DNA from: Calothrix sp. CSU_2_0 | Lineage (GTDB): Bacteria; Cyanobacteriota; Cyanobacteriia; Cyanobacteriales; Nostocaceae | Direction: 5' to 3' | DNA length: 64,000 nt | Assembly: GCA_012034595.1 (NCBI GenBank) | Contig: JAAUPE010000005.1 | Span: 1 to 64,000 of the forward strand | Shown: positions 1-64,000 of the stretch, piece after piece | Position numbering within the stretch: position 1 is the first letter of the stretch | Layout: every line of letters begins with the position of its first letter | Made by a program: the position numbers and the translations under genes | The notes under the pieces: generated by a model | Told to the model about the DNA's origin: nothing | The model's database searches: none | What the model saw: only the letters and a program-made list of their open reading frames with translations

Positions 1-199
1 TTTAAACGGCTGTGCCAATATACTTCGCAAAGTAGCGAGAACACTAAACATTGATTTGGCTGAACTCGGTAAGGGGACTTTGACGACCCCAGTCAGGTTG
101 CGGATTTGGGATATTAGTAGGCGGGTTGACCGTACCATTGTAACCCAATCCAATTTACTTAGAACAGAATCCTCGCCTTTATAAGGCGGGGTTCGTCAA
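1..199 (+). mobile_element. Right end of an IS200/IS605-type element
   Basis: The tnpB stop codon lies inside a hairpin, CCTCGCC-TTTATAA-GGCGGGG (171-191), followed by TTCGTCAA. A subterminal hairpin plus a short ...TCAA end is the usual right end of cyanobacterial tnpB elements. I place the boundary near 199 by analogy. The left end is outside the window. Confidence 0.6.
2..184 (+). CDS. tnpB: TnpB-like RNA-guided nuclease/transposase accessory protein, C-terminal end (partial)
   Basis: An open frame enters from the window edge and ends at TAA; it is too short for the ORF track. It reads NGCANILRKVARTLNIDLAE and then a basic tail. This matches the extreme C-terminus of cyanobacterial IS200/IS605-family TnpB, where an Asp-x-Asn-Gly-x-x-Asn-Ile motif carries the last RuvC Asp. 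That Asp would lie just outside the window. TnpB is known to be an RNA-guided DNA nuclease whose guide RNA overlaps the 3' end of the gene and the element's right end. The rest of the gene is not visible, so I cannot say whether it is intact or whether a tnpA accompanies it. Confidence 0.75.
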   Translation, partial: LNGCANILRKVARTLNIDLAELGKGTLTTPVRLRIWDISRRVDRTIVTQSNLLRTESSPL

Positions 200-305
200 T
201 TAATTTAAATATTGCTCACAATTAGATATGATAAAAATCTGTATACTAAAAATACCTGTTTCCTGTTAGGGCACAAAATTATTGCGGCTAATCGAATTAT
301 ACGTG

Positions 306-322
306 AATCCCTGATAGGGATT
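306..322. repeat. Orphan palindrome resembling a cyanobacterial CRISPR-repeat core
   Basis: AATCCCT-GAT-AGGGATT is a perfect 7-bp stem with a 3-base loop, followed by GGAAT. It resembles the palindromic core of some cyanobacterial CRISPR repeats, but it occurs once with no spacers. It lies 14 bp upstream of a TATAAT-like box (336-341) ahead of the helicase gene, so an operator is equally possible. Confidence 0.3.
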
Positions 323-363
323 GGAATACTATACATATAATCTGGTCGTTTATTATATATTGA

Positions 364-3045
364 GTGAATTATCCTGCTCCTTCTTCACAAGTTGACCCTA
401 GCGTCATATTCCCGTTTGAACTCGACACATTCCAACTCGAAGCGATCGCATCTCTCAATGGCGGTTCTTCAGTAGTCGTTTGTGCCCCTACAGGTTCCGG
501 TAAAACCCTAATTGGCGAATATGCCATCTATCGCGCCCTCGCCAGGGGAAAGCGAGTATTCTATACTACACCGCTCAAAGCTCTCTCGAACCAAAAACTG
601 CGGGATTTCCGCGATAATTTTGGTTATGACCAAGTGGGACTTTTAACGGGTGACGCTTCGATTAACCGCGATGCACCAATCTTGGTGATGACTACGGAAA
701 TTTTCCGCAATATGCTCTATGGAACCCCCATCGGACAAGTTGGCATCTCGTTGGTCGATGTCGATGCGGTGGTACTTGATGAATGTCATTACATGAACGA
801 TCGCCAGCGCGGTACGGTATGGGAAGAGTCGATTATTTACTGTCCCCGTGAAGTTCAACTGGTTGCCCTCTCAGCAACGGTTGATAATAGCGACCAACTC
901 ACCGATTGGCTCAACCAAGTCCACGGACCCACCGATCTAATTTACTCCGATTTCCGTCCAGTGCCTCTGGAATTTCACTTTGGGAATACCAAGGGTTTAT
1001 TTCCTCTACTCAATGAGACAAATACCAAAATAAACTCTCGTTTGGTGCAAAATCGCAAACGCAAAGGTGAGGGGGATAAGGGTAGAGGTAGACCGGAAGC
1101 TCCCAGTATTAGCACCATTGTCAGCCAACTTCAGCAGCGCGATATGCTACCAGCAATTTACTTTATCTTCAGCCGTCGGGGTTGCGATAAAGCGGTGGTA
1201 GAAATGGGGGATATTTGGCTTGTCAATCCTGATGAAGCTTACCAGTTGCGGGTACAAATCGATGAATTTTTAACTCGCAACCCTGAAGCTGGTCGTTCCG
1301 GACAAATTGCCCCTTTGTATCGAGGGATTGCTGCACACCATGCAGGGATTCTCCCAGCTTGGAAAGCGTTGGTTGAAGAATTATTTCAACAAGGTTTAAT
1401 TAAGGTTGTTTTTGCAACCGAAACCCTGGCAGCAGGGATAAATATGCCAGCACGGACAACCGTAATTTCTAGCCTTTCCAAGCGTACCGATACGGGACAC
1501 CGCTTACTCAATGCTTCGGAATTCCTGCAAATGGCAGGACGTGCCGGAAGGAGGGGAATGGACGAGCAAGGGTATGTGGTGACTTTGCAAACTCCGTTTG
1601 AAGGTGCAAAGGAAGCGGCTTATTTGGCGACATCGAAGGCTGACCCGTTAGTTAGTCAGTTTACGCCAAGTTTTGGCATGGTTTTAAATTTGTTGCAAAC
1701 CCACACCCTCGAACAAGCGAAGGAACTGATTGAGCGCAGTTTTGGGCAATATTTGGCAAATTTCCACCTACGTCCGCAATACGAGCATGTGGAAGAGTTG
1801 CAGAAGATGTTGGGGGATACTCAGGCACAAATAGATGCAATTGACGAGAAGGACATCCAAACTTATGAAAAATTGCGACAGCGATTAAAATCCGAGCGTC
1901 AGTTATTAAAAACCCTGCAAGAGCAAGCACAGTCAACCCGACAAGAAGAGTTGGGGATGATGATTGGGTTTGCGATTACCGGGACTTTACTGAGCTTGAA
2001 AGGTAAAAATATTACTGTAGCAACACCAATTCCCGCAGTCTTGGTTGGGAAGTCTCAGGGTTCGGGAACATCTCCCTATTTGGTATGTTTGGGTCGGGAT
2101 AATCGTTGGTATGTGGCAACAACCGCAGATGTTGTTGATTTGTATGGTGAATTGCCACGTTTGGATTTATCCCCGAATCTACTTCCACCTACCTCCATGT
2201 CAATCAAACCCGGACAATCGCGACGGGGAGATGAAGAAACAAGTGCGATCGCAGCGCAAATTCCCGAATCAGAATTATCTACCTATTTAGCACCGGAAGT
2301 TTCCGAACAACTAGCCCGTGTCACCGCAGTGCAAGCGCAAATTGAAACACACCCATTACACCAAGCGGGGAATGTGGCTGTTGTGTTTAAGCGAAAAGCC
2401 CGTGCAGGCGAAATTGCTGGGGAACTTGCAGAATTGCAGGCTTATGTTGAGCAGCAATCGCAACGTTATTGGGGGGAGTTTGTAAATTTAATTGAGATTT
2501 TGCAGTACTTCCAATGTCTAGATAATTTGGTGCCGACGCAATTAGGGCAAATAGCAGCCGCAATTCGGGGTGAAAATGAATTATGGTTGGGTTTGGCACT
2601 ATCTAGCAGAGAACTCGATCATCTCGATCCCCATCATTTAAGTGCAGTTGTTGCTGCATTGGTTACGGAAACACCTCGTCCTGATAGCTTTGTCAAGTTT
2701 GATTTATCGAAAGAAGCTGATGACGCTTGGTCGAGGTTGCGAAATATTCGGCGATCGCTACTCAAGGTGCAGTATCGCCATGGTGTTGCCCTACCTGTGG
2801 GTTTGGAAAATCGCTATATTAATTTGACTGCTATTGTCGAACAATGGGCTTTGGGGGTGGAATGGGTCGAACTTTGCGAAAATACGAGTTTGGATGAGGG
2901 TGATGTGGTGCGAATTTTGCGTCGTACCCTCGATTTACTCTCGCAAATTCCCCACGTTCCTTACCTACCAGACGCTTTATATAAAAATGCCCGTCGGGCA
3001 ATGCAGTTAATCGATCGGTTTCCTGTTAATGAAGTGGTTGAATAG
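364..3045 (+). CDS. Ski2-like DEAD/DEAH-box RNA helicase
   Basis: This 893-residue superfamily 2 helicase starts at GTG, the first start in frame. The Walker A motif APTGSGKT is near residue 42, the DECH box (VVLDECHYMND) near 136, motif V (ATETLAAGINMPARTT) near 355 and motif VI (QMAGRAGRRG) near 385. A long helical C-terminal region follows. The order and length match the Ski2/Mtr4-like helicases found across cyanobacteria and plants, which unwind structured RNA for decay or maturation. A TATAAT-like box lies 23 bp upstream at 336-341 without a convincing -35. The gene stands alone, and a heptamer array begins at the base after its stop. The family call is firm; the exact RNA substrate is unknown. 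Confidence 0.92.
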   Translation: MNYPAPSSQVDPSVIFPFELDTFQLEAIASLNGGSSVVVCAPTGSGKTLIGEYAIYRALARGKRVFYTTPLKALSNQKLRDFRDNFGYDQVGLLTGDASINRDAPILVMTTEIFRNMLYGTPIGQVGISLVDVDAVVLDECHYMNDRQRGTVWEESIIYCPREVQLVALSATVDNSDQLTDWLNQVHGPTDLIYSDFRPVPLEFHFGNTKGLFPLLNETNTKINSRLVQNRKRKGEGDKGRGRPEAPSISTIVSQLQQRDMLPAIYFIFSRRGCDKAVVEMGDIWLVNPDEAYQLRVQIDEFLTRNPEAGRSGQIAPLYRGIAAHHAGILPAWKALVEELFQQGLIKVVFATETLAAGINMPARTTVISSLSKRTDTGHRLLNASEFLQMAGRAGRRGMDEQGYVVTLQTPFEGAKEAAYLATSKADPLVSQFTPSFGMVLNLLQTHTLEQAKELIERSFGQYLANFHLRPQYEHVEELQKMLGDTQAQIDAIDEKDIQTYEKLRQRLKSERQLLKTLQEQAQSTRQEELGMMIGFAITGTLLSLKGKNITVATPIPAVLVGKSQGSGTSPYLVCLGRDNRWYVATTADVVDLYGELPRLDLSPNLLPPTSMSIKPGQSRRGDEETSAIAAQIPESELSTYLAPEVSEQLARVTAVQAQIETHPLHQAGNVAVVFKRKARAGEIAGELAELQAYVEQQSQRYWGEFVNLIEILQYFQCLDNLVPTQLGQIAAAIRGENELWLGLALSSRELDHLDPHHLSAVVAALVTETPRPDSFVKFDLSKEADDAWSRLRNIRRSLLKVQYRHGVALPVGLENRYINLTAIVEQWALGVEWVELCENTSLDEGDVVRILRRTLDLLSQIPHVPYLPDALYKNARRAMQLIDRFPVNEVVE

Positions 3046-3080
3046 GGGGATTGGGGATTGGGGATTGGGCATTGGGGATT
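3046..3080 (+). repeat. Heptamer array: five GGGGATT/GGGCATT units
   Basis: Five exact 7-bp units (GGGGATT x3, GGGCATT, GGGGATT) begin at the first base after the helicase stop codon. They belong to the short tandemly repeated repetitive (STRR) class known from heterocystous cyanobacteria. Confidence 0.9.
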
Positions 3081-3238
3081 ATGTCTCTATTTATTGTTCT
3101 TATTTTTATTTTCTATGCGCTATGTCCGATGCGCCATGCCCAATTACAATACCGAAATAATACATTGAGGAGAGGATTGAGTTTAGATAGACCCTTTAGA
3201 ATGGATAAGTGTAGCTGAATCTTAATTAAAATTAATCT

Positions 3239-4324
3239 ATGTCATTTTTAGCGGCGATCGCAGTTTTAGCTGTTTTAATCCTGGTTCACGAAGCGGGACA
3301 TTTTATTGCAGCAAGGTCACAAGGTATTCATGTTAATCGCTTTTCGCTGGGTTTTGGTCCAGTGATTTGGAAGTATCAGGGTTCTGAAACTGAGTATGCT
3401 GTCCGTGCATTTCCATTGGGTGGTTTTGTCGGTTTCCCTGATGACGATCCAGACAGCAATATTCCTGCTGATGACCCAAATTTACTGCGTAACCGTCCAG
3501 TTTTAGACCGAGCAATTGTTATTAGTGCTGGTGTCATCGCTAATTTGATTTTTGCTTACCTGTTACTGGTGTTGCAACTGGGTATTATCGGTACACCGGA
3601 AATTCGGTACGAACCTGGTGCGATCGTGCAACCAGTGGATGAGCAATCTATTTCTTATCAAGCGGGAATCAGAAAGAATGACATTATTCTGGCTGCAAAT
3701 AACAAACAGCTTCCTGCGTCTCTCGATTCTCAGCGCATTTTGACAGAAGAAATTCAAAATCACCCCAATCAAGAAATACAATTACAAATTAAGCGACAAG
3801 AACAATTAATCGATGTAAAAGTTACGCCGAAAGCTGATAAAGATGGCAAGGGTGTAATCGGTATCGGTTTATCCGCTAATGGAAAACCCGTTTTGTCCCC
3901 TAATGGCAAACCTGTTTACCGACGCGATCGCAATATTTCTGAAATTTTTAGTATATCCGCAAATAAGTTTCAGCAAATAGTTGTGGGCACATTTGGCGGA
4001 TTTGGACAACTAATCACAAATTTTAGCGAAACTGCCGGACAGGTCGCCGGACCAGTCAAAATCGTCAAAATTGGCGCAAGCATAGCTCAAAATGATGCAG
4101 GCAATTTGTTCTTTTTTGGCGCGTTGATTAGTATCAATTTGGCTGTGATTAATATTTTGCCCCTACCAGCTTTGGATGGTGGACAATTAGCATTTTTGTT
4201 AATCGAAGGTTTGCGGGGTAAACCTTTACCAAACCGCATCCAAGAAGGTGTAATGCAAACTGGTTTAATGTTACTTTTGGGATTAGGAATTTTTCTGATT
4301 GTTAAAGAGGCGTTGTTTCAGTAA
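3239..4324 (+). CDS. rseP: RseP/site-2 family M50 zinc metalloprotease
   Basis: This 361-residue integral membrane protease has the zinc-binding HEAGH motif at residues 17-21 inside the first membrane segment. A PDZ domain lies around residues 125-200 (GIRKNDIILAANNKQLP). The third metal ligand sits in LPLPALDGGQ near residue 310 in a late membrane segment. These are the defining parts of RseP (YaeL), which cuts membrane-anchored proteins within the bilayer. Its cyanobacterial substrates are not evident from the neighbours. It lies 35 bp upstream of nth on the same strand, so the two may be cotranscribed. No strong Shine-Dalgarno precedes the ATG. Confidence 0.93.
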   Translation: MSFLAAIAVLAVLILVHEAGHFIAARSQGIHVNRFSLGFGPVIWKYQGSETEYAVRAFPLGGFVGFPDDDPDSNIPADDPNLLRNRPVLDRAIVISAGVIANLIFAYLLLVLQLGIIGTPEIRYEPGAIVQPVDEQSISYQAGIRKNDIILAANNKQLPASLDSQRILTEEIQNHPNQEIQLQIKRQEQLIDVKVTPKADKDGKGVIGIGLSANGKPVLSPNGKPVYRRDRNISEIFSISANKFQQIVVGTFGGFGQLITNFSETAGQVAGPVKIVKIGASIAQNDAGNLFFFGALISINLAVINILPLPALDGGQLAFLLIEGLRGKPLPNRIQEGVMQTGLMLLLGLGIFLIVKEALFQ

Positions 4325-4359
4325 GCTACTCTAAGAAGCTACTTTTATAAGCGATCGCA

Positions 4360-5028
4360 GTGACCATTACCCGCACAAGATCATCACATAAATCATCTAA
4401 TAAACAAAGAGCGCTCGAAGTTCTCGTGCGTCTTAAACGGTTTTATCCGGATGCTACTTGCTCTTTAGATTATTCCACCACCGTTCAATTGCTGGTAGCA
4501 ACAATTCTTTCCGCCCAATGTACGGATGAGCGGGTGAATAAAGTAACACCAGCCTTATTCGCACGTTTTCCAGATGCACCGAGTATGGCAAATGCAGATT
4601 TGGCAGAAATCATGGAATTGGTGCGGACAACTGGCTTTTATCGCAATAAAGCGAAGAATATCCAAGGTGCTTGCAGAATGATTGTCCAAGATTTCGGTGG
4701 TCAAGTTCCAAATCGCATGGATGATTTATTAAAGTTGCCTGGAGTCGCCAGAAAAACGGCTAATGTTGTGCTGGCACATGCTTATGGAATCAACGCAGGT
4801 GTAACGGTTGATACTCATGTTAAGCGTTTGAGTAATCGTCTAGGGTTTACCGAACATGAAGATCCTATCCGCATCGAGCGGGATTTGATGAAATTGTTAC
4901 CACAAGCTGACTGGGAAAATTGGTCAATTCGTCTGATTTATCACGGTAGGGCTGTTTGTAAAGCCAGAAATCCCAGTTGCGATCGCTGCGAGTTTGCCGA
5001 TTTATGTCCATCGAATGGTCTAGGATAG
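4360..5028 (+). CDS. nth: Endonuclease III
   Basis: This 222-residue DNA glycosylase/AP lyase acts in base excision repair of oxidised pyrimidines. The helix-hairpin-helix LPGVARKTANVV near residue 126 carries the catalytic Lys, and VDTHVKR near residue 149 carries the catalytic Asp. The C-terminus holds the four-cysteine [4Fe-4S] loop, C-x6-C-x2-C-x5-C (CKARNPSCDRCEFADLC). The start is a GTG that directly abuts a HIP1 site (GCGATCGCAGTG), and no closer ATG fits the family N-terminus. It follows rseP by 35 bp, and heptamer repeats begin right after the stop. Confidence 0.94.
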   Translation: MTITRTRSSHKSSNKQRALEVLVRLKRFYPDATCSLDYSTTVQLLVATILSAQCTDERVNKVTPALFARFPDAPSMANADLAEIMELVRTTGFYRNKAKNIQGACRMIVQDFGGQVPNRMDDLLKLPGVARKTANVVLAHAYGINAGVTVDTHVKRLSNRLGFTEHEDPIRIERDLMKLLPQADWENWSIRLIYHGRAVCKARNPSCDRCEFADLCPSNGLG

Positions 5029-5055
5029 GGGGTTGGGCATTGGGCATTGGGAATA
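5029..5055 (+). repeat. Heptamer array after nth (GGGCATT type)
   Basis: GGGGGTT-GGGCATT-GGGCATT-GGGAAT starts at the base following the nth stop codon, the same arrangement as after the helicase gene. Confidence 0.85.
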
Positions 5056-5668
5056 AAAAATACTCTTATTTTGTTCCCCTTGCCTTGCTCTTAAGGGGGA
5101 ATGCTACTAAGTTAAGACACAGATCAATCCTTAACCTGGAGACTGGGAAGCATTCCTTGGAGGTTCTACCTAGTCTGTTGACGGTTATACAAATTTGAAA
5201 AAACAACGCGACAGATAGATATTTGTAGAGACGTAGGAGTGCTAAGTCTCTACCGTTGAATGTGTTGCAATCATTATTTGAATTGGTATTAAATTTTCAT
5301 GCAATATTCAGTCACATGACTTGTTCCTTATTTCTGGCAAGGAATACAAAGTTGGAACCAGTTATTATCAAGAGGCAGAGTTCTTCTGTCAGTACAATTC
5401 GCAATACTCGCTGTCGCGAGAAGCAAGCTACGCAATTCGCAATTAATGTCCACGGATGTAGCTTGCTTCCCCGTAGGGGTATCCGGGGGCTTGTAGTTTA
5501 CTTCTCGCTCTGCGAGTACAATAGCATTGTTCCTAATTTATCCATACATAAATAAATTCAGGGGCTTGTACCATCAAGGAATAATTGGTCAACAGCCTAG
5601 ATCGAGGGGGGTAATTACGAAATATTGGGGGAAAACAGATTTGTGCGTACATTGCACATTTATACTAT
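5056..5668. other. Non-coding stretch with palindromic dispersed repeats
   Basis: No credible gene. The ORF at 5256-5555 is repeat sequence without domain-like composition. Around 5405-5520 there are REP-like words such as TCGCTGTCGCGAGAAGCAAG, CCCCGTAGGGG and CTCGCTCTGCGAG, typical of dispersed cyanobacterial intergenic repeats. I see no tRNA or other RNA gene. Confidence 0.6.
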
Positions 5669-6329
5669 CTAAGCGACACCCGTAAATAATTCACTAAATC
5701 CCTTAACAGGAATCTCCGACTTCGCGACTATCTCCACAATTTTATTACGTGAAGATGATTCCGTGAGCGCCTCAACACAAACTTGGGCGACTTTTTGTCG
5801 AGGAATGCTACCCTCAAACAAAGTATCAGCACTTTGCATCACAATTGAATCCGAGTTATCTTCATTTTTCAACCCACCAGGACGGACAATAGTATAAGTT
5901 AGTCCACTATTCTGGATATATTCCTCAGCTTTCTTTTTCCAAACCAAAAATCAGCCAAAATAGGTTGAGAGGGTGGAACAACTGTGAAGTACACAACGAG
6001 GAAACAAAGACAAAGTGTTCAATTCCTTTTGCTTTGGCTACATCCACCAGATTTTTTGAACCTTCAAAATCTACTTTATAAGGTCCAGTGGGGTCAAAAC
6101 TCGGTTTCGCACCTGTTGCACATAGTAGTACAGTACTATCTCCGATTGCGGCTGCGAGTTCTGCGGGTTGCAAAACATCTCCTTGTACCAACTCGGCACT
6201 ACTAGGAAGAATATCTCTAGCTTTGTCGATATCACGGACAAGCGCACGAACTGGAATATTACGCTTGGTTAGTTCTTCTACGATACGACGACCCGTTTCT
6301 CCTGTTGCACCTGCTACAAAAGCTTTCAT
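5669..6329 (-). pseudogene. NAD(P)-binding SDR (NmrA-like, atypical SDR5 type), frameshifted
   Basis: Two overlapping reverse ORFs are halves of one roughly 219-residue protein. The first (start 6329) carries the Rossmann motif GATGETGRR at residues 7-15 and ends LFWLIFGLEKES. The second continues in another frame as VWKKKAEEYIQNSGLTYTIV. Removing one base from the A5 run at 5946-5950 joins them as ...LFWLILVWKKKAEEY, which is how the family reads as I remember it. The protein belongs to the small NmrA-like reductases/epimerases common in cyanobacteria and plastids; its substrate is unknown. A one-base insertion in a homopolymer may be a sequencing error, in which case the gene is intact. Confidence 0.85.
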
Positions 6330-6385
6330 TGTAAACGCTATCCTAAGAAATTAGTAATTATGGCTAAAAAAAGTAGTTTTTATCC

Positions 6386-6471
6386 CCGAAGTTTGCTAGA
6401 AAGAACATCTCCCTAGCAACTTCTCTCTCCGAAGTTTGCTAGAAAGAACATCTCCCTAGCAACTTCTCTCT
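6386..6471. repeat. 43-bp tandem duplication, each unit a hairpin
   Basis: Two exact head-to-tail copies of a 43-bp unit occupy 6386-6428 and 6429-6471. Each contains GAAGTTTGCTAG ... CTAGCAACTTC, an inverted repeat with one bulged T and a 13-base loop. The array sits in the 324-bp divergent spacer between the SDR gene and the DUF1997 gene. No other feature is seen in that spacer. Confidence 0.9.
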
Positions 6472-6653
6472 GATAAACTGTTGAACTCGACGAAAGAATA
6501 TGTGCTAATTGGTTCTGTTTATCTTATGGATTAGATGAAGTTTATTACATAATTTTAAGGTTTCTGTGAAAATAAGAAATTAACACGAAAAATTACCTCC
6601 AGCCTGGGAATTATTTAACTAAGGGAAAAGAAAAAGATACAGGAACGCACTTT

Positions 6654-7331
6654 ATGCTATCAAGAGACCAGGAGTATCAAGCATTTGAAACCAACGAGCA
6701 GATTGTGTCTGTCACTTCCAGCCTTATAAACGCTGAAGATGTAATTCCAGACGCAAAATTGGCAACACCAGCAAAATTCTACGGACATTATAGCGATCGC
6801 ATGGACATGTACGCGCCCGCTAGTACAGTCGCAAAATACTTAGATAGCCATAATGAATGGTTTGGACGTTGTGCTGAACCAATGAAAGTACAGCCGTTGG
6901 GTCAAAATGGTTATGCTTTGGTAATTGGTAAGTTTGGTTCGTTTAATTATGAAGTCGAACCGAAAATCGGTTTAGAACTTTTACCGCCAGAAGAAGGCGT
7001 GTATCGCATTCGCACAATTCCCATTCCCAACTACACACCACCTGGATACGATGTAGATTATCGTGCCCGAATGCAATTAGTCGAGAACCTTTCGGGAGAT
7101 TTTTCGAGCGGTTCTAGTCATGTCACAGGAGTCGAATGGGAACTAGACTTAATCGTTTACATTCACTTCCCCAAATTTATCCACCGCTTACCCCAGTCTC
7201 TGATTCAAAATACTGGAGACAAATTGCTCAATCAGATTGTCCGTCAAGTTTCTCGTCGTTTAACACGCAAAGTTCAAGAAAATTTTCATCAGTCTATAGG
7301 CATAAATTTACCCAAAAAAGATAATTTTTAA
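6654..7331 (+). CDS. DUF1997 family protein
   Basis: A 225-residue soluble protein with no signal peptide or membrane segment. The body (KFYGHYSDRMDMYAPASTVA onward, then GYALVIGKFGSFNYEVEPKI) matches the DUF1997 family, which is almost confined to cyanobacteria and plastids and whose function is unknown to me. The N-terminal 50 residues are low in conserved features. The start ATG follows GAACGCACTTT without a strong Shine-Dalgarno. It is monocistronic; a heptamer array starts one base after its stop. Confidence 0.8.
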   Translation: MLSRDQEYQAFETNEQIVSVTSSLINAEDVIPDAKLATPAKFYGHYSDRMDMYAPASTVAKYLDSHNEWFGRCAEPMKVQPLGQNGYALVIGKFGSFNYEVEPKIGLELLPPEEGVYRIRTIPIPNYTPPGYDVDYRARMQLVENLSGDFSSGSSHVTGVEWELDLIVYIHFPKFIHRLPQSLIQNTGDKLLNQIVRQVSRRLTRKVQENFHQSIGINLPKKDNF

Positions 7332-7332
7332 T

Positions 7333-7394
7333 GGGGATTGGGCAATGGGGATTGGGCATTGGGCATTGGGCATTGGGCATTGGGCATTGGGGAA
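7333..7394 (+). repeat. Heptamer array after the DUF1997 gene
   Basis: About eight units (GGGGATT, GGGCAAT, GGGGATT, then GGGCATT repeated) begin one base after the stop and fill the space to the convergent DUF4079 gene. Confidence 0.88.
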
Positions 7395-7419
7395 TTAACC
7401 ACCAATTGCCCATTAAGCA

Positions 7420-7884
7420 CTAAGCATTACTTAAGATTTTTTGAACGATTTGTACGCCAGTTATAGCCTGCCAGGTGAATAAACCCAATAGCGTAAAATT
7501 AAGCAGAATGTGGGTCATCCGTGCCCAATTTGCGCCTTTTTGCATGTATGGGGAAAGTGCAGCCGAAAGCGCGATCGCAATTGTCATTCCCAATCCAGCC
7601 AAAAGGTGGGGACCAACAAATAATTTGCCGTTATTAATATATGTGACAGCCATGCCTCCAACCGAACCAGTCACCATCAAACCTAAAAGTATTGAACCGA
7701 TTTGGTAATGGCGAACGTTATAACGTCCCTTAATTAATTCTTTCTTCTCTTCTCCTTGAGCGCTGCGAGTGCGCTGGACTTGTAAACCCAGATAAGCTGC
7801 GTACAGCGAAACTGCTAATAAAGCCCACATCATTACCGGGTGCAAAAAGTTTAACCAGTACTTAATCGATGGTGATAGTTCCAT
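7420..7884 (-). CDS. DUF4079 family membrane protein
   Basis: A 154-residue protein with four predicted membrane helices, near residues 13-32, 64-85, 91-112 and 123-146. It opens with LHPVMMWALLAVSLYAAYLG and carries the family's W-G/A-Y-x-G-x-Q pattern before a charged loop with KELIKGRYNVRHYQIG. DUF4079 proteins are conserved cyanobacterial and plastid membrane proteins without an assigned role that I know of. A second member lies at 56952-57428. It is transcribed toward the DUF1997 gene and divergently from the ankyrin gene. Confidence 0.8.
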   Translation of the reverse strand: MELSPSIKYWLNFLHPVMMWALLAVSLYAAYLGLQVQRTRSAQGEEKKELIKGRYNVRHYQIGSILLGLMVTGSVGGMAVTYINNGKLFVGPHLLAGLGMTIAIALSAALSPYMQKGANWARMTHILLNFTLLGLFTWQAITGVQIVQKILSNA

Positions 7885-8009
7885 AATTACCGTGTTCTCC
7901 CCTAATCTTAAATCTTAATAAAAATTAGCATAACTTTTTTTACATAATTCATTTTTACAAAATCTCAGGATGTTTTTGTCACCATGTCTTGAGAAAATGG
8001 GTAAGAGGT

Positions 8010-8122
8010 AAGAGTTAGGAGTTAGGAGTTAGGAGTGTTCCTAATACCCAATTCCCCATCCCCAATTCCCAATGCCCAATCCCCCATCCCCAATGCCCAA
8101 TTCCCCAATTCCCCATCCTCCA
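8010..8122 (+). repeat. Two heptamer arrays in front of the ankyrin gene
   Basis: AGTTAGG units (about 8010-8036) are followed by C-rich CCCAATT/CCCCATC units up to the likely start codon. The ORF track translates the second array as [17 protein letters not shown], an artefact of the repeat lacking stops. Confidence 0.85.
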
Positions 8123-9397
8123 ATGACTAAAGACATGTTGCTGCTGTTGGCAGCGCAAAGTGGCGATATTAAGAAAGTTCAAATGCTCTTAGCTGCTGGA
8201 GCATCGGCAGATATTTACGATCGCAGTGGTACAACAGCGTTGATGTATGCTGCGAATTACGGGTATGTAGAAGTAGTGCGATCGCTCCTCAAAGCAGGTG
8301 CAAATATCAACTTACAACGACAGCAGTATGGTTTAACAGCTTTGATGCTAGCAGCCGCAGCGAATCAGTTGGATGTTGTCAAATTTTTGATTAACCAAGA
8401 TGCCAATATTAACGCCACTAACGAAGATGGCAGTACGGCATTAATGGCGGCAACCCTCAAAGGACACACAGAAGTAGTAAGAGCGCTTCTAGCAGCAGGT
8501 GCAGATACAAATATTCAGGATAATGACGGTGATACAGCGCTATATTTAGCTGTCAAGCAGGGACGCAGCGATATTGTGAAATTTTTAGTCCAAGCAGGTG
8601 TAGAAATAAATTCCCAAGATGAAGAGGGGGAAAGCGCCTTAATGCTAGCAGCTGACCTGGGACATATTGAAATTACACAGGTATTGCTAGGGGCAGGAGC
8701 AGATATAAAACAGCAAAATCAAGATGGTAGTACGGCATTACTAGCAGCCGTAGCCGCCGGAAATAGCGCCATTTCATCACTACTACTCGCTCATGGTGCA
8801 AATATAAATCACCAAGACAAAGATGGTGAAACAGCATTACACCTTGCCGTAGTCGAAGGATATGTCGATGTTACCGAAGTACTTTTAAATCGAGATGCTA
8901 ATGTCCATATCAGAAATAATCTTGGCGATACACCATTATTAGTTGCAGCTTTACAAGGACATACCCAAATCGTTGAAGCATTATTGCGAAGAAATGCTGA
9001 TGTCAATATTAGTAATCTCGCAGAAACACCTTTAACACTTGCCATGTCTCAAGGGCATCTCGACACAGCACAAGTATTATTAGAGTCAGGTGCAAACCCC
9101 AATAGTAAAAACGCAAAGGGTAAAACAGTCTTATTACAAGCAACAGAACGCAATTACACCAACATTATTCAACATTTAATTACCAAAGGAGCCGATATCA
9201 ATTTTCAAGATACAGCAGGGGCAACAGCATTAATGTGGGCAGCATCACGGGGAAACAGCGAAGCAGTGCAAATTCTTATTAAAGCGGGTGCAAACCTAAA
9301 TCTCAAGAATCAAGGTGGATATACGGCGTTAATGTTAGCAGAATTTAATAATTATCCAGATGTAATAAAAATTTTAAAAGCAGTTGGAGGGGAATAG
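8123..9397 (+). CDS. Ankyrin-repeat protein
   Basis: I start this at ATG 8123 ([15 protein letters not shown]), giving about 424 residues. The upstream 17 codons of the ORF are translated heptamer repeat. The whole protein is made of about twelve 33-residue ankyrin repeats with the consensus DGxTALMxAAxxGHxEVVxxLLxAGAxxNxQ. There is no signal peptide, membrane segment or enzymatic domain, so it is probably a cytoplasmic protein-binding scaffold. The partner cannot be told from the neighbours. Near-identical repeats are not seen at the DNA level, which argues for an old, stable array. Confidence 0.93.
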
Positions 9398-9437
9398 ATG
9401 GAGACGACCCATCGGAGGTCGTCTGTACAAAAGAGAA

Positions 9438-9462
9438 ATGCCCAATGCCCAATGCCCAATAA
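9438..9462 (-). repeat. Short heptamer array between convergent genes
   Basis: Three CCCAATG units on the plus strand. In the sense of the leftward ComFB gene these are ATTGGGC units starting a few bases after its stop. Confidence 0.8.
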
Positions 9463-10014
9463 CTAAGATTGCGCCTTTTGCTCAAAATTAGGTGCATAAG
9501 CTTGGAGTAACTTGCTGACTTGAGAAACTAGTTCATTACCAGTATTCTTCGCCAAAACAGGAGTTTTGTCATCATTGGGTCGGTCGAGGTTACGTGCGAT
9601 CGCTTCTCCAACTTGCTGACTAATCAAATCTTGTAATTCGGCTTTGGCACGTTGACGCTGCCAGCTAGCACCCTCTTCTGTAGTCGCATACAAGGGAGGA
9701 AGACGGTTGAGAGCATAAGCGGCAATATCTCCAACGTCCAGGGTTCTTTCGCTAGTAGCTTCGATTTCAGCAACACGAGCAACAGCCTCAGTCAAAACCA
9801 AATCTTCCATGACGTTAATAAACTGCTTGCGAGGTACCGCCACTACCTCACCTGTCAACAGTGCCCCCATCAGCCGATCTAATGCCATGTATTCCTCGAT
9901 CGACAGTTCTGAGGCATGGTCGCAGATTCGCCCGACTTCGGCTTCCATTGCTGGTGTTAGATAACCATCTTGGAGAGCTTGTTCTACAATTTTTCCTATA
10001 CTCATACCACTCAT
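9463..10014 (-). CDS. ComFB-family (CdgR-like) putative cyclic-dinucleotide receptor
   Basis: I choose ATG 10014 (MSGMSIGKIVEQ; a second ATG follows at 10005) over the upstream TTG at 10035. The roughly 183-residue protein contains the ComFB core QFINVMEDLVLTEAVARVAE then DVGDIAAYALNRLPPLYATT. Cyanobacterial ComFB/CdgR proteins have been reported to bind c-di-GMP and/or c-di-AMP and to affect cell size or behaviour; applying that here is inference from family membership. The N-terminal 65 residues and the C-terminal 35 are extra helical segments. It is monocistronic. Confidence 0.75.
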   Translation of the reverse strand: MSGMSIGKIVEQALQDGYLTPAMEAEVGRICDHASELSIEEYMALDRLMGALLTGEVVAVPRKQFINVMEDLVLTEAVARVAEIEATSERTLDVGDIAAYALNRLPPLYATTEEGASWQRQRAKAELQDLISQQVGEAIARNLDRPNDDKTPVLAKNTGNELVSQVSKLLQAYAPNFEQKAQS

Positions 10015-10156
10015 CTTTATTTTTCTGCCACCCAAGCTAGGTAGGGACGGATACCAATCGAATCTATATTTGCTTTATTTTGCTCAATTGTAAACAGTTT
10101 ACATGTAAATTATGTAGCAAAAATGTCTCTAAGTACTTTTATACTACCAAACTTTA

Positions 10157-11125
10157 CTATTCAACAGTACTATTTAGCCAGGGGATTGGGTCTATACTTT
10201 TGCCGTTTACATACAAGCCCCAATGTAGGTGAGGTCCTGTAGATGCCCCTGTAGTACCAACTGTGCCAATTTTTTGACCAGGTTGTACCATATCACCTTC
10301 CTTTACAAAAATTCCATTTAGGTGCATAAAGATACTTGCTACACCTTGCCCGTGGTCAACACCAATCACGTTACCATGAACTCGAAACCCTTGTTTGACT
10401 GTTCCTACTAAAACCACACGTCCTGCGGCTGGGGCAATAACAGCCGAACCGGAGGCTCCCGCAAAGTCTAACCCACGATGGTAGTAATCATTGGCGAATA
10501 CACCGTTGTAGTAGCGACGCACACCAAATGGGGTACTCATACGAGCATTGCTAGGTTTGAGAAAAGCACCCTTCCAGAATTTTTCGGGAGTGCGTACTGC
10601 CCGAAATTCAGTAGCTCGTTGGAGTTCGAGTTTTGTAGCCGAAACACCTGCTTTACCTGGGGGTAAATTAATACGTTGAATTTTAAAGGTACGAGTTTTT
10701 ACTTGAATCGGGATTTTTTTTGTTTCTCCTCCACCAGTAATTGTTACTGTTCTTCCGCCTGGTTTTTCTAGTGGCGTAGTGGGAATAAAGGCGCGATATC
10801 TATTTGGTGCAACTTCATATGCTGTGTAATTATCTTTACCGCTAGTTACAGTCACATTGCTACCACTAGCAGGGTTATCCAAACTGACGACTACGGAAAT
10901 AGTATCTCCCAATCGGGGTGTTTGGGGATTCATTTGTACTTGTAGGGCATTTGCCCTTGAAGCTAGAGCAATAGGTAAAACTGCCATGCCGATCGCAATA
11001 CTAGCAACTTGGATATGCTGCTTAAAAGCTTGGTTTAAGGCGTTAGTAGCTATTTTCGACCAATAGTTTTTGGTACTTTCGTTTTTGGCACTTTTTAGGC
11101 GACTGTTACGGTCGATTGTCATCAT
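10157..11125 (-). CDS. Secreted M23 (LytM-type) peptidase
   Basis: Starting at ATG 11125, the protein has about 322 residues; the ORF track uses an unlikely upstream TTG. A membrane or signal segment (VASIAIGMAVLPIALASRANA) near residues 40-60 is followed by a beta-rich domain and then the LytM fold. Zinc ligands are seen in HRGLDFAG (H-x3-D) and HLHWGLYVNG (H-x-H). M23 enzymes cut peptidoglycan cross-bridges or activate amidases during cell separation. The catalytic residues are present, so it should be active. It lies between the ComFB gene and devA with its own spacing, so it is probably monocistronic. Confidence 0.88.
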   Translation of the reverse strand: MMTIDRNSRLKSAKNESTKNYWSKIATNALNQAFKQHIQVASIAIGMAVLPIALASRANALQVQMNPQTPRLGDTISVVVSLDNPASGSNVTVTSGKDNYTAYEVAPNRYRAFIPTTPLEKPGGRTVTITGGGETKKIPIQVKTRTFKIQRINLPPGKAGVSATKLELQRATEFRAVRTPEKFWKGAFLKPSNARMSTPFGVRRYYNGVFANDYYHRGLDFAGASGSAVIAPAAGRVVLVGTVKQGFRVHGNVIGVDHGQGVASIFMHLNGIFVKEGDMVQPGQKIGTVGTTGASTGPHLHWGLYVNGKSIDPIPWLNSTVE

Positions 11126-11324
11126 AGAGTTGCAATAAAATTTCTTACTTCCGGGAAAACAGACTAAATGATTGTTATGTGTGTTTCCGGTCGCAAGCAA
11201 GTAATTAGAAGAAGTAAATTAATATAGTCCCTAATATTATGTATAAAAATTGTATAAATGCAACATTTCTAAAAATATTGAATTTGTAGCATTTTAGTAT
11301 TGATTTATCAGAAAATGGGTGATT

Positions 11325-12023
11325 TCAACTAGCTTTCGCCAAATCTGTATTACTTTCTAGCTTTCCATCTTCCAAATGGACGATTCGGTCTGCGATATCG
11401 AGAATCCGGTTATCGTGGGTAACGAGTAAGATTGTACAACCTTGTTCCTTTGCCAGGGTTTGCATAATATTCACAACATCGCGACCAGATTTACTGTCGA
11501 GTGCTGCCGTTGGTTCATCTGCCAAGACTATTTTTGGATGGCTAACCAGTGCCCGTGCGATCGCAACTCGTTGTTTTTGTCCCCCGGATAAGTCATCTGG
11601 GTAATAATTAATACGGTTTTCTAATCCCACATGTTCGAGCATGGCAGCTGCCCGTTGATTCATTTCTTTGGGTGAAATACCTTTTTGCACTTCTAAACCC
11701 ATTCGCACGTTTTGCAGTGCGGTCAAGCTTCCATGTAGGTTATGTGCTTGAAAAATATAACCATGATTCCGACGTGCTTCTGTGAGTTTTCTGGCATTTG
11801 CCCCGACTAGTTCCTGTCCCAATACGTGCAAATTACCTGACTGTGCTGAACGAAGTCCACCGACTAGGGTTAATAGGGTTGTTTTACCAGAACCGGAAGG
11901 ACCAGTCATAATGATAATTTCACCAGCATTAATATCAAGATTGATATCAATTAATACTTGCTTCCGAAGTTGTCCGTGACCGAAAAAATGGTCAAGATTT
12001 TTAACAGAAATTACAGATTCCAT
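11325..12023 (-). CDS. devA: DevA-type ABC transporter ATPase
   Basis: A 232-residue ATPase of the MacB/LolD type. Walker A is GPSGSGKTTLL near residue 41, the signature is LSGGQKQRVAIARAL near 145, and Walker B with D-loop is VLADEPTAALD. It is last in the leftward order devB, LRV gene, devC, devA, matching the DevBCA exporters that with TolC export glycolipids in heterocyst formers. Many cyanobacteria carry several DevBCA copies, and this one has a divergent TetR regulator, so its cargo need not be heterocyst glycolipid. The 178-bp gap to devC is filled with heptamer repeats. Confidence 0.88.
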   Translation of the reverse strand: MESVISVKNLDHFFGHGQLRKQVLIDINLDINAGEIIIMTGPSGSGKTTLLTLVGGLRSAQSGNLHVLGQELVGANARKLTEARRNHGYIFQAHNLHGSLTALQNVRMGLEVQKGISPKEMNQRAAAMLEHVGLENRINYYPDDLSGGQKQRVAIARALVSHPKIVLADEPTAALDSKSGRDVVNIMQTLAKEQGCTILLVTHDNRILDIADRIVHLEDGKLESNTDLAKAS

Positions 12024-12025
12024 AA

Positions 12026-12201
12026 GAAAATAGTTAGGAGTTAGAAGTTAGGAATTAGGAGTTAGGAGTTTTGAGTTAGGAATTAGGAGTTAGGAATTAG
12101 GAGTTAGGAGTTTTGAGTTTTGAGTTAGGAATTAGGAGTTGAGAATAAGAAAATTTCAATCCCCAATGCCCAATGCCCAATGACCAATGCCCAATCCCCA
12201 A
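12026..12201 (-). repeat. Heptamer arrays between devC and devA
   Basis: On the leftward sense strand, GGGCATT/GGGGATT units begin right after the devC stop, then CCTAACT/CCTAATT units run up to the devA start. The spacer is nearly all repeat, so any promoter for devA would have to lie inside it. Confidence 0.88.
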
Positions 12202-13376
12202 TTAAAACATATCTGCTGGATCGGCTGATTGGACTTTACGAGTTGCGATCGCGCCGGAAATCATGCACATAATAACTGTCATAATCATTACTTGAATTGC
12301 CCGCGCTAAAGTCATAATTACTGGTAAATTTGTAGCATTGCGGGTCATTGTATACAATCCAAAGGAAATGGAAACCCCAGGAATAAATCCTAAAATTGCC
12401 AAAATGATTGCTTCTTCAAACACCACACTTAATAAATAAGAGTTACGAAAACCCATCGCTTTAAATGTGGCATATTCTTTCATATGAGCATTAACGTCAG
12501 TAGAGAGAACTTGGTAAACAATAATTACCCCCACCATAAAACCCATCATCACCCCAAGATTAAAAATAAACCCAATAGCAGTACTTTTCTGCCAGTAGTC
12601 TTTTTCAAAGGTGAGAAATTCTTCTTTAGTAAGAACTCGAACGTCTTTACCGAGATGGGTTTTTAAGTTTGCAACGACTTGCTGGGGGTCAGATTCTGGT
12701 TGTAACTTGACTAAACCAATGCTGACGCTACCAGCTTCCCGTCGAGGAAATAATCTTAAGAAATTTTGGTCACTAGTCATTAATGTTGCATCGGCAATGA
12801 ATGAAGCACCGACCTTAAATAAGCCACTAACATTGACAGTACGACGTTCTATTTCTGCTTTTACTGATTTACCTTGGTCAATATTTGTAATTAGTTCTAA
12901 GTAATCTCCACGTCCAGCGCGATCGAATAACACCGCATCAGGTAATTTGACTTTATTTAGCTGACTTTTCACTTCTGGTAAATCAAAAGCTGGTTTATCA
13001 GGGTTAAATCCTGCGACTAAGATGGTATTTTTTTGCCAGTTTCGGGATTTTTCCAATCGATAAAGTTAACATACATCGGTTCTGCTGATTTTACACCTGG
13101 CATATCATTTGCCTGAAATATTCTGCGTCGGGTAAATGTGGACATATTAGCCAAGTTTCGTGCTTGGGGACTAATTAGGAAAATATCTGCTTCCATGCTG
13201 CGGTGTAGTCGGGTGTTACTATCAAATAATGCAGCTTGAAACCCCAGTTGCATAAACATTAAGATGTCAGCAAATGCGATACCCGATAATGCAACCAAAA
13301 AGCGTCCTTTTTCGCGAGATAGTTGCAACCATCCTAGTGGTGTACGACGTTGTAAAGTTTGGATAAAAGCAACCAT
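12202..13376 (-). pseudogene. devC: DevC-type ABC permease, frameshifted
   Basis: Two reverse ORFs form one roughly 391-residue permease. The first (start 13376) begins MVAFIQTLQRRTPLGWLQLS with the first membrane helix and ends NPETGKKIPS. The second continues with NTILVAGFNPDKPAFD through a periplasmic domain and three more helices (IGFIFNLGVMMGFMVGVIIV and following). One added base in the T7 run at 13028-13034 restores ...ETGKKNTILVAG. The FtsX/MacB-type topology with four helices fits DevC. Because this is a one-base deficit in a 7-base homopolymer, sequencing error is likely and the gene may be functional. Upstream, TTTTGGA and TGACTCC heptamers occupy the gap to the LRV gene. Confidence 0.86.
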
Positions 13377-13378
13377 AA

Positions 13379-13517
13379 TGATTTTGGATTTTGGATTTTG
13401 GATTTTGGATTTTGGATTTTATATTTTGTATTTCGTATTTTGCTTTTTAGATATTAAATTCTGACTCCTGACTCATAATTCTGACTCCTGACTCATAATT
13501 CTGATTCCTGATTCTGA
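13379..13517 (-). repeat. Heptamer arrays between the LRV gene and devC
   Basis: TTTTGGA units (13380-13425) abut the devC start, and TGACTCC-type units (13465-13517) abut the LRV stop. On the leftward sense strand these read as CCAAAAT before the devC start and GGAGTCA after the LRV stop. Confidence 0.82.
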
Positions 13518-14660
13518 CTACTGACTCCTGACAAGACTTCTTTGAACATATTCACTTGCATCATCAGATAAAAGTTCCTTAATATAGTTTGAAATATTCG
13601 GATTTTTAGCAACACTACCCCGTACCAAAGGATATTTATCTCTAGCTAATTTCTCTAAAGCACGAACAGGTATATTTATATTATCAGCCGCACTTCTTCG
13701 CACAAATACAGATTCATCTTCAGCTAAATTTTCTAAAATATTTATAGGTATATTTAGATTACTCGCTACTTGCCTTCTAACAACAGATGATTTCTCTTGA
13801 ACAAGAATTTCTAAAAGTTGTAAAGGTGTATTTTCATTTCCCGCAACCTGACTTCTCACATCTTCACTATTATCCTTAGATAACCCTTCTAAAATATGAA
13901 TTGGTGTGTATAAACTACGAGCAATATCACTTCTAATACCTGCACTGCCATTTTCCGCTAAATTTTCTAAAATATGGCTGGGTGTGTTCTTATTTTCGAT
14001 CAAACTTGCCTGAATATCAACATCAATATTTTCCCCTTGAAACAAGAATTCTAAAATGTGAACTGGTGTATTGAAATTGCGAGCAAGACTACTTTTGATA
14101 TCTGTATCTTCATCTTGTGCTAACTTTTCTAATACATGAATGGGTGTATTTTTATTAGCTGCAATATTTCTACGAATACATATATCTTCATCTTGTGCTA
14201 ACTTTTCTAATACATAAATTGGTGTACAGTCATTACTGGCAACTGACGCTCGTACATTATCATTTTTGTCTTGAGATAATTTTTCTAATATCTGAGGTAC
14301 TTTTTGAAACTCACCTACAGCACTACGAATATATTCGTTTGGATGATTTGTACCCCATTCAATAAAGAAAACTGGTAGTTCATGATATGCAAACGGATTT
14401 TTTCTACCATACACCCCATATAATTCTTCAAGAAAATCAGGATTTTCCAACAATATTAAATCTAAAGCAAAATTATTGAGTACCTGAATTGGAAACTCAC
14501 TAAATAATCCTTTGAGAATTTCTGGTGATGTATTCGGATTTTCAGCCACCGCAAATCGAATCTTATCACTTTGACTTTGTGCTAATTCCTTTAAAACTTG
14601 ACTTGGAGTATTTTCATCTAAAGCTAAATTCAATTCTGAAGATTGAATAATATTACTCAT
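13518..14660 (-). CDS. LRV/HEAT-like repeat protein
   Basis: ATG 14660 (MSNIIQSSELN) follows a good AAGGG site; the ORF track uses an upstream GTG. The roughly 380-residue protein consists of about 24-residue repeats of the form NTPxxxLExLAQDExxxIRxxVAxN, the pattern of leucine-rich variant (LRV) helical repeats, degenerating in the region ENPDFLEELYGVYGRKNPFAYH. There is no enzyme motif, cysteine cluster or signal peptide, so a cytosolic binding protein is most likely. It is inserted between devB and devC in the same direction, which is unusual for a devBCA locus. Confidence 0.8.
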   Translation of the reverse strand: MSNIIQSSELNLALDENTPSQVLKELAQSQSDKIRFAVAENPNTSPEILKGLFSEFPIQVLNNFALDLILLENPDFLEELYGVYGRKNPFAYHELPVFFIEWGTNHPNEYIRSAVGEFQKVPQILEKLSQDKNDNVRASVASNDCTPIYVLEKLAQDEDICIRRNIAANKNTPIHVLEKLAQDEDTDIKSSLARNFNTPVHILEFLFQGENIDVDIQASLIENKNTPSHILENLAENGSAGIRSDIARSLYTPIHILEGLSKDNSEDVRSQVAGNENTPLQLLEILVQEKSSVVRRQVASNLNIPINILENLAEDESVFVRRSAADNINIPVRALEKLARDKYPLVRGSVAKNPNISNYIKELLSDDASEYVQRSLVRSQ

Positions 14661-14892
14661 TTTCCCTTTCACCTAATTCAAATTATCTTTTGAAAATACC
14701 AAGCAAATACCCCTCACTAAATCTTTTTGTTTCTCTATATTCTCTATATTTCTCCGTGTACCTCCGCGTCATCCTCAGCGTGACTCTGCGTTTAAAAAAT
14801 AAACTTTGAGGTAATTTGACAAACCAAGTTCATTAATTTGCTCTTGCTAGATTAAAATTTTAAGTAGAGCAAAAACCCGGTTTAAATTTTTA

Positions 14893-14935
14893 AATTTTTA
14901 AATATCAAATATCAAATATCAAATATCAAATATCA
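14893..14935 (-). repeat. Heptamer array forming the devB stop codon
   Basis: AAATATC units (TGATATT/GATATTT in the devB sense) run into the end of devB. The last codons and TGA stop (ATT-GAT-ATT-TGA) are part of the repeat phase. Confidence 0.8.
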
Positions 14936-16233
14936 ATAACTGCTTGAACTTGCAGATTTGTAAACTTCGCAGCTTGTTCGCTAGATTCATTATTCAAACG
15001 AACCCGAACCTCAACAATCCGGGAATCAATATTACTCGAAGGGTCGCTATTAATGATATTCTGACGCTGGACTTGATACCCTACCCAATCTACCGTTCCT
15101 TGTAATTCTCTAGGTAAAGAATCGCTACTAATTCGTACCTTTTGCCCTTGTTTTACCTTACTAACATCACTTTGATAAACTTCAGCGACTGCGTACATTT
15201 GACTAGTTTCACCAAAATCTATAATTCCCTCATTTCCGACAACTTCACCTGCATGAGTGTTAATTTTTAATACCCTTCCCGTTTGAGGTGCGCGGATATA
15301 TGCTAAGGCAAGTTCAGCACGAATTCTTTCCACACTTGCGATCGCACTATCGATTTCGGCTTGTGCTGTGGCAATATCGGTAGGACGGATTTCAGATGTT
15401 TGTGCTAAGGTTCCTTGCGCTTGTTTAATCTGCTGCTGCATACTCGCAACGGTTTTGTTGAGGTTTGCTTGCGCTTCGGTAATTTGTTGTTCTAAGGTGG
15501 CAATAGTACGGGTTTGAGTCGCTTGACTTTCGAGAAGTTGCTGACTTGAGGTTTCTGCACTCAGTCTTCTGCGATCGACTTCTTGGCTAGAAATTACCCC
15601 TTCTTTGTATAAGCTTTCATAGCGTTGGACATCAATTTGAGCATTCCGTCGTTCGGCTGCGATGCGTGCTACAGTGGCTTTTAATGCTTGTTTTTGTCCT
15701 TGCAACTCAGCTTCAAGTCTGGCAATAGTCGCTTGTTGCGTTTTCACATCTCCCGCTAATTCAGCTTGCAAGCGGTTGACATCAGCGCTACGTGCTACCA
15801 ATTCACCTTGTTTTGCTCCAGCTTTTACTTGTGCTAGCTGCGCTTTCGCAACTGCTACCTTTCTCTCCGCTTCCCTTAAAGATGCTTGGAGACGATCGCG
15901 ATTTTCCATTACTGCTATTATCTGACCTTTTTGGATGCGATCGCCTTCTTTGACCAAAAGTTGTTCGACACGAGTACCCTGGTTTGATGTTGGTGCAGAA
16001 ATTTTGATGACTTCACCCTTTGGTTCTAGTCTTCCTAAGGCAGTCACAGTCTTAATTTCTGGTGCGGTGATTACTGGTGCTGGCTTTGGTGGGGTGTTTG
16101 CCGTGCGGATTCGGTTAACTCCGAAAACACCAATACCTCCCAGCAATAATGCTGCCATGATTATTATTGCCAATGGTGGACGTTTATAAGGTTGAGGTGC
16201 GGGAGAATCTTTTAGTTTTGGAGTTTCCAGCAT
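14926..16233 (-). CDS. devB: DevB/HlyD-type membrane fusion protein
   Basis: A 435-residue periplasmic adaptor. One N-terminal membrane helix (LAIIIMAALLLGGIGVFGV) near residues 21-40 is followed by a lipoyl half-motif (VKEGDRIQKGQIIAVMENRD), a long coiled coil of about 170 residues rich in Gln/Ala/Glu, the second lipoyl half (AYIRAPQTGRVLKINTHAGE) and a beta-barrel. These parts are those of DevB-family adaptors linking DevCA to TolC. It is the first gene of the leftward exporter locus and is divergent from a TetR regulator 146 bp away. Operator-like palindromes lie between. Confidence 0.9.
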   Translation of the reverse strand: MLETPKLKDSPAPQPYKRPPLAIIIMAALLLGGIGVFGVNRIRTANTPPKPAPVITAPEIKTVTALGRLEPKGEVIKISAPTSNQGTRVEQLLVKEGDRIQKGQIIAVMENRDRLQASLREAERKVAVAKAQLAQVKAGAKQGELVARSADVNRLQAELAGDVKTQQATIARLEAELQGQKQALKATVARIAAERRNAQIDVQRYESLYKEGVISSQEVDRRRLSAETSSQQLLESQATQTRTIATLEQQITEAQANLNKTVASMQQQIKQAQGTLAQTSEIRPTDIATAQAEIDSAIASVERIRAELALAYIRAPQTGRVLKINTHAGEVVGNEGIIDFGETSQMYAVAEVYQSDVSKVKQGQKVRISSDSLPRELQGTVDWVGYQVQRQNIINSDPSSNIDSRIVEVRVRLNNESSEQAAKFTNLQVQAVIDI

Positions 16234-16248
16234 AACAGCACCTGTAGT

Positions 16249-16277
16249 TTGATGACTAAACTATTTAGTTTTATAAT
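16249..16277 (+). promoter_or_regulatory. Predicted sigma70-type promoter of the tetR gene
   Basis: TTGATG (16249-16254), 17-bp spacer, TATAAT (16272-16277). An operator-like palindrome occupies the 3' part of the spacer, directly against the -10 box, as expected for a self-repressing TetR gene. Confidence 0.65.
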
Positions 16278-16309
16278 ATAACTACACTAAACTAAACTGG
16301 GTAGTTTAG
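16258..16309. promoter_or_regulatory. Two operator-like inverted repeats between devB and tetR
   Basis: Palindrome 1: AAACTA-TT-TAGTTT (16258-16271). Palindrome 2: CTAAACT-GGGT-AGTTTAG (16292-16309). Both carry the same half-site AAACT/AGTTT. They are the natural candidates for binding by the adjacent TetR protein and could control both divergent units. Confidence 0.6.
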
Positions 16310-16379
16310 CTATATAAATTAGATATTCTTATACATATTTTAACTGTTACTCTAAGTAACAGCGAAGGGATAATTACCA

Positions 16380-16997
16380 ATGATAGACACAAAAGCCAGT
16401 GAACCCGAACGTGAAAGTACGGTAGAAAAAGTTGAAAAAATATTACAAGGGGCAATGCAGGAGTTTCTTGTACATGGTTATGCGGGAACAAGTATGGATC
16501 GGGTGGCATCGCAAGCTGGTGTATCAAAGGCAACTGTTTATAGTCACTTCAAAGATAAAGAAGGTTTATTTAAGGCACTTATACATCAGCTAGCAACAGA
16601 GAAATTTCAGAATACCTTTGCGACTTTGCCATTGGAAGGGGAACCTGCGGTTGTACTGCGAATAGTAATCACCAAGGCTCTAAACAAGATGATGAGTGAT
16701 ACCGAACATCAAGCGTTTGTACGGGTGTTGATTGCTGAATCAGGTAGATTTCCCGAACTAGCAAAGGCTTGGATTCAGGACATTATGACACCGACTATAG
16801 AAATTGTTGGTGAATATTTGGAGAAACACCCGGAGTTAAATATACCTGATGCGGAAGCCACAGTACGGGTGGTTATTGGTTCAATGGTGCATTTTATGAT
16901 GACTCAGGAAATGCTTTACGGTAAAGAAATTATACCGATGGAGAGCGATCGCATGGTGGATTGTTTGATGCACAATCTTTTGCAGGGGATGGATTGA
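16380..16997 (+). CDS. TetR/AcrR family transcriptional regulator
   Basis: A 205-residue repressor-type protein. The N-terminal helix-turn-helix spans about residues 18-65 (AMQEFLVHGYAGTSMDRVAS then AGVSKATVYSHFKDKEGLFK), the standard TetR DNA-binding domain. The C-terminal ligand-binding half resembles the AcrR-type TetR_C domains. The gene is divergent from the devB operon, so it probably represses the exporter genes and itself until a ligand binds. The ligand is unknown. Confidence 0.88.
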   Translation: MIDTKASEPERESTVEKVEKILQGAMQEFLVHGYAGTSMDRVASQAGVSKATVYSHFKDKEGLFKALIHQLATEKFQNTFATLPLEGEPAVVLRIVITKALNKMMSDTEHQAFVRVLIAESGRFPELAKAWIQDIMTPTIEIVGEYLEKHPELNIPDAEATVRVVIGSMVHFMMTQEMLYGKEIIPMESDRMVDCLMHNLLQGMD

Positions 16998-17403
16998 TTT
17001 TATCACGCGGAAGCGCAGAGACGCAGAGAGAATAAAATTGAGTTAAATGAGATTAATTTTTGTTTAATTTTCGTAAATTTAAATGTTAGCTTAAATGTTG
17101 ACTTAAATATTAACTTTTATGTTGGTTAGGGATTTTTTTAATTTGGATAAAAGCGGTAAATTCTTTGATGGGTGAGGGTTTTAGCAATTCATAGATAAAA
17201 ATCACTCTTTCTTTACTACTTCACTGTTGTGGCAAGTTTTGCGAAAATCAGAAACGTTAATAAAGTACTGTTATTCGTCATTAAATCATTTGTCATTAAG
17301 TCATTAGACATTTCTTTTATTTACCCAATGCCCAATGCCCAATGCCCAATGCCCAATACCCAATGACCAATGACCATTAACTAATCAAAGTGAGAAAGGT
17401 TAT
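16998..17403. other. Spacer between tetR and chlB with repeats
   Basis: No gene seen. It holds a GCAGAGACGCAGAGAG-type dispersed repeat near 17010-17030 and a C-rich heptamer array CCCAATG/CCCAATA/CCAATGA at about 17323-17376 that ends shortly before chlB. I cannot identify a convincing promoter. Confidence 0.6.
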
Positions 17404-18930
17404 ATGAAATTAGCTTACTGGATGTATGCAGGTCCCGCACATATTGGGACACTGCGAATTGCCACCTCGTTTAAAAATGTTCACGCGATTATGCACGCGC
17501 CTTTGGGGGATGATTATTTTAATGTAATGCGATCGATGTTGGAACGCGATCGCAATTTTACTCCAGTCACTACCAGCGTTGTCGATCGCAATGTCTTGGC
17601 AAGGGGTTCGCAGGAAAAGGTGGTAGATAATATTACCCGTAAGGATGGGGAAGAAAACCCCGATTTAATCGTTCTTACCCCTACTTGTACTTCGAGTATT
17701 CTCCAGGAGGATTTGGGAAACTTTGTGGAAAGGGCGGAAATCGAGTCAAAATGCGATGTTATGCTTGCGGATGTCAACCACTATCGCTATAACGAGTTAC
17801 AAGCTGCCGATCGCACTTTACAACAAATTGTGCAGTTCTATATTGACAAAGCTCGTAAAAAAGGTGAACTCCCCTCAAGTAAGACAGAAAAACCTTCAGT
17901 TAATATCATTGGTGTTTCCACTCTCGGTTTCCACAACCAACACGACTGTACCGAGTTGAAGCGGTTAATGGCAGATTTGGGAATCGCAGTTAATGTTATT
18001 ATCCCTGAAGGCGCTGTAGTTCACGACCTGAAAAATCTTTCCCGTGCTTGGTTCAACCTTTGCCCCTATCGCGAAATCGGTTTGACGACAGCTAAGTATC
18101 TTGAAGAACAATTCGGCACACCTTATGTAGATATTACGCCAATGGGTGTAGTTGAGACTGCCCGTTGTATCCGCAAAATCCAGCAGTTAATTAACGTTCA
18201 AGGTGCTGATGTTAATTACGAAGACTTTATTAACAATCAAACCCTTCATGTATCACAAGCTGCATGGTTTGCCCGTTCCATCGACTGCCAAAATTTAACA
18301 GGTAAAAAAGCAGTTGTATTTGGTGACAATACCCACGCAGCAGCGCTAACCAAGATTTTATCGCGGGAAATGGGTATTCATGTCGTCTGGGCTGGTACTT
18401 ACTGTAAATACGATGCAGATTGGTTCCGCGAACAAGTCAGCGAATACTGCGATGAAGTAATTATAAGCGAAGACCACGGCGATATTGGCGATGCGATCGC
18501 ACGGGTTGAACCTTCGGCAATTTTTGGTACGCAAATGGAGCGTCACGTTGGTAAACGTTTGGATATTCCTTGTGGTGTAATTGCTGCACCAATCCACATT
18601 CAGAATTTCCCGATTGGTTATAAACCGTTTATGGGGTATGAGGGAACTAATCAAATTACCGATTTGATTTATAATTCTTTCACTTTGGGAATGGAAGACC
18701 ATTTACTCGAAATTTTTGGTGGACACGATACCAAAGAGGTAATTACTAAAGGTATTTCGGCTGAATCTGATTTGAATTGGACAAAAGATGGTTCAGCAGA
18801 ATTGAATAAAATTCCTGGTTTTGTGCGGGGGAAAGTGAAGCGAAATACTGAAAAGTTCGCACGGGAAAGAGGAATTCAGCAAATAAATGCTGAGGTTCTT
18901 TACGCTGCGAAGGAAGCAGTGGGAGCTTAG
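17404..18930 (+). CDS. chlB: Light-independent protochlorophyllide reductase subunit B
   Basis: A 508-residue ChlB, full length for the family. With ChlN it forms the NB component that takes electrons from ChlL and reduces protochlorophyllide to chlorophyllide in the dark. The N-terminus [20 protein letters not shown] is characteristic. Asp36 in HAPLGDDYF is at the position known to ligate the NB [4Fe-4S] cluster in place of a cysteine. The C-terminal segment around residues 450-508 ([20 protein letters not shown]) is the PCP_red-type small domain found in ChlB. chlL and chlN are not adjacent, as is common for chlB in cyanobacteria. The start is supported by GAGAAAGG 6 bp upstream. Confidence 0.97.
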
Positions 18931-18964
18931 TGATAATTAAATCATAAATTGTCCCAAATCGTAG

Positions 18965-18983
18965 GGGTGGGGTTTTCCCACCC
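18965..18983 (+). terminator. Hairpin downstream of chlB
   Basis: GGGTGGG-GTTTT-CCCACCC is a perfect 7-bp GC-rich stem 34 bp after the chlB stop. No U-tract follows, so it may only stabilise the mRNA 3' end. Confidence 0.45.
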
Positions 18984-19189
18984 TCACTCATCAAGTAATA
19001 CAATAAATATATATAATTAGGATATTTGATTTTCTGGATGCTACCTCCACTGAAGATATTAGCAATTTATAAAAATATCGATTAATCTGTAATTCTGTCA
19101 GCTTTACTATTGTGCGTTCACGAAGTGACTCCCTTGGAGTATCGCGTAATTTTAAGTAATACAAAATAGTTCAATTTATGGTCACATAA

Positions 19190-19843
19190 ATGGCACAAAC
19201 AATCGGCATCAGAAAGGCAATAAACAACCTGAATGAAGCTCACAAAAAGCTAAATTTGAGTCAAAATAGTCAAACTAATTTCTTCACAGAATGGTTTGAT
19301 AATTTACCTGAGTTAGAAGAAAGCGAAAAAAACACTCTTAACCGTTTAAAAAATCGATATTTATATTACTCTGCTGATGGTGCAATCACAGAAGGAACAG
19401 TCAATATTATTATTCTATCGCCATTATTAGAATTAATCGGTTTGTGTGACCCACCATATAAAATTCGTAGCGAAAAATTAGTCACAATCGAAATCGAAAA
19501 TGGAGCAGAAGAGGAAGAAACTATTTTAGAAGGATTTATTGATGCTTTAGCTATACAAAATCAACTTTGGATAATATTAATTGAATCAAAACGTTATGGT
19601 TTTAGCGTTATGCAAGCTTTACCGCAAACACTAGCATATATGTCAGCAAACCCAAATCCAGAAATTCCAACTTTTGCGATGATAACAAATGGAGAGGATT
19701 ATATTTTTGTGAAATTAAACCAGCAAAAACAATATGCACTCTCTAATAAATTTACTCTCGCTAATCCCGTGAAAAATGAGCTTTACGATGTCATGCAGAT
19801 AATCAAACGAATTATTTCTGCTTCTATCATTCCTCTCATATAA
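19190..19843 (+). CDS. HsdR-N-like PD-(D/E)xK nuclease-fold protein
   Basis: A 217-residue stand-alone protein resembling the short 'type I restriction subunit R' proteins common in cyanobacteria. The segment EGFIDALAIQNQLWII then LIESKR, near residues 118-138, supplies a D...E-x-K nuclease signature, and AITEGTVNIIILSPLLELIG upstream fits the preceding helix. It has no helicase, HsdM or HsdS partner here, so it cannot be a complete type I system. It may be a solitary nuclease or an inactive relative. It sits 595 bp ahead of the CyRepA1 gene in an AT-rich island, suggesting arrival on a mobile replicon. Confidence 0.65.
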   Translation: MAQTIGIRKAINNLNEAHKKLNLSQNSQTNFFTEWFDNLPELEESEKNTLNRLKNRYLYYSADGAITEGTVNIIILSPLLELIGLCDPPYKIRSEKLVTIEIENGAEEEETILEGFIDALAIQNQLWIILIESKRYGFSVMQALPQTLAYMSANPNPEIPTFAMITNGEDYIFVKLNQQKQYALSNKFTLANPVKNELYDVMQIIKRIISASIIPLI

Positions 19844-20437
19844 AAACTCAATATTCTCTTTTTTTGACTTTTTCCGAGACTTACACAGATGTCATAGTCC
19901 ACATATTGACGTTGCTGAATTTTAGATATCGCACAAGTCAAAACATTTCCCCAGGTCATCTGTACTACGCAATACTTCAGTACCCCTTAATTTCGAGACT
20001 TCCCTGTCAACATCGCAAAAATCACATCAACATTAGTAATATTCCAGGAAAATGTTACTTTTATTACATTTAATATCCAAAACTATGTATAGCAATCAAG
20101 CCCAGCTATATCAATCTATTCAGAAGCATTTAGTAATCTTCGAGAAGTTGATTAATACTTTTTTAATGTTTTCATTACTAATTGAAAAGGTACAAAGGTA
20201 TTATTTATTCAATGAGAATATTACTGGTTTACAAAAGTTATTTGCGAAAAAATATCACAATACAAACTTATTACTACAATAGTAGAAAGGGAATAAAAGC
20301 ATCTCAAATACATAACCGATGTATTTGAAACGACGATGTAAAAAAAAGCAGCTCATCAACCTCAAAAATACTTCTATCAAAACAAATAAATGCATGGTAA
20401 GTTATTAGCTCTACAGTTCCACACTGCCTCACACCAC
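19844..20437. other. AT-rich spacer before the CyRepA1 gene
   Basis: No convincing gene. Short ORFs (19864-20073, 20052-20282) have no recognisable features, though the second contains an ATG-initiated 65-codon frame from 20085 that could be a small protein. The notable element is the palindrome at 20304-20328, listed separately. Confidence 0.5.
20304..20328. repeat. 10-bp perfect palindrome upstream of the replication gene
   Basis: TCAAATACAT-AACCG-ATGTATTTGA, about 110 bp upstream of the CyRepA1 start. There is no following U-tract. It is a candidate operator or origin element for the downstream replication gene. Confidence 0.7.
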
Positions 20438-23400
20438 ATGCATCTCCATTATCTACACCCCCAGCACCTTGAAGAACTAGTCGAGGATAGCGGTATAGAT
20501 ACCCATCTAGCAAGTTTAAATTTTACTTCGCTCCAAGACAGCGACGCATATGATTATTTGCTGATTTCAGCACAAGTACCCCGTACAAACACAGGAATGG
20601 TGAGAAATAGCTGGTTACAACGCTATTCGCACACTACATCTGGTGGTTGGTGGTGTTCTGGACTCGATCCGCAAAATCATTGGCAAGCGATGGAATGGGG
20701 TTGTTTTAAACCGAATCTACCTCGACTCAACCAAAAAGGTAAATGCATTAAATACGAACATCCTCCGGGTACAGCAACAAGGATATTTTGTTTGCGTGTG
20801 ACGTTGCAAGTATGGCAAGGAGTTGCCCAACGTTATAATTTAAGTATTCCGGAATTCAATATTTCTGAATTAAAAGCTTCTGAATTAAAAGCTTCTGAAT
20901 TTCAGATTTCGGAGCAGCAAACAGAAAATTCTGACATTGATTTAAACGAAGAAAGTTTGGGTTTTTGGCAATGGGTAATGGAACATGATGTTCCGATAAT
21001 AATTTGTGAGGGAGTCAAGAAAGCTGCCGCATTATTATCACTAGGATATGTTGCGATCGCAATACCGGGGATTACTAGTGGGTATCGGGTTGCGAAGGAT
21101 AAATTTGGCAAAGTTGTGAGTCGTCAATTGATTCCTGATTTAGCAGCTTTTACGATTACTAAACGTACTTTTTATATTTGTTTTGATTTTGAGACGGAAC
21201 CCCAAAAAGTTGCTGCTGTTAATAATGCAATTTCACAACTAGGTGGATTGTTCCAATCCAAAAAATGCCCCGTTCAAGTAATAAAATTACCGGGGGGAGA
21301 AAAGGGAGTTGATGAATTTATTGTCAATCAGGGAATAATTGGGTTTGAGAATATCTATAGTCAAAGCTCAGACTTAGAAATTTATCTGGCTCAAATCAAA
21401 CCCCATACTCAATTAACCATACCTGCTGCACTCACTGTCAACAGTCGCTATTTAGGGGAAATTGCTTTTCCCAATTCTGGGTTAGTTGGAGTTAAATCAG
21501 CGAAAGGGACAGGAAAAACTACCGCACTACAAAAAACTGTCCAGCAAGCGAAAAACAATCATCAACCTGTTTTACTGATTACTCATCGGATTCAGCTTGG
21601 CAAGTTTTTATGCGGGAAAGTTGGAATTCAATGGGGATTAAAAAATACTGGGTATAGAAAGGGAGAAGGAAAACAAGAAATACAAGAAGAATTAAATATT
21701 AATATTTCTTCTCCATCTGTTGGACTTTGTGTTGATTCGATTTGGAAACTCAATCCAGAAGATTGGCATGGGGGAATAATTATCTTAGATGAAGTTGAAC
21801 AATCTTTATGGCATTTACTTCATAGTAGTACCTGTAAAGATAAACGAGTCAAGCTTCTTAAAAGTTTCCAACAGCTAATTTATACAGTTTTGACAACAGG
21901 TGGTTTAATCATCGCTCAAGATGCGGATTTGTCTGATACTTCGTTAGATTATTTACAACAACTGTCGGGAATCAAAATTACTCCTTGGGTTCTAGTTAAT
22001 CAGTGGAAACCAGAAAAAGGATGGGATGTTACTTTTTACGATTCTCCCAATCCAACACCATTAATTCAACAACTTGAATTAGATATACTTGCTGGACGTA
22101 AATGTTATGTAACTACCGATAGTAGATCTGGACGTTATAGTTGTGAAACTATCGAACGCTATTTAAAAGAACGTCTCGAAAAGTTACATAAAGTATTTCC
22201 TAAATCTTTGTTAGTTAGTAGTCGGACAACAAATACTCCTGGACATAACGCTGTTGATTTTGTGGCAGAAATTAATCAAAAAGTAATTGATTATGACGTG
22301 GTTTTTGTGACTCCTAGTTTAGGAACAGGAGTTAGTATTGATGTGCATCATTTTGACCGCGTTTATGGTATTTTTCAGGGGGTAATTCCCGACTCAGAAG
22401 CACGACAAGCACTAGCTAGAGTACGTGATAATGTACCTCGTATAGTTTGGTGCGCTAAACGCGGAATTGGTTTGATTGGTAGCGGTAGTACCAATTACAA
22501 ATTACTTTCAGATTGGTATCAAGAAAATCAAAAAGAAAATCTAGCTTTACTGAGTCCATTACATAAAGTTGATGTTGATTTACCTTTAGTATATGACCCA
22601 ATTCACCTACGAACTTGGGCAAAGGTATCCGCAAGGGTAAATGCTTCAATTAGCATTTATCGTCAATCAATGAAAGAAGGTTTGATGGTAGATGGACATC
22701 AAATCTGGCTCAGAAGTAATGATATTCAAAACAATATTATTAGAGATTTACGTCATGCTTTCTTAGCAACCGATCCTAGTGACTTGCCTACTCGTCGTCG
22801 ATTAATATTAGAGATAGTCAAAGTTCAAAAAGATTGGATGGAAAGCAAACAAAAGGCAAAAGAAATTAGCAATAGTATTCGCAAAATTAAAAAGCAGAAT
22901 CAATACGTCATGGCAAATGCAGTCGCAAATGCAAAAGATATTGATTATGTGGAATACGAGCATTTATCTACAAAACATGCTCTGACAGAAAAGGAAAGGC
23001 AGCAAGTTAATAAATATCTGCTCTGGCAAAAATATGGGATTAAAGTCACTCCAGAGTTAAAACAGCAAGACGATAAAGGCTACTATTCGCAGCTATTAAT
23101 CCACTATTACCTTACCCATGAAAGCGAATATTTTCGATGTCGAGATAAGCAAGAATTATATCAACAATTAATTTCTGGAGAGGGTAAAGTTTTTTTACCA
23201 GATTTAAAAGGTTATACCTTAAAAGTTGAAGCATTACGCGCTTTAGGAATGCAGCAATTTTTGGAACCAGAGCGGGAATTTACCGAAGATAATGTCGATT
23301 TAAATCGTCTCAAAAATATGGCTTTACAATGCAGCCAGCACATTAAACGAGTCTTGGGAATTAATATTATTAATGAAGTCGAACAAATTTCTGGTCTCAA

Positions 23401-23749
23401 AATATTAAATAGATTACTAAACTTGTTGGGATTGAAGTTAAAGCGAGTTAATAAAAGTTACATAATCGATAAATTATTACTCAATGACGGTAGAGAAGAA
23501 ATATTTACGATTTGGCATCAACGAGACAAACTAATGTTGGAAAACACCAAGTTAGAAAATCTGAATTTAGACAGCATTAATTTAGAAAACATGAACTTAG
23601 TGAATATCCCAAATATTGATTCTGAGACAGGTAGCTCTATAAATAGTTACACCGATACTTATAAAGATAGTTATCATGTATCAACACATCAGACAAATAT
23701 TCAAGACTTACCAATTACCATTCCAGTAATACAGACTGTTCCGTTTTAA
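20438..23749 (+). CDS. CyRepA1-family plasmid-type replication protein
   Basis: I start at ATG 20438 (MHLHYLHPQHLEELVEDSGI), which matches how this family begins; the ORF track adds 16 residues. The protein has about 1103 residues. A DUF3854/Toprim-like domain lies around residues 185-310 (IIICEGVKKAAALLSLGY, then YICFDFE). A P-loop helicase follows, with Walker A VGVKSAKGTGKTT near 355 and Walker B IIILDEVEQ near 450. This architecture is that of the CyRepA1 proteins of cyanobacterial plasmids, which join primase-like and helicase-like functions to start replication. The region near residues 140-155 holds a 15-bp internal repeat (ELKASELKASE), and the C-terminus has NLxN-like repeats. Neighbours look chromosomal, so this may be an integrated plasmid or a resident chromosomal copy. 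Confidence 0.8.
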   Translation: MHLHYLHPQHLEELVEDSGIDTHLASLNFTSLQDSDAYDYLLISAQVPRTNTGMVRNSWLQRYSHTTSGGWWCSGLDPQNHWQAMEWGCFKPNLPRLNQKGKCIKYEHPPGTATRIFCLRVTLQVWQGVAQRYNLSIPEFNISELKASELKASEFQISEQQTENSDIDLNEESLGFWQWVMEHDVPIIICEGVKKAAALLSLGYVAIAIPGITSGYRVAKDKFGKVVSRQLIPDLAAFTITKRTFYICFDFETEPQKVAAVNNAISQLGGLFQSKKCPVQVIKLPGGEKGVDEFIVNQGIIGFENIYSQSSDLEIYLAQIKPHTQLTIPAALTVNSRYLGEIAFPNSGLVGVKSAKGTGKTTALQKTVQQAKNNHQPVLLITHRIQLGKFLCGKVGIQWGLKNTGYRKGEGKQEIQEELNINISSPSVGLCVDSIWKLNPEDWHGGIIILDEVEQSLWHLLHSSTCKDKRVKLLKSFQQLIYTVLTTGGLIIAQDADLSDTSLDYLQQLSGIKITPWVLVNQWKPEKGWDVTFYDSPNPTPLIQQLELDILAGRKCYVTTDSRSGRYSCETIERYLKERLEKLHKVFPKSLLVSSRTTNTPGHNAVDFVAEINQKVIDYDVVFVTPSLGTGVSIDVHHFDRVYGIFQGVIPDSEARQALARVRDNVPRIVWCAKRGIGLIGSGSTNYKLLSDWYQENQKENLALLSPLHKVDVDLPLVYDPIHLRTWAKVSARVNASISIYRQSMKEGLMVDGHQIWLRSNDIQNNIIRDLRHAFLATDPSDLPTRRRLILEIVKVQKDWMESKQKAKEISNSIRKIKKQNQYVMANAVANAKDIDYVEYEHLSTKHALTEKERQQVNKYLLWQKYGIKVTPELKQQDDKGYYSQLLIHYYLTHESEYFRCRDKQELYQQLISGEGKVFLPDLKGYTLKVEALRALGMQQFLEPEREFTEDNVDLNRLKNMALQCSQHIKRVLGINIINEVEQISGLKILNRLLNLLGLKLKRVNKSYIIDKLLLNDGREEIFTIWHQRDKLMLENTKLENLNLDSINLENMNLVNIPNIDSETGSSINSYTDTYKDSYHVSTHQTNIQDLPITIPVIQTVPF

Positions 23750-23864
23750 CTTAATAATCTTAATAGTCTAAAAAGAATAGTCTGAAAAATCTGCTATAGA
23801 CACAATACATCAAACTTCCACAAATGAATTTTTTTGTTAAATATTACAGGAAGTTTTTGTACTA

Positions 23865-24002
23865 ATGTCACTTTTAAATAATCGCATTATCATAGGTAGT
23901 GAATCTCAATATTGTGAAGTTAAAAGAGAAAAATCTTCCTTGCTAATTTTTAATCTTTTTTCTGAAAACACAAGTATTGATGTAAATTTAAGCCAAAATT
24001 GA
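23865..24002 (+). CDS. Possible 45-residue small protein
   Basis: ATG-TCA-CTT to TGA gives a short frame (MSLLNNRIIIGSESQYCEVK...) between CyRepA1 and ldhA. A TTACAGGAAG stretch lies upstream, but the spacing to the ATG is long. There are no recognisable motifs. It may be chance. Confidence 0.2.
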   Translation: MSLLNNRIIIGSESQYCEVKREKSSLLIFNLFSENTSIDVNLSQN

Positions 24003-24021
24003 AAATGGCGTGAGGTTTCAG

Positions 24022-25047
24022 ATGAAAGTCGCTGTATTTAGTACAAAAGCCTACGACAAAAAATTCCTGGAAATAGCAAACACTAACCAACAATACGAGT
24101 TTGCATTCTTCGATCCTCACCTAAGTAAAGACACAGCAATTCTTGCCACAGGATTCCCCGCAGTCTGTATTTTTGTCAACGATGAAGCGGATGCAACAAC
24201 CCTGGAAATTCTTGCCACACATGGCACAAATTTACTTGCCCTTCGTTGTGCCGGATTTAACAACGTTGATTTAAAAACTGCTGCCAAATTAGGAATTAAA
24301 GTAGTTCGCGTTCCTGCATACTCACCTCAGTCAGTCGCAGAACATACGATCGCAATGATTCTTTGCCTCAACCGCAAGATTCACCGTGCTTACAACCGTG
24401 TCAGAGAAGGTAATTTTTCCCTCGACGGACTGATGGGATTTGACCTGCGCGATCGCACTATTGGTATCATTGGCACAGGGAAAATTGGCGCGATCGTCAG
24501 TCAAATACTCACAGGATTTGGTTGCAAGATACTTGCCTACGATGTCTACCGCAATCCCGAAGTCGAAGCATTGGGAGCAAAATATGTCGAACTTCCAGAA
24601 ATTTTTGCCAATTCCGACATTATCTCATTGCATTGTCCCCTCATGCCGGAAACCCATCACCTCATCAACAGCGATGCAATCGAAAAAATGAAACCTGGTG
24701 TCATGTTAATTAATACCAGCAGAGGTGCTTTAATTAACGCCAAAGCTGTGACTAGGGGCTTAAAATCCGGTAAAATTGGCTCGTTAGGTTTGGATGTATA
24801 CGAAAAAGAATCTGACTTATTCTTTGAAGATTTGTCGGGAACCATCATCCAAGATGACGTTTTTCTACGTCTAACAACTTTTCATAACGTCTTGATTACT
24901 GGACACCAAGCATTTTTCACCGAAGACGCTTTAAGTAATATTGCGGAGACTACTCTTACTAATATTACTGAACTTATGCAGGGAGTTCCCTGTGCTAACG
25001 AGGTTAAAGCTGAACCGAAAATTTTATTGCCAATCGCACAATCATAA
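24022..25047 (+). CDS. ldhA: Fermentative D-lactate dehydrogenase (2-hydroxyacid dehydrogenase)
   Basis: ATG 24022 (MKVAVFSTKAYDKKFLE) follows GTGAGG; the GTG at 24010 in the ORF track is less likely. The 341-residue enzyme reduces pyruvate to D-lactate with NADH. The Rossmann motif GIIGTGKIG is near residue 150. Catalytic Arg lies in LRCAGFNNVDL, Glu in the YEKES region, and His in LITGHQAFFTEDAL near residue 294. This is the LdhA-type 2-hydroxyacid dehydrogenase used in dark fermentation. Related dehydrogenases share the fold, but the match to D-LDH is good. It appears monocistronic. Confidence 0.9.
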   Translation: MKVAVFSTKAYDKKFLEIANTNQQYEFAFFDPHLSKDTAILATGFPAVCIFVNDEADATTLEILATHGTNLLALRCAGFNNVDLKTAAKLGIKVVRVPAYSPQSVAEHTIAMILCLNRKIHRAYNRVREGNFSLDGLMGFDLRDRTIGIIGTGKIGAIVSQILTGFGCKILAYDVYRNPEVEALGAKYVELPEIFANSDIISLHCPLMPETHHLINSDAIEKMKPGVMLINTSRGALINAKAVTRGLKSGKIGSLGLDVYEKESDLFFEDLSGTIIQDDVFLRLTTFHNVLITGHQAFFTEDALSNIAETTLTNITELMQGVPCANEVKAEPKILLPIAQS

Positions 25048-26304
25048 TAAGTAACTGGATACAAATATTTACAGTCATTGCGTATCACTTCGTGGTAGCC
25101 ACGTAGTGGCTTCTGTAAGTAGCAACCTACGCAATGACATTGTGTAATTAATTCTGTCCAACTACTTAAAATTACCCCACCCTAATCCTTTAACAATAGT
25201 AGGTTTATTTGCACTAATTAGTAAAAATAGCAATATCCATATTTACTATTATCAAAATTTTATAATAATTTATCATTACTTTATAATATGCTGAGTGAGT
25301 ATTCGTTATTATAGCTGTAGTAAAAAGTAAATAGATTCTTAGTTTTAGCAATAGAAATGTAAAAGGTTAGTAACATTTTGCACGTCATGATTACAGTAAC
25401 AGGCTACATAAACTGGCAACAACAAAGCCGCTATAGTAATCGGGGTAGTGCTTATATGTTTGCGCCGATGGTAAACTTCAACGTGATGTCTGAAGTAGGC
25501 GATACTCCACCTTAGTAGAAATTTTCTTCAATCACGATCGCTCACATTCGAGTATAAAATAAGTACTCGGGTATTTATTTAATTACAATCCTAACTTGTT
25601 TTACTAATTCTAATCTAATTAAGATGTTAGATAGTGGTACCTGGTAAGAATCTTTACGCAGTAAAGAACATAGCTTACGCAAGATAATTAGAGATTAGGT
25701 GTGTCAGCGATCGCATCATATTTACTTGTATTGGCTTTTTAACTGCACTTCACAACTCAGAGAATATTTTAAAAGTCCAGCAAGGTATATCTTACGCTTT
25801 TGATGTAAGTCAATTATGACGAAAAATCAAAGTCTGAAATGTGGACAGAGAAATTTTACTTTGCCACATATAAGCTCAAAAGAATCTTTTGAAGTATCCT
25901 CTCAGAAATATTACTCCTTTATGTAAGTTTTAATTAACTTATCTATCGGACATTTTTGTACACTGTTAACTTTGCCAAAGCAAGACTTGTGTAGTTTTAT
26001 TGGTTCTGAAGAAAACCAAAATCTACTCATCATCAAGATTCAAACTTGGAAATAAATTGTGCTGGTTAGTAAGTAAGCAATTAGCTTTTTCTATTTCACC
26101 TCAAGGGATGAAATGAAAGATATATGCGCTGGAAATTAATTTAATTATTCAGATAAAACCGTTTATTTCCTCTGATTTAAATCAATTCAAACAAAGATAC
26201 TATCCTAGCAATTTAATGTTTATCTGAGTATTTGCTCTCAAGCTCAACCTTTGATACTGTTTTAAACCTTTCTGTAAACAACAAACAATCTGGTAATTAG
26301 TGAT
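25048..26304. other. 1.26 kb gene-poor, AT-rich stretch
   Basis: I see no supported gene. There is a short palindromic repeat AGCCAC-GTA-GTGGCT (25097-25111) just after ldhA and a hairpin TCTTTAC-GCA-GTAAAGA (25651-25667). A 42-codon ATG frame at about 25387-25515 has no recognisable motif. The part nearest the acyltransferase could be a long 5' leader. Confidence 0.55.
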
Positions 26305-27016
26305 ATGAATAATAAAACTTTGTCTCAGAAATTAAATCGACTTCCAGAAGTTATAATAACTACTTTTTTGGTAATCTTCCTAACATATTTTTTGGTACAA
26401 AATTACGTAATATTTTTACAAAATTATTTTTAGAAAGATTGAAAAATCCGTATATATCCAGCCTGGGGCAGAATTTATCAATGCTAAATCTATATCTATT
26501 GGTGACGGAGTATATCTTTTTAAACATATTCGTCTTGATGCAAGTGGGGACAACAATCATCTTTATTTAAGTGATGGAGTAGCACTCGAACAAGGAGTTA
26601 AAATTGGAGTAATGGATAACACAACTATTCATATCGGTCGACAAACATATATTGGTCTTAATGTCTGTATCGGAGGACCTGGAAATATCAAGATTGGTAA
26701 AGATTGTTTAATCGCTGCCAACTCTGGAATAATCGCAAATAATCATATATTCACTGATATTCATCAGAAGATTGCTGAACAAGGTGTCACTCGCAAAGGA
26801 ATTGTCATTGAAGATAATTGCTGGTTGGGATATGGGGTAAAGATACTTGATGGAGTAACAATTGGTGAGGGAAGTGTGATTGGTGCGGGTTCTGTTGTAA
26901 CGAAAAATATTCCTCCTTATTCAGTTGCAGTTGGAGTTCCGGCAAAAGTTATTAAATCTCGAAAGTCGAAAGAATCAAACTTATCGACAACGGGTAAACA
27001 CAATAATGATAATTAA
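26305..27016 (+). pseudogene. Left-handed beta-helix acyltransferase (LbH/hexapeptide), doubly frameshifted
   Basis: Only the C-terminal half (26612-27016) is in the ORF track. Reading from ATG 26305 (MNNKTLSQKLNRLPEVIITT) and adding one T to the T6 run at 26364-26369 and one A to the A5 run at 26442-26446 gives a continuous protein of about 237 residues through LERLKKSVYIQPGAEF to GVPAKVIKSRKS. It has hexapeptide repeats (IGKDCLIAANSGI, IGEGSVIGAGSVVTKNIPP) and the typical end GVPAKVI of sugar O- or N-acetyltransferases, often found with exopolysaccharide genes. Both defects are single-base deficits in homopolymers, so the gene is probably intact in the organism. Confidence 0.82.
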
Positions 27017-27104
27017 TTAATACCTGTGCCAAACAGAAGGTAAATTAACTTAATTCTTCAGTAAAGATAACCGTAAAACATTTATTTTGACGACTCAAAA
27101 AGAT

Positions 27105-27386
27105 ATGAATATTTACTTTTCAGACAGCAGCGATATTAATGAATGGACTGAATGGCATTTAACATCAAGAGGTTGGGAACAAGGTAATCAAAAACGCGAA
27201 GATTCTCCTTTCGTGAACAAATTAAAAGCTCCTATTGATAGAATCTTGACCTGTAGATATCACGAAACTCTCTCGACTAACTCTGTCTGGATGCAAAAAC
27301 ATACTAATGAGGTTTGGAAAATCTCCGACAAAAAAGTATTGACTCAAATGTTAGAAAAATTTGGTAGTTGCCCGCAATATTTGTAG
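27105..27386 (+). CDS. Small hypothetical protein
   Basis: I prefer ATG 27105 (MNIYFSDSSDINEWTEWHLT) over the TTG at 27087, giving about 93 residues. It is soluble and rich in Trp and charged residues (SRGWEQGNQKRED, SVWMQKHTNEVWKISDKK). I do not recognise a family. Composition and length look like a real protein rather than a shadow ORF. It follows the acyltransferase by 88 bp on the same strand. Confidence 0.5.
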   Translation: MNIYFSDSSDINEWTEWHLTSRGWEQGNQKREDSPFVNKLKAPIDRILTCRYHETLSTNSVWMQKHTNEVWKISDKKVLTQMLEKFGSCPQYL

Positions 27387-27463
27387 TCATCCAATGTCAG
27401 TCAAATAAATAGTTAGCAAAGGGAGGGAACTATATTTCTAGTTTCCCCCCTTGAAAAAGGAGA

Positions 27464-29164
27464 TTAAGGAGTTTTGACTACATATGGAGATTGAATTGCG
27501 GGAACAGTGCCAGAACTCACCAAAGATTGGTAAATAAATGCCGCAACTTCTGCCCTTGTAGCTTGGCGATTTGGGTTGAGTTGCTTCACATTGGGATAGT
27601 TAACCACCAATCCCTTCGCAGTCGCTCCAGCAACCGCAGGTGTAGCATACTGAGGGATGCTAGCAACGTCACTGTAAAACGATAAAACAGTAGAATTAGG
27701 TGCAGTTAACCCCAAACCATTTGCTAATGCTACCAGCACTTGAACGCGGGGAATTTCCTGCTTTGGTTTGAAAGTCTTATCAGGATAGCCAGAAATAAAA
27801 CCACCACGGGCAGCAACTTGAATAACTTGGAATGCCCAATAATCACTTTTAACATCAGTAAAAGCGATCGCATCTTTTTTGGGAGTTGGGTTAAAGGCTT
27901 TAGCAATAATAGCTGCAAATTGATCGCGAGTTACAGGTGCATCGGGTTTGAAGCTACCATCAGGAAAACCAGCAATTATATTTCGAGATGCCAATGCCTC
28001 AATATATGCTTTTGCCCAGTAATTTGGAGAGACATCATTAAAAGTAACTGCTCCTCCTGGGGGTGGTTCAACTTTGGCAACTACCAATTCCACTTTACCT
28101 AAAATCCGCGTCGGGTCTACATCATTCCCCACTGCAATGATTGTTTTATTTGTGGTGAAGTTATAAATATCAAAGAATTTTTTTGGATCTTTTTTGCCGT
28201 TGTTGCGGATGAGGTTTTTACCAGGGCTTTCTTGAGTTCCCAAGTCGGGTTCGGCATTTTGAAGGGTAATAATACCGTTATCTCGGTTGTCTTGAATAAC
28301 ATTTCCCCGCAGTACTGGCTTTGCTAAACCGTTGACGACAATACCACCATTATTTTGAAGAATTTGATTTTCGGTAATTAAAGGTGATGCGTTTTCGCTA
28401 ATTGCTAAACCAAAACCAGTATTTTGAAATAAGCTTCCCCGTACTTCACCCTTTGCTTGCTTGGCAATAGAAATACCATTACCTTGATTCAGAGTAAAAA
28501 TACTACTTTCTATTTTAGGATTACCCGTACCCGTGACAAAAATACCTTCACGGACGCTACTGGCAAATGTACTATTTTGAATAGTCGGATTTGTGGATTC
28601 GATCCAGACTCCGGTTCCCCGTGAATTGGGATTGGTGACTGTTACACCTGCAATAATTGCCTCATTACCTGCCAAGATGGAAATATTCTGGCGAGCGAAT
28701 GTCTTACTAGTATAAAATCCACCACCAGTAATTATAATTCCCTGTCCCTTTGTTGTTTCGTCACCCCGTATAGTGATGCCTGCTTTCAAGTCAATAGGGA
28801 AAGTTTCACCACTTTCTGCATTGTATGTTCCTGGTGCAAGTTGAACAACAGTCCCCGCTTGAGCTTGCTTGAGGGCAAAAGTAATACTTTTAAACGGTGT
28901 TGCTTCAGCTGTACCCGCTCCTGCGGTGTCGCTACCTGTAGCGGAATTGACGTAAAGTATACTTTTAGCTGCTGGAGCTTGGGCAGTGCGAATTGGAACT
29001 GTTTGGGTATTTGTTGTACTGCTAGCTTTAACTGAAACTGGTATTAACATTAAACCACCAGAAACCAGCATCAAAGCTGCAAGTCCTGCTGGAAAAGCCG
29101 GAAACGATGGCAAACGGAAACTATTATTGTTGCTGTGGTGATTGTTTAAACCCTGAATTTTCAT
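27464..29164 (-). CDS. Secreted DUF1565 beta-helix protein with C-terminal SLH domains
   Basis: A 566-residue exported protein. A signal peptide (GLAALMLVSGGLMLIPVSVKAS) ends near residue 50. A parallel beta-helix of DUF1565 type spans about 65-330 with many short N/G-rich turns (ASPLITENQILQNNGGIVVN). Three SLH motifs cover about 370-555 (FNDVSPNYWAKAYIEALASR, FTDVKSDYWAFQVIQVAARG, and a third near FYSDVASIPQYATPAVAGA). SLH modules hold proteins at the cell wall, so this is probably a surface protein that binds or modifies polysaccharide. It is monocistronic. Confidence 0.87.
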   Translation of the reverse strand: MKIQGLNNHHSNNNSFRLPSFPAFPAGLAALMLVSGGLMLIPVSVKASSTTNTQTVPIRTAQAPAAKSILYVNSATGSDTAGAGTAEATPFKSITFALKQAQAGTVVQLAPGTYNAESGETFPIDLKAGITIRGDETTKGQGIIITGGGFYTSKTFARQNISILAGNEAIIAGVTVTNPNSRGTGVWIESTNPTIQNSTFASSVREGIFVTGTGNPKIESSIFTLNQGNGISIAKQAKGEVRGSLFQNTGFGLAISENASPLITENQILQNNGGIVVNGLAKPVLRGNVIQDNRDNGIITLQNAEPDLGTQESPGKNLIRNNGKKDPKKFFDIYNFTTNKTIIAVGNDVDPTRILGKVELVVAKVEPPPGGAVTFNDVSPNYWAKAYIEALASRNIIAGFPDGSFKPDAPVTRDQFAAIIAKAFNPTPKKDAIAFTDVKSDYWAFQVIQVAARGGFISGYPDKTFKPKQEIPRVQVLVALANGLGLTAPNSTVLSFYSDVASIPQYATPAVAGATAKGLVVNYPNVKQLNPNRQATRAEVAAFIYQSLVSSGTVPAIQSPYVVKTP

Positions 29165-29716
29165 CTTTGTTCGTATCTATGATGTGCTGAATAAAGTTAG
29201 TTTGATTAGGTATGTTTTGCGGTTGTGTCGCTGTAAAACCCATGCAAAACTATACCCGAAGATTTGTACTTAATCAGCATAATTTGATTACATCTTCCAG
29301 AAATTATGTTTAATGGATTTCAGAGCTTGACTTTGAAACGCAGAGAGAAGTTAGCGGTGTCGGTTTCCGTCCCGCCAAACTAAGCCCTAGCCCTTTCAGG
29401 GCGGCTTCGCCCACGGGCACGCTACGCGAACGGCAGAGAGAAGAGGAGGTAAGCGCAAAGTTACGCAGAGTATTTACTTAAAAGTCTAGTAGTCTGTCAA
29501 TTTTATTTTGACGGTTATGTATACATCCACAATCCTGTAGAGACAGCGAAGTTGCCGGACAGAATCTTCTGTCCCGGCACATTCGCGTAGCAATGCTACG
29601 CGAATGTGCCGAAGAGAAGTTTGTGGTGAGACAGCCCTGAAGAAGGGTTTCCCACTTTCAGAAGCCACTTCGTGTCTACCGCAGGGAACTGGGAATCCGA
29701 AGGGGGACGGAAACCG
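29165..29716. other. Non-coding stretch with dispersed repeats
   Basis: No gene seen. It contains CGCAGAGAGAAG-type repeats (29337-29360, 29430-29455), TTCGCCCACGGGCACGCTACG-like words and a 17-bp perfect hairpin at 29575-29611 listed separately. The ORF at 29486-29668 is repeat translation. Confidence 0.6.
29575..29611. repeat. 17-bp perfect hairpin repeat
   Basis: CGGCACATTCGCGTAGC, loop AAT, then its exact reverse complement. Such GCGTAGC/GCTACGC palindromes are dispersed repeats in filamentous cyanobacteria. Confidence 0.85.
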
Positions 29717-30522
29717 CTTTCAAGGGTAGGTATTTAAAAATCAGGCAGTAGAGAGGGTGATTTGAGAGACATGGAGTTGTGGTGTTAAGCTTGGCCAAGG
29801 TTCAGGAAAAAAGCTACCTTGAGGTAGGGGAAGACGATTAAGAACGGCAGCCTTAATCACTAAAAATCCACGACGAAAACACGAGAGACAACGATGGAAG
29901 ACACTATTTTTAAAATTGCGTCGTGCAACATGGGTTTGTGGTAATTCGTCTAAACTACTAATAGGCTTGCTTGGCATCAATAGCACCTCCAACACTAACC
30001 TGCCATAAAGTAGCGATTGCGATCGCTAACCAATGTCTCTCGGCTCGTTTGGGGTCTGTCATTTTAGTTTGATGCCAAGCGAAACCACCTCTTTTGCCGT
30101 CTTTAAATAGACATTCAATCCAAGAGCGCATCGAATACCAACAAGCATCCGCAACTTCGGGGTGTAAATCAGTGAGAATTAACCAAGGTTCGGCATAACC
30201 CTCGTCATGACGGGCTAACAATGTACATTCAATCGGGTTACTTTTGAAACAAGTTACTAATGACTTAGTATCCAGCATAGTAGTGGACTAAAACAAGATG
30301 TTATATCGAGTGAAGTTCGACCAGTCCACATTGCGAGTACAACAGCTTGAGGTTTTGTGAGATTTGGCATTTTTTCAATTACTTTTCTAGTCCATTCTCT
30401 TAATTCCTCGCTTTTTCCTACTTGCATTCACCCTCCTACACCCGTAGTAATTCTGCTGATAAAACCTAGATAAGTATTTTACCTGCAAAAATACGCCTTT
30501 ATTAAATACCTACCCTTGAAAG
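29717..30522 (-). mobile_element. Internally deleted insertion sequence with 21-bp terminal inverted repeats
   Basis: A 21-bp sequence starting CTTTCAAGGGTAGG at 29717-29737 is repeated exactly in inverted orientation at 30502-30522. The 806 bp between hold the start and the end of a DDE transposase gene but not its middle. I see no clear target duplication in the flanks. The element probably cannot move itself but could be mobilised by an intact relative. Confidence 0.82.
29741..30427 (-). pseudogene. Transposase remnant (N-terminus joined to C-terminal part)
   Basis: From ATG 30427 the first 40 codons (MQVGKSEELREWTRKVIEKM, then PNLTKPQAVVLAMW) look like the start of a cyanobacterial DDE transposase. 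The frame then breaks, and 29958-30278 resumes with the C-terminal catalytic part (CTLLARHDEGYAEPWLILTD, then SWIECLFKDGKRGGF). A further one-base shift near 29960 leads into the last 84 residues (LPQTHVARRNFKNSVFHRCL). The middle of the usual roughly 400-residue protein is missing. I think it is IS4-like but cannot fix the family. The gene is dead. Confidence 0.8.
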
Positions 30523-30584
30523 GGAGAACCCACCCCTACTTGGTATTCCCTTATAAATCAGACTTGTGTGTACATGAATGTCGT

Positions 30585-31868
30585 CTACTGCTGTGCTTGG
30601 GTTGGGAAAGCACCAGGTCGAACTGCGATCGCAACATTTTGACCGTTGCGACGTAGTTCCATGCGTAAGTCTGTACCAATTTGACTACTTTCAACGGCTC
30701 TTTGAACGCTATCGGCATCGGTGACGGTTTGACCGTTGAGTTTTTCGATGATGTCACCGACGCGGATTCCTGCTTGGGCTGCGGGTGAGTTGGGGACAAC
30801 TCTGCGAACGAGAACACCTTTGTCTATATCAACATCTAACCCGCTATTGGGGTCGGAATTGATATTTTCTTTGAGTTCGGGTGTTAAAGCTTGCATTTGG
30901 ATTCCTAAGTAGGGGTGTTGGACTGTACCCGTGGCAATTAATTGCTTGGAAATACGCTGTGCGGTGTTGATGGGAATTGCAAACCCTAATCCTTGTGCCC
31001 CTTGGATAATAGCGGTATTCATACCAATTACTTCCCCACGGGCATTTAGTAAGGGACCACCGGAATTTCCGGGGTTAATTGCGGCATCGGTTTGGATGTA
31101 GCTTACCCGTTTGTCTCCAGCACCAATTAAATTGCTGCTGCGTCCGGTGGCGCTAATGATACCAGTGGTGACGGTGTTATCTAAACCCAGGGGATTACCA
31201 ATTGCGATCGCCCATTCACCGGGTTGTAATTGGTCGGAGTTTCCTAGTGCGACGATGGGTAGGTTATTAGCCTGAATTTGGACTACGGCAACATCGGTTA
31301 ATTCGTCTTTTCCTAAGACTTTACCTTGAAATTTGCGTCCATCTTTAAGGATTACTTGTACTTTGTCGGCACCATCAACAACGTGGGCATTGGTTAAAAT
31401 TCGACCGTCGGCACTAATGATGAAACCCGAACCTGTACCACGTTCTAAGCGTCTTTGTTGGGGAACTCCACCTTCCGAACCAAAAAAGCGACGCAGGAGG
31501 GGGTCGTTCAATTCGTCGGGAATTGAGGATTTTACTGTTCGCGATGCTTCAATTCTAACAACTGCTGTACCTACTTTATTCACAACTGATGTGACATAGT
31601 TGCTATTCGCTGGGGGGTTGAGGGGTTCAGCTTTGACGGAAGTAATAGCAAGATTGGAGACATTAGCACCTAGCTTTTGTTGGTTGGTAGCAATATAACC
31701 TCCCGCTAAGGTCATTCCTGAACCTAGTACTACCAAGGATAAATTCATTGCTGCACGAACCCAAGGATAGGGTTTTGCATTGGTATTTTGCGAATCTATT
31801 GGAGAATTTGAATTATTGCGATTGCTTTGAGGTGTTTGGTTTTGTTGATCGTCTGGTTTGTTTAACAT
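30585..31868 (-). CDS. htrA: HtrA/DegP-family serine protease (HhoA-like)
   Basis: A 427-residue periplasmic or lumenal trypsin-like protease with an N-terminal membrane segment (AAMNLSLVVLGSGMTLAGGY) near residues 40-60. The triad is visible: His in ILTNAHVVDG, Asp in DELTDVAVVQI, Ser in NPGNSGGPLLN. One PDZ domain lies near residues 315-415 (LVRRVVPNSPAAQAGIRVGD). Cyanobacteria have HtrA, HhoA and HhoB; I cannot say which one this is. These enzymes degrade or refold damaged exported proteins. A tandem 14-bp repeat overlapping a promoter-like sequence lies upstream at 31935-31964. Confidence 0.92.
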   Translation of the reverse strand: MLNKPDDQQNQTPQSNRNNSNSPIDSQNTNAKPYPWVRAAMNLSLVVLGSGMTLAGGYIATNQQKLGANVSNLAITSVKAEPLNPPANSNYVTSVVNKVGTAVVRIEASRTVKSSIPDELNDPLLRRFFGSEGGVPQQRRLERGTGSGFIISADGRILTNAHVVDGADKVQVILKDGRKFQGKVLGKDELTDVAVVQIQANNLPIVALGNSDQLQPGEWAIAIGNPLGLDNTVTTGIISATGRSSNLIGAGDKRVSYIQTDAAINPGNSGGPLLNARGEVIGMNTAIIQGAQGLGFAIPINTAQRISKQLIATGTVQHPYLGIQMQALTPELKENINSDPNSGLDVDIDKGVLVRRVVPNSPAAQAGIRVGDIIEKLNGQTVTDADSVQRAVESSQIGTDLRMELRRNGQNVAIAVRPGAFPTQAQQ

Positions 31869-32175
31869 TTGCTCTCTAGAATATATTTGTATTATTTAGA
31901 CTTACTTCTAATCATAGATAAGATTTGTGGAGCTTTTGTTCGCGTATATTTGTTCGCGTATAATCTATGGAAAAAGTGAACCCTACAGCGAATACATCTT
32001 CTAGCCTAATGCATATTTTATAGAGTTGTGTATTGGTTTCAAATACTGAAACCGGGGATGAAGTTGTTACTCAAAGAAGCTTTCTCTGGATTAGAATGAA
32101 AATTTAGGCTGCTGTAATTGCGATCGCCAACGGTAAGATAAAGATTGAGTTGGTTTACCGGGGTGAGTGAAAATT
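31869..32175. other. Divergent spacer between htrA and rubredoxin
   Basis: Besides the 14-bp tandem repeat and promoter at 31935-31964 (listed separately) I see no gene or strong secondary structure. Confidence 0.5.
31935..31964 (+). promoter_or_regulatory. Tandem 14-bp repeat overlapping a sigma70-like promoter
   Basis: TTTGTTCGCGTATA occurs twice in direct succession (31935-31948, 31949-31962). Together they build TTGTTC (31936-31941), a 17-bp spacer and TATAAT (31959-31964) on the plus strand, oriented toward the rubredoxin gene 210 bp away. Confidence 0.5.
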
Positions 32176-32337
32176 ATGAAAAAATATGTGTGTAGCGTCT
32201 GTGGGTATGAGTACGATCCGGAAGTGGGTGATGTAGATAGTGGAATTGAACCGGGAACGGCATTTGAAGATATAGCGGATGATTGGGTTTGTCCGGTTTG
32301 TGGTGCAACTAAAGACCAATTTGAAGAGGTTGAATAA
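32176..32337 (+). CDS. Rubredoxin
   Basis: A 53-residue protein, too short for the ORF track: [20 protein letters not shown], then [18 protein letters not shown]. The two C-x2-C knuckles (CSVCGY and CPVCGA) bind a single iron, and the spacing is that of classical rubredoxins. There is no C-terminal membrane anchor, so it is not the photosystem-assembly RubA. It would carry electrons in the cytosol. It sits 48 bp upstream of a flavoprotein on the same strand, possibly its redox partner, though that is inference. Confidence 0.93.
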
Positions 32338-32385
32338 TTGCAGCACAATGGCATGAGAATTGTAGTTAAGTAGGAAATTTTCTCG

Positions 32386-33618
32386 TTGCAACCTGTAAGA
32401 ATTATTGTTATCGGTGGTGGTGCTGCTGGATTTTTTGGTGCGATCGCAGCTGCCAGAACAAATGTTTTTGCTCAAGTTATTTTACTCGAAGCTAGTCAAC
32501 AGTTATTGACAAAAGTACGTATTTCTGGTGGGGGTAGGTGTAATGTCACCCATGCTTGTTTTGATGGGAAGACTTTGGTGCAAAATTATCCCAGGGGTAA
32601 TAAAGCTTTAATTGGTGCTTTTTCGCGGTTTCAACCTCAGGATACTGTTGCTTGGTTTAGTAAGCATGGAGTACAGCTAAAAACTGAAGCTGATGGACGG
32701 ATGTTTCCCATTACCGATAGTTCGGAGACTATTGTTAATTGTCTGATGAATGCGGCAAAAATGGCTGGTGTGAAGATTTGCACGGGTACAGCAGTCGTTT
32801 CAGTAAATAAGGTCAATTCGGAATTTGCGGTGGTTTTGAAATCGGGGGAAACATTGGAATGCGATCGCATTTTAATTGCTACTGGTAGTAATCCTGTTGG
32901 ATATAGGATAGCGCAAGGATTTGGACATGTTATCGAGACTCCTGTTCCTTCGTTATTCACTTTCAATATTCGCGATCGTAGCTTGAGGGAATTAGCTGGT
33001 GTTAGTGTGAATCCGGTTAGATTGCGTTTAAATATCCCCGAACAACCCCAACTGGAACAAATGGGAGCATTGTTAATTACCCATTGGGGTTTAAGTGGTC
33101 CTGCTGTTTTAAAATTATCTGCATGGGGTGCTAGGATGCTTCATGAAAGTAGGTATCAAGGTACTTTGTTGGTGAATTGGTTGCCGGGAATGAAGCAGGA
33201 GGATATTCGTCAAAAGTTATTACAAACGAAGGAAGAAGTACCGAGACGTTCGGTTCTTTTACATCGTGCGATCGATATACCTCATCGTCTTTGGCAATAT
33301 TTGGTTTCTCGGATTGATATGAATAGTGAGACTCCTTGGGCAGAACTTTCTAAAAAGCACTTAAATTTACTGGTGCAAGAGTTATATCAAGGGCAGTATT
33401 TGGTGGATGGGAAGGGTGTTTTTAAGGATGAATTTGTCACTTGTGGTGGAGTTAATTTAAAGGAAGTTAATTTTAAAACAATGGAAAGTAAGTTAGTTCC
33501 GGGAATTTATTTTGCAGGGGAAGTGTTAGATATTGATGGTGTTACTGGTGGGTTTAATTTTCAGAGTGCATGGACAACTTCTTATTTAGCAGGTGTGGCA
33601 ATGGGGGATAATAATTAA
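32386..33618 (+). CDS. HI0933-family (BaiN/YhiN-like) FAD-dependent oxidoreductase
   Basis: A 410-residue flavoprotein starting at TTG (no ATG lies close by) directly with the FAD-binding motif VIGGGAAGFFGAIAAA at residues 7-22. The family pattern GGGRCNVTHA is near residue 50, and the C-terminal FAD contact GEVLDIDGVTGGFNFQSAW is near residue 385. HI0933-like proteins are widespread; some act as flavin reductases or dehydrogenases of unknown substrate. Its closeness to rubredoxin suggests a short electron-transfer unit. An AGTTAGG/AATTAGG heptamer array follows the stop. Confidence 0.88.
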   Translation: MQPVRIIVIGGGAAGFFGAIAAARTNVFAQVILLEASQQLLTKVRISGGGRCNVTHACFDGKTLVQNYPRGNKALIGAFSRFQPQDTVAWFSKHGVQLKTEADGRMFPITDSSETIVNCLMNAAKMAGVKICTGTAVVSVNKVNSEFAVVLKSGETLECDRILIATGSNPVGYRIAQGFGHVIETPVPSLFTFNIRDRSLRELAGVSVNPVRLRLNIPEQPQLEQMGALLITHWGLSGPAVLKLSAWGARMLHESRYQGTLLVNWLPGMKQEDIRQKLLQTKEEVPRRSVLLHRAIDIPHRLWQYLVSRIDMNSETPWAELSKKHLNLLVQELYQGQYLVDGKGVFKDEFVTCGGVNLKEVNFKTMESKLVPGIYFAGEVLDIDGVTGGFNFQSAWTTSYLAGVAMGDNN

Positions 33619-33675
33619 GAGTTAGGAATTAGGAATTAGGAATTAAGACTAGGAATTAGGAGTTAGGAGTTAATA
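33619..33675 (+). repeat. Heptamer array after the flavoprotein gene
   Basis: GAGTTAG/GAATTAG units begin at the first base after the stop codon. They are followed near 33705-33740 by a CTTGGCG-type dispersed repeat. Confidence 0.85.
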
Positions 33676-33766
33676 TACCAGTCCTAAATTAATTAATAAA
33701 CCTCAATCTCTTTCCTTGGCGTACTTGGCGACTTGGCGGTTATATAATATTATTAAAATTCCTAAT

Positions 33767-34859
33767 TTAAACAATATTGCTATTACTAATAATCAAATTT
33801 ATCCATTCCTGAAAATCATCACTCACAATTAACTGTTTTTCTTGCATCTCAATACCTTCAACACCAATACTAGTACTAATTACAGGCAAACCAGCTTGCA
33901 ACATTTCTAATGTCTTTAATTTAATTCCTGCACCTGTTTTTAAAGGTACAATACCCATTCCTGCCCGTTCAAAAAATTCTCTTGGATTTTCGATAAATCC
34001 AGTAATAATAATATTTTGACTAGCCATATTTTTGACTTTTTGAGAAGGATTTGAACCGACTATATATAATTTAAAGTCGCTATCTTTTTGGAATAAAAAT
34101 TGAAAACAATTATCGACAAAATTAAGAATGGCTTCCTCATTTTCCGGACGATTTATTGCACCCCAAAAAGTAGAGTTTTCGGTTCGATTTGTTCGGGTTT
34201 TCTCTTAACTTGATAGACAAAATCGCTAAGTTTGGGAGCTTTTACAAAAATTTTATTTGGTAGGATGGAAAATAATGAAGTCAAAATATCTTTATCTTTC
34301 TGTGATAATACCCACAAGTTATTTGCGGTTGAATAGATTTTATTTTCGTAGTTGAATGTTCTTGCTGCTTCTATTCCCAAAATAGGATTATTCGCAGTTT
34401 TCCTTAATAAAGATTGGGTAATAATGTCGTGGATACTAATCACTGTTTTGGTAAATTTTGGATTTATTAAGGTGCTAATTAAATCTAGATATACCGCAGC
34501 ATGTGAATATTCAAAGTGAATAATATCATAGGTATTATTTGAGATTAATTCTGTAATTTTAGCGGAGATTTTAGGTTGCGATCGCGTTGCAAATTTTAGC
34601 GGGATATAATAATTTTTGAAACAACTACTAATTTTATTGATTTTAGTCAGTGGATAAAGGTAAATATTACGATTTGATTGATTAAATAAGTCAATTAAAT
34701 CACTAGCAGCATCAATTTCTACTTGATTGGCAATCACCAAAATATCTATTTGATTATTTGATGTTGTGTATGCTTGAAGATTATTAAAGGCGATTTTTGC
34801 CCAGCTTGGGGATATTTATAAGTTGGTGTATGTGCTGAGATGAAAAGTATTTTTGACAT
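33767..34859 (-). pseudogene. GT4-type glycosyltransferase, doubly frameshifted
   Basis: From ATG 34859 (MSKILFISAHTPTYKYPQAG) three frames join into one roughly 365-residue protein if one base is added to the T5 run at 34794-34798 and one to the A5 run at 34165-34169. The second join gives LLFWGAINRPENEEAILNF, which restores the GT4 core. The C-terminal half has the nucleotide-sugar contact region (MGIVPLKTGAGIKLKTLEML, then QAGLPVISTSIGVEG). It is last in the leftward exopolysaccharide operon. Both defects are homopolymer deficits, so a sequencing artefact is likely. The donor sugar is unknown. Confidence 0.83.
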
Positions 34860-34897
34860 TTTTATTAATATTTTAAAAGCAGAGGTTCGCAGAGGAG

Positions 34898-35746
34898 TTA
34901 CCATTTTCCAAAGTCATCGGTAACGGGTTTATTAATATATCTGGTAATTTTAATTTTTAATTTTCTGGCATTTAAGGGATTGAGAAAATACCTTGTTGGT
35001 AAAGCGAATATTTCATTAATAATCCATGAAATGTAAGCTTTAGTTTGCTGCCAAGTTAATTTTTTATCAACATAAGTATTTGTCTGCTGGCTAATTTGCC
35101 AAGATTCATAAATTAATTTTGCTCTTGTTATCGGATTAGTCGATGAACTCATTCCGTTGAGGGAATAAGCTGCAAGTGGAGTATCAATATAATGAAAATT
35201 GCAATTAGCTAAAAATAAACGTAAAATTAAATCGTAATCAGCAGCTATATGGAAACAAGTTTTATATAAACCAACTAATTTGTAAGCTGTTTTTTTTATG
35301 AAGCAAGAGGGGTGATTTAAAGTAAAGCGTATTGGTAGTTTCTCGATGTCTCCAGGAACGAATGTTGCTACATATTCACCTTTAAAATAGTTTGTAATTG
35401 GTGAGTAAATAATATCTATTTGATGATGACTTGTAAATGTGTCTTCGACTATTTTAATTGCACCGCAATTGTACCAATCATCTGAATTAATAATACCGAT
35501 TATATCTCCACTCGCGAGAGATATTCCTTTGTTCATTGCGTCATATGCACCGTTATCGGGTTCAGATATAAAAACATTTATATAGTCTGAATATTTTTTG
35601 ATTATCTCGCAAGTTCGATCGGTGGAACCTCCATCGATAACTATATATTCAAGCGGGAATTTATGGGTTTGGTGTATTACACTCAATATTGTTTTTTCAA
35701 TTGTTTTTTCAGAATTAAATGTTGGTGTAATAATTGATATTTTCAT
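34898..35746 (-). CDS. GT2 family glycosyltransferase
   Basis: A 282-residue GT-A fold enzyme of the WcaA/colanic acid type. The N-terminus KISIITPTFNSEKTIEKTIL and DGGSTDRTCEII are the nucleotide-binding part, and INSDDWYN is the metal-binding D-x-D equivalent. A DYDLILRLFLANCNFHYIDT segment supplies the acceptor loop. There is no membrane anchor. It lies 12 bp downstream of the polymerase gene and 38 bp upstream of the terminal GT4 gene, so it belongs to the leftward operon. Confidence 0.88.
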   Translation of the reverse strand: MKISIITPTFNSEKTIEKTILSVIHQTHKFPLEYIVIDGGSTDRTCEIIKKYSDYINVFISEPDNGAYDAMNKGISLASGDIIGIINSDDWYNCGAIKIVEDTFTSHHQIDIIYSPITNYFKGEYVATFVPGDIEKLPIRFTLNHPSCFIKKTAYKLVGLYKTCFHIAADYDLILRLFLANCNFHYIDTPLAAYSLNGMSSSTNPITRAKLIYESWQISQQTNTYVDKKLTWQQTKAYISWIINEIFALPTRYFLNPLNARKLKIKITRYINKPVTDDFGKW

Positions 35747-35758
35747 GATGTTTCTATT

Positions 35759-36888
35759 TTATGAGCGATAGGATATTAAATTTTTTGGTGTTTCTGATTC
35801 ATCTAATGATAAGGAAAGAATCACAATAAATAAAAATGGTGTGACTCCTTGAAATGTACTGTGTAAAAACAAGCTAAAAAATAGATATGAAAATATATAT
35901 TTATAGTTTTCATATTTGTAATAACCGCTAATTGCTCTAATTAGTATATAGAAGTAGAGAATACCGAGAACAATACCTGTGTAAGCTATAACTTCAAGAA
36001 AGGAGTTATGAATAATTGCTCCAATTGGTCTAAATGTTGTTTCATAATTTTCACCATAACCTTTTAATGCTAAATGCCAATCATTTATGTAAGATTGCAT
36101 GAGGAAACGGTTTGCTTCAAATCGAAATAAGTTGGATGTGTCGTTAACTGAAAATAATCTGTTTGAACCTGTATCATATTCGTAACCAACTTCAACAAAG
36201 TTAAGGAAAAATTCCCCAACTAAAATACCAAAAATATTAGCAAATAGGAAAAGTAAGGGAAAGTTAATTTTTTTGCAAATCTGGCAAATGGTTTTTCAAA
36301 ACAAAGGATGGTAAAAAAGATGATTAAGCTGAAAAAGTAGTTACGACTCAGGAATAGACAAGATGAAACTAAAGCTATAATTATGCCGGGTTTAAATTTT
36401 GTTTTGATGGATAAAAAGAAGAATAGAAGCATAAATAAACCGGAAACATTTGGATCACCGTTACTTAAGCTAATCCGTAATGAACCATCAAACTCGATTC
36501 GACGATATATAGCCATTTGGTAAATTATGGCAATAGTTGAGAACCAGCATAATATTGTTAAATAGATTTTTTTAATTTTAATTTGAGGAAATCCACTAAA
36601 TCCAATTGAAATTAAAGCAATTGGTAAGCTATATCGAAATAGTTGATAACTAGATGTATTAATCACAGTAATTATCATGATTAAGCAGACTGTGACGATT
36701 TCGCTAATTTGTAATTTACTGCGATCGCGAAGTAGTTGAAATATGAGGAGAATTGCAAGTATAGGTAGGAAGAGTTTGGCATGGGGCAGTTCGAGTTCGT
36801 AAGGTATTAGGTATAATGCTGTGATGCAGTACAAGATTAGGGTATAGAAGAAGTAGTTTATTTCTGTTTTGATGATTGGGATAGACAT
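35759..36888 (-). pseudogene. O-antigen polymerase/ligase-like membrane protein (Wzy type), frameshifted
   Basis: Two reverse ORFs form one roughly 377-residue, ten- or eleven-helix membrane protein. The first (start 36888) has about eight helices and stops after LIFLVF. Adding one base to the T7 run at 36268-36274 carries the frame on through INFPLLFLFANIFGILVGEF and a long periplasmic loop into MQSYINDWHLALKGYGENYE, where the conserved His of the ligase/polymerase loop (IIHNSFLEVIAYTG) is seen. It would polymerise or transfer repeat units. The single homopolymer deficit suggests sequencing error. Confidence 0.82.
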
Positions 36889-37149
36889 ATAAATGAATTA
36901 ACAGCTAGACTTTTTTATCAGTGCAAAACTTCAAATAAATACTCTGCGAAACTCCGCATTTAACTCCCGTAGTTTTGCGGAAGAATAATCTAGCGCAAAC
37001 TAATCTCAGTGTTTCTTTAAGTTTCAAAGTCGATTTTTAAAGGTTTTTATAGGAATAAAGTATCTCACAGCGTCAAGAATAAGAAAAATATCGATAGTTT
37101 TAATTTTTAAGTTTTATCAGTCTTAATTTTCCCAAATCATTAATGACTA

Positions 37150-38430
37150 TTATTGAAGTCGGTGATATTTTTTGATTACTTCTGCAAATAGTTGTGCATA
37201 GCGTTGTGCTTGGAGTTGTTGGGTAAATTCAGTTTTAGCTTTTTCACGGGCATTTTGACTTAGTTTTTGCCAACGCTGATGGTTTTCTAAAACCCAAATA
37301 ATTCCACTTGCTAAATTTTCTGCATCTAAGGGTTGAGCTAGAAAACCGTTATTTTGATGTTCGACCATTTCTGGGATTCCACCAATCGCAAAAGCAACGC
37401 ATGGTGTTCCACTCGCTAATGATTCCATAATCGTATTCGGCAAATTGTCTTCGATATATGGTGCTACAAATACATCACTTGCTGCATATATTAATGCTAA
37501 AGAAATTTCATCGTTGAGGTTTCCCATGTAGTGACTGGGAAAACCTAAGTCTAATTTAAGTTGTAATTGCAGTTTGTCTTTAATTTTGCTGGGTAATATT
37601 CCAAAAATGACTAATTCTATTTTTTCTGTATATCCCGATGCTTGCAGGAATTGTAATGCTTTGTGGAAGTACTCCGAACCTTTGCGTTTCTGATAAAGCG
37701 AGTTTGCTCCGATTAGTACAAGCTGCTTGTCTTGTGGTAGGTTGAGGTGTTCCCGTGCAAAGTTACGGTTTACTGGTTTGTAGCGTTGAATGTCGATACC
37801 GTTGGGGATGACTTCGATGTGAGCTTGGGAAAATAGCGAACTTGCACGAACGCAATTTGCTAACCATTTGCTTGGTGTGACAATGGTAATGTCTAGATTT
37901 TGCCAAGCTTTAAATTTGCGTTTCCATATCCATCGCGATATATCTCGTTCTTTGTGACTGTTAAGTTGCGGACATACACCACAAGATTTAGTATAGCGAT
38001 CGCATCCATTACTGTATTGACATCCCCCTGTAAATGTCCACATGTCATGCAATGTCCAAACTAGGGGTTTTTTCCAGTGGGGAAGACTTTCGATACGTAT
38101 GTAACCACATGTCCAATGTAGGTTAATGATATCGGGGGATATTGCCGCAATTTTATTAGCTGTAAAGTCGGGAAACCATTGTGGTGAAAATGTACCGTAA
38201 CCACGACCTTGATATTTATTTAATGGTAAATTATCTAATGTTGGTCTAGCTTGGTTGATATATTTCTCTAGTTTATTTGTTGCTCCAATAATTTGATTTT
38301 CACTACTTTCTTGATATTGAACCAACATTGTGGAGTCAATGTTGATTTTTTTCAATCCTTCATGCAAACGAAAAGATGCTTTTGCAGCACCACCATTTAA
38401 ATCGAATGTACTTAGGATGAGAGGATGCAT
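37150..38430 (-). CDS. GT4 family glycosyltransferase
   Basis: A 426-residue GT-B enzyme. The N-terminal domain begins with LILSTFDLNGGAAKASFRLH and holds the cysteine-rich WTFTGGCQYSNGCDRYTKSC segment typical of this subgroup. The C-terminal GT4 domain has LIGANSLYQKRKGSEYFHKA and the E-x7-E region VAPYIEDNLPNTIMESLASG. It probably transfers a hexose from a nucleotide sugar to a lipid-linked exopolysaccharide intermediate. It follows the methyltransferase gene by 6 bp, which supports cotranscription. Confidence 0.9.
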   Translation of the reverse strand: MHPLILSTFDLNGGAAKASFRLHEGLKKINIDSTMLVQYQESSENQIIGATNKLEKYINQARPTLDNLPLNKYQGRGYGTFSPQWFPDFTANKIAAISPDIINLHWTCGYIRIESLPHWKKPLVWTLHDMWTFTGGCQYSNGCDRYTKSCGVCPQLNSHKERDISRWIWKRKFKAWQNLDITIVTPSKWLANCVRASSLFSQAHIEVIPNGIDIQRYKPVNRNFAREHLNLPQDKQLVLIGANSLYQKRKGSEYFHKALQFLQASGYTEKIELVIFGILPSKIKDKLQLQLKLDLGFPSHYMGNLNDEISLALIYAASDVFVAPYIEDNLPNTIMESLASGTPCVAFAIGGIPEMVEHQNNGFLAQPLDAENLASGIIWVLENHQRWQKLSQNAREKAKTEFTQQLQAQRYAQLFAEVIKKYHRLQ

Positions 38431-38436
38431 TAGTGT

Positions 38437-39240
38437 TTACCTAATTTTCTGCGAACAAAAAACATAACTATCAAAAATTCCCGATTTTTGGTCGATATAA
38501 CTAGAAAAATCAACTTGAGTCGCAAAACCAAGTTTATCTAAAAGCTCAAATAGATCGATACCAAATGTTCTATATGCTAATATTTGACCGCGAATGCGAT
38601 CGCCATGATATTCTGGTGGCAAAAGATGTATGTCTTCTGTTCCTGACGTATCCACACGAACTATGGTTGGTTGGTCAAAGTTACAAGGAATGGTAAATAT
38701 ATGATATCCACCAATTTTTAAGACTCGATGCAATTCTCGAAATGCTTGTTCGTGATTTCGCACATGTTCTAATACATCTTCTGTAACCACAAAATCAAAG
38801 CTAGCATCAGCAAATGTGAGATTCTCTAAAGATTGACAATAAACCTGTTTTCTTGTCTCTGTTCCTGGTTCAATGTTTGGTTCAAAAGTGGAGCAAAAAT
38901 AGAACTTGCTGCCATATAAGTATTTAAAGAAAGCATCATCTACATCAGCGTTATAAAAAATTAACTTATTTGCTTCTCTTAGTTGTGCGATCGCTGTAAT
39001 TTGAGTTGAAATTTTATTTTTAGGTTGATGATTTTGAATTTGATTTAAGATGACTTTAGCAACATGTCGTTTCCGAGATGAACTCAAGCAAAATGGACAG
39101 TACATATTGTTTCGCGCTGTCTTCGCATCAATACAAACAAAGACAGTCACATTACCACATATGTTACAAGTGCCTAACTGGTGATATTCTAAGTTTTTAA
39201 TTGCTGATTTGGCTGCTTGACTTACTTTCTTCACTTTCAA
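38437..39240 (-). CDS. SAM-dependent methyltransferase with N-terminal zinc ribbon
   Basis: A 267-residue class I methyltransferase. Near residues 24-51 the four cysteines of CNICGN and CPFCLSSSRKRH form a zinc-ribbon-like knuckle. The Methyltransf_11 core is FDFVVTEDVLEHVRNHEQAF near residue 149, followed by VLKIGGYHIFTIP. The SAM-binding first strand is degenerate. Its place between a dioxygenase and a GT4 suggests it methylates a sugar or a lipid-linked intermediate. It is 11 bp from the dioxygenase gene and 6 bp from the GT4 gene. Confidence 0.85.
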   Translation of the reverse strand: MKVKKVSQAAKSAIKNLEYHQLGTCNICGNVTVFVCIDAKTARNNMYCPFCLSSSRKRHVAKVILNQIQNHQPKNKISTQITAIAQLREANKLIFYNADVDDAFFKYLYGSKFYFCSTFEPNIEPGTETRKQVYCQSLENLTFADASFDFVVTEDVLEHVRNHEQAFRELHRVLKIGGYHIFTIPCNFDQPTIVRVDTSGTEDIHLLPPEYHGDRIRGQILAYRTFGIDLFELLDKLGFATQVDFSSYIDQKSGIFDSYVFCSQKIR

Positions 39241-39251
39241 TTTGTACCTCC

Positions 39252-40187
39252 CTAATATTTCGAGGAACGCATTTCCATTTTTACAGGTTTTTGCTTATTT
39301 CTGAAGTTATATATTGCTTGAAAGCGCAAATGACGAATACTCGCTTTGAGACGTTCGATAATAGTCTTTTTCCAGACTAATATATCTGGATTACTAGAAG
39401 CTATTGGTATTGGTAAGTTTTGACCTAATCTACCATAACCTTCAGGTAAAAAGTGCGCTGTCAATGATTTTCGGGAATACTGGGGATTCATATTGGGAAA
39501 TGCACCGTGAATCAGGAACGGATGCCAGAATAAAACGGAACCCTTTTCTAATAACATTGGTTCAAGATTGTAATTTTGCTCTTGAATTAAGGTTTGAATT
39601 TGTTCTACATATTTTTCATGGTCACTAAAATCTTTAATATGAGGATTTCTAGCGATTAATTGACCTTTTTGACTTTTGGGAACAACGAAAAAAGCTCCAG
39701 CATCGGAGTGAATATCTTCTAATGCAAACCAACAAGCAATTAAGTTTCCAGGTGGGTCGCTATCTAAGTAATAATGGTCTTGGTGGGGAACTGTACCTGT
39801 AGATTTATCAAAAAACATAGACTGCCAAATTATATGTTTTTGACAATGACTTAGGGTAGTCAATAACTGAGAAACTACCGGATTTGTGATTATCTCTAAT
39901 GCTGCTTGATTAAAGGTGTTTTGGAAAACTAAATCAATAGGATTTAAGATTGAGTGTTCGATAAAGCCTTGATAATTAACTTCTAATTTCTCAATTTGGT
40001 TAGTATCTTGGGAGAGAAAATAATAGTTTTTAGATGTTTTAAAGGTTTCATATACCTGGGAAAATTCCCTTATTTTCTCACTGGGGATTGCATTTTTTAC
40101 AACAACATAACCATAATCCTCGTAATGAGCTTTAATCGCTTCTGTCTGATTTTGGAGAAAATACCCTGACATAGCTTTTAATTTCAA
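39252..40187 (-). CDS. Phytanoyl-CoA dioxygenase (PhyH) family oxygenase
   Basis: A 311-residue Fe(II)/2-oxoglutarate oxygenase. The metal ligands are visible as H-x-D in VPHQDHYYLDSD near residue 138 and the distal His in FWHPFLIHGAFPN near residue 223, with the 2-oxoglutarate-binding Arg in YSRKSLTAHFLP. It is the first gene of the leftward exopolysaccharide operon. PhyH-family members in such loci may hydroxylate sugars or lipids; the substrate here is unknown. The 750 bp upstream are non-coding and shared with the divergent GT2 unit. Confidence 0.86.
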   Translation of the reverse strand: MKLKAMSGYFLQNQTEAIKAHYEDYGYVVVKNAIPSEKIREFSQVYETFKTSKNYYFLSQDTNQIEKLEVNYQGFIEHSILNPIDLVFQNTFNQAALEIITNPVVSQLLTTLSHCQKHIIWQSMFFDKSTGTVPHQDHYYLDSDPPGNLIACWFALEDIHSDAGAFFVVPKSQKGQLIARNPHIKDFSDHEKYVEQIQTLIQEQNYNLEPMLLEKGSVLFWHPFLIHGAFPNMNPQYSRKSLTAHFLPEGYGRLGQNLPIPIASSNPDILVWKKTIIERLKASIRHLRFQAIYNFRNKQKPVKMEMRSSKY

Positions 40188-40944
40188 TTTATTTAATCAA
40201 ATTATTAGGTGAAAATCTACCTACAAGCATGTCTAAGCATTTTGATGTGGATTTTCTAACTTCTTGATTTGAAGTTACTGACTTTAGGGCAGCAATTAAC
40301 CTCAAATGAAGGCAAATTTTCTGTTAAGTAGAAGCACTTACATAAAAACACTTACAGAAGTTATATAGATTTTATTCTACCAGATAAAATCAATTATATA
40401 TTTTATAACCAATATTTTACATGCTTCTCAGACTAGTATCCGTAATAATCCGGATATCTTTACAAAATCTTTAATTAGCCTTTGTAAAAAAATAATGATT
40501 TTACTGTTATATAAAATTTCTTAGGTAAATAAAAATACTTATTTTTTTATAAAAACTCGTAAAAAAAATATTGTAATTTTATAAAAAAATTAACAATAAT
40601 AATCTTACTGATGACCAGGTTAGAAAAACAATCATTGTATAAAAGTAGTGAACGATATCAGTAATTATTTTGAATTAACCCCGACTGCGATACTATCTCA
40701 AGATTGACAAAGTAACACTTACTATCCTAGTATGATGACCTTAGCTTGTAGTAACATTTTGAGAATTTCTCATATAGTTACAAATATCAGAATACGCAAT
40801 TATTCAAATATCAAGTTGAGCCAAAGTCGAGCATAAAGTCAACCCAATGATAGATGTCGTACATAAAAATCTTGCAACCTTCAAAGTAAGTCAAAAAGCA
40901 CAAGTTATTTACGACCGATTGATGCACAGACAGGGGTGCTTATT
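40188..40944. other. Divergent regulatory spacer of the exopolysaccharide locus
   Basis: A 757-bp AT-rich spacer between two divergent operons with no larger gene. A 33-codon ATG frame (40847-40948, MIDVVHKNLATFKVSQKAQV...) ends in an ATGA overlap with the GT2 start and could be a translational leader. I could not pick out a strong promoter by eye. Confidence 0.5.
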
Positions 40945-41853
40945 ATGAAAGTAAAATGCGACATAACCTTTATCATTGTTTCCCACAACTCAGCGAAGAC
41001 GCTACGGGGTTCGATCGAGTCGTGTTTAATGGCAGCAAAAGAATTTGACCGATTGAAGGTGAGAATTGTCGTCTACGATAATGCATCTGCCGATGAATCA
41101 CCAAAAATTATTCATGAGTTCGTCGAAAAATATCCACAGGTATTTATCGGTATCCAAGGACAACAAAATCTAGGCTTTGCCAGAGGAAATAATCAAGCGA
41201 TCGCAGCATCACCAAGTCGTGAATATGTATTGGTAAATCCGGATGTGATGTTTAAACCAGAAGCGATTCGACATCTTCAAAATACATTGTACTCTGCATC
41301 AGATATTGCAGTTGTTTGTCCACAATTACTCAATCTCGATCGAACCCCACAAAAATCTATTCGGAGATTTCCGACATTTACTTATCTATTCCTCAAGCAC
41401 TTTTTAAAAGAAAAACTCCTCAATTCAGTCTGCAAATTTGACTACTATTATGCCGAAATGACCCCACCAGAAAAAGCAGTGGAAATCAACTGGGGAATTG
41501 GCGCTTTTATGCTAATTTCAGGTGATTATATCGCCAAACATGGATTATTTGACGAAAGATTCTTCCTCTATTTTGAAGATGTGAGTTTGTGTTTAGACGC
41601 TTGGCAAAATGGCTATCGAGTATTATATCAACCCCAAGCTTCAGCATTACATTTGTATAGTCAAGCTAGCACTAGTTCTAAGTTTAATTATCTGACATTC
41701 ATACATATTGTTTCTGCACTCAAATTTTTTGCAAAATACAGACCATATCAAATACAATGGCAACTCATTTCCTGGCTAATTGACGTAAATACAAAGTTGA
41801 TGAATTCAGCCAGATTATCCAAATCACGTAAAATATTAATTGGGAATGGGTAA
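40945..41853 (+). CDS. GT2 family glycosyltransferase (rhamnosyltransferase-like)
   Basis: I use ATG 40945 (MKVKCDITFIIVSHNSAKTL), which follows CAGGGG; the GTG at 40936 in the ORF track overlaps that site. The 302-residue GT-A enzyme has VVYDNASADESPKIIHEFVE for nucleotide binding, YVLVNPDVMF as the D-x-D region, and GAFMLISGDYIAKHGLFDER then FLYFEDVSLCLDAW, typical of the WbbL/rhamnosyl subgroup. It is the first gene of the rightward exopolysaccharide unit, 45 bp from the ABC exporter. Confidence 0.9.
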   Translation: MKVKCDITFIIVSHNSAKTLRGSIESCLMAAKEFDRLKVRIVVYDNASADESPKIIHEFVEKYPQVFIGIQGQQNLGFARGNNQAIAASPSREYVLVNPDVMFKPEAIRHLQNTLYSASDIAVVCPQLLNLDRTPQKSIRRFPTFTYLFLKHFLKEKLLNSVCKFDYYYAEMTPPEKAVEINWGIGAFMLISGDYIAKHGLFDERFFLYFEDVSLCLDAWQNGYRVLYQPQASALHLYSQASTSSKFNYLTFIHIVSALKFFAKYRPYQIQWQLISWLIDVNTKLMNSARLSKSRKILIGNG

Positions 41854-41898
41854 TTAGTAATCTAGTCAGGGTACAAAATATAAAAACTACATTCCAAA

Positions 41899-43749
41899 AT
41901 GGTGATTAACCTTCCTCATCCAATTCGTAAACTGTTAGAAACTAGCAAAATTTGGCAGGAAAACTATTTAATTTTGCGTGAACTCAATCCTTTTCGCGCA
42001 AAAGTTATCCAAGCAATCTTATGTACAATAGTCGCAGCAGTTTTAGAAGCAACAGGAGTAGGATTAATTGCATCGCTTTTGCAAGGGTTAACAAATCCCA
42101 ATCAACCACCTATGTATACAGGAGTTGACTGGTTTGACATTTGGTTTTTAGGAATAAAAGCAACTGCAACAATTCGTATCTACAAAATATCAGGTTTAAT
42201 TTTATTAACTGTGTGGATACGGGCAATTTTCTCATACCTGGGGAAATATCTGGCTAAAACTTGCGAAATCCAACTAGTTGATGCACTCAGAAGACGGATT
42301 TTTGAGCAATTTCAGCGCTTTAACTTAAATTATTACACTCAAAGTCGCGGTGCAGAACTGATAAATATCTTTTCATTAGAAGTCAGTAACATTAACCAAG
42401 CTTTTAATGAAGTAATTAATTTTGTCACCAAAAGCTGCGTGATTCTTGCTTATGCAGTCGCAATGCTGCTGATTTCTTGGCAACTTACCCTAGCAACAGT
42501 ACTGGCATTTAGTTTACTCGCTGTAGCTGTATCTAACCTGATTAAATGGGTTCGGGAAGCAAGTTTCGCAATCACAACCACAGGGACAAACATGGCTGCG
42601 ATCGCAACGGAGTATATTAATGGGGTAAAGACTATCCAAGCTTCCTGGAATCAGGAATTTGAAGGTAAACGCTTCGATCGCGCTGCACGTTCATTTGTCA
42701 AAGCATATATGCAAAGTAATCGTATCGGTAGCAGCGTTCTTCCACTCGCAGAAGCAGCAGCAACAACAATATTGATAGGCATTATCATTTTCGCTGTTTC
42801 CACATTCGTTGATAACGGTAGTTTGCATGTCATCTCGCTTTTAGCATTTTTGTTTGCCTTGTTTCGTTTGCTACCAATCCTTGCTCACATGAATAGTTCC
42901 TGGAGCAATATTGCTATGTTTGCAGGCTCTTTACAAGTCGTTCAACAACTTTTACGCACTGATGATAAAAGTTACGTTAGCGATGGAGAAGTTGAATTTT
43001 CTGACTTAAAACGGGGAATCAATTTTCAAAACGTGGATTTTAGTTATGACAACCAGAACCCTATTTTAGAAAATATTAACCTCAAGATAGAACGCGGTCA
43101 AACCGTAGCAATTATCGGTGCTTCAGGTTCAGGAAAAACAACTATCGCTGATTTAATCATTCGATTTTACGACCCAACAGCAGGTAATATTTACATTGAC
43201 GATGTGCATTTGCCTCTGTATAAGCTCAGTTCTTTACGGCAAAAAATGGCTGTTGTGAGTCAAGAAACTTTTATTTTTAATACATCAATACGGAAAAATA
43301 TCGCTTACGGAGTCGAAGGAATTAGCGATCGAGCGATTGAAGAAGCAGCAAGACAAGCGAATGCACTGGAATTTATTTTAGACATGCCAGCAGGATTTGA
43401 GACAAAATTAGGCGATCGCGGAGTTAGATTATCTGGAGGGCAAAGACAGAGGATTGCGATTGCCAGAGCATTGCTTCGTAACCCCGAAATTTTGATTTTA
43501 GATGAAGCGACAAGTGCTTTAGATTCGATATCCGAACGATTGGTACAGGAATCCTTAGAAAAGCTGGTAGCAGGAAGAACCGTGATTGCGATCGCGCATC
43601 GTTTATCAACAATTTACAAAGCAGATAAAATAATCGTTCTCGAATCAGGAAAAATAGTCGAACAAGGAAGTTATCAAGAGTTGTTGCAACAACGGGGCAA
43701 GCTTTGGAAATATCATCAAATGCAGCATGGAATTGAAGTTAATAGTTAA
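41899..43749 (+). CDS. Half-size ABC exporter (MsbA/HepA-like)
   Basis: A 616-residue protein with an N-terminal six-helix ABC transmembrane domain (about residues 35-345) fused to an ATPase. Walker A is IIGASGSGKTT near residue 413, the signature is LSGGQRQRIAIARAL near 513, and Walker B is EILILDEATSALD. Related cyanobacterial transporters such as HepA affect envelope polysaccharide deposition. Flanked by glycosyltransferases, it probably flips a lipid-linked saccharide or glycolipid across the inner membrane as a homodimer. An AGTTAGG heptamer array begins right after the stop. Confidence 0.9.
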   Translation: MVINLPHPIRKLLETSKIWQENYLILRELNPFRAKVIQAILCTIVAAVLEATGVGLIASLLQGLTNPNQPPMYTGVDWFDIWFLGIKATATIRIYKISGLILLTVWIRAIFSYLGKYLAKTCEIQLVDALRRRIFEQFQRFNLNYYTQSRGAELINIFSLEVSNINQAFNEVINFVTKSCVILAYAVAMLLISWQLTLATVLAFSLLAVAVSNLIKWVREASFAITTTGTNMAAIATEYINGVKTIQASWNQEFEGKRFDRAARSFVKAYMQSNRIGSSVLPLAEAAATTILIGIIIFAVSTFVDNGSLHVISLLAFLFALFRLLPILAHMNSSWSNIAMFAGSLQVVQQLLRTDDKSYVSDGEVEFSDLKRGINFQNVDFSYDNQNPILENINLKIERGQTVAIIGASGSGKTTIADLIIRFYDPTAGNIYIDDVHLPLYKLSSLRQKMAVVSQETFIFNTSIRKNIAYGVEGISDRAIEEAARQANALEFILDMPAGFETKLGDRGVRLSGGQRQRIAIARALLRNPEILILDEATSALDSISERLVQESLEKLVAGRTVIAIAHRLSTIYKADKIIVLESGKIVEQGSYQELLQQRGKLWKYHQMQHGIEVNS

Positions 43750-43792
43750 TAGTTAGGAGTTAGGAGTTGGGAGTTGGGAGTTGGGAGTTAAT
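43750..43792 (+). repeat. Heptamer array after the ABC exporter gene
   Basis: TAGTTAGGAGTTAGG then GAGTTGG units start immediately after the stop codon. Confidence 0.85.
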
Positions 43793-43859
43793 TAGAATTT
43801 GCGAGTTAGTCAATATTTAAGGCATTAAGTATTAGTTTTATCTTTACCCGTTACGTTAT

Positions 43860-44765
43860 ATGCAAACTGCGATCGCATTTATTATCTTCAACCGAATCGA
43901 TACTGCCCAAAGGGTATTTAATGCCATTCGTCAGGCAAAACCAGCAAAACTTTTTGTGATTGCTGACGGAATTCGTCCCCATCATCCTGATGATATTCAA
44001 ACATGTGCAGCCACTCGCAAAATTATCGAACAAGTTGATTGGAATTGTGAAGTAATTTGTAATTACTCCGAAACTAATTTAGGCTCTAGAAAACGAGTAT
44101 CTAGCGGCTTAGATTGGGTATTTGAACAAGTCGAAACAGCCATAATTTTAGAAGATGACTGTTTGCCACATCCAGATTTTTTCCCTTTTTGTGAAGAATT
44201 ACTCGAACGCTTTAAGAATGACGAAAGAATTATGACAATTTCCGGTAATAACTTTCAATTCCATCGTCCAAGCAACAAATATAGCTATTATTTTTCCCGC
44301 TATCCCTTGATTTGGGGTTGGGCAACTTGGGCTAGAGCATGGCAAAAATGTGATTTTAAAATGAAACATTGGGAGACTATTCGTGATGATAAATGGTTAC
44401 AATATTTACTAGATGATTCTCAAGCGGTGAGATATTGGTCGCAAATTTTTAAAAATTGTCATACAGAGCATATTACTGCCTGGGATTATGCTTGGACTTT
44501 GACATCTTGGCTAGAAAATAGTTTAACCATTATTCCTAATTCTAACTTAGTTACTAACATTGGATTTAGTCCCGATGCCCAAAATACAAAAGCTGTAAAT
44601 AGCCTGTTCGATAATTATCCAACTAAACCAATACCTTTCCCGCTCAAACATCCACCATTCATAATTCGTGATGCCCAAGCAGATAAATTTACCCAATCCA
44701 CACAGTTTAATCCTAGCTTAAATTGGAGATTCAGAATGAAATTAAGAAAAATACTACATTTTTAA
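43860..44765 (+). CDS. Glycosyltransferase (GT2-like, GNT-I/HlpA type)
   Basis: A 301-residue protein. The N-terminus TAIAFIIFNRIDTAQRVFNA, then ETAIILEDDCLPHPDFFPFC (E-D-D metal site near residue 97) and the Trp-rich PLIWGWATWARAWQKCDF, mark a group of GT-A enzymes often annotated as hemolysin-like HlpA in cyanobacteria, which I take as sugar transferases. It has no signal or membrane segment. It lies 110 bp after the ABC exporter in the rightward unit. The acceptor is unknown. Confidence 0.8.
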   Translation: MQTAIAFIIFNRIDTAQRVFNAIRQAKPAKLFVIADGIRPHHPDDIQTCAATRKIIEQVDWNCEVICNYSETNLGSRKRVSSGLDWVFEQVETAIILEDDCLPHPDFFPFCEELLERFKNDERIMTISGNNFQFHRPSNKYSYYFSRYPLIWGWATWARAWQKCDFKMKHWETIRDDKWLQYLLDDSQAVRYWSQIFKNCHTEHITAWDYAWTLTSWLENSLTIIPNSNLVTNIGFSPDAQNTKAVNSLFDNYPTKPIPFPLKHPPFIIRDAQADKFTQSTQFNPSLNWRFRMKLRKILHF

Positions 44766-45290
44766 AAAATGATGCCATTCTCTTTAATTCGAGCGTGAAA
44801 GTTGCTAGATAAAAATACTACTCTCATCTTTACTTTGTTCCCAAAATCAGAAAATCACCCCACTTTTTCTATCTTCTCAATCCCCCAATCAGTTTTATAC
44901 CTCAAATTTCTGTTTCCAACTGAGGTTTCGACTTTGATATCTAAAGCATTTCTCCCAAACCATCCCTCATCACAAACAAATACATAAATGTATTAAAAAT
45001 ACTCTATCTTTATACGGATGACAAAAACACAATTAAACCTATAATTGGAAGACTTGTTGACAGATATGATAGAAATAAAGAAAAATTAAGCTGAAGAATT
45101 CGCGTGCGATATGCCTCCAGCATTAAGCTTTGCTTATCGCAGAATAAATGTAATGATTCAAAGTAATAATTCAAACTTAAGTAGATTTCATCAGCTTTCG
45201 ACTTATCATTAACACATTAACATTGATTGAGTAATGTCAGGAAGTCAAAGTTTTATTACAAAATTATTTTGATAAACAAGGGGTTTGATA
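44766..45290. other. Spacer before the wzc-like gene
   Basis: A 525-bp AT-rich spacer. The 61-codon ORF at 44802-44987 lacks protein-like features. TATAAT (45040-45045) and TTGACA (45057-45062) occur but not in a correct pair, so no promoter is claimed. Confidence 0.5.
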
Positions 45291-47590
45291 GTGGCTGATA
45301 CTGGTTTAGAACAAGAACAACTGGTCGCTACATCTTCATCAAGTGCAGTTGAGATTAGACAACTATTTAAAATTCTATATCGCCGTCGCTTTCTCATAGC
45401 AGGCATATCTGGTTTGGTAATTTCAGCAGCAGGAGTTTTGGCACTACTTGCCAAGCCAAATTACCAAAGTTCAATGCAGATGCTAGTTAGCTCTAATATC
45501 TATGAAAGTGCGAGTTCGAGCAAAGCTCAAGGTAACGAAGATAGCGAATTTACAGATGCAAATTTAGCAGTAGTAGATTACACAGCACAACTACAATTGA
45601 TGTTGAGTAATCAATTAATTGAAAAAGCAGTAACGACACTACATTCCGAATATCCAAAGATGAAAATTGAGGATATCAAAGGAGACAAAAGCAAAAAAGG
45701 CAAAAAACCACCTTTGAGTGTAGCTCGTATCGAGTCGGGAAACGGCATCAATCGCATTCCCAGCCAGGTATTTGAAATCACATATAAAGATAAAAACCCA
45801 ATCAAAACCCAACGAGTTTTACAAGCGCTACAAAAAGTTTACCAAGACTACAACATCGAACAGCAAAAACTACGATTGTCCAAGGGAATGGCATTTGTTA
45901 ACAATCGCTTACCCAAAGTCAAAAGCGAAGTTACCCAAGCGGAACGAAATTTAGAAATCTTTCGCAATAAACATAAAATCCTCGATCCCGAAGCTCAATC
46001 AAAAATTTTATTAGAAACCCTCGCAGACACCCAAAAGCAGTTACAAACGACACAGGCACAATTACAAGATGTCCAAGCTAGATACGCTGCAATTCAGCAA
46101 AAACTAGCCGCATCTCCGCGCAGCGCCTTAGTCTCATCGCGATTGAGTCAATCTAGCCGCTACCAAACATTACTGAATGAAATCCAGAAAACAGAGTTAG
46201 CAATATCACAAGAAAGAATTCGATATACAGACACATCACCAGCAGTCCAGAAACTACTCGAACAGAGGCAAAGTCAACTAGTCTTACTGCGGCAAGAAGT
46301 GGGGCGATCGCTAAGTGACAAAGTTGGTAAAAAAGCACCTCCAGCAAGTACTTCAGCAATTGATAGCGCAATTAATCAAGTCCTCAATCAATCCCTCAAT
46401 CCATCAACTAACAGCAGCGAATCCTTACTAGGAGAAGGACAACTAGCAGGGGTTGACCTGAAACTAGTAGAAGAGTTGATTCAGGTACAAACCACCGCAT
46501 TAGGATTAGTCGCAAATCAACAAAGTCTAGCAGAGTCAGAAAAGCGACTGCGAACAGAACTTAGCCGATATCCTAGCTTAATAGCCGAATACAACCGCTT
46601 GCTACCCGAAGTTCAAACCAGCCGCAAAACCCTCGAACAACTGATGCAAGCGCAGCAATCCTTAGGTCTAAAAATCGCCCAAGGAGGGTTTGATTGGCAA
46701 GTCATCGAAGCACCCGAAAAAGGAACCTACATCGGTAGTGGTCGGATGATGTTACTCGGTGGTGGTCTGATTCTCGGACCAATTATAGGTATCGTCCTTG
46801 CCCTAATCTTAGAATTACTCAACGACAAGGTTTACATACCATACGAACTACAGCGCATTACCAATCTGCGTTTGCTAGGGATAGTACCCAAACTACTCCC
46901 CGCAAACAAACGTAAACGTCTAGCAGTACCAACATTCAACCATAGAAATAGCAGAACTCTAGTAGTAGATTCGCCAGTCGTGGTGGCATCATTACCATCC
47001 CACGAAACCATCGACATGGCATATCAGAACATCCAAATACTCAACTCACCCCTACCCTACAAATCGTTGATGGTGACATCAGCACAAGCTGGAGAAGGCA
47101 AATCAACCGTAGCCTTAGGATTAGCAGTTAGTGCAGCGCGAATGCACCACCGAGTTTTGATTGTCGATGCTAATCTCCGTAACCCCAGCCTGCACGCAAG
47201 CCTTGATTTGTCAAACGATTGGGGTTTATCGCTCCTCCTCGTTGACGAAGCAAACCCACCATTAAAGAGTACATCCAGCCAGTCCACCCTGCGATCGATG
47301 TTCTCACAGCTGGACCATATCCCGAAGATGCAGTTAAATTATTAAGCTCCCGGCAAATGAAAGAACTGCTAGAGTACTTCGAGCAGGTTTACGACCTAGT
47401 TTTAGTCGATGCTCCATCAATTCTCGATACCGTCGATGCCAGAATTTTAGCGACATTGTGTAATGCGATCGTCTTAGTGTCACGGATGGGGCAGATTACC
47501 CGCACGGAAGTGGTGGAAGCTAAAGAGATTTTGGAGAAGTTGAATTTAGTTGGTATTATTGCCAATCAACCTAAAAAAGCTAATCGTTAA
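45291..47590 (+). pseudogene. wzc: Wzc-like polysaccharide co-polymerase/BY-kinase, frameshifted
   Basis: I start at GTG 45291 (ADTGLEQEQLVAT), 7 bp after AAGGGG. The roughly 766-residue protein has a Wzz domain (two membrane helices near 38-55 and 490-510 around a coiled-coil periplasmic region) and a C-terminal P-loop kinase: Walker A AQAGEGKSTVALG, Walker A' VLIVDANLRNPS and Walker B YDLVLVDAPSILD. The frame is lost near 47267 (TTAAAGAG). One added G gives LKEYIQPVHPAIDVLTAGPY, joining the 47357-47590 ORF. The C-terminus ANQPKKANR lacks the usual tyrosine cluster. It sets chain length and links polymerisation to export. Confidence 0.85.
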
Positions 47591-47624
47591 TTGCGATCGC
47601 ACTTTTTTCCTCAAATCCCCTCCC

Positions 47625-47686
47625 TAAATCCCCGACTTTTCCTCAAATCACCTCCCCTAAATCACTTTTAAAATGTCGGGGATTTA
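47625..47686. repeat. REP-like inverted repeat upstream of the RAYT gene
   Basis: TAAATCCCCGAC (47625-47636) and its exact complement GTCGGGGATTTA (47675-47686) are separated by 38 bp that hold related AAATCACC words. The word ATCCCCGACTTTTC recurs at 49477-49490. Confidence 0.8.
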
Positions 47687-47741
47687 ATAAAAAGAGGGTT
47701 TTTTGGGAACACTATAAGTATCAACTAAGGTGATGCTTATT

Positions 47742-48329
47742 ATGCCGAAAAGAAGAATTTCCTTACAAGCTGGCAACTTTTACCACATCTATAACCGGGG
47801 GAATGCCAGACAAGATATTTTCTTTGAGCATGAAAACTATGTTTATTTCCTCAGGTTGGTGAAGTTACATCTCATTGCCAAGGGAGTAGATGTTGTTGCC
47901 TATTGTTTGATGCCAAATCATTACCATTTCTTGGTTTATCTGAGAGATGAAACCCTCTCGGATGCGATGAAATTACTTTCGCTTGCCTATACAAAAGCGA
48001 TAAATAAGCGCTTTAAGCGTTGCGGGGTGTTATTTCAGGGACGATTTAATAGTATTCATGTTGCTGATACAAACTATTTATTTCATCTTTTGCACTACAT
48101 TCATTTCAATCCGGTGAAAGCTGGTTTAGTACGGCAACCGGGGGAATGGGAATTTTCTAGCTATTTGGAATATGCGGGGTTACGGGCAGGAAAGATACCA
48201 AAGGTAGAGTATATTAAATCACAGATTAATGGGGAATGCGATCGCACTTTTTTGTTGGCTGATTTCTTGGATGGCGATTTACCGACTGATACGGAGTTCA
48301 AAGAATTGTTGTTCGATGATGATGAGTGA
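47742..48329 (+). CDS. rayT: REP-associated tyrosine transposase (RAYT)
   Basis: ATG 47742 (MPKRRISLQAGNFYHIYNRG) lies 8 bp after AAGGTGA; the upstream GTG and ATG overlap that site. The 195-residue Y1 transposase has the HUH motif PNHYHFLVYL near residue 63, FQGRFNSIHV and LLHYIHFNPVKAGLV, then the likely catalytic Tyr in WEFSSYLEYAG. RAYTs are domesticated IS200-like enzymes that cut and join REP hairpins and usually occur as single genes flanked by REPs. Here REP-like palindromes flank it on both sides. Confidence 0.9.
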   Translation: MPKRRISLQAGNFYHIYNRGNARQDIFFEHENYVYFLRLVKLHLIAKGVDVVAYCLMPNHYHFLVYLRDETLSDAMKLLSLAYTKAINKRFKRCGVLFQGRFNSIHVADTNYLFHLLHYIHFNPVKAGLVRQPGEWEFSSYLEYAGLRAGKIPKVEYIKSQINGECDRTFLLADFLDGDLPTDTEFKELLFDDDE

Positions 48330-48395
48330 GTTTTTCAGGAAAACGCTGTAAAGTAACTGTATAAAAAATAAATTTGAAACAGTATTTTTACAGCT

Positions 48396-49742
48396 ATGCC
48401 GCAGGATATCCCCAACAATAAAAACTTCCGAGGCTGGAACTTTAAAGGTCAAGACCTGACGGGTGCTGATTTTAGTGGTGCGGATATTCGAGGCGCAAAT
48501 TTTACTAACGCTAACCTGACGGGAGCGAATTTTAGCAACGCCAAAGCCGGATTGCAAAAACGGTGGGTGTTTGGGTTAATGGTGGTTGTGTTGCTGTTGG
48601 TCGGATTATCGGGATATTTATCAGCTTTTAATGGCTATTTGATATCGCTTATATTCAGTCCCGAAGTTAACAATCGAATCATAGGCTGGGTTGGTCTAAT
48701 TACAGTATTTGTTTTCATTGTTGTCACAATTCGCCAAGGAATTTCGATCGCTTTTGGATTTGCGATCGCAACCGTAGCCGTAGCCGGAGCCGTAACCGGA
48801 GCCGTAGCCGCAGCCGCAGCCGTAGCCGCAGCCGCAGCCTTCGCCGTAGCCGCTATAATCACCTTATTGAATGCATATATTACTTGGCAAGCAATGAAAG
48901 GCAACCCAAAACAAGCTCCCATCCGCAATTTTGCCGTAGCCTTTGCAGCCATTGGTGGCACGAGCTTTCGCGGAGCAAATCTCACCGATGCCAACTTCAT
49001 GGGTGCAACCCTCAAAAATGCCGATTTCCGTCGATCGAACCTAACCCGTACCTGCTTTAAAAATACGCAAAAACTAGATTTAGCCCGTCCTGGTGAGAGT
49101 TATTTAAAAAATCTAGATTTACAAAAATTGCTCGTCGGTATTATCGATACTAAAAAGACTAAAAACCCAAATAAAAATCAAAATAAAGGCATAAATAAAA
49201 ATTACGATCGCCAAAATTTACGCGGTATCAACCTCCAAAACGCCAACCTCCAAGACTTCAGCTTTATTGCTGCCGATTTGAGCGAAGCAAATTTACAAGA
49301 TGCTGATTTATCCCGCGCCAAATTAGTCCAAACCCAACTCGATCGCACAGATTTGACTGGTGCAACCCTCACGGGAGCATATATCGAAGCTTTGGGTTTG
49401 ACTGCGGACACCAAACTCGATGGGGTACGGTGCGATTTGGTGCATTGGATGACTGGCAGAAAACTAAGCGATGATATCCCCGACTTTTCGGGGATATGCA
49501 AAATTGGAATCCAACATTATATTGCAGACTACTTTTTCAGTGACTCTTCCAAAGATTTAAGTTGCTGTGCCCAATCTTTACCAACTTGGATACTGACATC
49601 AGAACCGAGGTTTCCCGTACTTTCGACTCGAACTTCACCGAAGCCGATCGCATCACGAATAATTTCGGCGCTACTATTATCACCTTGTTGGGCGACAACA
49701 TGGGTCATTTGTAATGGTTCACCCGAATGTTTGGCAATGTAA
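48396..49742 (+). CDS. Membrane pentapeptide-repeat protein with runaway C-terminus
   Basis: A 448-residue ORF. Pentapeptide repeats (ADFSGADIRGANFTNANLTG) cover residues 8-50, then 164-215 (A-x-L-x-x motifs) and 275-330. Three or four hydrophobic segments lie between residues 58 and 180. One is an Ala/Val tract from a GTAGCC/GCAGCC hexamer repeat (48772-48852). The final 85 residues start in a REP-like palindrome (49474-49497) and run antisense through the 3' end of the LytR gene, so the original C-terminus appears lost. Pentapeptide proteins form right-handed helices; the function here is unknown. Confidence 0.75.
   Translation: MPQDIPNNKNFRGWNFKGQDLTGADFSGADIRGANFTNANLTGANFSNAKAGLQKRWVFGLMVVVLLLVGLSGYLSAFNGYLISLIFSPEVNNRIIGWVGLITVFVFIVVTIRQGISIAFGFAIATVAVAGAVTGAVAAAAAVAAAAAFAVAAIITLLNAYITWQAMKGNPKQAPIRNFAVAFAAIGGTSFRGANLTDANFMGATLKNADFRRSNLTRTCFKNTQKLDLARPGESYLKNLDLQKLLVGIIDTKKTKNPNKNQNKGINKNYDRQNLRGINLQNANLQDFSFIAADLSEANLQDADLSRAKLVQTQLDRTDLTGATLTGAYIEALGLTADTKLDGVRCDLVHWMTGRKLSDDIPDFSGICKIGIQHYIADYFFSDSSKDLSCCAQSLPTWILTSEPRFPVLSTRTSPKPIASRIISALLLSPCWATTWVICNGSPECLAM
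48772..48852 (+). repeat. Hexanucleotide repeat (GTAGCC/GCAGCC) inside a coding region
   Basis: About 13 units of GYAGCC with variants encode an Ala/Val-rich membrane segment of the pentapeptide protein. Copy number could vary in frame. Confidence 0.85.
49474..49497. repeat. REP-like perfect palindrome at convergent gene ends
   Basis: ATATCCCCGA-CTTT-TCGGGGATAT, a 10-bp perfect stem with a 4-base loop, lies inside the pentapeptide ORF and 32 bp downstream of the LytR stop. It shares ATCCCCGACTTTTC with the repeat upstream of the RAYT gene. Confidence 0.88.
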
Positions 49743-50968
49743 ACGTTACGATAACCAGCCTTTTCTAAGGTTCTGATTAAGGGTTGAAGATTGGTTTTTT
49801 CATCACCAGTGCTATCTTGAACGGCAATACGTAGGGAAGTACTTTCTTGGTTATTTGCCTGAGCATTTGTTTGAGAATTTGTTTGTAAGTTAAAATGCTG
49901 TGCCATTGTTTTGGCAATGCGGTTTTTGTTGGGTATCCAATAACTCGCATCAAATTCATTCTTCTCGCTAAATCTACCGGGAACCATTAATTGGAGGATG
50001 TTTGAGCGGTTGGTACGTGCCCCATATCCAGCTAATGCTAATAATTCTTCGACTGTAAGGTTGGTATCAATATGTTCTTTAACGACATTTAATATATCTG
50101 GTAAGCGCGTTAGAGTTGCGGGGTTAAGAGTTTGATCCATTAATGCCCGCATGACCATTTGTTGACGCTGAATGCGACCAATATCACCATTTTCATCATG
50201 ACGATAGCGTAACAGTTGCAAAGCTTTGTTACCGTCGAGATGTTGCTGACCCTTTTTCAGGTTAATGTAAAGATGTTGGGAATCATCTTGATATTTTAAG
50301 TCTTTGGGAACGTAAACGTTGACCCCTCCCAATGCGTCGATGAGTTTGCCAACACCTAAGACGTTGATGCGAATGTAGCGGTCAATTCCCACACCATCCA
50401 GCAAATTGCTAACTGTTTTAGCTGTTAAAGCTGGTCCACCATGAACATTAGCAGAGTTAATCTTTTTCACCCCATGTCCTTCGACTTCAACGCGGGAATC
50501 GCGGGGAATCGACAACATTTTTAAATTTTTCTTTTCCGGATCGAACCGAATTAGTAGCATGACATCGGCAAGACCATCGAAGGAATTGACTTGAGGGAGG
50601 TAGCGGAGACCTTTTACTTCGGCGGGGGGATTTTGGACATCGGGAGGAAGTACACTCATCCCCATGACCAGGATGTTGACGGGACGGGTTAATTCAGAAA
50701 AGCGTAACCCACTTCCAGATATGCGATCGCCATCAAAAACTGCCGCTTCAGAAGGACTGAGGTTTGCTTGCATCAGTGGAGTGCTGCTCAAAGAAACAGC
50801 CAGAAGTGCCCCTGCTGTTGCTGATACCATTGCAATACCGCTCATTCCCACCCAAAACCACAGCCAACGACCTGATTTAGTGGCGATTTTTTTGTCATTT
50901 GGGGTTGAAGTGTCGCTTGAATGATTTTCTTCTGCCGAAGTTCTTTGAATGGTCACTGACTTCCTCAC
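49529..50968 (-). CDS. LytR-CpsA-Psr (LCP) family glycopolymer transferase
   Basis: A 479-residue membrane-anchored enzyme. One N-terminal helix (WFWVGMSGIAMVSATAGALL) is near residues 33-52. The LCP catalytic domain spans about residues 90-340 with the phosphate-binding arginines in LSIPRDSRVEV and LRYRHDENGDIGRIQRQQ. A LytR_C domain follows near 370-460 (LRIAVQDSTGDEKTNLQPLI). LCP proteins move lipid-linked polymers onto peptidoglycan or related acceptors, so this may be the last step for the nearby exopolysaccharide locus, although it is on its own promoter. Its 3' end overlaps the pentapeptide ORF by 214 bp. Confidence 0.9.
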   Translation of the reverse strand: MRKSVTIQRTSAEENHSSDTSTPNDKKIATKSGRWLWFWVGMSGIAMVSATAGALLAVSLSSTPLMQANLSPSEAAVFDGDRISGSGLRFSELTRPVNILVMGMSVLPPDVQNPPAEVKGLRYLPQVNSFDGLADVMLLIRFDPEKKNLKMLSIPRDSRVEVEGHGVKKINSANVHGGPALTAKTVSNLLDGVGIDRYIRINVLGVGKLIDALGGVNVYVPKDLKYQDDSQHLYINLKKGQQHLDGNKALQLLRYRHDENGDIGRIQRQQMVMRALMDQTLNPATLTRLPDILNVVKEHIDTNLTVEELLALAGYGARTNRSNILQLMVPGRFSEKNEFDASYWIPNKNRIAKTMAQHFNLQTNSQTNAQANNQESTSLRIAVQDSTGDEKTNLQPLIRTLEKAGYRNVYIAKHSGEPLQMTHVVAQQGDNSSAEIIRDAIGFGEVRVESTGNLGSDVSIQVGKDWAQQLKSLEESLKK

Positions 50969-51254
50969 ACTTTGGAATAAATAGTACTCGCCGAGTTTGA
51001 TTTGAACACCCAGATGTTTTGTGTAACAATAACTAATTTTTAGATTATTAATGCTAAATTTTCTACTTTAGTGCTAACCAAAATACTTATAACAGTATTT
51101 CTCCTATTTTTTCTGTTCTTTGTTCAGCAAATCCGGAGATGTTTCCTTGCAGTATGGCAAGATTTTATTCAATTTGCATCGACTTTATCAGCATATACTG
51201 AGACAAAATTGGGTAAATAAGTGTAAACACTGAAGTATATAACGTGTTTATTAA

Positions 51255-51701
51255 TTAAGAAGTATATTTACGTATTACCCGTTCGGCAAAGCGGCTGAAT
51301 CCAGGCAAACGTTGTTTTTTACCTCGGACAGCATTAAGAATTAACCAAACGCTGACTAGAAAGTACCCCGAAGTCAGAAAGGTATTAAGAATTTGTAGAC
51401 GCAACGTCAAAAAATCTGAGGTTTGCTCTGCCCCGGTTGCGAGCATCAGGTATCCGAGTATCCAAGCGAGCGCTAGGGTTATAGACAGCCGACTTGTCAT
51501 TAGTTGTTCCCGTGTTCCCTGACGGGTATATAAAGTCCATAGTGAAGGGAAAAAACCGACGACGGGAATCATATACAGGATTAATTGTAAAGTGGATGTG
51601 TTGTCCCTGTTTTTAGGGGCTTGGGTAATTAACTTTTCAGCAATTGAGTCTTGGTTATCTTGATTTAGGTCGAAATTTTCAGGCATTTTTGGATTTTTCA
51701 T
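51255..51701 (-). CDS. Small conserved membrane protein
   Basis: A 148-residue protein with a soluble N-terminal 35 residues and three predicted helices (LQLILYMIPVVGFFPSLWTL, ITLALAWILGYLMLATGAEQ, FLTSGYFLVSVWLILNAV), ending in a basic tail. I do not recognise a named family. It lies 286 bp upstream of and co-directional with the LytR gene, so a shared role in the envelope is possible but unproven. Confidence 0.65.
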   Translation of the reverse strand: MKNPKMPENFDLNQDNQDSIAEKLITQAPKNRDNTSTLQLILYMIPVVGFFPSLWTLYTRQGTREQLMTSRLSITLALAWILGYLMLATGAEQTSDFLTLRLQILNTFLTSGYFLVSVWLILNAVRGKKQRLPGFSRFAERVIRKYTS

Positions 51702-52025
51702 GTTTTTTTGTTAGCTGAAACTTAAAAATTGCCTCTCACTTCCGCTTCGCTGTAAGTGATGAGATGTACTTGCGCGTCTACCCATAGGGTATTTTTAGTG
51801 AGGCGAGAGAGGATAATTTTAATGTTTTGTGGCATAACCATAACAATTAAAATTGTTATCGAGCAATAAGCAAAATATTCTATAATTTCAACAGGTGCGG
51901 CAGGACATTCCGTATCTTTAATAAAGCTCATCGCCTCCTAAGCAATAGCTGGATTGGGTGAGAAGCCTACACCATACCTTAATCGGTCGGTGTGGGAGAT
52001 GTCACTTGTATCCCGTAATCGGCAG

Positions 52026-53219
52026 ATGCAGACACGCAAGCTCCTCGACTGGTGGCAAAAACTAACACCGTTAGCGCGATTTCTCGCGATCGCGCTGTTA
52101 GCTCCCTTGCTCGTTTTAAATGGATGGGCGATTTCGGCAATTTTTGATTATTTCCACTCATTGATTGTCATTTTAGTTGGAGCATCAGTGCTAGCGTTTC
52201 TGCTTAACTATCCTGTAAGTTGGATGGAACGGCACGGTGCTAAACGCGAACCAGTAGCCATACTAGTGTTTTTACTAGCTTTGTCCATTCTATTGGCATT
52301 AGGTGTAACACTGTTTCCCCTGGCACTGACACAAGCACAACAATTAGTAGCACGGATTCCCGAATTGATCGATTCTGGGCGATCGCAATTGATGATCTTA
52401 AACGAAAAAGCTGATACTTTTGGGTTACCCATTAACCTGGATGCTTTGCTGGTTCAAATTAACGATCGCGTCAAAGGTCAATTGCAGGCTATAGCGGGAC
52501 AAGTCCTAAATTTAGCTGTAATCACTGTTACTAGTTTGTTAGATATTCTGCTCACTATGGTGCTAACTTTTTACTTGTTGCAGCATGGTGATGAACTTTG
52601 GCAAAGTATTGTTGATTGGCTACCGACGAAATTTCGCGAACCGTTCTCACAGACGCTTCGCATGAGTTTTCAAAATTTCTTCATCACCCAGCTAATTATT
52701 TCCACCTGCATGGCTTCGGCTTTGATTCCGACGTTTTTATGGCTGAAGGTGCCGTTTGGGCTGTTATTTGGCTTGACGATAGGGCTGATGGCACTTATTC
52801 CCTATGGTGGTTCGGTGGGTATTGCGATGACAACATCGTTGGTAGCACTGCAAGATTTCTCGATGGGGGGAAGGGTTCTAATTGCAGCTGTAATTGTTCA
52901 ACAAATTCTCGAAAACTTGATTGCACCCCGGATTTTGGGTAGTTTTACAGGTTTAAATCCGGTTTGGCTGCTAATTTCGGTTCTAACTGGAGCGAGAATT
53001 GGCGGGCTTTTGGGGGTCATTTTGGCTGTTCCCACTGCTGTGGTGATCAAAACTGCCTTAAGTGCCCTAAGAGGGGCTTCTGGTGGCGAAGTAGATGCAA
53101 GTGAGAGTGTTGTGATATCGGAGGTAGCTGCACCTGGTAGCGATGAATCACCACCTGCTCAAATCCCAAATCCTCAAGTTAATCCTTCTACGACTGGACT
53201 TCCGCAATTGAACCCATAA
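52026..53219 (+). CDS. AI-2E family transporter (PerM-like permease)
   Basis: I prefer ATG 52026 (MQTRKLLDWWQKLTPLARFL), which matches how I remember cyanobacterial homologues beginning; the ORF track uses a TTG at 51954. The roughly 397-residue protein has about eight membrane helices and the family's PYGGSVGIAM and IVQQILENLIAPRILGSFTG segments near residues 265-310. AI-2E family members include the AI-2 exporter TqsA and Na+/H+ antiporters, so the substrate is open. The C-terminal 50 residues are Pro/Ser-rich. Its end overlaps the convergent serpin gene by 32 bp. Confidence 0.86.
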   Translation: MQTRKLLDWWQKLTPLARFLAIALLAPLLVLNGWAISAIFDYFHSLIVILVGASVLAFLLNYPVSWMERHGAKREPVAILVFLLALSILLALGVTLFPLALTQAQQLVARIPELIDSGRSQLMILNEKADTFGLPINLDALLVQINDRVKGQLQAIAGQVLNLAVITVTSLLDILLTMVLTFYLLQHGDELWQSIVDWLPTKFREPFSQTLRMSFQNFFITQLIISTCMASALIPTFLWLKVPFGLLFGLTIGLMALIPYGGSVGIAMTTSLVALQDFSMGGRVLIAAVIVQQILENLIAPRILGSFTGLNPVWLLISVLTGARIGGLLGVILAVPTAVVIKTALSALRGASGGEVDASESVVISEVAAPGSDESPPAQIPNPQVNPSTTGLPQLNP

Positions 53220-54519
53220 ATAAAATGCTGCCTGTTTGATTGTCGCGAATACAAGCAAAAAATGGGCGATCGACTATCATTTCAAATGGTTTAATTGTTG
53301 GTTCAAATGCGGATGTCAATACCATTTCGACGGAAGTGGCTGCTGCTGCTTCCGTTCCTTCTTCATTAACTTCTACGAAGGTTTTATGCTTTATCTGGCT
53401 GATGGCAAAGTTTTTACCCATCCCGGAAAAGTCAGCTTTATTACTAAATGCTTCACCCATACCCAAGGCTTTTAAGGTATCGTTCAATGTTAGCTCATAA
53501 TCCATTTGGAAACGGGGTAAGCGAATCGAACCTTGACGTTTACTAAATTGTGTCATCCATTTGTCCCAATTTTCGGCGGTTAATGTTGGGTAAAATGTGG
53601 TCAAGTTAGAATTTTTTGATGGTAGAAATACATAAAGGCTAATTCTGCCATTTTTCCCATAGGGTAAGCTAACTGCCTGAAAGTTTGGGTTTTCTAAGTA
53701 CTTGTAATCGCCATTTTGCGACATCATCGGATGTGGTTTTTCCTGACCTGATGCCGTAAAAAAGGGGTATTCTTTTGTCAGACTTTTGTCAAATTGCTCC
53801 GTCCAATTACCTTTAAAGTAGATGGCGTTAATTAGGAGTAAAACTTGGTCGGGACTGAGTTGTTGGACTATTTTATCAATTTTACCATTGGTATTTTCTT
53901 TGACCCAACTATTAATGATATTGGGTGCGGTGGCATCATTGAAATTTAAATTTGTGACTTTGGCTTGATAAAATTCACGATTTCGCTGGAGAAAATCGGG
54001 ATTAAATGTAGTATCTTGATTTGCCCAGAGGGAATTTGCGATCGCGAGTCGTACTTGAGGATCGGGATTTTCCAGAAGTCCTTTTAAAGCTGCATTCGCG
54101 GAGTTAATTTGTTGCAGGCTTAATCCCTGTAATTCTAGCGTATGTGCGATCGCTTGTTGTGTCGAACCATTCGCACCGTTATAAGTCATGGCTAGAGCCA
54201 TTGTCACACTTGATGGCGAAACAAATACATTGGTATGACTATCTTTTTTCAAAATCTCTGAAAAAAGCTTGAAAGCAAACTTAGTATTTGCATTAACAAC
54301 TTTTGGATCGGGTTTTGCGGTTGAATTGGACATGGGGGATTCGGTACGAGGTTGACGCGACTCAGCTACAGCCCTATTATCACCATTAATTGCCGCCGAA
54401 CATCCAAACATCCCCATCAGAACTACACCTGCTGCTGCAAGTGCGTATCTTCTCCCCAAACGTACACCATAACGTCGTTGTAAAAAAATTTCGCGAGCAT
54501 TAGTCTTGTTTTGTTTCAT
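53188..54519 (-). CDS. Lipoprotein serpin (serine protease inhibitor)
   Basis: A 443-residue serpin. The N-terminal lipobox AAGVVLMGMFGCSA gives a lipid-anchored Cys near residue 40 after a 30-residue basic extension. The serpin fold begins at NTKFAFKLFSEILKK, with NAIYFKGNWTEQFDK in strand 3A. The reactive-loop hinge EEGTEAAAAT has the small residues (P15 Gly, P14 Thr, P12-P9 Ala) typical of inhibitory serpins. The loop VEMVLTSAFEP suggests P1-P1' near Thr-Ser. The C-terminal PFEMIVDRPFFACIRD is the family signature. It probably protects the envelope from external or own proteases. Confidence 0.93.
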   Translation of the reverse strand: MKQNKTNAREIFLQRRYGVRLGRRYALAAAGVVLMGMFGCSAAINGDNRAVAESRQPRTESPMSNSTAKPDPKVVNANTKFAFKLFSEILKKDSHTNVFVSPSSVTMALAMTYNGANGSTQQAIAHTLELQGLSLQQINSANAALKGLLENPDPQVRLAIANSLWANQDTTFNPDFLQRNREFYQAKVTNLNFNDATAPNIINSWVKENTNGKIDKIVQQLSPDQVLLLINAIYFKGNWTEQFDKSLTKEYPFFTASGQEKPHPMMSQNGDYKYLENPNFQAVSLPYGKNGRISLYVFLPSKNSNLTTFYPTLTAENWDKWMTQFSKRQGSIRLPRFQMDYELTLNDTLKALGMGEAFSNKADFSGMGKNFAISQIKHKTFVEVNEEGTEAAAATSVEMVLTSAFEPTIKPFEMIVDRPFFACIRDNQTGSILFMGSIAEVQS

Positions 54520-54926
54520 CCTCTCACCCTTATTTTCACCCTTTGGCTATCTTTCGCAAAGTACATCAGTCTGCATAACGGGAATTATTCTCGGAAGCGA
54601 CTCACCGTCTTTGCTTCTGACTATGACATCCAAAGTAGCTTTGTGATTAGGTGGTTACAGTTTTAGCAACGGTTCTTTTAATCTTTCTGCAACAAATATT
54701 TGAGGGTTAATAACTGTCTGAATATCTGAGATTTTTCAAAGTGCTTGAGGATATTATTTCCGCAACCGTATTAGTACGTAATTATAACTGTTTGAATTTA
54801 TGAGATTTTCTATTTAAATTCAGACAGCTTTACTGTTAGTTGGGGTTGTTTTTGGGGAACTTTATGTTTATCAGTTGATGATTGAAAAGTGTCCTTAAAT
54901 AAAGACTTTGGAGGTGCGATCGCGCT
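54520..54926. other. Divergent spacer between serpin and SpoIIE-type phosphatase genes
   Basis: A 407-bp AT-rich spacer with no ORF or clear promoter. A good ribosome site (TTTGGAGG) and a HIP1 site precede the phosphatase ATG. Confidence 0.5.
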
Positions 54927-56810
54927 ATGAAATTACGACAAAAGATTTTATTAATTGTCAATGCAACATTGGCAGGTTTGATTGGGGTTCTTTATTTTGC
55001 ATCGTCGGGAATCTTGATGGGGAGTATCCGTAAAGCTGAAGAGAACGAAGCACAACAAACTGTTAAAGGTGTGCAAAATCTTTTAGCGCAAAATCAGGAA
55101 AGTTTTCGCGACAGATATGCAGATTGGTCAGCTTGGGATGATACTTATGAGTTTATTCAAAATAAAAATCAGGAATATATTAAAACTAATCTGATACCAA
55201 AACAGTTGACGATTTTAAAATCAAATTATATGGCTTATGTCAATCTATCTGGAGAGATAATTTATACGACTGGGTACGATGAGAAGCTGAAAACTGTTTT
55301 AGCGATTCCACCAGAATTAAGTTCACGGATTACCAATAGAGAAGATTTATTATTGAAGCGACCTGATACTACTACAAAGCATACAGGTATTATGTTATTG
55401 TCAACAGGTCCAATATGGATAACTTCCCATCCTATTGTCACGAGTGATGGTGAAGGATCGGTACGAGGTTCTCTGATTATCGGACGAAGAATTGACAAAA
55501 ATACGATTGAGCAGCTTTCTAAGTTAGCACGTTTACCGCTTCAACTTCATCAATTTGATGATAAACAATTACCTACGAAAATTCAAAGTATTCGGACTGC
55601 ACTTTCCCAGCAGAAAAATATTGCTGTTCAACCTTTAAGTGAAGAGAAGTTAGCAGGATATTTGTTAATTAATGATATCGATGGCAAACCTGGACTGATT
55701 TTAGAAGTCAATATTCCTAGAACTACTTATCAACAAGGAAAAGCTAGTTTAAATTACTTAATTATCAGTTTAATTTTAGCTGGGTTAGTATTTGATATAG
55801 TTGTATTATTTTTGCTCGAACGTTCGATTTTATCACGAATGGCAATGCTGGTTACTGGTGTGACTCAAGTTCGCGATACCAACGATTTAAAACTACGTTT
55901 GTCGATTGGGGGTAATGATGAAATGTCCAATTTGACGGCAAACATTAACGAAATGCTCAATGCGATCACACATTCGGATCAACAGCAAAAGCAAGCGCTG
56001 GCAAAGCTTGCGGATGCGAATACGGAAATTCAAACATTGAATGGAAAGCTCAAATCTGATAATTTACGAATGGGTGCAGAGTTGGAAGTTACTCGCGAGC
56101 TTCAACAGAAAATATTACCAAAACCGGAGGAACTCGAACAAGTTTCTGATTTAGATATTGCTGGTTTTATGGAACCTGCATCTGAAGTTGGTGGTGATTA
56201 TTATGATGTTTTACAAAGTAATGAACGAACTCTGATTAGTATTGGAGATGTGACTGGGCATGGGTTAGAAAGTGGTATTTTGATGGTGATGACGCAAACC
56301 GCAGTTCGCACATTATTAGCAGCAAATATTACTAATTATCATTTATTTTTGAATTTGATTAATCAAGTAATTTTTGAGAATGTGCAACGGATGAATTCCG
56401 ATAAAACTCTCACCTTAGCTTTACTCGATTACAAAGCTGGAAAAATTACCCTAACTGGACAGCATGAGGAGATGATTGTTGTGCGTGCAGATGGGGAAAT
56501 TGAGTGTATTAGTACAATCGATTTGGGTTTTCCGGTGGGTTTGGAACCCGATATTAGCGAATATATTGCCCAAACAGAAGTAGAGTTATTTGCTGGTGAT
56601 GGTGTGGTACTTTACACCGACGGTTTAACAGAAGCAGAAGACAAAGACCTAAATCAATATGGTAGCGATCGCTTATGTGAAGTCTTAAAGCATAATTGGC
56701 ATCATAGCGCTCATGAAATTCAACAAGCTGTGATCGAAGATTTGCGATCGCATTTAGGAGAGATTCCCTTTGAGGATGATGTCACAATATTGGTGATGAA
56801 GCAGAGGTAG
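54927..56810 (+). CDS. CHASE4-HAMP-SpoIIE (PP2C) sensor phosphatase
   Basis: A 627-residue transmembrane protein. Helix 1 lies near residues 6-30. A CHASE4-type extracytoplasmic sensor follows with the signature DRYADWSAWDDTYEFIQNKN near residue 63. Helix 2 is near 275-297 and HAMP near 298-350. After a coiled coil the PPM/SpoIIE phosphatase begins with ELQQKILPKPEELEQVSDLD and has metal-binding Asp in EVGGDYYDVL, GDVTGHG and the final EDDVTILVMKQ. It should dephosphorylate a serine on an anti-sigma-antagonist-like partner in response to an external signal. The partner is not encoded nearby. Confidence 0.92.
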   Translation: MKLRQKILLIVNATLAGLIGVLYFASSGILMGSIRKAEENEAQQTVKGVQNLLAQNQESFRDRYADWSAWDDTYEFIQNKNQEYIKTNLIPKQLTILKSNYMAYVNLSGEIIYTTGYDEKLKTVLAIPPELSSRITNREDLLLKRPDTTTKHTGIMLLSTGPIWITSHPIVTSDGEGSVRGSLIIGRRIDKNTIEQLSKLARLPLQLHQFDDKQLPTKIQSIRTALSQQKNIAVQPLSEEKLAGYLLINDIDGKPGLILEVNIPRTTYQQGKASLNYLIISLILAGLVFDIVVLFLLERSILSRMAMLVTGVTQVRDTNDLKLRLSIGGNDEMSNLTANINEMLNAITHSDQQQKQALAKLADANTEIQTLNGKLKSDNLRMGAELEVTRELQQKILPKPEELEQVSDLDIAGFMEPASEVGGDYYDVLQSNERTLISIGDVTGHGLESGILMVMTQTAVRTLLAANITNYHLFLNLINQVIFENVQRMNSDKTLTLALLDYKAGKITLTGQHEEMIVVRADGEIECISTIDLGFPVGLEPDISEYIAQTEVELFAGDGVVLYTDGLTEAEDKDLNQYGSDRLCEVLKHNWHHSAHEIQQAVIEDLRSHLGEIPFEDDVTILVMKQR

Positions 56811-56951
56811 AAAAGTCTGCTTTGGTAACAATACTTAACAAAAATAGAATATACTGATTTAATCAAAAATTTTCTATTTTTGCTACTTTTGCTAAATAAT
56901 TAATGCGAAAGTTGACATTAATTTTTATTTCACCGATTTGAAGAGAGAGTA

Positions 56952-57428
56952 ATGGGTACTAAATTAACCGAAGTTTTAGAACCGATCGCAGCGTGGTTTC
57001 GCAGTTTAAATGTTCCCGAACCGATTGTACATTGGGGACATCCGGCAATGATGGGAATTGTGATTTTTGTTTTGGGTAGCTATGTTGCTTATGCTGGTTG
57101 GCAGGGAAGATTAGCTGAAGATAAGGAAGTTGCTGTTAAAAGTCGTAGTGACCACCGCAAGCTTGCGCCTTTGATGTTTACTTTTATGGCGTTGGGTTAT
57201 ACTGGTGGTCTGCTCTCTTTGGTCATGCAGAAGCAACCGATTATGGAGAGTCCACATTTTTGGACTGGTTCGAGTGTTTTGGTGTTACTAGCAATTAATA
57301 GTGCGATTTCCAAAGCTTTTGTGGGATATCCTAGTTTGCGAAATCTTCATGCTTATCTGGGAAGTACGGCATTTTTAGTCTTGATTGTACATGCTGTACT
57401 TGGATTTAAACTGGGTACGAGTATTTAG
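56952..57428 (+). CDS. DUF4079 family membrane protein (second copy)
   Basis: A 158-residue paralogue of the protein at 7420-7884. It shares the W-x-HPAMMGIVIFVLGSYVAYAG start, a charged loop (AVKSRSDHRKLAPLMFTFMA) and four helices. An N-terminal segment of about 27 residues is extra. The function is unknown. It has its own intrinsic terminator-like hairpin (57529-57560) before comEC. Confidence 0.82.
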   Translation: MGTKLTEVLEPIAAWFRSLNVPEPIVHWGHPAMMGIVIFVLGSYVAYAGWQGRLAEDKEVAVKSRSDHRKLAPLMFTFMALGYTGGLLSLVMQKQPIMESPHFWTGSSVLVLLAINSAISKAFVGYPSLRNLHAYLGSTAFLVLIVHAVLGFKLGTSI

Positions 57429-57528
57429 GTTGAATATATTTATGTTTAACACTAAAAGCATAGCGAATTTTCCATCTCATCATATTTACCATTGAAAAGA
57501 AAGAGGATAATTTTGAGATTATAAAGAG

Positions 57529-57560
57529 TAAGCTTGCTAATGCAGGCTTATTATTTTATC
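57529..57560 (+). terminator. Intrinsic terminator-like hairpin after the DUF4079 gene
   Basis: TAAGCTTGC-TAAT-GCAGGCTTA (one G-T pair in a 9-bp stem) followed by TTATTTTAT, about 100 bp after the stop. Confidence 0.6.
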
Positions 57561-57573
57561 TATAAAAAGTCGC

Positions 57574-59940
57574 ATGATTCAAGCGAGCGGTGTAATTATA
57601 TGTCTTGGCTATATTCTGGGATTGCTATTTAGTGCGCTTCCAGGGAGTGGTTTTTGGGTATTGGGTTTGGGGTTAATCGGTGCAATACTCCTGGGGGGAG
57701 TAGTTAACACCAAAGTATTTCAGAGAGGACGTAAGACTAAGCAAAGTCAAACAAAAGGGTTAGGTAAAGCCAAAGAATCACCATTACCCAGGATTTATCC
57801 CCATTCCCGGATTTGGTTAATTGCTGGTTTGGTTGGTTTGCTAGCAAGTTTTTATTTACAATATCGAGTTCCCCAACCAACAGTTAATGATGTAAGTAAA
57901 TCGGTTCCACCAGGTAACAATAGCAATCAAGAGCAGCTTTTTGTGGTTCGGGGTAATGTAACTAGTACTCCTCGGATGACTCGCACTTCTAAAGGACAAT
58001 TTTGGATGGAAGCAACCCAGTTAAATGGGGTGAAAGATGAAGATGGAACTGTTGGAGGTAAAGGGGTTTCGGGTAGTTTATATGTGACTGTACCTTTATT
58101 ACAAGCAACCGGATTATACCCTGGACAACAAATTGCTGTAACTGGTGTTTTATATAAACCAAAAGCTGCTGCGAATCCTGGTGCATTTGATTTTCGCGAA
58201 TATTTGAAGAAAGAAGGTGTGTTTGCGGGATTAAGTGGAAGACAAGTAAATATTCTCAATGAAGAGAAGAAATGGGGATGGTGGAAATTTCGCGAACAAA
58301 TAGTGCGATCGCAAGTTAGTTTTTTGGGGATTCCGGAAGGTCCGCTTGTTAGTGCTATGGTTTTAGGTAGTAAGGCTGTAGATTTACCCTATGATATCCG
58401 CGATTCGTTTGTCGCTGTTGGGTTAGCTCATGCATTAGCTGCTTCTGGATTCCAAACTTCGTTAATTTTGGGTATGGTTTTAGGGTTAACTAAACGTGCT
58501 AAACGAGGAACTCAATTTACAGTCGGTTGTTTAGCTTTGCTTGCTTTTCTTTGTTTAACTGGTTTTCAACCTGCGGTACTACGTGCTGTGGTAATGGGTT
58601 TTGCCGCTTTAATTGCTTTATTGTTGCGAAGGAAAGTTAAGCAACTGGGTTCTTTATTACTTGCAGCAACTCTATTATTAATTTTTAATCCCTTATGGAT
58701 TTGGGATTTAGGTTTTCAATTAAGTTTTTTGGCTACTTTGGGTTTAATTGTCACAGTTCCAGCGATAACTAAAAAGTTGGGATGGTTACCTCCTGCTGTA
58801 GCATCTTTAATTGCCGTTCCTCTGGCAGCGACGATTTGGACTTTACCCCTACAATTAAATGTTTTTGGGGTTTTACCATCTTATAGTTTGGCGTTAAATA
58901 TTGCGAGTACACCTTTAATTTCAGTAATTAGCATTGGTGGGTTTATTAGCGCGATCGCATCTTTGATATTACCTGGTTTGGGAAGTGCGATCGCTGGTGT
59001 TTTGCATTATCCAACTGACTGGTTGCTGAAACTGGTCGAATTTTTCAATAATTTGGGAGGGAATTCATTTGCTGTTGGTAGTATCACCACAGCACAGATG
59101 TTTGCAATTTATATACTATTGATGCTTGTTTGGTTGGTACGTTGGTGGCAACGTCGTTGGTGGATTGCGCTAGGAATTACCCTAACTCTCATCTTTATTC
59201 CAGCTTGGCATACGGCAAATACATTATTTCGAGTCACAATGTTAGCAGCTAGTGGTGAACCTGTTGTAGTAATTCAGGATCGAGGCAAGGTGACACTAAT
59301 TAATAGTGGTGATGAAGGTACGGGACGTTTTACAATATTACCTTTTTTACAACAACAAGGTGTAAATCAAATCGATTGGGCTGTTGCATCGGATTTCCAG
59401 GGGAATGGAAGTAAGGGATGGTTGGAATTATTGCCACGTTTACCAATCAAAGTATTTTACGATTCTGCGGTAAGTGTGGATAATGCGATCGCTAGTGGTG
59501 CGATTCAGAAACAATTACAAAAAAATCAAGCTACCTATCAACCTTTAAATGTTGGTCAAAGTGTAAATATTGGTTCGACGATTCTGCAACTTGTTAATGG
59601 TCAATTACCCATTTTACAAATGCGAATTCAGAATAAAGATTGGTTATTTGTGGGAAATCTCAAACCAACCGATTTACAGCAATTAATCAAAGCTGGTAAT
59701 TTACCTCATCCCCAAGTGTTATGGTGTCAACCGCGATCGCTCAAGGATTTAGTTCCACTATTACAGCCTGAAGTGACGATTACAACTAGTGCGGATATCG
59801 AACCCAATATTTTGTCAGAATTAGGTGAAGTGAAGACGCAGTTATTGTTTACAGGTAGGGATGGGGCAATTCAATGGACTCCCGATGGGCAGTTTGAAGC
59901 TTTTATTCAAGCGATGGAAAATAAATCTTCGGTTTTTTGA
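57574..59940 (+). CDS. comEC: ComEC/Rec2 family DNA-uptake channel protein
   Basis: A 788-residue membrane protein. Two N-terminal helix pairs (about 1-95) and a DUF4131/OB-like periplasmic domain (about 110-235) precede the competence core of about ten helices (LAHALAASGFQTSLILGMVL, GFQPAVLRAVVMGFAALIAL, WDLGFQLSFLATLGLI). The C-terminal metallo-beta-lactamase-like region (about 550-780) keeps the fold pattern but lacks the H-x-H-x-D-H motif of nuclease-competent ComEC. It should carry single-stranded DNA across the inner membrane during transformation. It is monocistronic, 14 bp after the terminator-like element. Confidence 0.9.
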   Translation: MIQASGVIICLGYILGLLFSALPGSGFWVLGLGLIGAILLGGVVNTKVFQRGRKTKQSQTKGLGKAKESPLPRIYPHSRIWLIAGLVGLLASFYLQYRVPQPTVNDVSKSVPPGNNSNQEQLFVVRGNVTSTPRMTRTSKGQFWMEATQLNGVKDEDGTVGGKGVSGSLYVTVPLLQATGLYPGQQIAVTGVLYKPKAAANPGAFDFREYLKKEGVFAGLSGRQVNILNEEKKWGWWKFREQIVRSQVSFLGIPEGPLVSAMVLGSKAVDLPYDIRDSFVAVGLAHALAASGFQTSLILGMVLGLTKRAKRGTQFTVGCLALLAFLCLTGFQPAVLRAVVMGFAALIALLLRRKVKQLGSLLLAATLLLIFNPLWIWDLGFQLSFLATLGLIVTVPAITKKLGWLPPAVASLIAVPLAATIWTLPLQLNVFGVLPSYSLALNIASTPLISVISIGGFISAIASLILPGLGSAIAGVLHYPTDWLLKLVEFFNNLGGNSFAVGSITTAQMFAIYILLMLVWLVRWWQRRWWIALGITLTLIFIPAWHTANTLFRVTMLAASGEPVVVIQDRGKVTLINSGDEGTGRFTILPFLQQQGVNQIDWAVASDFQGNGSKGWLELLPRLPIKVFYDSAVSVDNAIASGAIQKQLQKNQATYQPLNVGQSVNIGSTILQLVNGQLPILQMRIQNKDWLFVGNLKPTDLQQLIKAGNLPHPQVLWCQPRSLKDLVPLLQPEVTITTSADIEPNILSELGEVKTQLLFTGRDGAIQWTPDGQFEAFIQAMENKSSVF

Positions 59941-60332
59941 AGGGGGATTTAGAAGGCAGAAGGCAGAAGGTAGAAGGCAGAAGTAAGAAGGCAGAAGGCA
60001 GAAGTAAGAAGGTAGAAGGTACAAAAGCTTATATTTCGAGTTTTGTAGAAATTTATAATGGGTGGTTTATTTCCCCAAAGTTGTACTAGTACAACAAGAC
60101 AAAAATAAAACCGAATGGAGGTGTTGAGAAAATTCTACTTACATTTAAAATAACAAGTAAAATAACAAGCTAAATTAAGTATGGGGTATCATACTGAACA
60201 TCTGCCCGAAACGTTGACTCCAGCTTTTGTAGTAAAGTTTTGGGAAGTGTATATTAACAACCGATATGCTTCACCTGCTTTACTCGTTTTAGACCTGTTT
60301 AAAAAATTTAAAATTAGCCTAGCTGTATTTTT
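59941..60332. other. Spacer with an AGAAGGC heptamer array
   Basis: Right after the comEC stop come about ten AGAAGGC/AGAAGTA/AGAAGGT units (59951-60020). The rest, to the sigma factor start, is AT-rich with no gene seen. Confidence 0.75.
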
Positions 60333-61538
60333 ATGCAACCCCGCAAGAGTGTAATTGAAATTTTTTCAACTTTTATTCAATTCGATGCAGAACGTTTTTA
60401 TTGCTGGGCTACGGATGGGCGCTTGCGTCGAAATATGAACAACCATATTAGTAAATATCCCGAAGAAAATTCAGAGGATATGTGGGCGATATATTGGCAT
60501 AAATATTGGCAGAAAGACCAATCTGAAAGACTTCCCAAGCAGCATTTGAGCGCTTATTTGCAGGAACCTTGTTATTGGAATTCGCAAAAAATGACACAAA
60601 CATTTGCGAATACGCAGCATACATTACCTGACTTTTTTCAGATTGCGATCGCGCAGTGCGATCGTATTTTGAAGGGTTTTAATCCAAATCAAGGTTTTGT
60701 CCTCAAAAATTATGCTAGCGCGATTTTTGGTACTGTTATCCGGGAAACTCTACGTCAACGTCACGAGGTTGATATTTGTTCGACTTGGGGAATTTTGCGG
60801 AAAATTAGCCAAAAACGCTTGCTAGAATCTTTGGAAAATGCAGGTTTATCGAAGGATACGATTACTTCTTATGTTGCTGCTTGGAATTGGTTTAAGTTGA
60901 TATATGTTCCTAACCAAGCTAGCACCAGTCGTCAACTTTCTCGTCCTGACGATGGAACTTGGGAAGCTATTACTAAAGCTTATAATTCTCAGATTATTGG
61001 TCAGAATCTATCTCCAGCGACTTGCCAAGGTATTGAAAGCTGGATGCAAGTTTGTGCAAAAGCTGCACGAAACTATTTATATCCCAGTATCACGTCTATT
61101 AATGCACCGACGGGAAGCGATGATGCTTATGAGTTTGTTGATAATATTCCTAGTAATGAACAAGATTCTTTATTAACTGAGATAATTGCCGCAGAAGAGC
61201 AAGAAACACGTATTTCCCAACTTACCCAGATGAATCAAATTTTAATCGACGCAGTAAATCAACTTGATGCGGAAGCTCAAGCAATCCTCAAACTTTACTA
61301 CACTCAAGGATTTACTCAGCAGCAGATAGCCAAGGAATTACAAATCCAACAATACACAATTTCCCGCCGCATGGCGAAAGTACGAGATACTCTATTGAAA
61401 ATTTTAGCCAAGTGGAGTCAAGAAAAACTGCATATTTCGATGACTTCAGACATACTCAAGAGTACAAATGCAGTTATGGAGGAATGGTTGCAATCTTATT
61501 ACGGAGTTAGGAGTTTTGAGTTAGGAGTTTTGAGTTAG
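60333..61538 (+). CDS. Atypical sigma-70 family RNA polymerase sigma factor
   Basis: A 401-residue protein. The C-terminal region 4 helix-turn-helix is clear near residues 305-350 (AILKLYYTQGFTQQQIAKEL, then QIQQYTISRRMAKVRDTLL). The region 2-like part around residues 85-230 is divergent (IAIAQCDRILKGFNPNQGFV, then LKNYASAIFGTVIRETLRQR). This is the long ECF-like type found in filamentous cyanobacteria, not one of the SigA-SigE principal group. Its last residues (VRSFELGVLS) are encoded by an AGTTAGG/AGTTTTG heptamer array that supplies the stop codon. It lies 70 bp upstream of a DUF1822 gene, a pairing I recall in related genomes. Confidence 0.75.
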   Translation: MQPRKSVIEIFSTFIQFDAERFYCWATDGRLRRNMNNHISKYPEENSEDMWAIYWHKYWQKDQSERLPKQHLSAYLQEPCYWNSQKMTQTFANTQHTLPDFFQIAIAQCDRILKGFNPNQGFVLKNYASAIFGTVIRETLRQRHEVDICSTWGILRKISQKRLLESLENAGLSKDTITSYVAAWNWFKLIYVPNQASTSRQLSRPDDGTWEAITKAYNSQIIGQNLSPATCQGIESWMQVCAKAARNYLYPSITSINAPTGSDDAYEFVDNIPSNEQDSLLTEIIAAEEQETRISQLTQMNQILIDAVNQLDAEAQAILKLYYTQGFTQQQIAKELQIQQYTISRRMAKVRDTLLKILAKWSQEKLHISMTSDILKSTNAVMEEWLQSYYGVRSFELGVLS

Positions 61539-61605
61539 GAGTTAATAAATACAAATGCCCAATGCCCAATGCCCAATGCCCAATGCCCATTAACCATTAA
61601 CCAAT
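61500..61605 (+). repeat. Heptamer arrays between the sigma factor and DUF1822 genes
   Basis: AGTTAGG/AGTTTTG units (61504-61546) overlap the 3' end of the sigma gene. CCCAATG units (61557-61590) lead up to the DUF1822 start. Confidence 0.88.
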
Positions 61606-61608
61606 ACA

Positions 61609-62787
61609 ATGACAACTAACTTATTTACTTTCGTGTCGCCTAGCGATTTAATTTTAGAAATACCACAAAATGCGTACAATCAAGCTTGGGAAAAAACGCG
61701 ATCGCATTCTAATTCGACTTCCCGCTATCAAGCATACCTAAATGAACTTTGCCTGAGTGCGATTCTACCCTGGCTACAGGAAGATATCGCACCGCAGGCA
61801 AAGGTATGGTTCAATACCACTGCTTTACCCAGTTTTTGGGAATTGGTAAATGGAACCGTTATCTGTATCGACGCAACTCGTATTGTCTTGGTTCCACACG
61901 AAAGTATTGATTTGAGCGAGTTACGGGTTCCTCAAGAATGGGTAGATATACCAAGTTGGAGGGGTGATTATTATTTTGGTGTGGAAATTGAACCCGAAGA
62001 TGGATATGTACGCATTTGGGGTTACTGTACCCACGCACAACTTAAAAATCAAGGTACTTATGACGCTAGTACCCGTAGTTATGCTCTTGATGCTAGCGAT
62101 ATGGTGAATGATATTTGTATATTTGCTGCTGCTCGACAAATATGTCCCCATGAAGTGACTCGGAGTGAAATTGCACCTTTACCAGCATTAAGTACAACTC
62201 AAGCTCAAAATTTGATTGCACGACTGGGGGAACAAAGTATGATTGCCCCTCGTTTATCGATTCCTTTTCAAACTTGGGGTGCATTAATCGAACACGGTGG
62301 CTGGAGAAATAATTTATACCAACGTCGAACAGAACAGCCAGAACAATTTTCTGTTTTGCAATGGTTACAAACTGGGATATCCCAGATAGCACAAGAGTTT
62401 GGTTGGGATAGTCTGAATATGCAAGTAGGTGCAGTAGCACGTGGGACTGAGGCAACAGCAGCACAAAATATACTTTCGCGTCAATTAACAATCGCTGGAC
62501 AAAATTATGAATTGCGGGTAATTCCTCAACTGGAAGAGGAAGGTAATGAAGAATCTATGATATGGAGGTTTGAGTTGCGGAATACAGCAGTTGGTGGGGT
62601 AATTCCTGGTGGTTTTAAACTGCGATTGTTGACGGAAGATTTACAATCATTTCCCGATAATGAAAGTGTAGCGACTACTGCAACAGAAGTGCTTGTGGTG
62701 GAAGTTGCTTTGGAAGCAAATGAGGGAATTGTTTGGGAAATTGAACCATTACCAGAAAATTGCGATCGCGAAATTCTTAGATTCTAA
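61609..62787 (+). CDS. DUF1822 family protein
   Basis: A 392-residue soluble protein. The pattern ICIDATRIVLVPHESIDLSE, then EWVDIPSWRGDYYFGVEIEP and VRIWGYCTHAQLKN near residues 80-145, is the DUF1822 signature of cyanobacteria. The C-terminal third (FELRNTAVGGVIPGGFKLRL) is a beta-rich region that also recurs in the family. The function is unknown. Such genes often follow long sigma-like genes and may act with them, for example as an anti-sigma or effector; that is inference from position only. A CTCTGCG-type repeat follows. Confidence 0.8.
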   Translation: MTTNLFTFVSPSDLILEIPQNAYNQAWEKTRSHSNSTSRYQAYLNELCLSAILPWLQEDIAPQAKVWFNTTALPSFWELVNGTVICIDATRIVLVPHESIDLSELRVPQEWVDIPSWRGDYYFGVEIEPEDGYVRIWGYCTHAQLKNQGTYDASTRSYALDASDMVNDICIFAAARQICPHEVTRSEIAPLPALSTTQAQNLIARLGEQSMIAPRLSIPFQTWGALIEHGGWRNNLYQRRTEQPEQFSVLQWLQTGISQIAQEFGWDSLNMQVGAVARGTEATAAQNILSRQLTIAGQNYELRVIPQLEEEGNEESMIWRFELRNTAVGGVIPGGFKLRLLTEDLQSFPDNESVATTATEVLVVEVALEANEGIVWEIEPLPENCDREILRF

Positions 62788-62803
62788 ATATTTCTCTATA
62801 TTC

Positions 62804-62846
62804 CCCTCTGCGAACCTCTGCGTAAACCTCTGCGCGACTCTGCGTT
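62804..62846 (+). repeat. CTCTGCG dispersed repeat
   Basis: Four CTCTGCG words spaced 11-12 bp apart. Related single words occur at about 14755-14795, 17010-17030, 29337-29455 and 36940-36960. Confidence 0.75.
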
Positions 62847-62933
62847 AAAAAACAAAACCAAACATTTCAGATGCTCCCGTAGACAACTTTAATCTAAAAT
62901 TAGATTAGGAGAAAAGATAATCAAAATAGAGCC

Positions 62934-63446
62934 ATGAGAGAAAATAACAGCCAGCGAGTACGAATATGGGCAATGCTGTGTCATCTCTCAGCTTTAATAT
63001 GGATACCATTAGTTTGCTTATTTTTGATTGGAATTCCTTTGTATATACCTTTTTTAAATATTGTTGCTCCCTTAACAGTTTGGCATTTCAAAAAAAAATT
63101 AAATCCTTGGATTGATTTTCAAGGTCGAGAATCCCTCAATTTTCAGCTTTCACTTGCAATATATAATTTAATTATTATTCTTCTCTTAGTACTAGTTTTT
63201 TTGATAACTTGTGCGATACCTGCGGTAAGCTACCCTGCGGGAACGCTAAGAGCGAACGCTAACGCAATTGCCGGAGCTATTCGTAGTCATCAAATCAAAA
63301 CTATATTTCAAGCAATAATTATCATCATCGCGATCGCAAATTATTTAATAATGATGTTGCAGCTAATTTTCGTCAGCATCGCTGCGATAAAATCCTATCG
63401 AGGGAAATACTATCGCTATCCTCTGACAATTCGCTTTTTACGGTAG
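62934..63446 (+). CDS. DUF4870 family membrane protein with a repeat-derived insert
   Basis: A 170-residue protein with helices near residues 12-32, 35-50, 65-92 and 120-145, ending in IKSYRGKYYRYPLTIRFLR, the conserved DUF4870 tail. Between helices 3 and 4 about 25 residues (IPAVSYPAGTLRANANAIAG) are encoded by a palindromic dispersed repeat (GCGGTAAGCTACCCTGCGGG... AGCGAACGCTAACGC) that keeps the frame open. The function of DUF4870 is unknown. It is followed 28 bp later by an oxidoreductase gene on the same strand. Confidence 0.82.
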   Translation: MRENNSQRVRIWAMLCHLSALIWIPLVCLFLIGIPLYIPFLNIVAPLTVWHFKKKLNPWIDFQGRESLNFQLSLAIYNLIIILLLVLVFLITCAIPAVSYPAGTLRANANAIAGAIRSHQIKTIFQAIIIIIAIANYLIMMLQLIFVSIAAIKSYRGKYYRYPLTIRFLR

Positions 63447-63474
63447 GATAAAACAGGAAATTTAGGATTGTTAT

Positions 63475-64000
63475 ATGGATCGGGGTAAAATTGGTGTTGC
63501 GGTTATCGGTACAGGTTTTGGTCAAAAAGTCCACATTCCTAGTTTCCAGGAACACAATCGTACAGAAGTAGTGGCAGTTTACCACCGCGATTTGGAAACC
63601 GCAAAAAAAATTGCGATCGTCAACAATATCCCACTAGCTAGCGATAATTTTACAGAAATTATCAATCTACCAGAAGTTCAAGCTGTCAGCATATCTACAC
63701 CACCATTTCTACATTATGAAATGGCAAAAGCAGCGCTCAATGCAGGTAAACATTTATTATTAGAAAAGCCAGTTGCATTAAATGTCAGCGAAGCAAAAGA
63801 ACTTTATCAAATTGCACAAAAAAAAGCTGTTGTCGCAACTGTAGATTTTGAATTTCGTTGTGTTCCCGGATGGCAGTTATTTTCCGAGTTATTAGCAACA
63901 GGATATGTGGGAAATAAACGATTAATTAGAATTGATTGGTTAGGTGCTTCCCGTGCAGATATATCCCGTCCTTGGAACTGGTATTCATCCAAAGAAAAAG
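63475..64000 (+). CDS. Gfo/Idh/MocA family oxidoreductase (partial, cut by window end)
   Basis: The frame is open from ATG 63475 (MDRGKIGVAVIGTGFGQKVH) to the window end, 175 codons, and is absent from the ORF track because no stop is reached. The NAD(P)-binding motif VIGTGFGQ is at residues 9-16, and the catalytic EKP motif is in HLLLEKPVALNVSEAKEL near residue 102. Members reduce or oxidise sugars, inositols or related compounds, such as biliverdin. The substrate is not evident. Confidence 0.88.
   Translation, partial: MDRGKIGVAVIGTGFGQKVHIPSFQEHNRTEVVAVYHRDLETAKKIAIVNNIPLASDNFTEIINLPEVQAVSISTPPFLHYEMAKAALNAGKHLLLEKPVALNVSEAKELYQIAQKKAVVATVDFEFRCVPGWQLFSELLATGYVGNKRLIRIDWLGASRADISRPWNWYSSKEK

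Follow-up and report, generated by a model that had tools for sequence, protein, structure and literature searches.

The 146-bp spacer between the divergent genes devB (minus strand) and tetR (plus strand) of Calothrix sp. CSU_2_0 is very probably, as judged from sequence comparison, a two-operator control region through which a TetR/AcrR-family regulator would repress both its own gene and the devBCA exporter genes until released by a ligand. The spacer lies in a 64,000-nucleotide stretch of contig JAAUPE010000005.1 (assembly GCA_012034595.1), hereafter called the window. Its two candidate operators, O1 and O2, are conserved upstream of related tetR genes, co-occur with devB across the cyanobacteria, and vary together with the recognition helix of the adjacent regulator.

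The devB-tetR locus

According to the sequence and the list of open reading frames, the spacer occupies positions 16234-16379 and is flanked by the following genes.

11325..12023, minus strand: devA-family ATPase (TIGR02982, 370 bits, cut-off 296)
12202..13376, minus strand: devC-family permease in two frames (13017-13376 and 12202-13056), with TIGR01185 in both pieces
14926..16233, minus strand: devB-family membrane fusion protein, divergent from tetR (TIGR02971, 343 bits, cut-off 129)
16380..16997, plus strand: tetR, TetR/AcrR-family regulator of 205 aa with the recognition helix VSKATVY (open reading frame, Pfam)

The regulator is placed in the TetR/AcrR family by its N-terminal helix-turn-helix (HTH), which matches PF00440 with 61.7 bits against a cut-off of 24 (E 5.7e-17), while its C-terminal ligand and dimerization domain matches PF14246 (TetR_C_7, AefR-like) with 37.8 bits against a cut-off of 22 (2.1e-9). 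Among the named efflux-repressor classes (MtrR, AcrR, BetI, and the TetR class), the best NCBIfam match reached 54 bits against a cut-off of 280. The closest named relative by TetR is Calothrix sp. NIES-4101, with 86% identity.

DevB, DevC, and DevA all score above their curated cut-offs for a DevBCA-type ABC exporter, with TIGR01185 reaching 371 bits in one of the devC pieces. The two devC frames overlap and break at a run of A, leaving no intact devC in the window; the same stretch is open in a single frame in four relatives (L035, L036, L041, and L044). The split may be a true frameshift or may stem from an error in the assembly; with devC frameshifted, the pump encoded in this assembly may be non-functional. 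Additionally, a gene for a leucine-rich-variant/HEAT-repeat protein is situated between devB and devC (13518-14672). It is found at the same place in Calothrix NIES-4101 (L035) with 60% identity and is absent there in L036 and L037.

Two candidate operators in the spacer

The elements recognized in the spacer are given below.

16245..16250, no strand: extra candidate half-site TAGTTT, left of O1 (sequence, inverted-repeat scan)
16249..16254, plus strand: -35-like hexamer TTGATG of the tetR promoter (sequence, promoter scan; the match alone is at chance level)
16255..16269, no strand: candidate operator O1, ACTAAAC-T-ATTTAGT, a 7-1-7 dyad with one mismatch, filling the spacer between the tetR -35 and -10 hexamers (sequence, relatives)
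16272..16277, plus strand: -10 hexamer TATAAT of the tetR promoter (sequence; many relatives also have TATAAT in this position to the right of O1)
16286..16292, no strand: extra candidate half-site ACTAAAC, 5 bp left of the O2 half-site (sequence, alignments)
16291..16310, no strand: candidate operator O2, ACTAAACTGGGTAGTTTAGC, a 20-bp site (sequence, relatives)

A preliminary description of the window had proposed a promoter TTGATG-N17-TATAAT with one palindrome inside its spacer and a second just downstream. The promoter is present letter for letter at 16249-16277, with N17 at 16255-16271, and both palindromes were recovered, AAACTA-TT-TAGTTT at 16258-16271 and CTAAACT-GGGT-AGTTTAG at 16292-16309. 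The proposed shared half-site was likewise found, although the shared part is larger than described, as AAACT-N4-AGTTT is common to both palindromes in register; aligned in this way, they appear as one element, ACTAAACTATTTAGTTTTAT and ACTAAACTGGGTAGTTTAGC. Judged against relatives, the first palindrome is best read as the 7-1-7 dyad ACTAAAC-N-GTTTAGT and the second as the 20-bp site ACTAAAC-NGANT-AGTTTAGT. Moreover, alignments reveal that the overlap of the extra ACTAAAC with the O2 half-site (CTAAACTAAAC) is seen again in many relatives.

When the spacer was dinucleotide-shuffled, 0.02% of the shuffles contained a pair of separate 5-4-5 palindromes sharing one arm. Of 1278 overlapping slices cut from the window, 4 contained such a pair, a count that includes the slices of the operator site itself. 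One 7-bp inverted repeat, present in 20% of spacer shuffles, is nothing unusual, and neither is the promoter match taken by itself, with 1 found and 0.8 expected. It is conservation, rather than the window alone, that carries the case.

The 7.4-Mb genome has one copy of the perfect O2 18-mer. A genome-wide search for further CTAAACT-N4-AGTTTAG sites, which the preliminary description had suggested, found it nowhere else; with 2 mismatches allowed, the pattern matched at 53 places, fewer than the 105 of the reversed control, and these near matches were therefore dismissed as background. Since the perfect 18-mer is unique and near matches are at or below background, the putative regulon looks purely local, consisting of the tetR and devB transcription units alone. 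One match with 1 mismatch on C205 (L002) was also rejected, being located upstream of an unrelated gene and without the conserved central G.

Conservation upstream of related tetR genes

Matches to ACTAAACT-N4-AGTTTAGT were sought upstream of related tetR genes, in 99 distinct regions and in 1980 shuffles as control. A site resembling O2 with at most 3 mismatches was present in 95 of the 99 regions, 79 of them having 0-1 mismatch; the shuffles gave 0/1980 at 0-1 mismatch and 11/1980 at 2-3. A second site is usual in these regions. From 92 aligned loci, the consensus of O1 is ACTAAAC-N-G-T-n-n-A-G-T and that of O2 is ACTAAAC-N-G-A-n-T-AGTTTAGT-CAA, the arms of both being 92-100% invariant. The four exceptions comprise a locus with merely 61 bp of upstream sequence (L057), a broken gene with an O1-type site farther upstream (L009), a locus with no devB in view (L114), and Nostoc carneum (L092), in which the operator pair, kept 30 bp from devB, is separated from tetR by a transposase-like gene. 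The distance between the two sites is 36 bp here versus 28-32 bp in most relatives (31 bp in L036), and it varies mostly over 24-48 bp across relatives, which argues against a looped or cooperative complex of fixed spacing.

Promoter geometry

In most relatives, O2 fills the spacer between the -35 and -10 hexamers of the divergent devB promoter, and two arrangements recur beside it on the devB strand, TTGACT-18-TAGCAT at 42 loci and TTGACT-16-TATAAT at 21. On the devB side 33% of loci, and on the tetR side 28%, had a promoter score no lower than 9, versus 1.3% of random-placement controls. In the window, the -35 on the devB side is poor (TTTATA at best). Because of this weak hexamer and the extra DNA between the sites, it is by homology with relatives that we infer the embedding of O2 in the devB promoter of Calothrix sp. 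CSU_2_0. Two operators lying over both promoters, as in Tn10, are thus found for O1 and the tetR promoter in this genome, and for O2 and the devB promoter by way of the relatives. The self-repression architecture of the preliminary description holds as far as it goes and is too narrow: because O2 is embedded in the opposite-strand devB promoter of most relatives, it is strongly supported that the candidate operator pair controls both directions.

Linkage to devB across the cyanobacteria

A wider set was assembled from more distant TetRs of many families, with TetR identity down to 36%, and searched for the pattern ACTA-x-AC-N-GT-y-TAGT with at most one mismatch. When devB is divergent from tetR, 152 of 155 genes have the site (shuffles 0/2240), compared with 38 of 69 when no devB is in view; in all three exceptions among the 155, the helix motif has Thr (SK-T-T) and the sites are altered. 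Furthermore, when 292 genomes of the phylum were scanned for the exact pattern, it turned up at 23 distinct places, of which 17 adjoin devB and 14 of these also adjoin this tetR, and the reversed control pattern gave 1 match in the same scan.

At three loci (L115, L117, and L118), the site stands at devB and no tetR lies less than 1.5 kb away in either direction. In G199 (L117) and G300 (L118), the same contig encodes a homologue of this TetR 2-4 kb off; in G177 (L115), one is found 52 kb away. The homologues in G199 and G300 (L166 and L167) have no such site before their own genes, which suggests that devB may there be controlled in trans without autorepression.

A few sites stand elsewhere than at devB (L122 and L132-L136). 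Operator-like ACTAAAC(C/G)GTTTAGTTTAGT sites outside the devB context (L122, L133, L135, and L132) come from two genomes of one genus: the first has them in tandem repeats of 190 bp, between genes resembling dnaK and murF, and the second has one copy.

Covariation of the recognition helix and the half-site

The half-site has one varying base, 3 bp from the dyad centre, which tracks residue x of the helix motif SK-x-T-(V/I/L)-Y. Ala or Pro at x goes with ACTAAAC (base A), Gln with ACTAGAC (base G; 27/28), Asn or Ile with ACTATAC (base T; 7/7), and His with ACTGCAC or ACTACAC (base C; 2/2). Of the 190 proteins that have a site, 184 fit this scheme; agreement is 72/73 for exact dyads and 38/40 outside Ala/Pro, two of these being Thr with A. 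In a tree built from the part of the protein after the HTH, Gln appears in three separate places with G each time, whereas Asn/Ile and His form one group each. The pattern is consistent, but the covariation goes back to only about five independent changes, and so small a number leaves an independent-pairs test short of significance. It ties these TetRs to these candidate sites. A one-residue code, by which x in SK-x-T would set the base 3 bp from the centre with both arms changing together in the DevB-linked clade, is a reasonably likely reading. If true, a species with two such repressors could avoid cross-talk between the switches.

Proteins with SK-T-T (L184, L194, L204, L222, L238, and L266) have mostly altered sites, several with ATT ending one arm, and may represent a fifth specificity class.

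Proposed mechanism and alternative explanations

The suggestion that the palindromes are an operator pair for the adjacent TetR and a regulated exporter is borne out by footprinting over relatives, co-occurrence with a divergent devB, phylum-wide hits, and helix covariation. We infer binding, repression, ligand induction, and the ligand's identity as follows. A TetR dimer would sit on O1, in the spacer of the tetR promoter, and on O2, in the spacer of the devB promoter in most relatives. With both sites occupied, RNA polymerase would be kept off both promoters, and tetR and the devBCA exporter genes would be repressed. A small molecule, probably an export substrate or a toxic compound, would engage the C-terminal domain of TetR and release the repressor, whereupon pump and repressor would be produced together.

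The sites might instead belong to another regulator of devB, such as NtcA, a Fur-type protein, or another TetR, with tetR as a mere neighbour. This is very unlikely, even though it would accommodate the loci with a site at devB and no nearby tetR and the few sites away from devB: the NtcA motif GTA-N8-TAC is absent from the spacer, the site goes with this TetR clade across the class, and the variable base follows the recognition-helix residue. Moreover, a homologue of this TetR is present at a distance in the three genomes noted above. The inverted repeats could also be read as RNA hairpins of an attenuator or terminator in the leader rather than as DNA operators, given that O2 would fall in the 5' leader of a tetR transcript predicted to start just after 16277. 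Such an origin is highly improbable, since the O1 consensus dyad has a 1-nt centre over which a full hairpin cannot close, the arms are near-invariant in close relatives with no compensatory drift, and the changes in distant relatives track the protein helix; no terminator-like site was found. Chance palindromes have almost no probability left: the spacer is 73% AT and single inverted repeats come easily in such DNA, but conservation at 95 of 99 related and 152 of 155 devB-linked loci refutes chance. Control by the adjacent TetR through O1 and O2 is the preferred reading.

Comparison with known systems

The tetR and tetA genes of Tn10 are arranged divergently. In that system, two operators (tetO1 and tetO2) provide for autorepression and repression of the pump (PMC11686294). 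The Calothrix locus is similar in placing repressor and exporter genes under two candidate operators, and the 7-1-7 consensus dyad of O1 resembles the tetO spacing according to our own reading of the printed tetO2 sequence (PMC11686294). It differs in the TetR subfamily (AefR-like C-terminal domain), in the operator sequence, and in having an ABC exporter in place of the MFS pump of Tn10. The proposed circuit is of a textbook type, like that of Tn10 tetR/tetA.

The matches of this TetR among solved structures include NalC, AefR, and MtrR, with distant similarity and bit scores far below the NCBIfam equivalog cut-offs. Repressors of the AefR/NalC/MtrR type regulate efflux and related genes. Two other cyanobacterial regulators of the TetR family are described, in the portion of PMC4092027 considered here, from Synechocystis PCC 6803: PfsR (sll1392), which binds its own promoter within 99 bp of the start, and the autorepressor PrqR (slr0895); this portion gives no operator sequence for either.

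The exporter shares its DevB, DevC, and DevA families with the DevBCA-HgdD exporters of Anabaena PCC 7120, whose DevBCA paralogues Alr4280/1/2 and Alr3647/8/9 reportedly play a part in drug resistance (PMC8277102). The heterocyst devBCA is controlled by NtcA (PMC6161253), whereas the Calothrix locus lacks the NtcA motif and has a TetR and candidate operators of its own.

Novelty and potential uses

An earlier description of this operator or of its link to DevB was not found in the open-access literature, and as subscription papers lay mostly outside the search, this absence is no proof. The analysis provides a widely conserved candidate operator sequence for an apparently undescribed cyanobacterial TetR group and ties that group to DevB-type exporters, few of whose substrates are known. 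A derepressed tetR mutant or an inducible promoter could serve as a handle for finding these substrates. Additionally, a TetR recognition code could be tested on the covariation between helix and base, which forms a ready-made data set, and cyanobacterial genetics could gain orthogonal repressor/operator pairs from it.

A third inverted repeat, CTGTTAC-TCTAA-GTAACAG, lies in the tetR leader at 16344-16362. Its counterpart in L035 reads CTATTAC...GTGATAG, with one paired change that faintly suggests a possible RNA hairpin near the start codon.

Follow-up and report, generated by a model that had tools for sequence, protein, structure and literature searches.

The CyRepA1 protein Slr7037 is essential for the maintenance of pSYSA as an autonomous replicon (PMC9978351). 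Homologs of CyRepA are also encoded on the chromosomes of 80 of 145 cyanobacteria, a distribution that was reported without further analysis and with a call for validation (PMC10899382). How chromosome replication starts without DnaA in many cyanobacteria is an open question in the literature. In Nostoc/Anabaena PCC 7120 dnaA is dispensable, and the chromosome starts replicating at several sites by a mechanism called unknown (PMC7198777); dispensability of dnaA in Nostoc PCC 7120 has been confirmed (PMC7283527). For the Nostocaceae, a 2020 survey named no case other than a symbiont whose dnaA is a pseudogene.

The window (the whole 64,000-nucleotide stretch analysed here) belongs to a draft genome of 7.4 Mb, in which it is contig C50, and carries on its plus strand an open reading frame of 1119 amino acids at positions 20390-23749. 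The first-pass annotation had assigned this reading frame to the CyRepA1 family, and the assignment was confirmed by a score of 413.6 bits against the curated HMM NF042913 (cut-off 200 bits), by a DUF3854 match (6e-48), and by a DUF3854/Toprim and SF2 helicase domain structure in which all Toprim and helicase motifs are intact. The true start is most likely M17 (20438) rather than the first ATG at 20390, because relatives begin there and the stops upstream differ; the conserved N-terminus of relatives begins at MHLHYLHPQHLE, which corresponds to position 20438 and to a protein of 1103 amino acids (20438-23749, plus strand). The upstream ATG falls inside a conserved word of the leader described below. 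The closest named relatives are found in Calothrix elsteri CCALA 953 (89% identity) and Calothrix sp. NIES-4101 (81%), and the best plasmid match is only about 38% identical. A second CyRepA protein in the same genome (contig C258, 48200-51700) belongs to the plasmid clade, is close to one in genome G001, and has a relative on Trichormus variabilis plasmid A.

Two features of the protein bear on its possible activity. The Toprim motif reads FD[FYH]E across the whole chromosomal clade, as opposed to FDxD in plasmid forms, and a near relative in genome G050 likewise has FDFE; with this clade-wide replacement of DxD by DxE, the primase activity may be altered. The best profile match of the helicase part in the PDB is the herpesvirus UL9 origin-binding helicase (E 3e-4). 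UL9 is also the best Foldseek match (4e-11), a result that is supportive only, since it was obtained with an AlphaFold model of moderate confidence (pLDDT 62, low at the N-terminus).

Among 211 Nostocaceae genomes of at least 90% completeness, a CyRepA1-clade ortholog is present in 200, in a single copy per genome and at about 60-91% identity. By best E-value alone the count is 199; it is raised to 200 because genome G172, first scored as an absence, has the leader and the N-terminus of the gene at a contig end, where the contig breaks. The ortholog is absent from the remaining 11 genomes (G009, G011, G015, G115, G118, G129, G204-G207 and G219). In a comparison with related genomes, nearly every member of the family had one copy at 69-91% identity, and the multi-copy CyRepA proteins were set apart by identities of about 45% or less. 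Where the assembly allows the replicon to be assigned (G002, G016, G021, G027, G030, G032 and G034), the ortholog lies on a single-contig or main chromosome and not on an extrachromosomal CyRepA1 plasmid replicon. In five sister families of the order the ortholog occurs patchily, at 53-65% identity. Phylogenetic trees place all orthologs, including those of the sister families, in one clade (SH-aLRT 100) whose stem measures 1.3-1.4 substitutions per site, and the plasmid and multi-copy forms fall outside it. Pairwise distances of the ortholog follow those of chlB (Mantel r 0.74, reached in 0 of 2000 permutations, 26 taxa), and an overall dN/dS of 0.07-0.14 indicates purifying selection. The gene is thus resident on the chromosome, inherited vertically and under constraint, and has a leader of its own. 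The earlier description of a plasmid-type gene in a chromosomal context holds for the family name only; the gene belongs to a chromosomal clade of its own and is not a plasmid form. An annotation as 'plasmid replication protein, CyRepA1 family' should accordingly not be taken to indicate a plasmid.

Directly before the gene lies a previously unreported leader, about 225 nt long (20212-20437, plus strand) and deeply conserved. In alignments across genera its mean conservation per 20 nt is about 0.58-0.84, compared with 0.25-0.50 farther upstream. Block 1, at the 5′ end (20218-20276, plus strand), has the consensus TTTACTGATAAATAAAAATTA...AAATATCACAATACAAA-TTATTACTT, and the middle block, block 2 (20314-20352, plus strand; AACCGATGTAT...ACGAAGTAAAAAAA), includes a pair of AMCGAWGTA-like words with a spacing of about 19 nt. 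The start codon is flanked by the inverted words ATGCATG (20390-20396) and CATGCAT (20437-20443), which together span 20390-20443 on the plus strand and pair in single-sequence folds. The 10-bp palindrome noticed upstream of the gene in the first-pass annotation does exist as an exact inverted repeat at 20304-20328 (TCAAATACAT-AACCG-ATGTATTTGA), but it is a fragment of the leader and is not conserved as a palindrome: the loop and the right arm are kept in relatives and the left arm is not. Its count of 0 in 100 shuffles is an unfair test because the pattern was picked after the fact.

A sequence model of block 1, searched in 18 genomes, gave one strong match per genome, directly upstream of the gene, wherever the Nostocaceae gene (or the G172 fragment) is present. 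The model had no match in the gene-less genomes G011, G015, G129 and G204, and none at the sister-family copy in G055. The leader itself matched none of the plasmid CyRepA loci examined and no Rfam family. Three candidate identities were rejected: a structured RNA, as there are neither consensus pairs nor an Rfam match; a dispersed origin element, given the one strong match per genome in the 18 genomes; and an element common to plasmid CyRepA genes, given the lack of a match at the loci searched. Because the leader is a single copy bound to the gene, has no plasmid-locus or Rfam match, and shows no consensus RNA fold, it reads as a cis element proper to the CyRepA1 gene, a promoter/operator and/or a putative protein-binding site.

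As first annotated, the CyRepA1 gene and a stand-alone nuclease gene lie between chlB (17404-18930, plus strand) and an ldhA-type dehydrogenase gene (24022-25047). Since 30 of the 75 ortholog loci with flanks have chlB upstream in the same orientation, the chlB-CyRepA1 adjacency appears to be an old neighbourhood, with chlB as the probable ancestral upstream neighbour. The nuclease (19190-19843, plus strand; 217 amino acids) is HsdR-N-like as described, just passing the PF04313 HSDR_N cut-off (25.7 versus 25.1 bits), and consists of the PD-(D/E)xK nuclease domain only; no helicase, HsdM or HsdS that would make it part of a type I restriction system accompanies it. It had been proposed as a stability or exclusion partner of the replication gene, a proposal that fails because none of the ortholog loci examined, not even that of the congener NIES-4101, has the nuclease nearby, and because its relatives form a multi-copy family dispersed elsewhere. 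Its place beside the CyRepA1 gene is due to chance. The family has 7 matches in this genome, none in NIES-4101 and 16 in G020. Solitary nucleases of this type, of about 210 amino acids, are scattered and multi-copy in many genomes of the order, with up to 16 matches per genome. Elsewhere in the window, short minus-strand reading frames at 29741-30278 resemble transposase remnants.

The same 211 genomes were searched for dnaA, with a recheck using a DnaA protein. Thirteen genomes, of four genera, have no intact copy of the gene, which is absent in 11 (G015, G062-G065, G088, G094, G095, G099, G101 and G203) and broken in two (G016 and G233). A further candidate, G175, was rejected as dnaA is split there by the assembly only. 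The CyRepA1 ortholog is kept in 12 of these 13 genomes, with motifs intact in the 7 of 7 dnaA-less orthologs checked and with dN/dS of 0.07-0.20 between dnaA-less pairs. Since the gene is kept by almost all heterocyst-forming cyanobacteria, dnaA-less species included, it is a candidate part of DnaA-independent replication. The protein is not a universal or obligatory substitute for DnaA, because G015 has neither gene, and G048 and G051, two dnaA-less genomes from two genera outside the Nostocaceae, lack any CyRepA. Nor is the ortholog universally essential, as 10 dnaA-positive Nostocaceae genomes are without it. Mutual exclusivity of the two genes was considered and is not significant: one double loss is observed where 0.7 would be expected under independence, and there is therefore no sign of mutual dependence. 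GC skew, sampled at 20 × 20 kb in five genomes and thus with weak power, revealed no origin at the locus. Both genomes of genus g14 are dnaA-less; in G203 the CyRepA1 gene survives as a more divergent copy (66%) whose leader is weaker, and in G015 it is lost. Relaxation of the CyRepA1 gene in this genus is possible.

The explanation that best accommodates these observations, with a probability of roughly 0.58, is that a CyRepA family member was domesticated on the chromosome, where it is passed on vertically under a conserved control region of its own, and that it serves chromosome replication in initiation or restart. The first-pass annotation had offered a resident helicase-primase with a chromosomal role as one of its options; residence is borne out, and the role itself is an inference. 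In the proposed mechanism, the SF2 helicase, whose nearest solved relative is UL9, would together with the Toprim domain open or enter chromosomal DNA, and the protein would prime or load forks independently of DnaA and oriC, acting either as an initiator or as a factor for restart or recombination-dependent initiation. The leader would provide autoregulation and possibly a binding site, and the adjoining nuclease would be incidental. Counting against this explanation are the absences in G015, G048 and G051, the lack of exclusivity in gene loss, of a skew-defined origin and of extra leader copies, the DxE change, and a literature in which no experiment on a chromosomal CyRepA was found.

Narrower accounts of the function fare less well. 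A chromosomal repair or fork-restart helicase of Rep descent, unrelated to the choice of initiation mode, is a possible but rather unlikely alternative: absence from 11 of 211 genomes is what would be expected of an accessory repair factor, and the Toprim DxE change and the missing origin signal at the locus are in keeping with it, but no repair-gene neighbourhood was found at the ortholog loci and the tested functions of the family are Rep functions. It is also unlikely that the protein is specifically the initiator sought for DnaA-independent replication of Nostocaceae chromosomes, working at its own leader, at dispersed sites or at both. The intact gene in nearly all dnaA-less or dnaA-broken Nostocaceae genomes of the four genera, the plasmid initiators among the family members, the UL9-like helicase and the conserved cis leader all speak for such a role; against it stand the genome without both genes, the 10 dnaA-positive genomes without the ortholog, the absence of a skew signal and of dispersed leader copies, and the lack of statistical exclusivity with dnaA. 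Because double absences exist, it could not be the sole solution in any case. Management of plasmids in trans, by replicating resident plasmids or excluding incoming CyRepA plasmids, is improbable: Nostocaceae hold many CyRepA plasmids and paralogs, but the protein is often the sole CyRepA of its genome (one match in G010, G016, G018, G021 and others), and no copy of the leader turned up at those plasmid CyRepA loci that were searched. An integrated plasmid or phage-satellite island still able to replicate, the reading suggested in the first-pass annotation by a Rep protein of a plasmid family and an upstream inverted repeat, can be dismissed almost entirely, as the gene is a vertical single-copy ortholog without the patchy presence and empty sites expected of such an island, its essentially complete conservation in relatives, part of what the first-pass annotation itself had named as refuting, already refutes mobility, chlB synteny recurs in many genomes, the nuclease is unlinked, and the interval has neither an integrase nor a structural gene, no tRNA or integrase at its ends, and only chance-like 15-27-mers in place of bounding direct repeats or attachment sites.

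The gene would exemplify a plasmid Rep protein turned chromosomal near-core gene. A more specific history is unlikely, in which the cyanobacterial chromosome captured a plasmid-type Rep ahead of the heterocystous radiation, and the protein then settled as a resident initiator that made DnaA dispensable and permitted repeated loss of dnaA. For the question of DnaA-independent initiation, the gene offers a concrete, single-copy and conserved candidate, with a defined upstream element, in the genetic model group (Nostoc/Anabaena).

Comparison with known systems places the protein within the CyRepA1 family and apart from its plasmid members. It shares with Slr7037 of pSYSA the DUF3854/Toprim and SF2 helicase architecture, the full set of helicase motifs and a score above the family cut-off, whereas it is chromosomal and vertical, shares 33-39% identity with those plasmid forms that were compared, and differs from them in the Toprim signature and in the leader. 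The herpesvirus helicase UL9 (PDB 9hgj, 9hgi) is alike in its SF2 core, the best match by both profile and fold, but the matched stretch includes no Toprim domain, and the likeness shown does not extend to a DNA-binding domain. The function of DnaA at oriC is possibly replaced or supplemented by the CyRepA1-clade protein, to which the DnaA protein is unrelated. Compared with the earlier count of chromosomal CyRepA homologs (PMC10899382), one clade is here shown to be a vertically inherited near-core gene preceded by a conserved leader, and its distribution is set beside the loss of dnaA.
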